Source: Pleurostoma richardsiae (lineage: Eukaryota > Ascomycota > Sordariomycetes > Calosphaeriales > Pleurostomataceae). Taken from it: DNA of 64,000 nt. The notes under the pieces were generated by a model. The model did not search any database and was not told where the DNA came from. It was given only the letters and a program-made list of their open reading frames with translations. The stretch lies in assembly GCA_030052745.1 (NCBI GenBank), contig JANBVO010000016.1:124001-188000 (forward strand). Direction: 5' to 3'. Position numbers and translations under genes: made by a program. Positions 1-64,000 of this stretch are shown here, one piece after another (positions within the stretch are counted from its first letter, which is position 1; each line of letters begins with the position of its first letter).

Positions 1-109
1 GACACTTTTCATTGTCCATGACGCCGCCATGGGTCCACCGACTCCGTAACAAAACTGGCCCAGAGGTCCCTTTCTACGCAATAGCCTCCTCCCCACTGCT
101 GCCGCTTTG

Positions 110-1319
110 TTACTCGCTGCTGACCTTCTGCTTCTTCACCGGCCTCATCGTCTCCTCGTACAGCTTGAAGAAGTCGGTCGGTTCCGTCGGGTAGTCACCC
201 GTAACGTCATGAAATGCCGTGGTGGAGATGTAGTTCGTCTTTCCCTCGCGCACCAGGCTGTAGTAGTCGAGGAGGTACTCCTTCTCCGACTCATCTAGGT
301 CTGCCTGCGTCTTCAGCACCTTCTTCGCCTCCGCCCTGCAATTACGGTCAGCTCAGGATTCCAGCGCCCAGGAGGCGGATCAAGAAGGGGCTTCGCAGTT
401 ACTCGGAGATGTCCTTGAACTTCAGCGTAGTCCCGAGAGCCTGAGACGCCGCCTCGGCGAGCTCCTCGCCGGCCGACAGCATGGGCCCAGTGATGACCAT
501 CATCTGCCCGCGGTGCTTGTCGTCGAAGCCGTGCTTGCCCTTGCCGGAGAGCACGTGTGCCGCGACGTGAGCTACATCCTGCGCAGCCCAGGGGGGTCAG
601 TCCCTGCTTGCTAATACGCCCCCGTGCTCAGAAAGGGAGAGCAGACTTACGCCGAGCGCAACAGGCGCAAACTTGTGGCTCGGCCCGATCGGCAGTGGCA
701 AGAGACCCTCCTTCTGCGCCTGCTTGTCGTACAGGAGCAGGTTCTCCGCGTAGAATCCGGCCCTGCATCAGCATCCATCACCGTCAGCGCTCACGACATC
801 TGTCTGACCTCCTCCTCCGTAGGGAGGGGCACATCATCCGACGCACCGAATCACACACGGCGAGTGCCCCAGCGGTGTGTCCGCCTCGCCCTTGCTCGCC
901 AGCACCAGCGCCTCGATGTCGATGAACTCCCTCAGCCGCGGCTGCGCGTCCCGCTCCGCGTAGTCGCACCCCGCCGAGCTGATGAGCAGTGTGTTGGTCA
1001 CCGTGCCCGCCTTGGTCGCCGCCGAGACCACCTCCTTCACCAGCTCCAGCTTGTTAGCCTTCGCCGGCGGCACAATGCAGACAGTGTCGACCTCAGCGCC
1101 TTTGAGCCCCTCGACCAGGCTCGCCTCGTCCCCCGGCACGTGCGGCAGCACGGTGGCGCCCAGCTGCTCCAGCTCCTTGAGCTTCGGCTCGTCCGCGTTG
1201 AGCGCGAGGCCGGTCAGGCTGTCGATCTGCTTAGAGAAGCGCGGGTCCTTGAGGAGGAGCTCGGCGATCAGGAAGCCCGTATTACCGTCTACGGCGGTGA
1301 TGCAGACGTTTCGTGACAT
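110..1319 (-). CDS. NmrA-like NAD(P)-binding family protein
   Basis: Four exons read on the minus strand (1319-847, 762-651, 578-403, 335-110) give a 328-residue protein. All junctions are GT..AG and keep frame. The N-terminus VCITAVDGNTGFLIAELLL is a Rossmann beta-alpha-beta unit of the NmrA/isoflavone-reductase-like atypical SDR class. Later segments (LLISSAGCDY, then AGFYAENLLLYDKQAQKEG, then GDVAHVAAHVL) match the usual NmrA-like order. Members bind NAD(P) and act either as redox sensors or as reductases. No catalytic YxxxK is evident, so a regulatory role or an unknown substrate is possible. The ATG chosen sits directly before the Rossmann strand. The gene lies at the left edge, so its left neighbour is unknown. 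Family assignment is firm; the specific function is unknown. Confidence 0.85.
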
Positions 1320-2054
1320 GGTTCCGTGTCTGGGTGCCGTCTGTCCGAGTAATTGGGATAGGTAAGGGCAAGATCGTGAGAGTTGGATGTGGACTTGGTC
1401 TCTTCCAGACGTTCAACAGTCTCAATGGCTCAATCACTCTATGAATCGCTCAGTCACGAACGCAACAACGGGGCAGGAGCTTATAAGTAGGCCGGTTCGA
1501 AGCCTCAGTTTTCATTTTCAGTCATTCTTCTCAAATAAGCTCCTGCAGGAACTGAGCCTGCATACCCAACAGGCGAATCGTGGAGTCATCGTTTCCTCCT
1601 TTCCTCCCGAGACTGTTGTCTCACGGAGAGTAAGCTCCAGGCCTCGTAGATCTCCCCGCGTCATTGTGATGCGACAATGCTCGCTAGACCATCGCAGGAT
1701 GTCAGCCTCATCATCATCCCCCGAATGTGTGTCCTGTCCAATGAGAGCGTGTTGTTACGGCGCAGAAAAGATCGGGCGCCTCGTCAGGATCTATGACGAA
1801 AGTGGACGTCGTTGGAGGTTGGCGGATTGGCCTCGATCAACTGTGAATGGCGCTTCAGTTTGAATACAACCTACAGTCCGCCTGCAGGTGGAGTACGAGC
1901 ATACTTGCTTTCCCGGTTCCGTGGTACGGACTATATCGGCTATTCCGTACAGTCCTGGGGAACAAGCCATGGTACCGACGCACCCCGCGTAGCGCTCAGC
2001 TCCTCGGCACATCTGCACACCTAGCTAGGATATCACATCAAATTAGTGAATAGC
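1320..2054. other. Intergenic: promoter of the NmrA-like gene and 3' flank of CHL1
   Basis: No reading frame here has domain-like content, and there is no tRNA-like structure. The part near 1320 should hold the promoter and leader of the minus-strand NmrA-like gene. The part near 2050 is the 3' flank of the helicase gene. Confidence 0.5.
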
Positions 2055-4984
2055 TCATTGACCTGCATCCCTCTTCCCCCGGAAGAACCCGCTCAGCGTC
2101 CCCATCAGCCCCTGCAGCCCCTTCCCCTCGCTCCCCTGCACCATCCCGCCCCTAATCCACCCGGGCAGCTTACCCCGGATGCGCTCGCTCCCGAACCGCC
2201 TGTCCACCAGCACGATGGCCGCATAGTCGCCGCGGTGCCGGATCGCCCGCCCGATGCTCTGGTTCACGGCCCGCATGCACGCGTTCTCGTAGAAGTCCCG
2301 CGCCGCCTGCTTCGCCTCTTGCTTGGCGGCCGCGGTGTTCTGCTGCGGCGTTGTTCCTGAGCCGGCCCGGCTGAGGGCCAGCGCCGCCGACTCAATGTAC
2401 TCGATCCGCGCCTTCCACTCGGGTGAGTTGATGTTCGGGTAGGGCAGCCCGACGATGACGACGCACCGCCCCAGGCGGTCGGAGAAGTTGATGCCCTCGC
2501 TCATCTTGCCGCCGACGACACTGAGCAGCAGTGCGCCGCGGGCGGTGGACTGGAGAGGTTTGGTATTGTTGCTGGCGGGCTCCTTTTCGCCGGCGTCACC
2601 GGCGTCTCCGAGGATGGCCTTGCTGTACTCCTCCAGCACCTCATCGCTAGAGCCTCCCTTGGTCTCTCGAAACACGGTCTTTTTTGCCTGCAGTCTCTCC
2701 CACAACGGCGGATGTGAGCTGCCCGCAGCGTCGGGTTTTTGCCACGCGGCGACTACCTGGTCGAGGTACCCGTAGCTGGGGAAGAAGACAACCACGCCGT
2801 CCGGTACGACTGAGCAGATGTTTAGGAGGGCGAGGCCCAGCTGGCGCACCATGGCCGGGTCACTGCGCTTCTGGAAGGAGAACTCGAACGCGTCCTCCGC
2901 CGAGCTGCTACCGCTCGGGCGGGTGGACGCCAGAGTCCAGACGCAGAGGTTGGACGGCGGGATGACGTGCCCACAGCTGAGAGTGGTGATCTTCTCGGGA
3001 GGGAGGTACGGGAAGAGGTGCGCTTTGTAATCCTCGAATGGAGACATGGTGCCGCCCGCGAGGATGACGGCTCGGGCACTTGAGGCAATTGAAGAGAAGG
3101 CGTGGGTCGGGGAGAGGAGGAGGTAGGACAGCTTGATATCTGGAGGCTTGGACGGGAGCTTCTCGAAGAATATCCTGCCTTCAGTGCTCAGGTTCGTCAG
3201 AGCCGATATGAAGGACGTCAGCGTGTGGAGAACTGGAGTTGACGCTTTTTTGCTGGCACCGCTGGCGGCATCCTGCTCTTCAATGTGAGAAGCGTAGCTC
3301 TCTATTTTGGAGGCGAGCTTGGACTCTTGGATGTACTCCATCAGTTGGAAGAGATTGATCTGGTCGATACCCTTGTGCTTCATCAGCGTGTTAGGGTCGA
3401 CGATACCTTGTTCTCCCTATTGCAAGGTCAGCTCAGCGTTCTGCTGATGTGGCCGAATGTGGACCAGCCTTACCTTCGCATTCAATGCACCATGAAGCCA
3501 CTCGCTGAGACCGTCGATGACTTTAACGACCTGAGCAACCGTCACCCGATTTACACCCTTCAGCTTCTTCCCGAACCGCTTGACGTAGACTCCTAGCATC
3601 TGCCTCGCCCTCCGCAGCTCACTGAGCCGGATCTCGGCGGCGTGTACATTGGCAACCGCATCCATGATGTTGTGCGCCTCGTCAACGATGACGATGTTGC
3701 CCTCGAGATGAATTCCCAGTGCATCCCTGGCGCTCTTCTGCAGGAGGAGGGGGTAAGGGAGGGTGACGATCTCTGCACCAGGTATTGCGGTCCGTGACGC
3801 GTAGTATGGGCAGATCTCCATCGTCTTCCCCAACCGGTACATGTCTTCGATGTCCGGCAGAGTTGCCAGAGCCGTGTCGCGGAACTGGTGTGTCTGGGTT
3901 AGGTTGTCGGAATTGGGCACGAAGGGGCATTTGTCCTTCGATTTGGACTGCTGAAGCTCGGTGCAGCGGTCGTTGATGGCCGCAAGAGATCCGAGGCGGG
4001 ACACCTTGGGATTGATACACAGTTTCTGGCGCGAGGACAGGGGGATAAGCTTCACGCCCTCTTGCTGATCATCGTCCTTTCCCTCAGGGGCCGTCGCGGC
4101 TAGGCTCTCTGGGAGAGAAGATTGGAATGTCGGTCGCCGCAGCTCAGAAATGAACTGCGATAGCTGAGAGTGAGTTCTCGAAGTATAATAGATCTACATA
4201 CCATTAGCAAGTGCGACATAAAGAGCGCTGGGTGGTAAGATGCAACGTACCTTGATCTCATCCTCGGGCTGATCGGCTTCTTCGTTCATCTTCTTCGTAG
4301 CGCTTCCCATTCCGACTTGCTCCATCAGCGCCCTGGTCTCCTTGCTCAGGTGTGCAAGGGGGTCATTCTCATCGAAACCGTCACCGCTCTCCGGATCTTT
4401 CAGAAGGAACTCTGCCTCCTCGTCGACAGCAGCATCCTTCTTCCGCAACCCGGCTGGCTCGTCGATGCGCCTCCGCTTGCTGCTCCTCACCTCCATCATC
4501 TTCTCCCTCTCTCGGATACGCCTAAGACGCTGCTCCCGCTCCTCCCATCTCCGGGTGAGGTCTGCCCGCTTCCGACGCAGCATCTGGTCGACAATCCATT
4601 GCGGCTCGTCTTTGAGCTGGTTCGGAGGCAACTGAAGTGATGTTTCATACTGCGCCTTCTTGTGGTTTCGCAGCCAGGTTAGAGATGCGCAGATGAGTGA
4701 TAGTGATTTGCCCTGGCTAGTATTAGATAAGTCTTCAAAATGAGGATGTTTTAGAGGCCGAAGCGAGAGCGGTGAAACTGAGCACTCGCGGCCGAGGTTC
4801 TACTCACTGTACCTGTCGGGCTCTCGAGGATACCGACGTGCCCGTCACCCTGGCTCAGAACATCGTAGACTGCCCTCATGAACTGGAGCTGGACGCCATA
4901 CGGGGTATACGGGTGATGGAAATCGACGGGCGTATCACCGTGGCCCTCTCCAGCCGCGGACTGGAGGTCCCTGTCACCGGCCAT
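2055..4984 (-). CDS. CHL1: ATP-dependent DNA helicase CHL1 (DDX11/XPD family)
   Basis: Four exons (4984-4808, 4712-4251, 4154-3474, 3416-2055), all in phase 0, give an 893-residue protein, the usual CHL1 size. Exon 1 carries a Q-motif-like [15 protein letters not shown] and the start of Walker A, ESPTGT, which continues as GKS in exon 2, so the P-loop is split by an intron. Exon 3 has four cysteines spaced like the XPD-family iron-sulfur cluster (LCINPK, NDRC, DKCPF, EICPYY) and the DEAH box ([10 protein letters not shown]). Exon 4 has the helicase C-terminal motifs, including [14 protein letters not shown]1 is a 5'-3' superfamily 2 helicase of the nucleus needed for sister-chromatid cohesion during replication. 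CDC7 and condensin genes lie next to it. The assignment is strong. Confidence 0.93.
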
Positions 4985-5652
4985 ATCTATCGGAAGTGAT
5001 CATGACAGGCGGTATCGTATGCGCCCTCCTCTCATACGTAGTAGTTGCCGTGTGTGTATGGAAGGCGCTTGAAGCCGAGCAGGGAACGGATGGTGTCGAC
5101 GGTTTTACTGAGGGCGAACCTCAGTGAAGCTTCCTCGCCCGCGCTGCCAATCGCGCGTCAGGCGGTCGCGAAAGCACGTGACCCATCATAATTACTGGGG
5201 GTGACGCTGTCTACGGAGGATGGAAATTCACATCGCAGTCCAACCACTAGGGGCAGAGGAAACAGGGAAGCACGATACAGATGAGAGGATATTAAGATGA
5301 TGCCGCCGACTTCATATCAAGATAGTCTTGCGGACCCCTATCCGTCGCTCACGTTAAGCTCAAACTGTGTTCCGACTCTCGATCCCCTGAGAAAGCATTG
5401 CCAGACAGGGACATGTACAGGAGAGTCTTACGTAGCGACGATGCGCCTGATTTTGTACAGGCGTTTTATTAGATGTTAAGTTTCAACGCCGCTTGTGCTT
5501 GTCCCGACATACACAACGCCGGCCCCCTCCTAGAACCACACGCCCCTTATCCACCTTGCAACGCCGGCTCCTAGGCTCCACGGGAAACAGATATTCTACA
5601 CTGGTAATACAAGCATGCTGCACAGGACATACAGTTCCGGCGTGGTTGCCGT
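4985..5652. other. Intergenic: CHL1 promoter and CDC7 3' flank
   Basis: No supported coding content. The segment beside 4985 must hold the CHL1 promoter. The 5150-5250 portion is mixed GC without obvious repeats. Confidence 0.45.
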
Positions 5653-7224
5653 TCAGACCTTCAACACGTCCATCTCCTCATCATCCGCCTCCACCGACGG
5701 CTCGGCCGGCAGGCGCAGGAACTCGTGCTCCAGTGCCTCGTCGGCGCTAATGCGGCGGCTGGGGTCCAGCTCGAGGCACTTGCCCAAAAACTCGACGGCG
5801 AGCTTCTCGTCGTCCTGCAGCGGCTTGCCTGAGTCGACGCGGCAGGTGCTCCACAGGATGATGCGCTCGAGCGAGAAGCCCTGGGTGCCGATGGTGGGGA
5901 TGGTGGTTTCGAACATGCAACCGTGCAGCTGGCCCGCGAGCCGCATGCGCTTCTGCCCGAAGATGGTGGCGATCTCGATCATGGCCTCGACGTCGTCGGC
6001 CGAGTTGAAGAAGGGGAACCGCTTGGACAGGATGGTCAGCAGGATCACGCCCACGCTCCAGATGTCGATCTTGGTCGTCTGCTCCGTGCACTTGAATAGC
6101 ACCTCCGGCGCCCGGAACCCCCGCGTGCCCGCCCGGTTGGCCCGCCGCGACGGCCGCGTGTCGTTCTTGGGGTAGCCGTTGTGCGGGCCCGACCCCGCGT
6201 AGGCGGCGCGCAGCTTGGCCTTGCGCACGTCGGCCCGCTCGTGGCACAGGCACGGCTTGCTGTCGACGCCCTCGCGCTCCGCCAGGCCGAAGTCAACCAG
6301 CACGCCGCGCTGGCTCTCGGGGTTGTACAGGAAGTTGGTGGGCTTGATGTCGCGGTGCAGGATGCCATGGGCGTGCACAGCGGACAGGGCCGTGAAGAGG
6401 GAGCGTAGGTAGATGGCGATGTCCGGGACAGTCATCTTCCGGAAGTAGTCGCGAAAGTCGTCGTGGCGGAAGTAGGGCAGGATGGCCACCACCTGGTCGG
6501 TGTGGCGGAAGGCAGTGATGAGCGGGCACACGGCCGGGCAGTTGCGCAGGTCGTGTAGCAGCTCCAGCTCATTGAAGATGCGGTTGGGTGACGACGTCAC
6601 GTAGATCTTCTTGATGGCCACGAACTTAGGCCGCCGCCGTGGACGGCTCTGCTGGACGTGGTGGTGGTGCGACTGGTTGGTGAGCTGCGAGGTCTGCTCG
6701 AGGGTCACAGAGGAGGCGCGACTGTGGTCGAGGCGCTTGAGCGGCGGCGGCGTCCACTTGTCGTTTTCCTTCTCGATATCCCAGTCGTTGTCGTAACGAT
6801 CGTACTGGAGATCCTCCGCTTTGTAGACAGTCGAGAAGGTACCTGGCCGACGAGATGCAGGTCAGTAGGGAGGCGAGAAAGGCGGATTAGACGAACAGGA
6901 CAGCAAGCAAATGCGGCAGCGCTCACCCTCTCCAATCCGCTTGATCAGACGGTACTTTTGCCGGAACCCGGGAAAGCTGCCCTGGATCTTCTCCATGTCC
7001 ATCTGGACGCTGTCATCGACCTTCTCGTCGTCTGAAGCGGAACCATCGTCCTCATCGTCCACCTCCTGCTCGTCGTCGTCTGGATCCCGCTCCTCCTCTC
7101 CCTCAACCTCCTCCGGGTGCTCATCTTCCGCATGCTCCTCATTCATCTGCGTGTCCTCCGTCGACGGCACATCTTCGTGGATGTCGAACGACTGCTCCCG
7201 CCGGCGACGCAGCGTTGTTGCCAT
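5653..7224 (-). CDS. CDC7: Cell-cycle serine/threonine kinase CDC7 (DDK catalytic subunit)
   Basis: Two exons (7224-6927 and 6842-5653) join in frame to a 495-residue protein. The intron splits the glycine-rich loop, which reads IGEGTFSTVYKA after splicing. The N-terminus is a strongly acidic Asp/Glu tract (about residues 20-75). Kinase landmarks follow in order: FVAIKKIYVTSS (catalytic Lys), HGILHRDIKPTNFLY (catalytic loop), VDFGLAE (DFG), a basic insert, RAGTRGFRAPEVLF (activation/P+1 loop) and LDPSRRISADEALEHEFL at the end. The RDIKPTNFLYN form and the split domain are typical of Cdc7. With its Dbf4 partner, Cdc7 phosphorylates Mcm2-7 to fire replication origins. The ATG opens the acidic region. 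It is divergent from the condensin gene, with about 620 bp between starts. Confidence 0.93.
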
Positions 7225-7846
7225 CACCGCCACCACTCTGATGGAGTCTCCACAGACAGCGACAACGCGATATGGACTGCACTGCAGGGAACAGACCAAT
7301 TGAAGACTACAGAGTGTAGCCGGCTGCAAAATTCGAAGGGGGGAATAATTGGACGGAATATCGCAAGAGGCGACAAGGGTGCGCTGGCGTGCAGGTGTCT
7401 CGCTGGCTGGAGCTTTCCTGGTGTTTTCGTCCGTCGTGGTGGTGGTGTGGACTGTGGAGGGGCTCCCGCCGTCTCTGGTGTGGCTTGACGCGCTGACTGA
7501 CAATTGGAAATGGTGGGGCAGGGCGGCGAGGCGCGTCTGGGGAAAGAAAACAAAAACATTGCGTTGCCAGGCACTAAGACCGAATCGAGCAGCAGGAAAA
7601 CACCACAACAGCATCTGCCACTATCAACACTGCAAGCGCCGGACAGCCGTCGCAGAACATCCAACTAAAGGTCTGACGTATTGCGCTGTCAGATGGGCAC
7701 CGCTTCCTAGTTCTGTCGCCGCCAGTAGACGCCTCGACGCCCTTCCTATTGCGCTGTGATCCTTTCAACCTACCCCCATCCACTTCCATACCTTTGATCG
7801 CAAGAACATCAACGTTACGGCTTGCAGCCCCGCTGCGTCGCCCACC
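7225..7846. promoter_or_regulatory. Divergent promoter region of CDC7 and condensin subunit 1
   Basis: The two start codons face away from each other across 622 bp. Reading frames here are not domain-like. The region just before 7847 (CCCACC before ATG) fits a fungal translation start context. Shared cell-cycle control is possible but is inference only. Confidence 0.5.
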
Positions 7847-10800
7847 ATGGAGAGCGCCAGCTTCGATATCAACGATGCGCTCAAGCATTACATGAGCGAT
7901 CCCGCCGGCATCCCGACGCCTGAGGCCGACGGCGCGCTCTTCGACTGCGAGAACGACCCCGAGTCTCTGACCAACAGCGTCGTCAACCCCGTTCTCAACC
8001 CCATCGTCGATGCTGTCGCCGAGAACCCTGACGCCATTACGCGCAGCGCCAACCTCGATTCGCTGCAGTTCCTGCTAAAGTGTGCCCCCATTTCCCTTCC
8101 CCTTGATCTCTCAGCTGCTGCTGCCAGTGCTGCCTCCCCATCAAACGGCGCTGGTGCTTCTGCGCTTTCAGCGTCGCGTAATGCGACTCCGGCGCAGGAG
8201 CAAACTCGTCGCCGCCCCTCCTTCGCACCAGCTGGGGAACCGGTTTCTAAACTCTTCGAACAATCCAGGTACACCTCCTTCCTCCCGACACATGCTCTCT
8301 CCAAGATATTCGACCTGATCATCTCGGGTCTGTCCACCGAGGCCGACGTCATCCACAACGATCTCGAGTCGGACGAGCAAGAGCTGCTCTCCCACCATAA
8401 GCAGCTGCTCGAGGTCTATGGCTTCCTGCTTCAATGGACCATCGCCGCCGTCGAGACGAAGGCTGCCGAGAAGTCGTCCACCGCCCCAGTCGCCCGTGGC
8501 CGGGGCAAGCCCAAGGGCAAGAAGGCCGCCGACAAGGACAAGGAGGGCAACTGGGACAGCGCCGCGCAGCTGCAGACCGCGCTCGAGACCATGTGCAAGG
8601 TGCTGCGGCTGAAGCTCGGAAAGATCTTCCTGACGACCTCCGAGAGGGACACGTTCATCGGCCTACTGACCCGTCCGGTCTACCTAATCCTCGAGAGCGA
8701 GCAGAGGGTCAAGAACACATCCATCCGCATGCACGCCTTCAAGGTGCTCTGCATCGCCGTGAAGCACCACGGCCATGGATACGGTATGCTTCACGTCTGC
8801 TTCCGGCGACCTTCGCTCTTTCCAGTGACGTCGCATTCTGACAAGCTGCAGCTGCCCAAATTTCGATTGTCCAGAACTTGACCTACTTCGAGCATCTGTC
8901 GGAGCCCATGGCGGAGTTCCTCCACATTCTCGCGGAGCAATACGACTACCATCAGCTGGCTGACGAGATCTTGAGAGAACTCAGTAACAAGGAGTTCAAC
9001 AGCAATGATACCAAGGGGCCCAAGTCGGTCTCTGCCTTCATCATCAAGCTCTCTGAACTTGCGCCCAGATTGGTGATTAAGCAGATGACGATGTTGGCCA
9101 AGCAGTTGGACAGCGAGGTATGTAGTCAGGCTATGGACAACAAAACACAAAAACCAAACCATACCTGCAGCGGGATTGCCTGCAGGTATGGTTTGGTTTT
9201 CGTGTTTTGTTGTCCATAGCCTGATAGTCCCCTACTCAGGAAAATGGCCAGGAAGCTGACAAGGGCAGTCCTATACATTACGGTGCGCCCTCATTGAGGT
9301 GTGCGGGAACATGATTGCCTACCTTAGCAGGCAAGAGGAACGTGGCGAGAACTACAAGTCTCAGCTAAACGCGTTCTTCGACGTGCTGGAAGAGCGCTTC
9401 CTTGACATCAACCCGTACTGTCGCTGCAGAACGATCCAGGTCTATGTCAAGCTGTGCGACCTGGAGCAGAAGTTTCCGAAGAGGAGGCAGAAGGCTGCCG
9501 AGCTCGCGTGTCGGAGCCTCGAAGATAAGAGCAGCAATGTTCGCAGAAACGCCATCAAGCTACTCGGGTCTCTTATCAAGACACATCCCTTCACGGTCAT
9601 GCACGGTGCGCAGCTGTCACGCAAGGCCTGGCAAGAACGACTCGATAAGGTCGAGTCTGAGCTGGATGCTCTCAAGCCGCCGGCCGGTGCCGGACTGGGC
9701 GAGGACAAGGCCAACACAACCGTAGACAACGAGCTTCTCGATGAGGCGACTCAGCTCGAGTCGCCGAAGAAGCAGCCGGCGCAGATGACAGATGAAGAGA
9801 AGATCGCCGCTATCCGCAAGGCACAGGAGGATGCTGCGACGTCAGAAGCTATCGAGAAGCTGACTCTCACCAAGCGATACTACAGTGAGGCACTGAAGTT
9901 CATCGATGTCCTCCATGACGCCACCGGCACAGTCTGCCAGCTCCTGGGCTCCAAGAACAAGAGCGAGGTCATTGAGGCCATGGAGTATTTCGAAATTGGT
10001 GACGCCTACGACATCGAGCAGAACAAGGTGGGCATTCGCCGGATGCTGCGCCTGATCTGGACCAAGGGCAACAGCGATGAAGGAAAGGGCGTCCAGACTC
10101 ACCTCATCGAGTGCTACAAGCGGCTCTTCTTCGAGGCTCCGGACAATTTCAGCGACAATGACGCGGCGAATTACATTGCGCGGAATATGATCAGTCTGAC
10201 TTTCGGTGCTACGCCGGCTGAATTGACATCGCTTGAGCAGCTTTTGGCCACCATGATGAAGGGCGGCATGATCCCGGACATAGTCATCGCCAAGCTCTGG
10301 CAGGTCTACGGTGTGCAGAAGCGGGAGATCTCCAGGACTCAGAGGCGGGGCGCCATCATCGTCCTGGGTATGCTTGCGACGGCCAACCCCGAGATCGTGG
10401 TGGGCGAGATGGAGACGATGCTCCGAACTGGTCTCGGGGCTCACGGCCGGGCGGACCTGCAGCTAGCCAAGTACACCTGTGTGGCGCTACGCCGCATCAA
10501 CCCTACTGGCCGGCAGGCAAAGGAGTCTCCTGTTAAGTTCTCGAGGCTTCCGAATGACCATGCTGTTCTTGCGAAGCTTGCCGCCATCACGGAGGTGCCT
10601 TCCGAGAGTAAGGAGTGGTATGGCGTAGCTGAACAGGCCATCAACGCCATATACGCCATCTCTAAGCATCCCGACGTCCTGTGCTCCGAGATCATCCGCC
10701 ACAAGACAAAGCAGGTGTTCTCCGCTCAGGGCTCGCGTCCCAGCTCCCGCGACGAGAATCAGACTCAGGCGCAGGACGTCGAGAATGCAGACGCTGAACC

Positions 10801-11970
10801 GGGAAGCACGACAGTCATAGGGCCCCAGTCCCAGCAGCCAAGCAGCAGACCAAAGAGAGATAACGCAATTGCGCTGTCACAGCTACTCTTCATCGTCGGT
10901 CACGTCGCCATCAAGCAGATTGTGCACTTAGAGCTCTGTGAGCTAGACTTCAAGCGGCGCAAGCAGGAGAAGGAGAAGACTGCCGCAGCGACCAAGGAAG
11001 CTGAGGGGCCATCTCGCCGTGCCAGCAAGAAAGACCAGTCGGCCATTGGCAAGGACAAGGATGAGCCAGCAGATGAGCTGGACCTCATCGGCGGCACATC
11101 CGAAGATGACTTCACCGAGGCGATGGCTCACATCCGGGAGCGCGAGCTGCTGTACGGACCCAACAGCCTCCTCGCCATGTTCGGCCCGCTCGTGAGCGAG
11201 ATCTGCGCCAACAACACGAAGTACAAGGACAAGGGCCTGCAAGCGGCGGCGACGCTCTGCCTGGCCAAGCTGATGTGCGTCAGCTCCGAGTACTGCGAGG
11301 CCAACCTACCGCTGCTCATCACCATCATGGAGCGGTCGGCGGACGCGACGGTGCGGTCCAACGCGGTGATCGCGCTGGGCGACATGGCGGTGTGCTTCAA
11401 CCACCTGATCGACGAGAACACGGACTTCCTGTACCGACGGCTGGCGGACCCGGAGCCGTCGGTCAAGCGGACATGCCTGATGACGCTGACGTTCCTGATC
11501 CTGGCGGGGCAGGTGAAGGTCAAGGGCCAGCTGGGCGAGATGGCCAAGTGCCTGGAGGACGAGGACAAGCGCATCGCGGACTTGGCGCGCATGTTCTTCA
11601 CGGAGCTGAGCACCAAGGACAACGCGGTGTACAACCACTTCGTCGACATGTTCAGCCTGCTGTCTGCCGAGAGGAACCTGGACGAGGAGAGCTTCAGGAG
11701 GATCGTCAAGTTCTTGCTCGGATTCGTCGAGAAGGTACGGGACTACCCTTTCCTAATTTGCCTTTATTTGGTGCTAGGTGCTAATACCGTGGTGAACAGG
11801 ACAAGCACGCCAAGCAGCTGGCAGAGAAGCTGGCGGCCCGCCTGGCGCGCTGCGAGTCGGAGAGGCAGTGGAACGACGTCGCGTTTGCGCTTGGCCTGCT
11901 GCAGCACAAGAACGAGGACATCACCAAGGTGGTGTCTGAGGGCTTCAAGATCGTACCGACGGTGGCCTGA
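7847..11970 (+). CDS. Condensin complex subunit 1 (Cnd1/Ycs4/CAP-D2)
   Basis: Four exons (7847-8783, 8852-9117, 9269-11734, 11800-11970) give a 1279-residue protein. The N-terminal block (INDALKHYMSDP, LFDCENDPESLTNSVVNPVL) is the condensin D2 N-terminal domain. HEAT-repeat segments follow, including FLDINPYCRCRTIQVYVKLC and the C-terminal Cnd1 domain YCEANLPLLITIMERS, VRSNAVIALGDMAVCFNHLI. Lys-rich and Ser-rich linkers (for example PVARGRGKPKGKKAADKDK) are typical of this subunit. It is a non-SMC HEAT subunit that loads and regulates condensin on mitotic chromosomes. Intron 2 contains an unusual long hairpin, listed separately. The assignment is strong. Confidence 0.93.
9126..9224. repeat. 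45-bp near-perfect inverted repeat inside condensin intron 2
   Basis: Left arm 9126-9170 and right arm 9180-9224 are reverse complements at 44 of 45 positions, with a 9-nt loop (CGGGATTGC). The structure fills two thirds of the 151-nt intron 9118-9268, starting eight bases after the GTATGT donor. Each outer end is flanked by TAG, which could be a three-base target duplication or chance. It is not a terminator, since it lies in an intron of a long gene. Confidence 0.9.
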
Positions 11971-12409
11971 GCCAGATCCGTCTGGGGTTCTCTTCTGGGT
12001 GTTTCTGTATCGTGTCTTGGAGGGACATTGTGCGGAATCGGAGGGTGTTTCCGGTCCTTTGTCGTCTTGCAGTTGTAATATCCACGAGTTATCAGTGACG
12101 GGTTATGATGTTTGGATTTTAGGAAATGAATCGGAACGTTTTCCCTTGTTCACCGACATTTGACCCATCCGGGTGTCGTCCCGGTTCGATATCTCCGGCT
12201 GTCAGGCCACACGGATGTGATGGTTTCCGGCCGGGGCTAAGCCGTCGGCTCCGACATCAGGAACCCGCTCAACGACGTCCCAGTATCCATCACTTCTCGT
12301 CACGGATGTGCCCTTTGGGTCTTCCTTTTCTTTTTCTAAATGAATAATTGTGTATCTTGCCGTTCTTTTAATGAGCATGCCCTAGATCAATTCATCATTC
12401 TTAGGCTGT
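11971..12409. other. Intergenic: condensin 3' flank and ferroportin-like promoter
   Basis: No supported coding content. There are T-rich runs around 12325-12340 before the next gene. Confidence 0.45.
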
Positions 12410-14397
12410 ATGGACACAATGGCAGATAGACGCAGCATTGCCGCGGAAGAGGCCGATCTCGAGCGGCAGGTAGCCGACGAAGACTTTATCATCAGCCACC
12501 CCGCTCCTACAGCGACCCCCGTTCATAATGATCCTTGGGGACGGCCGGCTTCCCCATCGCCAGATCATGCACCGCCATCAGGGGGCGTTCCCTACGCCCC
12601 GGAGCCTCCCATGCGCGATATTCCCTCCTCGGCCGGCGGCCCCGTGCCTGCCGCTGTAAGCCGGGCCACCGCCCGCCTCCTCTATACCTCGCACTTCCTC
12701 TCCACCTGGAACTCCCGCCTCTTCGAGTTCGCTGCCGTGCTATTCCTCGCCGCGCTCTATCCGGGGACGCTCCTACCCGTCTCCGCCTACGCACTTGCCC
12801 GCTGCGCCGCAGGCGTGCTGCTGGCCGCGCCGGTGGGCTCCTGGATTGATAGCGGGGACAGGTTAAGCGTGGTCCGGGCCTCGATCGTTGGAGGAAGGGT
12901 TGCGGTGGTAGCCAGCTGCGTGGTGTTTTGGGCGATGGAGAGGAGGGGGAGCTCGGTGGGGAAGGATGGCAAGGACGGACTGTTCGCGCTGCTGGTCATG
13001 GCGGCCTGCGTGGAGAAGCTGTGTGCGATGATGAACCTTGTGGCTGTTGAACGAGACTGGGTAAGGCTTTCTCTGCGTGTTCTGCAAGTACTGGAAGTGG
13101 CGAACTGACAGTCGATGAATAGGTCGTGGTAATTACCGAGGGGAACGAAGATGCAAGACAACGTGAGTGAGAGACTTCGAGCAAGCAGTCGCAGAAGATG
13201 CGGAGTGTCAGCTAACTCGAGCATGTACAGTTCTCAACGCGCGGATGCGCCGGATTGACCTCTTCTGTAAGCTCGTCGGACCGCTCGTCATCTCTGTCAT
13301 TGCTGTGGCGTCTACGCTCGCGGCTGTCTACACAACGCTGGCTATGAATGTGGTCTCGGTGCTGGTGGAGTACTTCTGCATCGCAAGGGTGAGTTGGGCG
13401 TCCACCATCTCATTCGAGCTCTGAGGGAGAGTGACTGACACACCGCAGGTCTACAAAGCCGTGCCCAACCTACGGCGATCAGCAGAGGAGTCCAGTCCAG
13501 CCGAGCCCATCGAGCTCGATACACCAGCAGCGGCAGCATCATTACTACGACCCCAATCACGGCGCAGAACACTCTACTCGCGCACGACGTCCTTCCTCAA
13601 ACAGACGGCATTCCGCGTTCTGCCTCTCTCCTCGCTGCCTTTCTATCTCCGCCACCGTGCTTTCCTGCCTTCCCTCTCCCTCTCCCTGCTCTACCTCACT
13701 GTCCTATCCTTCTCGGGCCAGATGATCACCTACCTCGTCTCTGTCGGCTATACTTCCCTGCACGTCGGTATCGCCCGCACGGTCTCGACCATCTTCGAGC
13801 TCAGCGCAACGTGGGCGGCACCGCGGCTCATGCGTCGCGTCGGAGCCGTGCGGGGTGGCATATGGAGCCTTAGCTGGCAGATGATATGGTTGGCGGCGGC
13901 CGTGAGCTGGTTTTTCACCGACACCGAGGGCGGCAGCGTGGCGGCGGCGACGGGGCTGGCGGTGGGCGTGGCGCTGAGCCGGGTCGGGCTGTGGGGGTTC
14001 GACCTGTGTGCGCAGTGCATCGTGCAGGATGTGAGTTGTCCTACCTATCACCGACCTCGCTGCATTTTCAGAACCTGCTACTGTAACAAAGCTTACATGT
14101 GAATGCTCCCTTCAGGAGGTCGAGTTCGATCACCGCGGGGCTTTCTCTACCGTCGAGGCGGCGCTCCAGAACCTGTTCGAGCTGCTATCCTATGCGTGCA
14201 CGATGATATTCTCGCGGCCGGACCAGTTCCGGTGGCCTGTGGCTATCAGCGTTGTCGCTGTGTACGCCGCCGGTGGGCTGTACGCGGCGTTCGTCAGGCG
14301 GAGGAGGGGCCACCTGTTCCATGCTCCGCCGTGTAGTGTGTGCACGAAGCTCGAGGGTCATCGTCAAGGGACCGGTGCTTTAGGGCGTCGATGGTGA
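12410..14397 (+). CDS. Ferroportin-like (SLC40A) membrane transporter
   Basis: Five exons (12410-13060, 13123-13162, 13231-13388, 13449-14030, 14116-14397) give 570 residues. After a Pro/Asp-rich cytosolic N-terminus (about residues 1-75) the first transmembrane block reads LYTSHFLSTWNSRLFEFAAVL. This and the exon 2-3 sequence NEDARQ-LLNARMRRIDLFCKLVGPL are ferroportin-1 family hallmarks. Several further hydrophobic segments follow (SVIAVASTLAAVYTTL, FSGQMITYLVSVGYTSL, WPVAISVVAVYAAGGLYAAF), consistent with a 12-TM MFS-like fold. Known members export ferrous iron. Whether the fungal protein moves iron at the plasma membrane or the vacuole cannot be told from sequence. The last 20 or so residues are less certain because another small intron could be present near the end. 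Confidence 0.85.
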
Positions 14398-16588
14398 GGA
14401 ATGAAAGGAGAAAGAAAGGATACCGGAGACATGGAGAAAGATGCGCAGGTAAGTACGGAGCAGAGAGGTATAGAAAGGGGTATCCCCTCACGTGCTCGGC
14501 GGCCGGCGATGATAACATGGTGCGCTCCATTCTGGGGAAGACGGGGCCCCTGCGGGAACAACCTGGGGTTACCGAGATACGCGATGGCATCCTCAGTATT
14601 CCTCCGATATCTTGTACCGACTAAGCACCTGATGTCCTGCGTTGAAGCAGCGACGCCTGCGTCAGGAGACACCGGCAGGGGCGGGGCACATGATTGGTTG
14701 TCAGGCCACTCTGAGCCACCGACAATGAGGCACGATCTCGACATTCTCGGAGTAGTGTACTCTACACTATGACTCCTGCATTAGACCTAGAAGGACATGC
14801 GCAATAATACACTTATTCGCGAAGTAGCGAGCGTAGTATCACAGTCTTGATCTCAATTCGCCGTGAATTTGATAATGTGAGGTAGGCAAGTGCTGCGCCA
14901 CAGATCCAGCCACAGGCATCAAAGGACAGGACGAAGCTCCCCGCAAACGGCAGCATTGGAGACGGAGGACGGGTGTGGCTTGAATGCGGCTTTGGAGCTT
15001 CTAGGCTCCTGCACGTCAAAGTGCCGGTCCAGGTACAAAAGGGGCGAGCTTCCCCCGCAGTTTGAGAGGCGGGATGGGAGGAGAGAAGGCGAGATCGGTT
15101 TCTCTTAGTGCCACCAGCGAGACACACACGCGCCCCTACATATCACCATACCTGCCCCTCCCTTATCCTTATCCTCCTATTGTTCTGTGTACATAATAGG
15201 GCACAGTTTAATATCCGGCCTGGGTTGCGGCATGGCGTTAGACCTTGAAGCGATCTGTCAGCCCACATTGCAAGCTCACCAGCACCACTTCTAAGCTCTC
15301 TCCGGATCCCGGGATCCCGCCAGCTATCCGCTTATCCCCATCTTCTTGCCAAGCTCAAGCTTTCTTGACCGAGACGCATTTAAGTGTCTTGGTGGGCCGC
15401 TTCGGGATTTCCCTTTGGTCTTGGGTCTCACCCAGCCGCCACACCTTTCCATCCCACACCATCTCCACGAGATAGACGAACCGATATCCAGAGACCGACA
15501 TCCGCTATTCGAGTCGAACCATAATCGACATCGCAGTCACCAATCACTGAATCGAGGCGCCTGCACCGCTTGCTGTACCCGCACTAACCGAAGCAACCGT
15601 ATCCGAGGTGGCATATTTGTTACCTAGATTACGGTGATCTGTTACACCGATAATCCTCACATCATACCTTAAGGATCCACCACCTATCGGATACACCAGC
15701 ATTTCGTTGAGTCTCGACTGAGAACTACTTTTGTGGTGAAGGTTTCGCAAGGTTCAAAAAGAAGCCGGGGCATCTCGTCATCCTATCCGCACCATTAACG
15801 ATTAGTTATCGGGACCCCACCTGCGCCACAACATCAACGACCCGCTTCCATTCCCGTCCTCGCCTTACATAAGCGGAGAATCTAGATTTTCCGCTCCAGC
15901 CTCCCGTCACATCGGCCGGTCACCACGCCCGAGCTCAGCCGGAGCGTCACCTCTCGGACCGGTCGCACTGCGTCTTGCAGCTCTGAATTGAAGCTCGCGC
16001 GCGTCATACAAAGAGAGGCCGCCGCGCTCATCGCCTGCCCCATTGTTCCCACAATACCGCAGCGCTCGAGGTCGCGACACCGACACCAAACGAATTGTCC
16101 AAAGCCACACGTGGCGATGGGATGGTCAATTGCGACTGCGATTTCAAAAGTCACTTTGAGCTCCAACTGCAGTTAATCGTAGCTGCCGTCCTTTTTTTTT
16201 AGCCGGGGAAGCTTGGCCTCGCCGTAAGTCCATCCGCCTTCTCAACTTGCTCCCCCCCGATCTCCGTCACGTCGCATTGTCCTTCTTCGTGGTTCTCGGG
16301 AATGATTCTCGGGCATTGACTCCACACTATCCGCATTCTTTTGTTGTATCGTCCTCAGTCCCCGTTTGTTATTGCTGCTCCTCTTCTGTGGCGCGCAGCC
16401 TGCTTCTGCTAGTTGCGAAGTGGACGAAGGTTGAACGGAGTCACGAGCAGCTTCGCATCGACACCTACACCCACGCGGCCGCTCACCTTCATCGAGTCCG
16501 AGACGAGCGGCATGTACTGATCATCAATTCCCGACAGACAACCCGTCAGTCGCCTTCGCGCGGGGACTCTCCCCAGTTGCCCGTCACC
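14398..16588. other. Long intergenic stretch, including the FCP1 leader
   Basis: About 2.2 kb with no domain-like frame. From roughly 15.2 kb the sequence is C- and A-rich on the plus strand, like a long 5' leader. A ten-base T run followed by TAG at about 16190-16202 looks like an intron acceptor in an untranslated leader. The frame of FCP1 stays open back to 16247 but has no ATG before 16589. Confidence 0.5.
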
Positions 16589-19264
16589 ATGGGCAAATCC
16601 CTACCCTTGGGTGCCCGGTTACGGTACCCAATCACCATCACGCGCCTCCTCAAAAGCCGAGGCGACACGATAAAAAAACAGGAGCCGATCTTGCAGTACT
16701 CCTTCAAGTGGATGAAGGAGGTCGGCGACCCCATAACCGGCGAGACGTGGCAAGAAGAGCAGACGACCGTCGTCGACTGGGACAGCCCTGCCGACGGCGA
16801 GCTGAAGGAATGGCGCGTCAAGGCCGGCCAAGTCATAACAAGAGACCAAGACTGCATTATTGTCGAGGAGGCATGTTCCCACGAGATCCAGTTCCAGGGC
16901 CTTTGCGCCATGTGCGGCAAAGACATGACCGAGGTCAACTGGGCCACCGAGCACCGCGACACCGAACGCGCGCCGATAAACATGACCCACGACCAGACTA
17001 GCTTGACGGTTAGCGAGTTACAGGCGACGCGTGCCGAGCATGAGCTCCAGCGGCGCCTCCTGAAGCAGCGCAAGCTGAGCTTAGTTGTCGATCTCGACCA
17101 GACCATCATCCACGCCTGTATAGAACCCACCATTGGGGAGTGGCAACGTGATCCCAGCAATCCCAACTACGAGGCTGTCAAGGATGTGAAGAGCTTTCAG
17201 CTCAACGACGACGGCCCGCGGGGACTGGTAAGCAGTTGCTGGTACTACATAAAGTTGCGGCCGGGGCTCATCGACTTTCTTGACCGTATTTCCGAGATGT
17301 ACGAGCTTCATGTCTACACCATGGGCACCAGGGCCTACGCACAAAACATTGCCAAACTTGTGGACCCCCAGCAGAAGCTATTTGGCAACCGAGTCATCAG
17401 CCGAGACGAGAACGGAAACATGACGGCCAAGAGCTTGCAGCGGCTATTTCCCGTGAGCACGAACATGGTAGTCATCATCGACGACCGCGCCGACGTCTGG
17501 CCCCGCAATCGGCCGAACCTCATCAAAGTTACTCCTTACGACTTCTTTAAGGGCGTAGGAGACATTAATTCTAGTTTCCTGCCCAAACGCGAGGGACTGC
17601 TAACCGCTCCGCCCGAGACGCCCGTGAAGAACGGTGCGCCTGCAAATTCTGCTCTGCCAAACGGTGGGTCGAAGGACGGCGTCGCCAGTAGTAAGGTATC
17701 AGCTCTCGAAGGCCTCGCCAGCATGAGCAGCGGGGATGACGCGGCGCTCCTTAAACTGCAGGCAGAAGAGCAAGAACGGGAGTTGGAGAAGCAGCTTAAG
17801 GAGCGGCCCTTGCTTCACATGCAGGAGAGGCTCGACAAGGAGGACGAGGAGGCAGAAAAGGGCGGCAGTGAAGAAAGCGAGGTTCAGAACGGAGAGCAAG
17901 CCACTCCGACTCACCAACAACGGCATCACCTACTCCTTGATGACGATGACGAGCTCCTTTACCTTGAGCAGCACCTTACAAACCTGCACGAGGCATTCTA
18001 CGAGGCCTATGATGCCCAGCGGGCCCGCCAACCTCACAAGCCTGTGTCACATCGTCCAGCATTGCCTGGACGGAAACGCAGCAATAGCATTGATGACGTC
18101 GAGGATATCGACGTCACCTCGGTGCCTGATGTTGGGGAGGTCCTTGATCGGCTAAAAGTCAAGGTCTTGCAAGGATCAACAATCGTGCTGTCCGGCCTAG
18201 TTCCTCTGGGAGTAGATGTCTTGAAGTCCGAGATTGGCATGCAAGCTATGAGCTTCGGCGCGCAGGTTCACACGAGGATCTCGAAGAGGACAACTCATCT
18301 AGTCATCAGCAGCAACCGACCACGGACCCAGAAGGTGCGGCAGGCGGCCAAGATTCCGAGCATAAAAATCGTCAACCAGAACTGGTTAGCCGACTGTCTC
18401 AGTCGGTGGCTGAAGCTTGACGAAACGCCTTATCTGGTAAGAACCCCTTTCGCAATTCCGTGGCTGTGACAAGTGAACCCGTTGCTGACGATTTTATCTT
18501 AGGTCGAGGTCCATCCGGCGGACCGCGCTATCGCCCCAGCACCAGGGGCTATTGACGTTACCGATGCTGACACCATTTCGGATGAAGATACGGACGCTGG
18601 CGTAGTGGAAGAACCGCGCTCGAAGAAACCCAAGATGAAGATCGTCATATCTGGCCCAGGTGATACATTCGACGCCCTTAACGCGGAAGACGAATCGGAG
18701 GACGGTGATGGGGACGATGATAACGGCACCAACACCGACTTCGAGCTGCCTGATGGCCAGACGAGCCCTGTTGCCGAGATGTCGTTTGACTGGGGCACCA
18801 TTGACGACGAGATGGCCGAGTTCCTAGCCAGCGGGGAGGATGACGAGGACGACGACAGGGAAAGTACTGGTGGTTCGGAGGCGAGCGAGACCGACAGGGA
18901 CGACGCCTCAGAATCCAATTTCCGCGGGTCAAAGCGGAAGTACGCAGACGACGACGACGACGGAAAGTCGGACGGCGAACCAGAGTCCGCGCTCGCAAAG
19001 AAGCAGCGGATAGCCCGCAACCGTCCCGTGTCTAGCCTCCGCGAGGTGCGCACGCCAGAGGCGCCAGAGGACACGGATACCTCGCTCCCCGAGCCGCAGG
19101 CGGAGGAGGCGGCGCTGCTGCTCAAGAGCGGCGCCGTCGAGATGCCTGGCAAGGACAGCACGGGGGCGGACGACGAGGCGGCACAGGACGTAGATGAGGA
19201 CGAGGTCGAGGCGGACCTGATGGCGGAGCTGGAGGCCGAGGAGCACCTCGCCGAGAAGGGCTAG
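16589..19264 (+). CDS. FCP1: RNA polymerase II CTD phosphatase FCP1
   Basis: Two exons (16589-18436, 18503-19264) give 869 residues. The first in-frame ATG opens MGKSLPLGARLRYPITITRL. The FCPH catalytic domain carries the DxDxT-type motif DLDQT at about residues 168-172. It continues with YYIKLRPGLIDFL, ELHVYTMGTRAYA and VVIIDDRADVWP, the motif that holds the second Asp pair. A BRCT domain lies at about 520-640 (LSGLVPLGVDVLKSEI, RTTHLVISSNRPRTQKV, VNQNWLADCLSRW). The C-terminus is a long acidic tail with repeated Asp/Glu runs, as in FCP1 proteins that bind TFIIF. The enzyme removes phosphate from Ser2 and Ser5 of the RNA polymerase II CTD so the polymerase can be recycled. All expected catalytic residues are present. 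Confidence 0.95.
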
Positions 19265-19783
19265 GTGCGCATACGCCTGGCCGGGATGGTCCGGAGCCCC
19301 ATTGTCCAGTTCGAGGTCCCGGCTTCCTGTGGCAAGCAGAGAGCTGGACCCCCGGCAGGAGCGTTGGCGGGAGATGGGAGTTCTTTGGTTTGTGGGTGCT
19401 ATGGCTGTTCTGCCTGATCAAGGGGTGTTTTACTGAGGGACATGGCTAGGGGGCATCGGTATTGCATGCATAGCGCACGGTTAGGAGCAATTGATACATG
19501 GTATACTTGCCTCACTGAATTCCCGATAACTCCATGCATGTTCCAGAAGTGAATAAACGCCTGTTACAAGTGGTGATGCTGTAGAACTCAACGGTGTCTC
19601 GAGAGAGATGTCACGTGACAAGAGATTGTGGAGCGTAGCTCGACTTGCCCTTACATAATCCGGGCCAATCGGCAGCTGGCAATTGAGGTCAGCAAACTGA
19701 TGCGTTCGTCCCGAAGACTTTCGCATCGATGACAATCCGGAGCTTCAACCTCGACGGAAATCACCACCGAACAATCGCCCACC
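19265..19783. other. Intergenic: FCP1 3' flank and NDUFA13 promoter
   Basis: No coding content seen. Ordinary promoter-sized gap of about 520 bp. Confidence 0.45.
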
Positions 19784-20766
19784 ATGCCGCAGGATATGCC
19801 GCCCGCGGGCGGCTATGAGCCAGTCCAGTACAAGGTAAGCTTCACTCCCTTCCTGCAGCAGTTCGTTCCCAGAAGGTGCGGGGTGGGGGGTCTGGAGTCG
19901 GGCCAGGAGACAGCCGAGCTTCCTCATCGGAGTTCTGCGGACAGGGCAGCACAGGACTCGAATCGATACATGGGAGTTCAATTGGATCCAGAAGTCGACT
20001 GGAGGGCACGGTATTCGGCAGCGAGTCGAGCGATTGGAAAGAGGCGACGAGGGCGCGATTGGACTTTGCACGCGAGCGGGACGGGATTGCCGAGAATGTC
20101 TCGTCGCCCCGTCGCCAGCCTGGCACGTCAGGAACAGAGAGATGGCCCTGAGGAATTACTTCGAGATTGAAGGACGACAGCGATCCCGCGACTCGCCGTG
20201 CAATTGGCTATTCATCCCAATCCGGAGCGCTGGGACGACAGCTCAAATGCGGCACAATATCTACGAAAGTGGGCGGAAGGATGGGCCGATGTTTGATTCA
20301 TGAGGGAATATTGAACCTTTGCTGATGGTTTTCTCATCTGACAGCGCAACCTTCCCACTCGGGGCTTCCGGCCCGCCACTGTCCTTCTCGGCATCGGTGC
20401 CATCATGGCCTTCGGCTGGTACAAGCTCGCGAAGGGCATCCGGGAGCAAAAGTACGTAGGACGCCGTTCCCCCTTTCGACCTTCCGGCCCGGTGGCAAGA
20501 CATGCCCCGTCCGACTTTCCCGCAGAGAGCTATACGTCTGATACTGACTCTCGGCAACTAGTGAGCTCGCCCGCGAGAAGATGTGGTCCCGCATCCACCT
20601 GATCCCCCTGCTGCAGGCGGAGGAAGACCGCGACCAGGTCCGGCGGCACCTCGCCGACGAGGCGCGCGCGCGGGAGCTGCTGGGTGACAACGCTTTCAAG
20701 GCGTACAACTCGGACCGGTTCGTGCGGCCGACGTTTGCGGTGACGCCGAAGGATGTCACGAAATAA
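19784..20766 (+). CDS. NADH:ubiquinone oxidoreductase subunit NDUFA13 / GRIM-19
   Basis: Three exons (19784-19834, 20345-20451, 20562-20766) give a 120-residue protein, normal for fungal GRIM-19 subunits. It starts MPQDMPPAGGYEPVQYKRNL, a family signature. One membrane helix follows (PATVLLGIGAIMAFGWYKLA), then the charged matrix-facing helix EREK-like region ELAREKMWSRIHLIPLLQAE and DRDQVRRHLADE. It is an accessory subunit of mitochondrial complex I. Intron 1 is about 510 nt, long for this organism, and I see no nested gene in it. The second intron splits an Asn codon. Confidence 0.93.
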
Positions 20767-21477
20767 GCAGAGGGAGGGGTGTGGCTACGCGTTGAGGTGG
20801 ACTTGCTGCCTCGTCAGGTTGGAGGACTGGGGCGATAGAAGGGGCAGTCCGGTTGGTGGAGGTCGATGGAGGTCATCCTAGCTACTTCTCTGCGGTACAG
20901 GAACGGCCGATTCCCCAAGAGTGAATGATAGTGGAGGGCATTCGCCTACGGTCTAGGCGAGATTGTACATATTTGACCATGGATGTATCGATCAACTAGA
21001 GACCTTGCGCAAGACCAATATGGTGCTGATCTGATTTGTAGTTCTGTGGCCGTCCTGGTTCAGAGCAAAGAAGACTTTTACAGTACAGCACCGTAACGCC
21101 ATAGAGCGCCGCTTTAAAGAGACTCTAGTACCATTGTTAGAAGTCACTGGCTATCCGGTTTTTCTGAGATGCCCTGTGTGAAATATAGCATACCCGTCGA
21201 AGTCGTAAGATACAGCAAAACACCACACAAAACATTGTACTCTATGGATCCCACGACAATGATTATGGAGACCTTGTCGAGCACACAGCTATGGACTCTA
21301 CGAAGCGGCGATTGTTGTGCTTATTCATCAAGAACGATACCCACGTGACCGATCCGGAGCTCCCATCCCGAAAGCCTCCGCATCTGACGGCGGCGGCGAT
21401 TCTTCTCGTCTGCTTGTGAGAGAAGCATCTTCACTCCATGGGCTTCTAGGAAACTGTCATTCCTCTATTCTGCTACC
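20767..21477. other. Intergenic between NDUFA13 and the 95-residue gene
   Basis: About 710 bp without supported coding content or structure. Confidence 0.45.
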
Positions 21478-21937
21478 ATGGCGCCCTGGGGCCACTTCAT
21501 GTGGCAAGTATATCTCGCATGGGAGGTTCGTACAGTCAAAAGTCCCCATGATCTTCGAGATAGTTGACTAACAGCGGCGACTAGAACACCATAGTGCAGA
21601 GTGTACGGCGGATATCTTCCTCCCTGGTTCATATACCGTCCATGCTGATATTGCCCCGATAGATACTGCGAAGACCGGGCTTCCACCGCGTGGTGCAGCG
21701 CATCCACCGACAGGTGGAGGACTTCAAATACGGCAGGCATCCGGACGAGCCGCTGCGGCCAGGAGAAGCGACAGGTACGATACCTTGATAGGATTCATTA
21801 CAAGAGGGATACTAATAACTCCCGCAGCGGATACCACGAAGACCAACAGCAAATTCCTCGAACACTTTGTCGACGAACTGCGGAACCAGTGGCGCGGAAC
21901 GCCGACCCAGCCGCCTCCTGGGCCGCCGAAGAAGTGA
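21478..21937 (+). CDS. Small conserved-looking basic protein, possibly mitochondrial
   Basis: Four exons (21478-21525, 21585-21602, 21663-21774, 21828-21937) total 288 nt and encode 95 residues. Each junction is GT..AG with a good branch site (GACTAAC, GCTGAT, ACTAATAAC), and the spliced frame is continuous. The protein begins MAPWGHFMWQVYLAWENTIV. It continues through LRRPGFHRVVQRIHRQVEDF and YGRHPDEPLRPGEAT, and ends with a helix FLEHFVDELRNQWRG and a Pro-rich tail. Exon 2 is only 18 nt. The aromatic N-terminus and the His/Arg-rich helix recall small fungal proteins linked to the mitochondrial gene-expression complex (MRX7-like), but that comparison is from memory and uncertain. I do not assign a function. 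Confidence 0.75.
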
Positions 21938-22741
21938 AAGACGAGCACTGCTTAACGCAGTTCAGTGTAGAGGTTCAAATACCTTGACGGAACATACTCA
22001 TCGATTCCGAGTCCCTGGTGGACGTGGATCCGGCCGATATGCGCTCTTCCGAACTACAGAAAGCCTGCGAGATGGACATCGATCACCGCGTAGACGCCAC
22101 ACCGCCACACAAGAGGCCATGGACAATGTGGACAAGGCGAGGCAACACATGGGCACAAATGGGCTAACTAGGGCCTGAGACGGATCCTACATCGGGTCAG
22201 GATGAGTTCGCCATGGAAGTCAGATAGGCAAGGGAGCAAGACCTTGGCAATCAAGGCACTCTACGTGGATCACGGTGACCGGCGGATGCGGTCGCTGCGA
22301 ATGTGGAAGACATACCGGGAACCCGATGTTGTATTATGCTTATTCGGCCCTGGGGAACTGTGCCAATCAGGCCCGGAAGGAAGGGCGGGACGGAGCCCAT
22401 AGCCCAGTAGAGGGGCACCAGCAGACGCTCCGTCCCGGGACCGCGCCAATGTGAGACAGCAACAGCAATCAGATATCGGCCTTGAGAGGGAATCAAGACA
22501 CCGGAATTGAAATCTTTCCGCTAATTCGGTCTCTATTTCGCGTGCTGTTGACTGCGCCGCGGTCCGCGGGGGTTACAGCGGGTCCACCACCTGATGTATC
22601 ACCCGTCGCATCATCAGTCGTGACGACGGCGCCCGTGGCCGGAAGTCTGCTGATTCCTTGGCTCCCATTTCCAGCTCTCGGTTGTCCTGTTGGTTTGCCA
22701 AGTTCCCATCTTCATAGCAATTCCCGCGAACGTCAAATAGG
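21938..22741. other. Intergenic: upstream region of the ceramidase gene
   Basis: About 800 bp with no domain-like frame. The frames here change composition often and show no splice-supported gene. Confidence 0.45.
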
Positions 22742-23672
22742 ATGGGCCATCACAATCACCATTTCTCTGGCGACCCCTATTCCCTGCGCGGGGTATGGGG
22801 GCCGTCGACGAGCGCCGCAAAGTGAGTCACCGGGCCTCGAGGCTCCGATTTGGACGCCGGGGAACGGACTGATGATCATCTCCGTGCCGGCTTGGAAGAT
22901 GGCTTGCTGATTGCTCTGCCAGCTTCTGCGAGGAAGACTACGCTGTAACCAGATACATCGCAGAATTCGCCAACACTCTCACAAATCTCTCGTACAGTAA
23001 GTGTTAAGTAGGGATGACCGCGGCATAATCATACTCTTACTTATGGTTATTCACACAGTCTATCTCGCCGTCCGACTCTCACGGAGACCTCGGCCCAGGC
23101 CTGGGCGACAACGCAAACATGACTCCTTAGACATTTGTCTCTTCCTGGTGGGCATCTGCTCGGCATCTTTCCACCTTACGCTCCGCCAGGGATGCCAGTT
23201 CGCGGACGAGCTGTCCATGAACCTCCTCTGCGCGGTCATGCTCAACGCTCTATGGACGACGAACCAGACACCCGTCGCCGCGCATGCAATCACCGCCGTT
23301 GTGGCCACCGCCACCGCTGCGGCATCCTTCATCTACGTCTGGACAGGCAACATCCTGCACCACGTGTACACCTTCTCGCTGATGCTCGGCCTCATCGGGC
23401 CCCGGGTGCTGTACCTCATCTACGCGCAGAAGCGGACCGGCCCGGAGAAGGCCGCGCTCCTCAAGCGGTTCTGGCGCGGGGTCATCGTGCTGGGCATTGG
23501 CTACGCGCTGTGGCACCTCGACCTGGAGAAGTGCGCGGAGCTGAGGAAGATGCGCAAGGCGGTGGGCGTGCCGCTTGGGATGCTGCTGGAGATGCATGGC
23601 TGGTGGCATGTGCTTACGGCTGTTGGGGCGGGGCAGTTCATCTCTTTGGTCAGGGAGTTGATAGAGGCGTAG
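22742..23672 (+). CDS. Alkaline ceramidase (ACER/YPC1 family)
   Basis: Three exons (22742-22821, 22923-22996, 23059-23672) give 255 residues. The N-terminus reads GVWGPSTSAANFCEEDY, then YIAEFANTLTNLSY, a hallmark of alkaline ceramidases. The catalytic zinc site is visible as SASFHLTLRQ (Ser and His), FADELSM (Asp) and the C-terminal HGWWH pair of His residues. Hydrophobic helices match the seven-TM fold of ER/Golgi ceramidases. The enzyme hydrolyses (phyto)ceramide to sphingoid base and fatty acid. Length is close to, or slightly under, the family norm. The gene is convergent with the HeLo gene, with about 155 bp between stop codons. Confidence 0.9.
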
Positions 23673-23827
23673 CCTGGTGCCATGCGAATTCTTGATCTAC
23701 CAGTTGGTGGCCTGGTGCGACCGCCTGCTCGGACCTCACGTCCTTTTCAGAGCACATTTGCCGAGACTATAGAGGTTTGCGTCGCCTCGCTCCTTCTGCT
23801 ATACCTTAGACTATGGAATTCGTCACT

Positions 23828-24682
23828 TCAACGCTCAAAGGGGTCGACCCCTCCATATCTGTCCCCGTTTACTAATCTTAGTCCACCTGCGGCCTTGATT
23901 GTTATTCCAACGTAGGAGTGGGATGCCCCGACTACTGCTCCTCCCGTCCAGCCTGCCGCGAACACGTTGCCTTGTGCAACTGTGGCGTCCCCTCCAGCCT
24001 CAACCTGGATGTCCCTGTACTGGTGTCCAGTGGCCTGGGACGCCTGCCTGTGAAGCACGTCATCCAGTCCTTCGGAGGCCGCCGCCAGGGCTCGAACCTC
24101 TCGTTGACCTCCCATCTGGGAGATTTCTTCTCGCGCAAGAGCCTCACTGCTGCTCGGTGATGGGAAAAGGATTTCAAGTTGGCCCAGAAGCATCGAGATG
24201 TCGTCGAGAAGCTTTCTAAAGGCGTGGTTATCGTGGATCGACCACCTCGCAAGCTTGAGCAAACTAGCGCCTTTTTGGCGTCTGGTAGCGATGTCCCTAG
24301 CCCTACGATTGAGGATCACGAGCATACCGTCACCGTCGGACTCGTTCGGAGCAAGCACCTCGGCGTCGGCCTTGATCCCGAACCTCTCGGATACTCTTGC
24401 GCTGTCCTCGAAGAGGGTCAAAACGTGGATGAGAGTATCCTTCGCGGCCTGAATCTCCTTCCGAGAAGCTGCGGGGTTGCCGAGCTGGGGGTCGTTGTAG
24501 ACCCCGACAGCCTCCCCCCAGCGGGAGAGACGCAGGCGGAGGATGGTGAGGTTCAGTTGGCAGGTCTGATAGTCTCTGCCGAATTCGCGGCCGAGGCGGA
24601 CATATTCGAAGACGTCTAGACAGGCTGTGAAGGCCGTGGCGATGCCGACGGCACCTGCCGCGATACTGAAGGGGTCTGCCAT
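23828..24682 (-). CDS. HET-S-like protein: HeLo domain plus two-repeat amyloid (HRAM) C-terminus
   Basis: A single exon encodes 284 residues; Podospora HET-s/HET-S has 289. Residues 1 to about 215 form a HeLo domain with close HET-S matches: ADPFSIAAGAVG at the N-terminus, FEYVRLGREFGRDY (25-38), CQLNLTILRLRLSRWGEAV (41-59) and RRQKGASLLKLARW. The C-terminus has two related units, R1 about 222-243 (YRDIQV, then VAQGNVF) and R2 about 257-278 (YVGITI, then LRLVNGDRYGG). The shape matches the HET-s prion-forming repeats and ends in a short aromatic/charged tail, PFER. In the known system, templated amyloid folding of the tail activates the HeLo domain, which then damages the membrane and kills the cell. 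The gene is divergent from an NLR carrying one copy of the motif. It looks intact. Confidence 0.92.
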   Translation of the reverse strand: MADPFSIAAGAVGIATAFTACLDVFEYVRLGREFGRDYQTCQLNLTILRLRLSRWGEAVGVYNDPQLGNPAASRKEIQAAKDTLIHVLTLFEDSARVSERFGIKADAEVLAPNESDGDGMLVILNRRARDIATRRQKGASLLKLARWSIHDNHAFRKLLDDISMLLGQLEILFPSPSSSEALAREEISQMGGQREVRALAAASEGLDDVLHRQASQATGHQYRDIQVEAGGDATVAQGNVFAAGWTGGAVVGASHSYVGITIKAAGGLRLVNGDRYGGVDPFER

Positions 24683-25227
24683 TGCTGTGTCCGGGATACC
24701 TGGTCAACACCACGCTTGCTCTCAGCTTGCAAAAGAGTGGAAGACAAGGATCTTGAAGTGAGGCTTTAGCAGGCAACAGTGCCTCAGGATACAACGTGGA
24801 ATGCACCATTATGGTCGCAGAAATCTGTCAACCAATGATAGAAAAGAAAGGACGCTCGAAGCGAACAATGCATTTGCTAGGGGTGAAACCGCTAGGGGAG
24901 ATAAATACGCGGTGTTCATACCGTAGCGGCATGTTCGAAACCGGGAAAATAGCCTTTTTGGGCCATAAATGCTCTTGACCCTTGCTGGTGCTGTGGCGGT
25001 TGACCGAGAGATGCAGAGGCTGAGTTGCGCCCGGTCCCCGTCCCGGCAGCCGCGCTCTCTTAGGCGGCCCTTCATATCCCAGGGCTCGGCCACCGCTCAT
25101 CCCCTTACCTCTTCAAATCTCCCCACAAGCAATCGCAAGGTCGGGTGACGGTCTCTCCTCATCTGTGGAACTATTTCGCTCCTCGGAGTTTTTAAACATT
25201 CTATTCGCGATATCGTCACTCGCCCTG
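24683..25227. promoter_or_regulatory. Divergent promoter between the HeLo effector and the NLR gene
   Basis: The start codons lie 545 bp apart and face away from each other, so the pair probably shares control. A T- and A-rich stretch lies at 24930-24970. I found no clear operator. No coding exon is supported other than the NLR exon that starts at 25228. Confidence 0.55.
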
Positions 25228-25309
25228 ATGACGGGGAATCAGTACGCAGGCATAAGGCTTGAGGGTCACAGTATACACGGTATTCAACTTGGCAACAACT
25301 ATTATTCCA
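25228..25309 (+). other. NLR r0 amyloid motif exon
   Basis: This exon alone encodes the 27-residue motif peptide. It aligns with the R1 and R2 units of the neighbouring HeLo protein: Tyr-x-x-Ile-x-aliphatic (YAGIRL, YRDIQV, YVGITI), a glycine-rich middle, then a Gly/Asn-aromatic end (GIQLGNNYY, VAQGNVF, LRLVNGDRY). Confidence 0.88.
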
Positions 25310-28300
25310 GTATACAAAAGGGCACGTAGTCCTCCGGGGAGCGCCTATTCGTCCGACGCTAACGATTGTAGAGGATGAACCTACATGCCAGGACCTGCTT
25401 CGGGATCTTCTCCTGACTGATCCAGTAGATGACCTCGACAAGACAAGACGACAGAAAGGGAAGAGGATCGTCGGAACTTGCGAATGGATTCTCAATCGGG
25501 ATGAGCTCACGACCTGGAGCGATGGCGACGACATGAGGCTTCTGTGGCTTCTCGGCGCACCGGGCATTGGCAAGACCATGATATCCTGCTTTCTGGTCGA
25601 CAAGCTGCATCGAGAGGTACAGGAACAGACATCGGCAGTCCTCATGTACTACTTCTGTGATGGCAAAGACGATCAGCGCAGTACGGCCATCGCCATTGTA
25701 CGAGGTATCCTCGTGCAGCTGTTGAGGAAACACCCAGAACTCTTTGGCGTCATCAAAGATGATTACGTCCTGAAGAAGACCTCTATCGTCAGCACGATAG
25801 ACGCCCTGTGGAGACCGCTGCTTAAGATGCTGCAGAAGGCAAATGAGGATAAGATATATATACTCATTGATGCACTGGATGAGTGCGAGAGAATGTCGAG
25901 AAAAGAGCTACTTGCCATGCTTGGAGAGATAGTGGAGTTGCCGAAAGTCAGAATCCTAATTACTGCGAGACCGGAATCTGATATAGAAGGGGCTACCTAT
26001 TGCCTGGGTCAGAACCTTAGATTGGATTCAGCAAAGATCAACGATGATTTGTCCAGATTCATCAATATTCGAGTCGACGAACTGCAGGAGCAGAAAGCTA
26101 GCTTCCCCCCGAAGCTGATCGAGGACATCAGAACGACTCTGCAAGAAAAGGCTGGTGGAACATTTCTTTGGGCTTCGCTGTTGCTCAAGGACATATCTCA
26201 ATCAGAGACAAGCAGAAAGGCTAGAAAAAAGCTCGATGACTTGCCCTCTGACCTACACGACGTGTACAAGAGGATTCTGGAGAACATCAAGGATGACAGC
26301 AATGATGCAATGTGCATTTTGCAGTGGGTGGCGGTTTCACGACGACCCATGACTCTGCGCGAGTTAGCAACGGTTCAAGCACTGGCGACGGAAGAATGGC
26401 AGAATAGCGCCCCCCGATCCGAAGATGTGGATGAGTTCTTGGATGGCTACAAGACTTGTGGCCCGCTCCTCTATTACGACGAGGGTACCGACACCATCAA
26501 TCTCGTCCACCACTCTGCCAAGGACTACTTGACAGGGGCGAACTGTTCACCCTCTCGATACCAGGTCGACCGAGATGCCGCAAGTCTGAGTATCGTGAAG
26601 ACGTGTTGGGCATATCTCGCCATGCCGGAATTCCAGAATGGCTCGTTGGTCATCACGCGTGATAGAGATCTCCTTGAGGAGCGACAACTCAGCCAACGCA
26701 TCCTGAAAGCGTATAGTTTCCTTGGGTATGCCACCGAAGAGCTGCTGCGCGGGGTAGGAGACAAGGCAAGTTTGCTGATCGCTTTTGTGCGCCAATGCGA
26801 ACGTCTACACGATCTTCCTCCCCTGCGAGACTTCTGGCTGCATACGTTCGCATTTTACGGTCACATAAGCGGCGTACAGATTCTCCTCGAGAAGGGTGCT
26901 GATCCACGCGTAACAATACGGCAGCCTCACGATTCAACCTACGTGTTTCTGTCAGGAGCTACACTACTTCATATCGGCGCAGCGCAGAGATCCATCGAGA
27001 CATGCAAGATGGCGATTGAGCACGGCGTGGATGTTAACGCGAAGATGGAGAGACTTGGGGACACAGCGTTGCACTTGGCAACGAGTAGCGGGCATCCTGA
27101 CATTATTAGGATTCTTGTGAAAAATGGTGCTAATATCGAGGAGAAGGACGCGTCTGGAACAACTGCGCTCGTTCAAGCACTGGCCAGGATGTCCGAAGAT
27201 CCTGCTCTCGTTTTAATGGAGGAAGGCGCCGACACCAGGGCCACATCCTCGCACGGGCAAACTACGCTTCTACTGGCAGCGGGAAACGGGTTCGATCGAG
27301 TCGTTGAGAGATTGGTGGCGAGGAACGTGGCCATCAATAAGTTGGATGACATGGGCAATAGCGCACTTTCTGAAGCTGTAAAGCGTGGTCGTGTGGCGAG
27401 TGTGAGGATGCTGATAAAGGCGGGTGCCGATCTGCAGTGGAAGAGCACAAACGGGGAGAGCCTCCTCCATCTAGCCGCGTGGCATGGCGATGAAGACGTA
27501 CTCACACCGTTGATCAAACAAGGTCTTGATGTTAATGCTTGGAGCGCTAGGGGAACACCCTTACATGATGCATCTTCCAGCGCAAACAAAGCGGCAGTTG
27601 AGCTGTTACTCAAAGCAGGGGCGGACATAGCCATTAAGGACTGCGACGGGCGAACGGCTTTGCACTTGGCAGCGCAGGGGGGGCACGAGGACGTGGTCGC
27701 AGTGCTTCTCGATGCAGGGGCTGGTATCGACACAAAAGCGGAAGGAGGTCTGACCGCAATGCATCTGGCTGCGCAGGACGGACGCTACAAGGTGACCAAA
27801 ACCCTCCTCGCGCGTGGAGCGGCTGTTGATGCACTTGACGACAATGGATCTACAGCGTTGCACAGAGCAGCCGCGAGTCCAGCTCCTCTGGATGTCTTAG
27901 ATCGGGTAACACAGAAGCAGGCGGAGACGACTCGACTATTGCTTAGCCACGGCGCTAAAGTCGACACCGTCAACCAGGAGGGGGCCACTCCGCTCCATCA
28001 GGCTGCCCGAACGAACCGCGCGGACATAGCTGCAATACTGCTGGGAAGCGGAGCAAGCAATGATGCAAGGGATTGTAATGGACGGACACCCCTATTCACG
28101 GGAGCGGCAGAGAGACATGGCACCGTGTGCTGCAGACTCCTCGAAAGCGGCGCTGACGCTACTACAATGGTGGAAGCAGATGAGGAAACATATCCCAAGC
28201 TAGACGAACTTCGACGATTGACAGAATGCTGGCTCCATGTGAGAGAGCACCGGAAGAAAATCAATGCGGATAATCCCAACCAGGGAGAAGAGGAACATAT

Positions 28301-29378
28301 GGCGGACAACCTCAGCGACAAGATTGTGCACAGGGGTGAGGGATACGAAGAGAAGAAAGCCGAAGAGGAAATGCTACGACTGCTATTCGAAATGGCAGCC
28401 TTCACCAAGGCGAGAGACTGCTACCTTAAAGATGTTGAAGAGTGCTTTGTCGATGCATGCGAGAATGGATATGATGCTGTCATATCTATGTTACTGACCA
28501 AGGACATGGAGAGGTCAGTGTGGGAAGCATTGGGTTTGACACATGTCAACGAGGCTGGTCGTGAAACTTTGGATACTAGTCTTTGTACCAAGTCCGTACC
28601 GAGCGATGGCCGATCAGCTCTGTACGTGGCCGCCGGTGAAGGGCACGACAGCATCGTCGGACTCCTACTCAATCACGGGGCCAATGTAGAAGCCCGATAC
28701 GACGACTTTACGCCCCTGCTCATCGCAGCTAGGAATGGCCATGCAAGAGTGGTCGAAACCCTATTGAACGTTGGTGTGAACTTGTCACAGGGCAATCAGA
28801 CAGGCGCTGCGCTGCACTGGGCCGCGAAAGAAGGACACATTGATGTGGTGCAGGTTCTTCTAGCACACAATGCCGACGTGGACGATTCGAGTGGACTCAA
28901 CGGTGCTACGCCTTTGATGATGGCCGTCAACAGACGTCACATGTCGGTTGCGCAACGATTACTGAGTGCCGGTGCTGATGTAGCCATCAAAGACGACAGC
29001 GGCCATACTGCGATGTATTGGACGCTGGAACAAGAGGGGGTTCCACCGGAGGCGATTGTGTCGCTTCTTATCGAACATGGAGCAAATCCGACAACAGCGG
29101 CGCGTGACATTGTGTCAGAAATGGAAATCACCTTGCTCTCGTGGACGGGAGAACTCCCATTCCGTGTCCCAGGATGGGAGCGTCGGAGAGTGTTGAGCCT
29201 ATTGCAACATAACCGAGAGTGGCTTGATTTTAGTGACAGGGAGGACCAGATCCTTCTGAAGTGGGCGATTGAGCGCGACCTTGATGACATTGTTGCGCTA
29301 CTGTTGGACATGGGGGCCCGAATGGACGTGATAGCAGACGAGCTGCTATTGATGCATCCTGAGTGGCGCGACAGGTAG
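25228..29378 (+). CDS. NLR (STAND) receptor: N-terminal amyloid motif, NACHT domain, ankyrin repeats
   Basis: Two exons (25228-25309 and 25372-29378) join in frame to 1362 residues. The 62-nt intron has a GTATAC donor, a GCTAAC branch and a TAG acceptor. Exon 1 encodes a short HET-s-related motif (YAGIRLEG, then GIQLGNNYYS). The pre-NACHT helix is typical: CQDLLRDLLLTDPVDDLDKT, then CEWILNRDEL. Walker A is GAPGIGKT (89-96) and Walker B is ILIDALDECE (about 191-200). Two ankyrin blocks follow, about 520-957 and about 1105-1300, roughly 17 repeats. They are split by a non-ankyrin acidic/basic insert at about 958-1104. Known relatives (NWD2 beside het-S) sense a ligand, oligomerise and template the partner's amyloid fold. 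The divergent neighbour is that partner. The ligand is unknown. Confidence 0.92.
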
Positions 29379-30121
29379 AAGATATATGTCCTCTTAAATC
29401 AGTGTACTACATCTCAAGGTGAATTCTAACTTAGATACATCCTCCTTTTCTAGCTATAGTAATACTCGGCTTCTTTTCTAAACTTCATCAAGGCAGCGGG
29501 GAATGCCGACTGGCTTCGAATGCTTCAAGTGTGCCACCATAGAAACACTACCATCAAGACATCTATTTCTCCACGCCTCGGGGGGCAAAGTCCCCTCAGT
29601 GCCCATTCCCGAGCAACCTTCTACGTCAGGCTCGACAGCATCTCTGGGCCAAGTCGGGCTACCGTTGTCTCGGCCCCTTAGTCATTGGCTGTTCAGCCTG
29701 CTCGACATGCGAATCTAGGGAGCTCAGCCATTCAAAGCGCCATCGTGTCCACCCATCATGCTTCCTAGGTCATCGTCGAAAGGGCCAGACAGTAATGAGC
29801 AATGAGATAATATTACCAAGCTAGCGCGTCTCAAAGCTGCTGGTAGTCACGATGACGATCCCGAACTTTGCCTTTCCTCTCATGCGCTTCCATCCTGCCC
29901 AATGGCTTATTTATCTGGAGACTGAGAGGCAAAAACAAAGCATGCAACAGATAAGTTTTGCTAGAGGTCAGCATTGAAGTCAGACTGGAAGTGCAGCACC
30001 ATTCAGAGCAGAACCTGGGCAAAGTTGAAAATGGGTTACTGTCAAAAGCGCGGTTGCAATTGCACGGAGCTTGAAGAGACACCTCATATGTATGCAGGCC
30101 TGATCACAGCTTCCCAGGCGG
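29379..30121. other. Intergenic between the NLR and the first MBL-fold gene
   Basis: Convergent 3' flanks, about 740 bp. No supported gene or repeat. Confidence 0.45.
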
Positions 30122-31024
30122 CTATGGCTTTTGTTTATACATTACCCGATCCCTGAGCAACCGAGGCGTGTCTGGGTCATGACTTGGCAACACCACCACT
30201 TCAGTCTGACTCGCGAATTCTTTGATGAGCTTCAGGCTCTGTAGGGCCATCATTGGATCGTCGTTGATGCCGTCAGGCTCTTCTTTGTCCAACAAGTCCA
30301 GACCATAAGTTGCATCTCCTGTCAAAAAATACGTCGTGACACCTCCACTGTCGTTATCCCCATAGACAACCAAGGAGACATGGCCCGGTACGTGGCCAGA
30401 TGTCTGGACTACAACGACCTTTCCGTCTGCGGTTATCTTGCCCGACTGCTTCCAGGGCCCGAGAGCATGGTCCGTAAACTCGATCATCCTCGGCGCGAAG
30501 TCCTTGGGCCAGTGCTGGGGAGCGCAACCTTGGATGGATGCCCAGAGCGGGTGCTTGCCGAATGCGTTCCAGTGCTCCTGGCTCACATAGACCGGGACCT
30601 GAGGTGCTTCCGAAGACAGGTCTTTGAGTCCGCCCGTGTGGTCGCCGTGTAAGTGGCTGAGGACAATAGCCTGGAGGTCTTTCGGCTCGACTCCATGCAC
30701 ACGCAGCTGCTGCACGATGCCGTCCTCCGGGGTGATCTCAATCTTGCTGATCATCTTTGTCGGGCTCCAGGCCGGGAGGTAACCCCGACAGTTGAACAAA
30801 GGCGACTCCCCGGTGTCGAAAAGGATGGGCCCATCGGGGTGAGAAATAAGGAACACCCCGATGGGGAGCGCCTGAGACCACTGGCGGTCGGCGAAAGACC
30901 GCAGGCGACGCATTGTCACGTTTCGATTGCTGATGGGCTGGCTCCTGCCGGAGGGCCGGATCTGAACTGAGCCAGTCGAGATGAACGTGAGACTCACGCC
31001 TTTGCTAGAGGGCGTTCCCTCCAT
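30122..31024 (-). CDS. Metallo-beta-lactamase-fold hydrolase (lactonase-like)
   Basis: A single exon encodes 300 residues. The zinc motif HxHxDH reads HLHGDH at residues 124-129. Further metal ligands are in SGHVPGH, LTGDATY (Asp) and LPSHDPD (His). The N-terminal half contains GVFLISHPDGPILFDTGESP, the usual MBL strand-loop, and the fold order resembles N-acyl-homoserine lactonases of the AiiA/AttM type. Such enzymes open lactone or related ester rings. The true substrate is unknown. It is divergent from an NmrA-like gene and lies at the edge of a cluster that contains a Baeyer-Villiger monooxygenase, whose products are lactones or esters, so lactone hydrolysis fits the context. That link is inference. 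Confidence 0.85.
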   Translation of the reverse strand: MEGTPSSKGVSLTFISTGSVQIRPSGRSQPISNRNVTMRRLRSFADRQWSQALPIGVFLISHPDGPILFDTGESPLFNCRGYLPAWSPTKMISKIEITPEDGIVQQLRVHGVEPKDLQAIVLSHLHGDHTGGLKDLSSEAPQVPVYVSQEHWNAFGKHPLWASIQGCAPQHWPKDFAPRMIEFTDHALGPWKQSGKITADGKVVVVQTSGHVPGHVSLVVYGDNDSGGVTTYFLTGDATYGLDLLDKEEPDGINDDPMMALQSLKLIKEFASQTEVVVLPSHDPDTPRLLRDRVMYKQKP

Positions 31025-31769
31025 GTCGACGATCGTGTGTACCTGACAGACAGCGAAGGTTGAAGTTGCGATGTCGAACGAAGCTGTGAAGGAAGTTGTC
31101 GTGATAGTTCCTCTGCCTTGTTGTAGTGGATTTTCGCCGTGATTGGTTAGTCGATGCGAAAGCGTACTAGAGGCTGACGGCCGGGTGAGCCAGTGAATGG
31201 TTGCGCCGTCGGAGCCCTGCGCGGCCTACAAGATGCTCCGTCTCCCGCCGCCAACATACATAAGATTCTGTGCGCTCTGCGTTCCCACCGTATCCTGGCC
31301 AATCAGTCTCTCTGCATTTCTGATCCGGAAAAGATACCGAGAATGACACTAGCTGGCAGAGTGTTCGGCTGCTTCGACTGTAACCGCCATCTCGGCGTTA
31401 CAAGCCTGTTGATCCGGCATCTCATGATCTGAGCTGTGAAATGGATGCCGAAGCCAGCGGCATTGGAAGCGGGCTCTAGGCGTTTGGCCAAGCCGCCCGG
31501 CACCCAAGAGGCCCGAGTACATGACGGGCCGAGACTGATTGCCGGCCTTTTAGAAGTATGCCGGATGGTGCCCGACTACCTGGGCGAAATATCCCAATGA
31601 ACCATCCAAGATGGAATTGATCTCTTGATGATCTTGACACTGCGGCCGGCGGCCTGTACAAATATGACCTAGTTTAGGGCTGCTGCAGTCGTGATCGCTA
31701 GTCACAGGACCTTTATTTGCTATCTACCCTATCCAGGAATTTCTTCTTCACTCAACGAAGGCTTTATCA
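31025..31769. promoter_or_regulatory. Divergent promoter of MBL hydrolase 1 and the NmrA-like gene
   Basis: About 745 bp between opposed start codons. It contains TATGCCG at 31557-31563. The same heptamer (or its complement CGGCATA) recurs in the SDR promoter and in the CGG array upstream of the CMD-like gene. No coding content is supported. Confidence 0.4.
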
Positions 31770-32833
31770 ATGGTCCAGAAGCTCGTCGTCGTTGTCGGCG
31801 CCACAGGCGGTCAGGGGGGTGCAGTGGTGACTGCGTTCCTCAATGATCCACAATGGAAGATCCGTGGCATCACGCGCAACCCGGGCAGCGACAAGGCCAA
31901 AGCACTGGCTGCCAAGGGCGTCGAGATGGTCAAGGCCAACCTAGATGATCTTCCCAGCCTGGTAAACGCGTTCCAGGGAGCTAGCGTCATCTTCGGGCTC
32001 ACGGACTATTACGAACACTTCTTCACGGAGGGACACGAGAAGTCCATGGAGATTGAGTACACTCAAGGGACGAATATGGCCAAGGCGGCTGCTGGACTCT
32101 CTACGCTGGAGCATTATCTCTGGAGTACCCTGCCATACTCTAGCCGGGCTACGGAGGGGGCGGTGATCGTCCCTCACTTCGAGGGGAAGGCCCGCGTAGA
32201 CGAGTTCATCAAACAGAACGAGGAATTGCTACAGAAGACAACATTTTGCTTCTTCACGACATTTGCGTACAACCTCACTCACTATGACATCTTCAAGCCC
32301 TTCTATCTGGTGAGCAGACCCTACCCAACGATACACATATCCGCCCATCTCATCCCCTGCTGACACCTGCACCGAAGCGGGGAGCAAACAAATGGGTTCA
32401 GCTGTATCCTGCAGACCCAGACTTGGGATACCCCTGCCTGGGAGACCATAGTGTCAACACTGGTATCTTTGTTCGCAGCCTTGTTGAGAACAAGCCGCCG
32501 GGCGGTACGTACATCATGTGTGCCGTCGAGAACCACACTCTCGCCTCCTATCTTGCTCTGTGGGGTAGAGCAAGCGGTATTGCTCCTGAACCGGGATCCA
32601 CCAGGGTTATTGAGGTCTCCCCGGAGACCTACATTGATCTTTATGGTCCCATGGGTGAGGAGCAGGCAGCTCAGTGGAGGTTCTCCAAGTTTCTCAAGGA
32701 GCATGGCCTCAAGAACGGAGTCGAGGCACTGTACAAGAACGCCCAGGAGTTCATGTCCAGCGAAGCAATTACGTCGCTCGTGAGCGTTGAGCAGACATTC
32801 AAGACGATAGACTGGAAGGCTCATGGGTTCTGA
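31770..32833 (+). CDS. NmrA-like NAD(P)-binding family protein
   Basis: Two exons (31770-32309, 32378-32833) give 331 residues. The Rossmann motif VVVVGATGGQGGAVVTAFL opens the protein, with the NmrA-type GxxGxxG pattern. Next come WKIRGITRNPGSDKAKALA (NADP-type Arg after strand 2) and a conserved middle, VIFGLTDYYEHFF and LEHYLWSTLPYSS. The C-terminal half reads NTGIFVRSLVENKPPGGTYI. Family members bind NAD(P) and act either as transcriptional co-regulators or as small-molecule reductases. It belongs to the cluster with two MBL hydrolases, a regulator, an SDR and a BVMO. It is paralogous at family level, but not closely similar, to the NmrA-like gene at the left end of the window. Confidence 0.87.
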
Positions 32834-33335
32834 GGGCGTGGAAACTAGGTCTCGAAAACGCTCTATTCCCTCATTTATCGTTTTGATATGCATGTGAGGA
32901 ATCTCGGATTCTCATTAGGTGCATTCAATATCAATTTCCACTCTCCATGACTCAATCAAGCTAGCTTGTCCACAACTGAGTACACAAACTGTCATTCAAA
33001 CCAGTAGATGCAGAGGTTTGTCACCGACAACTTTATTCTCTCTGAATAGAATGTATGAATCTGGGAGGGTGACCCAGACAACACACTCTCCAGTTCTCCT
33101 TGACAAAAACTATAAGAGATATTTTCACGCTGCATTTTATGTGATGATCGAGTTCTACAAACGCCAGGAACAATCGGATAACAAAACACTAGCGGACCCG
33201 GACGGCATGGTGAGAACTGTAACATCACAGCAGTCCTTGGCCCTTTGACCGGAACAGTATATTGGCGGACTGAACTCAAAGAGAAACTAGCTGGTGTCAT
33301 CTTTCCATTCCCCAAAAGGTGTTTCATGTACTGTT
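32834..33335. other. Convergent intergenic region
   Basis: About 500 bp between the stop codons of the NmrA-like gene and MBL hydrolase 2. Nothing else seen. Confidence 0.45.
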
Positions 33336-34613
33336 CTACGAAGCGAACAGTTGCTTCTTGAACGAATCATAATCCCACTTCTTCCCATCCCTCCAAAACC
33401 CATCCACAAGAGGAGGATGTGCAGGCTGCCCGTCGATGGGAATCTCGTTCAGCCAACCCCAATGACATTCTTGTTTCCACCCGTTCTCCCTCCAGTCGTT
33501 ACAGTCTTTGCCAGGTTCCTTGTTGAATACCGGTAGGACATCGAGCAGCGCCGCGTCATGAGCCAGGCACACGAGAACATTCTCGTCTCCGTCCATCTCC
33601 TGCAAACTCAATACCGAAGACCTCGCAGTTTCGGGATTCTCGTAGGCGGTAGGCCATTCTCCAGGCAAGTCATACCAGGGAGTCTCACGTGTGACACTCT
33701 GATCGGAAGCATTGGGATGGTGGTCTGCAAACAGAGAGCAGGGACAAACTGGTGGCAGCCGATGATCGGTACGGCGCAAAACGGCCGAGGCCGGGATCGT
33801 ATCCGGAAACGGCAGGGCAGGAGTCGGCCGAAAGTGGCCGGGAAAGTGGGAAATATCGCCACCTAGGAGCATGAAGCTCGCTCCGTTTTCGTGGGACGAA
33901 GGAGTTGTTCGCGCGAGGGCGCATATGTGGCCAGCACAGTGACCCGGCGAGTCCAGGAGGTAGAGCGAGCCGTCGCCGAAAAAGTCGTATGCTCGAAAGC
34001 CACCTATTGTGAGATCCCCGGAAAAATCAACTTGCTCGATCCTGCGATTGGCGAAGTCCGAGGCTAGGACGGGCGATTTTGGATTCTCGGGGTAGCCGGG
34101 TAGGATATCCGCACTCTTGAAGCCGGAGCCCATGACGATGGAGGTAGAGGGTGGAAACGGCGACATATTGCCACAGTGGTCGTAGTGAAAGTGAGACCAG
34201 ATACAGTAGTCTTTCATCGCCAGACATGGAAGTTAGCATGTGTCAATTCAGCATATCGCTGTCGAGGGCTCGACAGTTGGTGCTTTATTACCAATCGAGT
34301 CGAGTGCCACACCCCCTTCCTCGAGAATTTCGCTGACCTCTTTATCTATTCTCATACCAGTCATGGCGGTATCCGATCCAAAAACCATCTGAATCGCAGG
34401 CGCAAGGTTCCAATAATCCTTTCGGGTGCCGAGGTCAAACATGGCCTTCTTGCCTAGACCGTCATGTTCAATGAGGAATGCAACATCGTAGAAGCTGAGG
34501 GTTTCGTGTCCTTTGACAACAGGCTTAATGAAGATCTGAGCCACGCCAGTCAAGTATGTCGTGGTGTCAAGTATCTTGACACGGACAATGTTATTAGATT
34601 GCGGAATGTTCAT
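33336..34613 (-). CDS. Metallo-beta-lactamase-fold hydrolase
   Basis: Two exons (34613-34292 and 34210-33336) give 398 residues. The intron has a GTAATA donor and a GCTAAC branch. The zinc motif is HFHYDH at the start of exon 2. Other ligands are in SPGHCAGH, LLGGDISHFPGH (Asp) and LVCLAHDAAL (His). The ATG chosen (MNIPQSNN) is the first true ATG in the frame. The first exon includes AFLIEHDGLGKKAMFDLGTR, the MBL strand region. It is larger than the first MBL protein in this cluster (300 residues) and clearly not a recent duplicate. Fungal members of this size are often found beside ring-degrading or detoxification genes. Substrate unknown. Confidence 0.83.
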
Positions 34614-35175
34614 TTTGACTTTCGATCCGGACAGGTTTCGTTGCAAGGCCCAAGAGGTTGAACAGATCTAGCAGTATCAGGGCCGACGCCTGATTTGATG
34701 GCATATATCACTTCAAGTTATGGCAAAAAGCATCACAGGGAGTATTGGCCGTTGAGTCACGCGTGTTTCTGTAGAATAGAGATTAACCGAGTTGTGAACA
34801 TGTGCCGAAATCGGCTGCGCCGAGCGGTGCCAGATCAGCTGGTCCTCGCCGGCGTGGGGCTTGTCGTACCGAGGCTGGGTCCCTCTCAATCAGGATACAT
34901 ACACTGTTGCCGTAATAGCGAGTCCTGGCCCTTGAATTGACTGTTAAGACACAGAGTCCCTAAATGACTGTATGGGTGTCTCGTAAGTTACTGCCGAATC
35001 TTGCGACTGAGTACCGTGAGCCGAGACGCCGAGACGCCGAGACGCCGTTCGCAGTAGTATAATAAAAGGGTCTAATGATCACCATAGATACTCTGGTCTC
35101 TTTTTCATCTCTCAAGAGCCATCAGCGTATTTTCCATTTTCTACATTATCCATGCTAGGAACGAAGGAATCTTGT
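34614..35175. other. Intergenic: MBL hydrolase 2 promoter and regulator 3' flank
   Basis: About 560 bp. It holds a short perfect tandem repeat at 35021-35047, listed separately. No gene seen. Confidence 0.45.
35021..35047. repeat. Short tandem repeat, unit CCGAGACG x3.4
   Basis: Three full copies of the 8-base unit CCGAGACG plus three bases, without mismatch. Probably a simple minisatellite in the 3' flank of the regulator gene. Confidence 0.85.
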
Positions 35176-37223
35176 TCAAACGCAAGCCGCCGTGTCAATC
35201 TGCTGGGCTAGGCTCGACGCACCCATGGCGCCAAAGTCCATATCTAACACATCCATGAGAGGGAAAGACTCATCGAATCGGAAGACCGTATCCAGATCGT
35301 TCTCGATCGGAACGAGGTCACTGGCCACGAATTGACCGTAAGAAGTGGCCGTGAGGTCTAGCAGGCCCATGTCTTCGCAGAATGTGTGAGGGAACGGGAA
35401 AAGCTCGTGTGCACGTTCGGGCTGCTGCTGCTGCTGCTGTGCTGCGCAGAAGGCAGCCTGGTCTTCATCGTGGCACACAGATGCCCCGACTTCTGTCCGC
35501 AGTTTGTCGATCCTCCTCAACACCATATCTGCCCCGCCGTATCTGCCGCTCATGCTTGTCATGATTGAGCGGAGAATATCTATTTGCTTTACTCGCGATG
35601 CCTCCCTTCGAGGTGATGTGGGGTGATAGTATATCAAGGGAAGCGCAGTCGCCATACAGAAGAAGCCATGGATTGGGATTAGACAGACTGCCTGTTCCCT
35701 ATAGTGAATCTCCTCGTAGAGAGCGACGATGCAGGATGATGCAACGATGGACAGGACTGATGTCCGCCACCTCGTATCTTTCTCATTGTGCATCAAGTTT
35801 TCAGCTAAGATAACGGCGACGAAATACTGGATGGACATTTCTGATGTGGGTCGGTGGTAAGCCTGCCTGTCCCCGGCGGCATTGTAGAGCCGTAACTCCT
35901 TGGGCAGATGGCAGATCCAGTCACATAGAAGGGTGGAGATGTTGGTCAACTCTTCGGGTCGAACGCGCCGTTTTTCTAGGCTGAGTTCGGCTATGCTGCC
36001 AATTATGGTGCAGAGTTTCGTGCTCTGGATGAAACATTGGGCCTGTAAACTGTCATTGTCGAAGTCTTCCTTTGTTAACATCCTCACGTCTGAATCTTTT
36101 AGCCTCAGCAGCGGCGGACGGCCCCAGCAAGCAACCTGAAGCTGGTCACTGTTCTGCAGCGTTTCCCGTTAGAACCAAAAGATCCAATGCAGTGTATGGG
36201 AATGAGGCTACCCACAACGAGGTGCCAAAATATTCTTCGAAGACATCGAGAGTTTGGTCTCTTGGCATAGGTTGACTCTTCGTGGAGCCCCATCTGGATA
36301 GCGAGGCGTGTCGCTACCCCCGTCCAGTGCCATGGTCCATCAACGCTGATGTGGTCCGGTGGTTTGGCGCTCCAGCAGGACATCAGACAGAGCGTTTTTA
36401 GCGTCTGCACATGATCTTCTTCATAGTTTATCGTGAGCAGCATCTTCACTTTCTCGTATAGTAGACGAGATAGTCCCGCACTGTTAGCGCTGTGTCTCGT
36501 TAGACTACCTGCAAGGCAGAGCGCTTGCCCCAGCAACACGCAGGAGCCGGGATGCGTGAGATCGCTCTCTTCGACTACAGGATACAGATGCAGCATGTGC
36601 TCTTTGAAGGAATCCACCAACGCCCTGAGGAGTGGTGGGTCTGGGAGAACAGCCGCTTGTGTTGCTTTGAGTATTGCCTGCCTGAAATTAGACGAGTCGG
36701 GGGTGACGACGCCGTCTGCAGTAATGGCATCTGTGGGAGTATCGTAAGACAAGACCGAGCTGGCAGCGATGAAGCCCTCGTGGTGACAATTTGAGGGTCT
36801 CCGCGGGCTCCCATCGGATTGCCTGATTCCGACATCGGTGGACGTGTCCGGGGACAATAGACTTCTCTCAAGCCCATCGTCTTGACTGGCCTCGAGGTTC
36901 CTCGGTGATACGGTGAGCCCCTGTCTTGATACCAGTTTCCGTCTTCTTCGCAGGCCATCGCGACGTCTGAGAGAGGCTCGTTAGCTGTCATCGACAGAGG
37001 CGTCAGCAGGGGGAGATTCTTAGCCGGACTAACATGCATTGCTGCTTCGATCGCCGACAATTATTACACACGTCATCCAAGCTGGTTTGAAGATCACACT
37101 TTATCTGAAAGAGCTGTTAGTAAAGGCCTGGCCTGGCCCAGATCTGACCTAGATGATCCACATTCGTACCTTTCTTGAATGACACTGCACACAAACAATG
37201 TTTGCTCGATCTCGAGGTGGCAT
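35176..37223 (-). CDS. Zn2Cys6 transcription factor with fungal-specific TF domain
   Basis: Four exons (37223-37170, 37104-37034, 36966-36216, 36135-35176) give 611 residues. The zinc cluster is assembled from exons 1-2: Cys11, 14, 21, 31, 34 and 41 in the C-x2-C-x6-C-x9-C-x2-C-x6-C pattern (VCVQCHSRKIKCD, then VCNNCRRSKQQC). A basic stretch follows (RRRRK). The central fungal_trans domain includes CRRIFWHLV joined to CWGRPPLLRLKDSDVRMLTK. Near the C-terminus there is a run of seven Gln encoded by CTG/CAG-type repeats (35416-35440). It sits in the middle of the BVMO/MBL cluster and is the obvious candidate pathway regulator. It is divergent from the SDR gene across about 1.5 kb. The exact last intron boundary is the least certain point, though frame fits. 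Confidence 0.87.
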
Positions 37224-38698
37224 TCTGGAAGTCTACACTCGTCTTCAGGTCCCATTGCGTGCAATGGACGATGGAAGATGAGGGGTGAATCGGGTGATGG
37301 AACTAGGTAGGTGGTGCTAAGTGCAAGTCGGACATGCTATCTATCCACCGGACCGGCAGGTTCTCCGCGTTCTCCGCATTTTCATACCTACTAGACTCCC
37401 CGGCTTGCATGAACCGCATGCCAAAACGCGGGGGTGGGGTCTTCCTCGCTCACACACTCTCTTACAGTCATGTGCGAGGCCGCATCTCTCGAGCTGTTGA
37501 TGCCTCTGTTGGTGATAGTCCATTCCCAGATACCAATCCGTTCCTGTAGCGATGAATCTTCGCTTGATATCTTGCTGATGTTGACGTTATATCTCCCAGT
37601 GGTAGTGCATCCAGAATGCTGCTGGTGTAGTGACTCAGCTCGAGTATTGCTTCAACACAACTAGAACTCAACCGCAACAATGGGGAGATTCTTTGGGCTT
37701 CGGGATCTCGAGACCGATTGGTGGCGCGGGACGACTTGCAACTTCACCGTACACCACCTTGCTTTTTCATTTGCTTCCTTCGGGGTTCTCTTCCAGCGCT
37801 CTTCGACTGACAAGAACATGGACCATATTGACGGCCTCGCCTCTCGTTAACTAACTCGACCCATCTAGTATCTGAGGTTGGGTCGCGCTCTTGTCTCCAC
37901 CGCCAGCAAACGATTGGGACCTCCAGCCGCATAAAACGTCGTGCCGACCCCCGACGGCGGTTGATCTATATCACACTGTCTCCTTTCGCGAGATCCCTCG
38001 ATCTCAAGCTCTTGATTTCCGCCATCTCACTAGAGGCCTCAGGTCCAGTGAAACTCATGTTGTCTTACCAACAACTACGTATCGACGTACTTGATGTCGA
38101 TGTAACTGTTTTCACCAGGATTTGCCTGGCGGCAATCTGCGGCACAGGCACGCCTTCGGGCCCGTTAAGTTTACTCTACGGCCTTCAAGACTATTGTAAA
38201 GCTACCGCCATTTAAAGATAAGTCTAATCGTGGATTGGAGTTTCCTCCTGGCTAGAGAAAGGAAGATTTCGCCCGAGTTGACCAGTCAATAACGAGTAAA
38301 ATCCCAGTACCGATTCGTTGGGTATCGAAGAGCATTAAACCCACAGTTACTAGATAGGGTCCACAGTACCGCAGAGTGCTGTGACACCCGGTGAGATTTC
38401 TGCCTCCGTCGGCCTAACTTTGAGTCTAGAGCCCGCTGAGATGGGTCTCGGGGCGCTCGGCACTCGGCACACAAGTGCCGTCTACCGAAAACAACGTGAC
38501 GAAGAAACAGTGGTAAGACACATTCTACGGGCTACTGCATATGCCGACGCATTCAGGGGAAGTATCGTCATTTATTGAGCATTTACTCTCTGTAAGGTTA
38601 AAGGACAGCGTCGAAGTTGAATCCGACGTTACTGTTGCTACAGACTATAATTTTTTGAAGAAACCATACTGGTATCGCATAATTAGTCCACTGAGACT
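37224..38698. promoter_or_regulatory. Divergent promoter region of the Zn2Cys6 regulator and the SDR
   Basis: About 1.5 kb without supported coding content. It contains TATGCCG at 38540-38546, about 150 bp before the SDR start. Roomy divergent promoters are common for cluster regulators. Confidence 0.4.
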
Positions 38699-39475
38699 AT
38701 GCCTGTTGTCATTGTCACGGGTGCCTCTCAGGGGATAGGCAAGGCGATCGCACTGCGGCTTGCCGAAGATGGCTTCGATATCGCCCTGAACGACCTCGCC
38801 ATGCAAGAAGAGAGTCTCCAGGCCCTCAGCACGCAGATCGGAAGCATTGGTAGACGGGTGATCATAGCCACTGGGGATGTCAGCATCGAGCAGGACGTTC
38901 AGCGCATTATTGATGACACAGTCTCCCGTCTAGGGGAACTCAACGTTATGGTGGCCAATGCAGGAATAATGCGGATGGCGGGCCTGCTGGATCTCCCGGT
39001 GCAAGAATTCGATAAAGTGCAAGCCGTCAACGTGAGGGGCGTGTTCCTTTGTTATCAAAAGGCTGCAGCCCAGATGATCAAGCAAGGCAAAGGAGGGCGG
39101 ATCATCGGGGCATGTTCGATCTCAGGGTACAGACCTCAAGCCATGGCTCTAGCTTACGGCGTGAGTAAATGGGCAGTTAGAGGGTTGACGCAGGCCTCAG
39201 CGATGGACTTGGCAAGATACGGCATCACAGTCAATGCTTACTGCCCTGGAATCGTGAAGACGCCAATGTGGGACGAGATTGACGCAGCTATCTCCGGGAA
39301 GATGGGTGTCCCACCAGGATTTGCTTTCGAGAAGTCCGTTAGTGAGCGGTCTGCGATGGGGAAGCCTTCGACGCCCGAGGACGTTGCTGGCTGTGTGAGC
39401 TTCTTGGTAGGCAAGGATGCCGGCATGATTACTGGCCAGAGCTTGATTGTAGATGGCGGTATACAGTTCTCCTGA
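38699..39475 (+). CDS. Classical short-chain dehydrogenase/reductase
   Basis: A single exon encodes 258 residues. The classical SDR motifs are all visible: TGASQGIG at 7-14, ATGDVS, ANAGI at 86-90, the catalytic Ser near 140-142, YGVSK with Tyr153 and Lys157, and the C-terminal GQSLIVDGGIQFS. The PG motif reads CPGIVKTPMW. The pattern is close to acetoin/diacetyl reductases and other FabG-like alcohol dehydrogenases. In the cluster it could make the ketone that the neighbouring Baeyer-Villiger monooxygenase uses; that is inference. It is divergent from the Zn2Cys6 regulator. Confidence 0.9.
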   Translation: MPVVIVTGASQGIGKAIALRLAEDGFDIALNDLAMQEESLQALSTQIGSIGRRVIIATGDVSIEQDVQRIIDDTVSRLGELNVMVANAGIMRMAGLLDLPVQEFDKVQAVNVRGVFLCYQKAAAQMIKQGKGGRIIGACSISGYRPQAMALAYGVSKWAVRGLTQASAMDLARYGITVNAYCPGIVKTPMWDEIDAAISGKMGVPPGFAFEKSVSERSAMGKPSTPEDVAGCVSFLVGKDAGMITGQSLIVDGGIQFS

Positions 39476-40092
39476 GCTCTTATGAAGCCAGGCAATTTGA
39501 CTACAGCTAAATTGCAAGGAGACCTACTGTTAGGCGTGCCTCGATGGATCTTGAAATTCTTTGGATTACATGGTAGCCATGCCTAAGGGCCTTGCAGATC
39601 TGACAGGTGTCCTGAACGGATTCTGGAGTTTTCGAAGGTCGTTGAAGACGAAAAAGAGACCTCTTGACAGAGGACCTCGGCGTTCGTTAGGATGCAAGAA
39701 TCAAAGGGGATGAGTAGATTCGCAGGCCGAGCAAGTGTTTGCCGACCTTGCCTGGCGGCGTCGGCTCCTTGGTCATCATTGCGACTCGGCAGCGCCTAGT
39801 GGGGTCTCCTCGGCAGATACCTCTCCCGAGCTTTCGGCACTCACTCAATACGCACATGAGCTCGGTGAAGTGGAGTAGCTCGCAACGTTGTACATCGTGG
39901 AAATTCAGTCTCAGGCAGTAGGGATGGGCAGTACTGCGCTCTGACTGTGATGTTCGATATCAACTCGTTGCCCTATCTTGAATTGGCTTCCAAGATCGAC
40001 CGATCCTAGGCAAACACTTTGCAGCTTAGTATCGCCATAAGACTTTGTCTTTCGCGTACCAATCGAACACTGAACCATCGAACATTTGGGAT
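39476..40092. promoter_or_regulatory. Upstream region of the Baeyer-Villiger monooxygenase gene
   Basis: About 620 bp without supported coding content. It should hold the SDR terminator region and the BVMO promoter. Confidence 0.4.
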
Positions 40093-42111
40093 ATGTTGAT
40101 GTCTACCTCTTCGCAAATGTCTTCTGCGAGGCTCAATCAGTTAGCTGGGCAGCTAGAGTCCCCCCTGGCGGGAGAGCCGCGTAAACCTGCCACTACTGCA
40201 CCGACTCATGAGGTACTTGAGCAACCACTTGGAACTGCGCGACATGTACGGATCGTCGGAATAGGAGCTGGCATGAGCGGAATGAACATGATCCGTACAC
40301 TGAGACTTCACTTGACAAACTATGAGCACGTTGTCTACGAGAAGAATAGCAGGATCGGGGGCACTTGGTTCGAAAACAGATATCCCGGATGCAAATGCGA
40401 TATACCCTCTCACAACTACCAATTCTCCTGGCGACCCAACCCCGAGTGGAGCAGCTTCTTCTCTCCAGCAGAGGAGATTGAAGATTACCTCCAACGCGTC
40501 TGCAATGAAGAGAATATGCACGAAGTCATCAAGACCGAGCACCAAGTGATACGAGCAGAATGGGAGGAGGCGAGCGGTGTCTGGCATCTGAAGGTGATCA
40601 ATCTGCGGACGAACACGCAGTTCGATGATTACTGTCATTTTCTCTTGAACTCATCGGGAATTCTCAAGTATGGAGCCTCGAAACAGAAAATGGTGCCGGA
40701 GATGCTAACCTGTGAAGTCACTGGAAATGGCCAGAAATACCGGGTCTGCACAGCTTCCAAGGAGACTTAGTACACACCGCAAACTGGCCTGATAAGTTTG
40801 ATTATGCTGGCAAGACAGTCGCGGTAATCGGAAATGGTTCTTCTGGCGTTCAAGTGCTACCTGCAATGCAGCCAGGTAAACTTCCACGGTGCTGTCATGC
40901 CATGGTTGCTTCAGCTGATCTTATAATAGACGTCAAGAGTCTAGTACACTTTGTTCGAGAACCCACCTGGATCGTCCCATCCAGACTCCAGTTCGTGGCC
41001 CAGGGCCACGGTGATGGCGTCCTGAGTGAGTTGCAGATGAACGAGAACGGCAGCTTCCCGCCTTCCCAGATAGCTAGGTTCAAGTCGGATAAAGACTTCT
41101 ACAGAAAATTTGTCAAAGCTGTAGAGGAAGTTGTGAATGGTAATTTCCCTATTGTAAGTACAATCTGTCCCAACGCTGGAGACTTTCTGTTCACACGAGG
41201 GATTTCTCTCGTAGACACTCAAGGATACCGACTTCGCTATCACTGCACAGAAGATGGCAGCTGAGTACATGACTGATGCGCTAGGAGGTGATAAACGCCT
41301 CTGCGATGCGATGATCCCAGACTTTCCTCTTGGTTGTCGGCGACTGACACCAGGCATCGGGTACCTGGAGGCTCTCAAGGCCCCCAATGTGACTGTTATC
41401 ACAGACCCGATCACAAAGGTAGTGGCTCGGGGCCTCGAGACTGCAGTCGGGGATTTCATTGAGGTTGATGCTATCATCTGTGCCACGGGATTCAACGTGT
41501 CGTTCTGTCCGCGGTTCCCAATCATCGGGAGAGAGGGGAACCTCCAAGACAAATGGAAGAACGAGCTCCCAAAGGCATACATGTCCCTGGCAGTACCGGG
41601 AATTCCCAATTATTTTAGTAAGTGCCAGGCTCACCTTGTTCGGAAATGAACTTGCTAGGCAGGTGGTCTAAACAACATGGCAATAGCGTTCCTCGGCCCA
41701 AATGCACCGATCGGACATGGCAGCGTGTTCACCATCACGGAGCACATCGCTAAGTATCTGACGCGAATCATCAAGAAATGTCAGACTGAGGGCGTCAAGG
41801 CCATTTCACCTAGCCACGCTGCAGTCGACGAGCTGTTCCAGCACACCCAAGCGTTCATGCCCCGCACAGCATGGAGCGGAAACTGCATTTCATGGTTCAA
41901 GAACGGAACGGTAGATGGACCCGTCACTGCACTGCATCCGGGCAGTAGGATTCACTTTTTCCACATGCTTGAGGACTTTAGAGGCGAGGACTGGGAGTAT
42001 GCTCATTTGAACACGCGGAACCGTTTTGAGTTTCTCGGAAACGGTTTTTCGGTAAAAGAAGAGGGCGACGTAGATTCCACATGGTATCTCGACGAACCCG
42101 ACAGACTATGA
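40093..42111 (+). CDS. Flavin-dependent Baeyer-Villiger monooxygenase
   Basis: Five exons (40093-40667, 40718-40875, 40930-41153, 41215-41617, 41687-42111) join in frame to 594 residues. The FAD motif is IGAGMSG, followed by NSRIGGTWFENRYPGCKCDI, a class-defining stretch. The type I BVMO fingerprint FxGxxxHxxxWP reads FQGDLVHTANWP in exon 2. The NADPH Rossmann motif is GNGSSGVQ. Later conserved blocks are CRRLTPGIGYLEAL, ATGFN and FLGPNAPIGHGS. The enzyme inserts one oxygen of O2 next to a carbonyl, turning ketones into esters or lactones. The apparent reading breaks are ordinary 50-69 nt introns. It shares the locus with an SDR and two lactonase-like hydrolases. Confidence 0.93.
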
Positions 42112-42745
42112 CGAGCGTTTTAATCCATAGCCTATCCCTGTTACTACTGTACCTAGATAATCATTAACTGACATTGGTCAACCATCATTCCTGTTCATGC
42201 GCGAGAAGACTGGCGTGATAGGAGACCAAATCCGGAATCTCTGAGACGATTGCCTAGGTAGCTAGCTCCGTAGTTAGATGTCTATTTGTCATGGCACGGT
42301 GCAGAATGCAGCCCATAGGCAGTTCGGACGCGTCGAAATTATGATGCTGGCATAAAAGACAGCAATCGGTAGGCATGCTTCTGCACAACAGGACATGATC
42401 ACTTATCCGTTGCCCAACGGGTTGAAATTTCGAGTTTGGATTCCCCTGCATGCTCTTCAGTGGCTAGCCATATGCCGAATCGGCATACGGCATACGGCCA
42501 CGGCACACGGCAAGCGGCACACGGCACATGCATGCGGTCAAGCGACCGCCTATTCCCGCGGCACCAACAATGTTACCGGCCGGGAGTAACTGTATTAGAG
42601 CTGCTTCGCTGCACTCCTCATAGATTTGCTATTTCAGTTCGAATCTAGCAGGTTTGATCTAGCAGATGTTATTCGAGGGTTTCTTTTATGATCTCGACGT
42701 CTATCTTCCCGTGTTAAAATTTTAGTTGACTGCGATTCCGTCTCA
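42112..42745. promoter_or_regulatory. Intergenic upstream of the CMD-like gene, carrying a CGG array
   Basis: About 630 bp between the BVMO stop and the next start. Its main feature is the array of CGG triplets at 42475-42537, described separately. Otherwise no coding content. Confidence 0.5.
42475..42537 (+). promoter_or_regulatory. Direct-repeat array of CGG triplets (candidate Zn2Cys6 operator)
   Basis: CGG starts at 42481, 42488, 42495, 42501, 42508, 42515, 42522 and 42535. The spacing is seven bases for most steps, with units CGGCATA, CGGCATA, CGGCCA, CGGCACA, CGGCAAG, CGGCACA and CGGCACA. The left end adds an opposed CCG at 42475, forming the palindrome ATGCCGAATCGGCAT. CGG triplets are the half-sites of Zn2Cys6 regulators. 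The array lies 210-270 bp before the CMD-like start. A decayed simple repeat is the alternative reading. Confidence 0.6.
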
Positions 42746-43227
42746 ATGTCAGCACCGTCTGAGAAACTGATTCTGGGGGCCGGATTGACGCAGGAGTTCT
42801 TCGGTCAAGAGCTATTCGAAAAGATCCGGTCAGAGTCGGTAAGCAGCATTGGATCCAAAAATACACAGTGTCGAGACAACTACTAAGAACACAAAAACAG
42901 CGCGATGACTTGCCAAGTAGGATCGGAGCCGAATACATCGCGGAAGTCTGCTTCTCAAGCTACAATAGGCCAGGGCTTGAGTTTCGAGACAGATCAATGA
43001 TGAATATCGTCATGTTGGTTGCCCTCAACCGAGCACCGGAGCTACGCCTGCACATCAGAGCAGCGCTTCATAACGGCCTGTCCGAGGAGCAGATATGCGA
43101 GATTTGCAGACATGCTATGATCTACTGTGGCGTCCCGGCTGGAAGAGACGCACTAAGGATTGCAAGTGACGTCTTCGACGAGGTGAAAAAAGATAACCAG
43201 AAGACCTCCCGTGCCAAGATGGCATAG
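42746..43227 (+). CDS. Carboxymuconolactone decarboxylase (CMD) family protein
   Basis: Two exons (42746-42838, 42901-43227) give 139 residues. The core CMD block is clear: RSMMNIVMLVALNRAPELRL, then HIRAALHNGLSEEQICEICR, then HAMIYCGVPAGRDALR. The spacing follows gamma-carboxymuconolactone decarboxylases rather than the AhpD CxxC peroxidase type. Fungal homologues appear in catabolic and secondary metabolite clusters, where they catalyse decarboxylation or ring rearrangement, or have unknown roles. It lies downstream of the BVMO in the same direction, with the CGG array between them. Confidence 0.85.
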
Positions 43228-43781
43228 TCATTGTGTAGCACTTTGCATCGTACTTGAAAACCACAAACGAGCTTCAGCAGCCAACTCGATACCATTGCCG
43301 TTAAGCTCAGAAAAATGACGGAATATCCCACACGGCGGCACCAGGATCATCGCTTTTCCTCCTGCACCGTGGGCTCAGAAGCATCCTGCCGCCTCCTATG
43401 CGCGAGAGGATATGTAAGCTATCCATTCCTCAAAAGGCTGGCGTATACAAGGACAGTGGTGGGTTTCTGTTGAAGATTCGAAACGGCGACCTCCAGAGGC
43501 GGACAGGTCGCCAGCTTCCTTTCAAGTTTCCGACCAGATCAATAACGCCATATGCTCAAAGATAGAATATGGAACAGGTTGTAATTAGAAGCTTCGGACG
43601 GATGTGGATTAGTTGATCCCGTATCGAAATCATTTTCGTACCTACAGTACTCCGGCTTAACCAGAATACGCAGGTTGAATAGTCCCTGCAGTCTTCGTAA
43701 GTGAACAGAATAAAGACATTCGTTCCGATAAATCCCCCTCTCCCTTGGAACTAAGAGCCGGAGTCCTACAAAAGTGTCACC
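43228..43781. other. Convergent intergenic region
   Basis: About 550 bp between the CMD-like gene and the SUR7-like gene. Nothing else seen. Confidence 0.45.
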
Positions 43782-44690
43782 TCAATTTCCAAGGTCGAAT
43801 CCCGAATTGTCATAAGTCGTATAGGTGGTCGTCCCACCTCCACCTCCTCCGCAAGCACTGAGGCATACCAGCACAAGAAGCACGACCTCCACAGTGATCA
43901 CGACCAGTAACGTCGAGATCACCACGACAGTTACGACGGACCAGAACGCCATCACCGGCGTCAGCGCCAGGCAACACACCAGGAAGCCCACCCAGATGCC
44001 AAACCCGGGACCCACCTTCAGTGCCGAACCACCAGCCCCAGCCCCGGTCATATTGTACGCGACGCCCTGCTTCAGAAAGGCTGCGTTGCCGGTCAGCCAG
44101 GCGGAGACGGCTACGATGGCAAGCACGAAGAGCGGGACGGCGTGGGCGACGAAGCTGGTGGGGAAGAGGAGTACGAGAACGGCGGTGGCGAACGTCCAGA
44201 CCATGCTGACGACGAGGAGGGCACTGGCGGCGGTGGTCATGGAGGAGAGAGTTGAGGAGTGCGTAGCAGCGGTGAAGTTCGCAGGGAGGGTGATATTGGA
44301 AGTGGCGGAGGTCAGGTCGGAGAAGATGGTCAAGGGGATGTTGGACGGTGGCGGAAACGAGTGTTGGCAAATGAGACCGGTCGCTGGAGAGTCACGGCAC
44401 AAGCCTGTAACACGGAAGGTCAGATTCTTCTTGTTGTAATGACCGGGCTGAGAACCGTCGAGAACTATGCAATTACATACCTGAGATGCCGAAGTAGTAA
44501 GTCTCTGGGAGCAGCGAGAGAATGTGGGTGTCCGACTGGTCAACTTGAGCTTGCAGCTCGGCATTATCGGAGGCCTGCACAGACAAGTAGTCATTCAAGA
44601 AGGCGGACGTGTCGACGCTGTACACATGCAGATCGTTCGTCGTGGTCGAGTAGCAACTGAACATTAGAGGCAGGCCTAGCCCGAGAGAAC
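43782..44690 (-). CDS. SUR7/PalI-like four-TM membrane protein (5' end unresolved)
   Basis: Two downstream exons are clear (44690-44481 and 44404-43782). The acceptor before 44690 (GATGCAG) shows that at least one 5' exon is missing from this call. The visible part has MFSCYSTTTNDLHVYSVDTS at the start of the extracellular region and the family-like LCRDSPATGLICQHSF. It then has an Asn-glycosylated stretch and three membrane helices (ALLVVSMVWTFATAVLVLLF, VPLFVLAIVAVSAWL, WSVVTVVVISTLLVVI). The C-terminus is Gly/Thr-rich. SUR7/PalI proteins act in eisosomes, cell-wall stress or pH sensing. A hydrophobic stretch on the minus strand near 44905-44945 (PILALVLVALLSLTVF) could be the first helix, but I could not place the start codon. 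Confidence 0.7.
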
Positions 44691-45843
44691 CTGCATCAGG
44701 AAAGGACGTGTGAGTAACAGTGACACCGCGTACGTAGATCACCGGAAATTATGCCCACATAGATAGACTATAATTGTCCAGACTCGATGGAAAGTAGAGT
44801 TATCTTCATTATGGATAGTCTTGCGGGCAGCTCTGTAAGTCTCGCTGCCGTAGATGCGCCTGGCGACTTGTGGAGACCAGCACATCTTTTCGAAAACCGT
44901 CAGAGACAGCAATGCAACAAGGACCAAGGCCAAGATGGGAGTTCGGCTGTTGAATGTGCCAAGCCGAAGCCAAGGCAATCTCACCCCGGCTCTTGTCAAG
45001 CTTATATCTCCCACTCCTCGTGGGCCATGCCGCTCGCGCGCACCCGCGCGCGCACGGTGAGCTTCGCTTGGGTGAAAGGATGCGAAACAAGCTCCTGGGT
45101 CGAGAACGCCACGCCATTTCTCCGGAGGCTCACCATTCCCGATTCGTGCTCTATCACTTCTTATTCGAGCCAATAGTCCGGGGTGCACTTCAATAAAGTC
45201 CCTGCATCATGCAGTTCAGCCGTTGCAATACTCACAGCCCACCAATCGACGGCAGAGGCCGGGACATCATGACCACCCAGTCTGCCCCGTCTGGATTCTC
45301 AAAGTAGCTGGAAGGAACATAAAGCTACGTTACAAGGCAGACTGAGTGTTGGGGTTGGCATAAAGTTTGGATCAAGACTAGGGCCTAGAACACGAGGCGC
45401 TGGCCATCCTCTTTTCCTCTCTGATAGTGCTCCCCATCAGCTACGACACCCTCAGACAAAGGATACTTGCTTGCTACTGTGTCCGGCACTAATTGGCTGC
45501 TTACTGGCTTCGTTAACTGCTCCTGGTTGGCTATTGGCACACGGATCGACACCTCTCCAACTAGTAGCCTAGCACATGGGCCCCAGCAGGTTTTCATGCT
45601 CATAAAGGAGGCGTTTCTAAGGTGGTTTAAGCAGCAAGGGTTAATCTACGTGCGTCCTTGAAAAGGACGAGTGGCAGCAACCAGTACACGACGGTGGTAC
45701 ATCCATCGATAAGCCAACACATCGTTCGGGGAGTAAATTGGATTCGCCTTGTCAGCTATAGCTATCTTTAGCGAGTGGTATTTTGTACATCTCCGCAACT
45801 CTCTGTTGATGTTACGCTCCATGGAATGACGCGACAGTGCCCT
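44691..45843. other. Region holding the unresolved 5' exon of the SUR7-like gene
   Basis: About 1.15 kb. The first part (to about 45.0 kb) probably contains the missing 5' exon or exons of the SUR7-like gene. The remainder shows no supported gene. Confidence 0.4.
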
Positions 45844-48145
45844 CTATTTCCCAGCTGCCGTCTCGTAGTCCGGCGGCAGCTCCTCTACGGCCCCACTTTC
45901 TGCTTGTGGGGCCGGGGCCGGGCCCGGAGGCGGAGCTGGATCCAGAATCGGAACAGGAGCCGCGTGGACCGGTACCGTAGATGACACAGTCTCGTTGTCT
46001 GCATCCCTCCTGGCTCCGAAGGTAATCAACAGCTGCGCCATGTCATCCTGGCCAGATGCCCTGGCGAACGCCAGAGGCGTGATGGTTGCCTCCTTGTTCG
46101 GGTTCGCCCCGTGGCTGACCAGCAGCTTCGCTACAGCGAACTCACGGCGGCGCAGCGTCTCCAGCAGCGGCGTGCGGCCATTCTTGTCTGCAACATTGGG
46201 GCTCGCGCCATATTTCAGAAGCTCTTTGATCTGGTCCCAATCCGCTCTCTGAATGGCGTGCATCATCAGCGTCTGGCCAGATGAGGTGATGGCGCGATTC
46301 GGGTCCGCGCCTCGGCGTAGAAGCATTGGGACAAATTCATGAAAGGACTTGTCTATAGCATGGTCCATGACTGTCCAGCCCCAGGTGTCGGTGACGTTGG
46401 GGCTGGCTCCCCGAGAGAGCAGAAGCTCCATCATGGCCTGCTTCTCCGCGGTGCTGAGCTTTGCGTCCTTGATCACTATCAGCAGCAGAGTGCTGCCCAG
46501 TCCGTCACGGACGTTGGGGTCCGCACCACGATTCAGTAGCGTCTTCATGATCTCAAGCTTCTGCGGCACCCCGAGCTTGCTGTCCTTGACCACCAACAGC
46601 AGCGGCGCGTTGCCGACAGGGTCGCGCACGTTGGGGTTCGCCCCGCGGCTGAGCAGGAAGCCGAACAGGTCCGTGCGGTTATTCTTCAACGCCTCCATGA
46701 GCATCGGCATCCCGGACAGCGACTTGGCGTTGACGTCGGCGCCGCGCTGGACCAGCAGGTGGAAAATCTCCTTCTTGGCGTCGTAGTCCTGCAGCGCTAA
46801 GACCGCGATCGCGTTGCCCGACGGGTCGCGCGCGTTGGGGCTGGCGCCGCGGTCGAGGAGGAGCTTCACCACGGGGAGGTTTGCCTTCTGCACCGCATAG
46901 ACGATCAACTGACGGCCCCAGAGGTCCGTAGTCGTCACGTCGGCGCCGTGGGTTAGCATGAGCTTGATGATCTCCAGCTTGCCGGCCGCGCAGGTGTCGA
47001 AGAAGTAGGGTTTACCGTAGACACTGGTGTCGCGCGGGCTGCAGCCCCGGGTGAGGAGCAACTTGGTAATGGGGACGTCGCCGACGTCGGCGGCCCAGAA
47101 CAGCGGCGGCAGTTTCTTGGCTGAGTCGCTGACGGCCTTGGACGCGCCGCGGTCGAGCAGGACCTTGACGGCATCGTATTGATGCGCCTCGATGGCTCGG
47201 ACGATGGGTGTCTTGCCGTCCTCGTCGCGACCGTTGATGTTGGCTCCTTCTCCGAGGAGGCTGGCGATGTGCTGGACGTTGCCTCGTGCAGATGCTTCGC
47301 ACAATGCTACAACAAGCGGCTCGGGTTTGTAACGAAATGGTGCTGTCATGGCTCTGAAGGATTCGGATAGCGAAGACAGCCCTCCAGATCGACTCTTTGG
47401 AGGCGCTTTTGATAGCTTCTTAGATGAGCAAGAAGCTGGCGGTCCAGGAGTGCTCGTCTCTGACGCTGCTTCGAACAAGCTCACGTCCTTGACATCGGGT
47501 CTATACCCCGTATCTTCACCCGTATATTGAGGAGGCTGGTCATCGTCCTCGACTTCAGTTATATGTCCAGCAAACTCTAGCACACTTTGGGATGCGAAAT
47601 CGGCCTGCTCTAGGCTCTGGTCAAGGTCGAGACTCGCCAGCGCCTCGTCTTGGTCTCTTCCCGAGTTCCTATTTTGACGTAGTTGTGGTGAGCAGACGCC
47701 GTACATTCAGTGCTTAGTCTTCGGTGGGGATAACGGCTCACATTGTCACCAGCTCTTGAAGAGATTGGAGTACTTTGGTTTGCGAAGATGCCCAGTCGTT
47801 ATACCTAGTTAAAGCGACCGAGTCCATGATCTCGCCGGTGCTCTCCGGAGACAACGACTTCATGCCCTTCTCGACAGCTGCCGTCGCAGGCCCGCAGGTC
47901 TGTTCCATTGTCCGATTGAGAACCTCTTGCAACGTGGGTGATATCGTCGATGCGCCGGCGATGCCCAGGCTGAGTTGCTCTGCCGTCCTGTTAAACTCAT
48001 GCATCTTGGCCGCCAGACTCGACAGAAGAGTGCTAGACGGCCCTGGATTTGCCGCAAGCTCGTCGAGCGCCACGGCTGCGCCTAGAGCGCGGTGCGCGAC
48101 GACCGCGCACGTGGAGGAGCATCCTGCTGCTGAGAAGCTCCGCAT
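45844..48145 (-). CDS. Large ankyrin-repeat protein with helical N-terminal domain
   Basis: Two exons (48145-47742, 47668-45844) join in frame to 742 residues. Residues 1 to about 135 are Ala/Ser-rich and helical (VVAHRALGAAVALDELAANP, LQEVLNRTMEQ), like the N-terminal domains of fungal STAND-type proteins, but no NTPase follows. Residues about 135-255 are a low-complexity acidic and Ser/Pro linker. From about 255 to 700 there are some 12-13 ankyrin repeats with consensus HGADVNARD-like loops (LLLDRGASPNARDPSG, LLSRGANPNVRDPVG). The tail is Pro/Ala-rich and ends in PPDYETAAGK. Function unknown; it is probably a protein-interaction scaffold. Unlike the NLR at 25.2-29.4 kb it lacks Walker motifs. 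Confidence 0.8.
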
Positions 48146-49965
48146 GATGTCTTCGTCAGATGGATTCCGCTTCTGCGGTAGCCTTTGGTATTGGTATCAG
48201 ATAAGAGCGTGAATCGCCTAGATGTTCACAAAGAAATGGTGGACGACTTGTATGTCTAAACGCTAGCTTCCAAGCGGATATTTCTGCGGAGGTCTGACGA
48301 TGTTTCTCCGCATTTAGTACTTGGGCGTGCGGCACAGCATCTAGGCATTGAGGGCGCCAATTGCGCACGGTGATAACGCTGGCGTAAGTTGACGACGTGG
48401 GCTGCAAGGGCTGCGCTGCAATCACCTGATCCGAGTCCAATCAAGCTGTCTGCTGCGGCTGGATGGCCAGTCCGGATGACGCGTTGCTGGAGGATTCGCT
48501 TGCGCCGCAGGCCTCCCTCCTTATCTTCGTCTTACTCCTACCCCAGATACTCCGCGTAAGCCGACTGCATCGGTGACCCGAGCCAAGACGACGCGACGAA
48601 TCACACTGCGACATCAACACACCTTAATGTCATTGGCGGATGCTTAAATCAGCCCTACATGGCCGAGAAGCAACGACAGTTCCCTAGTAGAGGGTATCAA
48701 CGTCACCAGCGTGCGAGAGAAGGGAAGCCATGGAGGCAGGCACGGATGGGATTGACCACATCTCGGTAATTTGGCGAAAAGGAACTTAGCGCGAAGTAGA
48801 CAGCCTACAATAGCAGTAGAGCAAATCCATGTTTCTGCTAGTCTTTTGGTCATGTTGAAGTTCCCTCAGGATTCATCCACGCCGTCTAGGCTGCTTTGAG
48901 TCCGAGGCTTTTGGGAGTCAAACAAATGTGATGTCGTGCGAGAAGATGGGCATTAAATATGGTCGCGCCGGCGACCATTCTAATGGTGTCGCCGTTAGAG
49001 ACGGCGGTAATGCTGATGAGACAGGACAGAGTAATTCGTGTCGGGTGGTCTTCTAGACCCGAGAACTCCGTGAATGCCTGCGAGTGCAGGGACTGATGTG
49101 TGAGCACAGGGGAATCCCCGCAAAAGATGGACCACCTGTATCATTTCCTCCTGACATTTGGTCTCCTTATCATCCAAGTTATGGGATAGATTCATTTGCC
49201 GCCACTACTGTTGACTATTATGAAAGCCTTTGTACACTTTGAATTACCATTGTAAAGTGCTGAAGGAAGGCATCGTCCAAGCTCATAGGCCTCCAAGAGG
49301 ATATCCAAGATAATCTGGTAGTTTTCCTCGGATCAGGGAAGGACCTGGCAGAAATAGACTTAGACTTTATGACTTGCTTCGACTGCTTACGGGTTCATCC
49401 GGCGGGTACCTGCACCACGGAGTCGGAGAGGTTGACTTCTTCAAGTCCGTATGTGGGTCACTGCTCGCGTTCACCAGGAGATGATCGGTAGAGAGGTTGG
49501 GTCTCTGCAGGTCCGTGGCTTACGATCGGAGAGACGGGGTCCTGCTTGTTTCGACCGGGAATAGCCTCCCGAGATGGATCATGCCACTGACGTCGCGTTC
49601 CGGATTTGTATAGCACTTCGTAGCAACCAAAGCCAAGACGTCTTTAAGCTTAAATAGCTCGACTTAGCGCATGATTAACTCCACTATAAATTTCCAGATC
49701 AACTTTAGCCACGTAGACCGGCGTCTAAACCGCCGTGATGCCGATCGTCAAGAAGATGTCGGGAGAGAATACAGAATGCATGTCGGAGCTATCTCTTAAG
49801 CGTTGTCTCTGATGCCCCGGCATCTATGTCATGCTCCGATTCTTGGGAGGTCTATATATGGAAGTGTATGGCCCGGGCTTGCCGCTTCTCGTACTCAAGG
49901 CAATCTTTGCATGCCACCGAATCCGGCATCATCAAGAGGCGTACTAGCTCTCAGTCAATAACACA
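48146..49965. other. Gene-poor stretch
   Basis: About 1.8 kb with no splice-supported frame, no RNA gene and no repeat that I can recognise. It separates the ankyrin gene from the secreted hydrolase and includes the promoters of both. Confidence 0.45.
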
Positions 49966-51165
49966 ATGTCGCTCAGGGTTAAAGCGACACTCGTCGCAGC
50001 ATTTGCCCTACTCACAGGCAGCGCACTCCTGGCGTCAGCAGCAACAAGCCCTGTTGCGCACAGCCAGTATCTCGAAGCCGCTGACCACCCCGATATCTTC
50101 TCGAACCACAGCTTTTGCGAACATATCGTCGACCTCGGCGAGATCCGTATGAACTATGCGACAGCAGGATCCGCCGATAAACCCGCCTTACTGCTGATCC
50201 CGGGGCAAACAGAGTCATGGTGGGGATATGAAGTGGCTATGTGGCTGCTGAAGGATAACTACCAGGTCTTCGCCGTCGACATGCGCGGCCAGGGCCGCTC
50301 GACGTGGACGCCCGGCCGCTACAGCTTCGACAACTTCGGCAACGACCTAGTGCGATTCATCGACATTGTCATCCAGCGACCCGTCGTCGTCAGCGGCTTG
50401 TCTTCCGGTGGCGTCGTCTCGGCTTGGCTCTCGGCCTTTGCCAAACCGGGCCAGATCCGTGCCGCCGTGTACGAAGACCCGCCGCTGTTCGCTTCCGAGG
50501 CCAAGCCCGCCATCGGCCAGTCGGTCATGCAAACTGCCGCGGGGCCCTTCTTCCAGCTCTGGTACAAGTGGCTGGGCGCGCAGTGGACCATCGGCGCTAC
50601 GACTGCCATGTACGCGGCCGAGAAGACCGAGCTGCCGGGGTGGATCCTACAATACTTGGGCAACTCGACGGGTCCGAACGGGCTGGACATCGCCCTCGAC
50701 GAGTACGACCCGGAATGGGGTGCTGGCTTCGTCTCGGGCAGCGTCGGCGTGACGTGCGACCACGAGGCGATGCTGACGCACGTCAAGACGCCGGTGCTAT
50801 TCACCCATCACTTGCGCGCCATCGACCCGACGACCGGCAACCTGCTGGGCTCCGTCTCCGACACGCAGGTGCAGTATGTGCAGGACCTGATCGCCGCCAA
50901 TGGCAACCAGAGCTTCACGCTTGAGTCGTTCCCGACCCAGCCGCACGACATGCACTCGTCCGACCCGGCAACATATGTCACGGCAATCACGGGGTGGATG
51001 GCGCGCCTCGGCCTCGGATCGGCACTGACTCCGAACAAGACCCAGGTCGCTGCTGCCGAGGCCAAGGTATCGGCGGCGGCAACTTCACCGCCGAGTTGTC
51101 CGACCACGACCTCAAAATGCAGTACCGTGGCCGGGAGTGCTTCGGCTGTAGCCAGATTGATTTAA
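49966..51165 (+). CDS. Secreted alpha/beta-hydrolase
   Basis: A single exon encodes 399 residues. The N-terminus MSLRVKATLVAAFALLTGSA ends in ASAATS and is a classical secretion signal. The alpha/beta-hydrolase core is present: LLLIPGQTESWWGYEVAMWL (oxyanion region), VFAVDMRGQGRST, and the nucleophile elbow GLSSG with Ser146. Asp and His candidates follow, the His in PTQPHDMHS near 320-330. One potential N-glycosylation site is NHS. The last 45 residues (Ala/Thr/Ser-rich) do not look like the fold and may reflect a small unrecognised intron or an unstructured tail. The gene lies 600 bp upstream of the dehydroquinase of the quinate cluster. An esterase acting on quinate esters would suit the context, but nothing in the sequence proves it. 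Confidence 0.85.
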   Translation: MSLRVKATLVAAFALLTGSALLASAATSPVAHSQYLEAADHPDIFSNHSFCEHIVDLGEIRMNYATAGSADKPALLLIPGQTESWWGYEVAMWLLKDNYQVFAVDMRGQGRSTWTPGRYSFDNFGNDLVRFIDIVIQRPVVVSGLSSGGVVSAWLSAFAKPGQIRAAVYEDPPLFASEAKPAIGQSVMQTAAGPFFQLWYKWLGAQWTIGATTAMYAAEKTELPGWILQYLGNSTGPNGLDIALDEYDPEWGAGFVSGSVGVTCDHEAMLTHVKTPVLFTHHLRAIDPTTGNLLGSVSDTQVQYVQDLIAANGNQSFTLESFPTQPHDMHSSDPATYVTAITGWMARLGLGSALTPNKTQVAAAEAKVSAAATSPPSCPTTTSKCSTVAGSASAVARLI

Positions 51166-51762
51166 GCAGAAGAGCGAGAGGCACAGGAGGCATTGGCTCA
51201 GCCCCTCTGCAACCCTGGCTGCCTCCGCAGGCTCTGCAGACTGGAGCTGGTTACCAGTATTCAATACGAGAAAGGATAGAATGTAGATACAATAGAAATA
51301 CTCGTGAAAAAGTAATGACGGGTCAAAGCCGCCCAACTGTTCGACTGGAATCGACCCTGAAGAAAGCCGACATCTCTGTATTCTGTCACTTACCATGGAG
51401 GAGTAGTATTGGTACGCCACTTACATTCGTGATACTCTTGACAAACGTGGCGTGAATTTCTCCAGTAAATAGTTGTACTAGGTAGCTAGAGGATGTGCTC
51501 TCCCCGCCGGCAGAAATCTTTGTGTGTTGCGGAAGTGGGCATGTTCCGCGTAATGTCTTAAGCGGCTTTACGTGGGTCAACGCACCTCTGGAGCTACCCA
51601 CCCGTAGGTAAATAGCTCAGCCCAGATGGCCCTCCGTGCCATCCAGCAGAGAATAGGACGGCATAGAACGTTCGTGTCTTCGTCTGTCTATATACAGATG
51701 TTGGCTTCGTCTATATCCTGTAATTCCTCTCGAAGCGCGCCGTCCTAAGATCGATAGCAACC
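51166..51762. promoter_or_regulatory. Upstream region of the dehydroquinase gene
   Basis: About 600 bp without coding content. I looked for the QA-1F-type palindrome (GGRTAA...TTATCC) here and did not find a good copy. Confidence 0.4.
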
Positions 51763-52218
51763 ATGGGCCGCAAGATCCTCCTGATCAACGGACCAAACCT
51801 GAACCTCCTCGGCACGCGCGAGCCACATCTGTACGGCAGCACGACGCTCCAGGACGTGCTGGCCGCTGCGAGTACCCAGGCAGGAGAGCTTGGCGCGGAG
51901 CTGCAAGCCTTCCAATCTAACTGGGAGGGCGCCATCGTCGACCGCATTCAAGAGGCGCGGACCCAGGGCGTTCACGCCATCATCATCAATCCCGGCGCCT
52001 TCACGCACACGAGTGTCGCCATCCGCGACGCCTTGCTCGGCGTCGACATACCCTTTGTCGAGCTTCATGTGACCAATGTGCACACGCGCGAGGCGTTCCG
52101 GCACCACAGCTACTTTCAGGACAAGGCCACCGCGGTCATCTGCGGCATGGGTGTGTATGGATACACGGCCGCACTGGAGTTTGCGGCAAAGCACATGAAG
52201 GTCAAGGAGAAGGTGTGA
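51763..52218 (+). CDS. qutE: Type II 3-dehydroquinate dehydratase, catabolic
   Basis: A single exon encodes 151 residues, normal for type II dehydroquinases. The N-terminal signature is [16 protein letters not shown] and contains the catalytic Tyr of the flexible loop. Next is [17 protein letters not shown]. The substrate site shows as [19 protein letters not shown], and VPF-like [20 protein letters not shown] holds the catalytic His. The enzyme converts 3-dehydroquinate to 3-dehydroshikimate in the cytosolic quinate breakdown pathway. It lies at the left edge of a cluster with the activator, repressor, dehydratase and dehydrogenase of the same pathway, so the catabolic (QutE/QA-2) role is well supported. 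Confidence 0.95.
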
Positions 52219-52549
52219 AAATGGGTGCGAGTACCGCAGACGACGGAAAAGGAGAACCATGGGCGTATCACTGCATGGATCTAGAGTTTCACAGACAAAA
52301 AGAACCGGTTCTGCCATGTCAGGCCTATCTTCATCCAGCCATCCTCATTGCGAAATGTGAGAGTTGTGGTGCTGGGACACTGTCTACTACTGAGCTGCGC
52401 AATCTGCGATAGGGCTCGACACTCCATCGTCTATTATCCAAGTGACTCTTAATAGTGCCTAGACAAGCCGGTCTCAAGGAAGCGATAGGCTTAGATTGGA
52501 AGACAATATGCAGCAAGAACATGCGTAACTGGGGCATAACCTCGTCTTT
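52219..52549. other. Convergent intergenic region
   Basis: About 330 bp between the dehydroquinase stop and the activator stop. Nothing else seen. Confidence 0.45.
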
Positions 52550-54968
52550 TTAAGAGAAAAGCGTCTCGAAGTCAAAGGACGACCCGTCTCGAGACAGTCC
52601 AAGATGTTCCATGAAGTCTCCAGAAATAGCAGGCCTAGGACCGAAAGATAACATGGTCAGCTAGCAGTCACAGCAAAAGCAGTATACCTGAGTCTCACCA
52701 GTCAGCTGTCTCCAGCAAGGTCAGCTCGTTAAAGAGCCTGTCGTGATCTGCCGGTTCATGGAGAGCGTTAGAGGTTGGTGCGACCTGACTACCCGAAGCC
52801 GTGATAACGTCGGCTGTAATACCATCGGCTGGTTGTGAGGGAAGGGGGGAGGGCTGGAATGGCGATGGTATTGACGAGTTTGTTATGAGTTGTTTGGCAA
52901 CTAAGTCTTGAGGATTTCCAACACGATTTGATATATCAGGAAGCTGATTCGACACCGGTACAGGGGCTGACTGTAGTCTCTGACCCACTCTGAGGTCTTG
53001 AGCCCGGATTTCACCTCCGGCAACGCCAATATCTTGTGCATTACGCTCGTATGGAGGCATTAGCGACGTCTGTGGACGGTCGCAGGCTACCGTAGAAACG
53101 CCTCGATCCTGGGGAGCATGCTCCGATAATTGCAGCCAGGGATTTCTCCAGTCCGGATGCAAGGGGTATTCAGGAGATGACGCTCCGCTCTGCTCGACCA
53201 GGTTAAAGAGGATATTGAGAGTCGGGGGTGACCATGGTATGCGGAAGATTGATGATTCCTTTGGCGTTGACTTCAGTAACTCCAACGTGCCTGTCGGAGA
53301 AGATCCGCAAAGTTCGCCGAGAGCCCCTGCTGGAATTTGCAGCGCGGATACCCTGGCTACCTCGATGGTGAGTTTTACATAGATAGTTGCTGCTAATATC
53401 CTCAATTGCATCAGGTGTGGCGGCTCTAGGGACTGCAATGAGCTGCCCTGGAAGAGGGAAGAACTGTATGTTGAGATACTCCTTTGTATCTGGACCAGTT
53501 CATCAATGATAATATGCATCCGCGCATGTGAAGGAGTGCTCTCAGACTTCTGGTAGAGACTACTGAGCAGACCGGTTAGGGAGGCTAGGTGGTTGAAAGC
53601 GCTCAGTACCCGTCCAGGACCGCAGGGATCAGAGACCCTGGTCGGGGAGTTGAAAGGCACTGAGAAGGCAGGACGCCAAGGCTCCCATTCCTCTATCCCA
53701 TCAACTGTGATGTCTCCAATGTGGTGCAGGTCATCTCTATTGAGATGCGGGCGGAGGCCAAGATTCAGGGCCACAAGTGTGTCCAGTATAAAGCAGCCAA
53801 GAAACAGCCGCTTGCCAGCATCGTCTAGCACTTCCGTCGCCGAAGAGACTATTTTCAGACTGGTTGCGAGGCACACAGCTCTTCCGACCCAGAGCCATGC
53901 ATTGGTCCATGAGCCGTGACTGATCTCCATCAACGACAGAATCAAGGACGCGTGGACATGCCCCGCATCATAGCAAGGTTCATCTTGCATGGCAAGCGTT
54001 TTAGCTGTGATGAAAATCTCGGCAGGTGCTAGCTGGACTGAGTTCTGCTCATGATACGGGGTGCCATTAGACCCTTCGACGGCCTCGAGCTGGTACGAGC
54101 CCAGTGCCAAAGAAGCCCACAAGGAGGCAATATCCCCGGCGGCAGGAATACCACCATCATGGGTGCTACCGGCCTTGCTTGCCAGAAGATTGGCAGAACG
54201 TAGCAGTGTGTACTTTTGTATGACTGGGAGCCAACAGTGTGTCCTGCAGATATAGACGTCGATAAGCCGCGACCAATTGCCTGGTAGAGTAGGTATCGAG
54301 CAATTAACACGGTCCTTGGCTAGAGCAACCGGTAAAGCAAACTCTGGTGATGAAGGCTGAGGTGATACAACCCGAGGTATTGAGCCTGGTAGTAGGCTGG
54401 GCTCGGGAGCAATTGAATCCGGCGGCGTGTCGGGTCTGACCAAAGCGCCCTGGCGCGGAAGAGCGTTGAAAGCCGATGTCAACTTATGGTCAACATTCTG
54501 CAGATACGATTCTTCATCTTCATCCGACTCAGGGGCGACAAGGGCCCTCTGGAGGTCTTGCAGGGCATGACTCTTACGCCAGACTCCGAGCAACGACACG
54601 GAAATTGGGGCAGCGGTATACGCCGAAGATAGTGACGGCTGTTCGTGAGTCTTGCCGCGGAGGACAGATAGGATAAGGTCTTCGGCGCCGTCATAGCAGT
54701 GTATTAGAAGGCCAAGCAGGATCTCGATGCCTCTAACATATCCGGTCCGGAGCCCTCGCTTCCTGTATGGATTGTACGTGCAGATGCGGCCGGTTTTTCT
54801 GCAACGCTGGCACGTAGGTTCGGCTCCGTCGCAGCGTTCCTTGCGCCGCCGACAAGCCTCGCAGGCCCTGGAGACCCGCACACGTTTCCGTGACCCTCCT
54901 TCGTCGTCCGAGAAGCCGCAGGGATCGTCGACGGCAGAGCTCTCAGCCCCAGCGACGTAGGCTGTCAT
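52550..54968 (-). CDS. qutA: Quinate pathway activator, Zn2Cys6 factor (QutA/QA-1F type)
   Basis: Two exons (54968-52699, 52634-52550) give 784 residues. The zinc cluster has Cys36, 39, 46, 53, 56 and 63 (VSRACEACRRRKERCDGAEP). It is followed by the linker RKRGLRTGYVRGIEILLGLL, which matches the QA-1F linker and helix. The fungal_trans region includes NWSRLIDVYICRTHCWLPVI and LWASLALGSYQLEA, again like QA-1F. The last exon adds WPAISGDFMEHLGLSRDGSS and an acidic/aromatic tail ending TLFS. It was found because an in-frame stop right after the donor hides it; donor GTGAGA and branch GCTGAC are good. The protein should activate quinate genes when inducer is present. It is divergent from the repressor gene. 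Confidence 0.92.
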
Positions 54969-55540
54969 GACCGCCAGCCCAGCATTCCCACCGCATCCGG
55001 GGATTTGTCCCGGGAGGGATGATGGGGGCTCAGAGAAAATGTTCGTCAGGCGTGCACTTCCAGAGAAGTCGACAGATTTTTCCCTCGCCTAGAGTGATGC
55101 TGTGGTAGATGCTGCCGGTTGGTTTGCCGATGCATGAATGCACATCCAAGGGAGATGAGGCGGATGCACTCAGCCCATCCGGGGAACTGGGGAACGTGGA
55201 GTCCGCCATTTCGCGGGGTGCCGCTTCGGGGAATCTAAGAACAAGACTAATATGATTGCGACCGGAAAAGATCTTTGCCGAACGCTAAATCTATCTTTCG
55301 CTGACGTTAGCCATCTCTGGTAGGACTTCACCTATGCCCACCTGTCCGTGTTCTCGACTTCCCTTTTCCCTCGAGAAGCTACCCTTCGCTCACAAGCCGC
55401 CACAAGCATGGAGCCACACAGTTGAGCCGGGTATTCCCACCCAGCTCCCAAGGACTGGGTACTTAGCGCTATGCGACTCCTCACACGGATATCCACGGAA
55501 TGACCGACACTCAGTCGCAGCACTCATCGTTCAGAGAACC
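54969..55540. promoter_or_regulatory. Divergent promoter of the quinate activator and repressor genes
   Basis: Opposed starts lie 572 bp apart. A near-palindrome, CGGAAAAGATCTTTGCCG (55263-55280), has CGG and CCG at its ends and a perfect AAAGATCTTT centre, a plausible Zn2Cys6 site. An in-frame upstream ATG for the repressor lies at 55334. Confidence 0.5.

Positions 55541-64000: not shown

Follow-up and report, generated by a model that had tools for sequence, protein, structure and literature searches.

In Podospora anserina, HET-S and NWD2 (HRAM1) are encoded by adjacent, divergent genes about 0.5-0.6 kb apart (PMC4344463). The effector combines a HeLo domain with two C-terminal amyloid motif units (R1 and R2), and the NACHT receptor has a single N-terminal unit (r0). 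HeLo proteins that neighbour an NLR and carry two diverged motif copies are known from the published HRAM families, with a set of 310 + 98 sequences (Daskalov, Dyrka and Saupe 2015, PMC4518210). The hallmarks given there are an invariant Gly 19, hydrophobic residues at positions 5, 8, 10, 16 and 18, and charge complementarity at positions 6, 11 and 13, with position 11 contributing one of three inter-repeat salt bridges in HET-s. According to Table 2 of the same paper, most HRAM pairs evolve in concert, as 82 of 90 grouped r0 units fall in the group of both their own repeats. Two other systems are also close. The HELLF/FNT1 pair of P. anserina (HRAM5) joins an NLR to a neighbouring death effector whose two units have diverged, the effector having a HeLo-like domain and an HRAM5 motif (PMC7889193). 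In HET-eN/sesA/sesB of Nectria haematococca, a NACHT-ankyrin STAND protein shares its N-terminal motif with adjacent effectors, although the motif is of the sigma type and the effectors are sesA and the lipase/esterase sesB (PMC3321046). Further literature on this background includes PMC5485727 and PMC12258605. The genus Pleurostoma was not mentioned among the matches listed in our searches for its literature with HET-s, NLR or HeLo.

We analyzed a 64,000-nucleotide stretch of the Pleurostoma richardsiae genome (hereafter the window; positions 124001-188000 of contig C45 in an assembly of 39.4 Mb and 136 contigs). It contains a divergent effector and receptor that very probably form a real, conserved module of the HET-S/NWD2 kind. 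This sequence-based reading rests on the HeLo and NACHT domains, the conservation of the pair, the match of a family profile to the HET-s prion domain and the charges at position 11 of the repeats. The effector gene is an intronless reading frame on the minus strand (23828..24682, with its ATG at 24682 and its stop codon ending at 23828) that encodes 284 amino acids. A Pfam search placed a HeLo domain at residues 7-195 (24098..24664, minus strand; PF14479, E 9.9e-42), and across its whole length the effector shares 63% identity with its closest relative. R1 occupies residues 219-241 (23960..24028, minus strand), and R2, with a C-terminal GG tail, residues 254-278 (23849..23923, minus strand). 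The protein fits the published HRAM definition of a short protein (<310 aa) with a HeLo-type domain, and its loop of about 12 residues between R1 and R2 falls within the 6-18 residues of that definition. Unlike HELLF, whose domain is HeLo-like, the window effector has a HeLo domain proper. A ceramidase gene (23001-23669, plus strand; PF05875, E 5.3e-38) lies downstream, tail to tail with the effector.

The receptor gene is arranged head to head with the effector across an intergenic region of 545 bp between the two start codons (24683..25227). It runs on the plus strand from an ATG at 25228 to a stop codon ending at 29378 and encodes 1362 amino acids in two exons. Exon 1 (25228..25309) carries the single r0 unit at about 25231-25305. 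A 62-nt intron (25310..25371; GTATAC...CTAAC...TAG), picked among several in-frame options, separates it from exon 2 (25372..29378), which encodes the NACHT domain and ankyrin repeats. The 1362-residue model is identical, letter for letter and including this join, to the deposited 'NACHT and Ankyrin domain protein [Pleurostoma richardsiae]' (NCBI; P0073 in our set), which supports the splice model as annotation, not as RNA evidence. The NACHT domain is of the NPHP3_N type (PF24883, 25473..25970, plus strand; E 4.3e-38), with Walker A at 25554-25577 and Walker B at 25860-25886. The ankyrin region (Ank_2, E 5.2e-106) extends over approximately 26870..29090 on the plus strand, with limits taken from signature positions, and a search of 22000-31000, which covers this region, found no tandem DNA repeats. 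The preliminary description had proposed this layout, with a HET-S-like gene on the minus strand, an NLR on the plus strand with one unit in its first exon, and both Walker motifs, and all of these elements stand. Its suggestion that an ankyrin receptor sets the locus apart does not, since a NACHT-ankyrin STAND protein beside amyloid-motif effectors had already been published (PMC3321046); relative to NWD2, the difference is one of ankyrin in place of WD40 repeats.

Genome-wide, the NPHP3_N-type NACHT model has 83 matches, some with internal stops, indicating a large NLR repertoire, and HeLo has 8. Elsewhere in the window, a 620-codon frame (45847-47706, minus strand) matches only ankyrin repeats in Pfam and is perhaps a piece of another receptor. 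Further along, by Pfam, a Zn2Cys6 transcription factor (52698-55088, minus strand) diverges from a shikimate kinase/dehydroquinase/shikimate dehydrogenase protein (55289-57937, plus strand). These two presumably resemble the activator/repressor pair of quinate use.

The preliminary description aligned all three motif units with one another. Shuffling bears this out for R1 with R2 (score reached by 0 of 1000 shuffles) and for r0 with R1 (p 0.01, z 3.5), while r0 with R2 is not significant (p 0.23, z 0.7). The glycine-rich middle it ascribed to the units suits those of the effector and fits r0 more poorly. We built an HMM from 118 repeat units of relatives, leaving the window out, and scored r0 with it; this score was equalled by 7 of 2000 shuffles and by none of 123 other NLR pieces. 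An HMM of seven other NLR N-termini gave a score equalled by 1 of 2000 shuffles. In the reverse direction, the r0 HMM gave only 2.7 bits on the window effector, a value that 0 of 2000 shuffles reached, and in a search of 72 effectors only 11 of 33 had their first listed match within the last 90 residues. The eight r0 units used in the comparisons of unit similarity were chosen by eye from 121 N-termini.

The units have diverged beyond the Pfam model of the HET-s prion domain: PF11558 does not match them at E 10, in agreement with the preliminary view that the motif differs clearly from HET-s. By contrast, two canonical HET-S paralogs of the same genome match PF11558 at 84.9 and 81.4 bits. A profile of the effector family nevertheless matches the HET-s prion domain (PDB 2kj3) at E 8e-5. 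The first alignment behind this search (39 rows) held one PF11558-positive protein (P0063), and a rerun with 36 rows, from which it and other rows had been removed, left the result unchanged. Our structure model was built with the first alignment, which makes its tail weaker evidence. In addition, a profile of 57 family tails that excluded HET-s-like sequences scored 24.8 and 19.8 bits on the prion domains of the two canonical paralogs (0 of 2000 shuffles each).

Read against the HRAM hallmarks, r0, R1 and R2 of the window all have Gly 19 and hydrophobic residues at positions 5, 8, 10 and 16. Position 18 is Leu in r0 and polar in the repeats (Gln in R1, Asn in R2); Gln at this position has been described for HRAM4 (PMC4518210). 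Among the 62 proteins of the effector family, window included, position 3 is His in 55 of 58 R1 and 51 of 57 R2 units, and position 18 is Asn in 23 of 58 and 25 of 57, counting parsed units only. His at position 3, present in both window repeats, is a feature given for HRAM3 (PMC4518210), so by this one criterion the window pair is provisionally of HRAM3 type. In contrast to that class, r0 carries Asn at position 3 in six of eight units, the window's among them, and position 18 of the effectors is often polar. The two sides also differ in character, with a third strand of the form [VI]-[HQ]-L-G in all eight r0 units, and His 3 and often Leu 17-Asn 18 in the effector repeats. Compared with the published numbering (PMC4518210), each of the three window units has two additional residues between positions 10 and 16. 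We considered the extra length as a concerted change of r0, R1 and R2 and dropped the idea because relatives contradict it: the r0 of Hyaloscypha is short although the adjacent R1 and R2 are long, and R1 and R2 are of unequal length within many proteins.

At position 11, R1 and R2 bear opposite charges in 41 of 60 family members, the window included, and like charges in none. With shuffled partners, 16.5 like-charged pairs arise on average, and zero was never reached in 5000 trials. The sequences are related, so the 41 are not independent events, yet both orientations occur (-/+ in 13 members and +/- in 28). Position 9 points in the same direction (14 opposite, 0 like), and position 6 (18 opposite, 1 like) is not beyond chance, as 537 of 5000 shuffles reach it. 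These counts rest on positions up to 12, above which long-arch proteins, window R1 included, are mis-anchored; position 13 is not reliably countable owing to length variation. A charge that swaps sides but is never duplicated is what in-register beta-solenoid stacking demands, and the position-11 swap thus provides a clean natural test of such stacking.

The preliminary description had also asked whether the pair is conserved in relatives. Among 72 effectors and 121 NLR matches (the best 120 of 183, plus one more), we found nine effector/NLR pairs, the window and eight others, on contigs of exactly equal length, compared with an average of 0.13 pairs when the lengths were shifted. That the members share a contig is inferred from these equal lengths and not from a view of the contigs themselves. 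Two pairs also have consecutive locus tags (Scytalidium lignicola B7463_g5551/g5552 and Fusarium nematophilum ACJ41O_000819/000820). Of the eight other paired NLRs, three have a unit at the N-terminus, four are annotated from downstream of its expected place and one has none. We conclude that the pairing of this HeLo family with an NLR is conserved in other fungi.

The preliminary description suggested that the pair may have a separate specificity, and the sequences do not support this part of its proposal. In global alignments, the window r0 scored 29.5 and 21.5 with R1 and R2 of its own effector, respectively, no closer than its range with the six canonical HET-S-type units of the same genome (22.5-28.0 for five and 15.0 for the sixth). 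Among 60 effectors, its own R1 ranked 16th and its own R2 28th. Over the four pairs tested, the R1/R2 ranks were 16/28, 14/51, 43/60 and 25/19 of 60, never the best, and in all four the mean score of r0 with other r0 units exceeded that with the units of its effector. Thus, no pair-specific motif was found in the window or the other pairs. This contrasts with the concerted evolution published for most HRAM pairs. With r0 matching its own effector best in none of the four pairs, the sequence gives no grounds for a separate specificity, and a heterotypic or branched arrangement is conceivable.

Such a system might take the form of cross-talk, with the window receptor also, or mainly, firing the canonical HET-S paralogs, so that the pair is not an insulated channel. 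The genome does hold two PF11558-positive paralogs with which r0 scores about as it does with its own repeats, and window R1 aligns with the r0 of contig C18 at z 6.7, above every pair inside the window's own module. For comparison, the r0 of a canonical module on contig C60 reaches z 6.9 and 7.1 with its own repeats. Even so, we regard cross-talk as unlikely: HELLF and HET-S have a common fold and do not cross-seed (PMC7889193), the conserved pairing of the receptor with this HeLo family speaks against it, and how alike short units are says little about whether they seed one another. A more specific form, that this clade departs from concerted evolution, with a canonical-looking r0, shifted effector repeats and heterotypic templating across motif classes, such that the receptor could drive its own HeLo protein as well as the canonical paralogs, is a speculative reading of the sequences that we think rather improbable; if true, it would replace an insulated wire with a branched amyloid network.

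The same lack of similarity, in that r0 resembles the units of its effector no more than unpaired units resemble each other, could mean that the pair is a relic in which gene order and motifs persist and signalling has been lost. This seems very unlikely given that both reading frames are intact (284 and 1362 codons), the HeLo and NACHT signatures are kept, the effector is 63% identical to its closest relative from end to end, and residue 33 is Glu rather than the Pro of the HET-s form (2wvn). Finally, we reject as most improbable a reading of r0 as a PP/RHIM-type motif, and so of two genes with different motif classes: its G-I-Q-L-G resembles the PP pattern G-hydrophobic-Q-hydrophobic-G (PMC9815663), but the leading G is absent from all seven other r0 units, which read V-[HQ]-L-G, five of these seven have an upstream aromatic-x-x-hydrophobic, and the window r0 scores with the HRAM repeat profile.

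The reading that we favour, and consider highly likely, is that of two genes forming a module for regulated cell death of the HET-S/NWD2 kind. The ankyrin repeats of the NLR would sense a ligand, upon which the NACHT ATPase would oligomerize. The r0 unit would then template R1 and R2 at the C-terminus of the HeLo protein, with every r0 adding a single rung to the R1/R2 stack. As the tail refolds, the hydrophobic N-terminal part of the HeLo domain would be freed, move to the plasma membrane and kill the fungal cell. Oligomerization, amyloid templating, membrane targeting and death are carried over from P. anserina; our computations show the genes with their domains and motif units, their place in the HET-s-related superfamily, the conservation of the pairing in other fungi and the charge complementarity between repeats. 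Of the earlier proposal that the pair works as HET-S and NWD2 do, the type of receptor-effector pair is supported and the separate specificity is not; our computations bore on the HeLo fold, the HRAM membership, the conservation of the pair and the in-register stacking of the repeats.

Other loci of this genome carry related motifs. On contig C60 (309689-314630; L021), a canonical HET-S paralog (PF11558, 81.4 bits) is followed by a NACHT frame with r0 on the same strand and then by a WD40-like frame. The arrangement looks like an NWD2-like pair, with the WD40 repeats judged by eye. Its receptor frames share one phase with a single stop codon between them, so that the gene could be disrupted or contain an intron at this point. 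We scanned 30 of the 83 NACHT loci with a profile in which the window and C60 units were included; clear r0 units turned up at these two places only, and a single-protein search at E 10 found no other genomic copy of the window r0 exon, the weak 33-residue query finding only itself. Two paralogous genes, at 13203-13547 on C18 (4169-4513 of locus L023) and 19580-19975 on C124 (4580-4975 of L024), may encode a HET-s-type unit that is joined, by splicing out a 54-nt intron, to CCHC-type zinc knuckles, two complete in the C18 copy and one complete plus one altered in the C124 copy. Both PF11558 and PF17108 match the unit below their cut-offs (E 0.00013-0.0012), and zinc-knuckle families match the paralogs weakly. 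In a third copy, on C134 (L058), the first exon is shifted. The C18 and C124 genes differ at 21, 20 and 31 sites of the three codon positions in 94 codons, with 35 replacement and 14 silent codons, a pattern that is no proof of selection on the protein. The C18 copy is convergent with a canonical HET-S gene, on a 19-kb contig without any of the 83 NACHT matches. Upstream of the C18 HET-S gene, a short frame (15180-15395, minus strand; L023) has a possible unit (NARVTAGNY). The term 'zinc knuckle' was absent among the matches listed for literature combining it with HET-s, amyloid or NLR. If real, these genes would encode proteins in which an amyloid motif is combined not with an NLR but with a domain of the nucleic-acid-binding type.

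The P. richardsiae locus very probably adds a conserved, diverged HET-S-type pair from the Calosphaeriales to the known family. The same genome has two canonical HET-S paralogs and 83 NACHT matches. With both motif types in one cell, insulation versus cross-talk between amyloid channels becomes directly testable.
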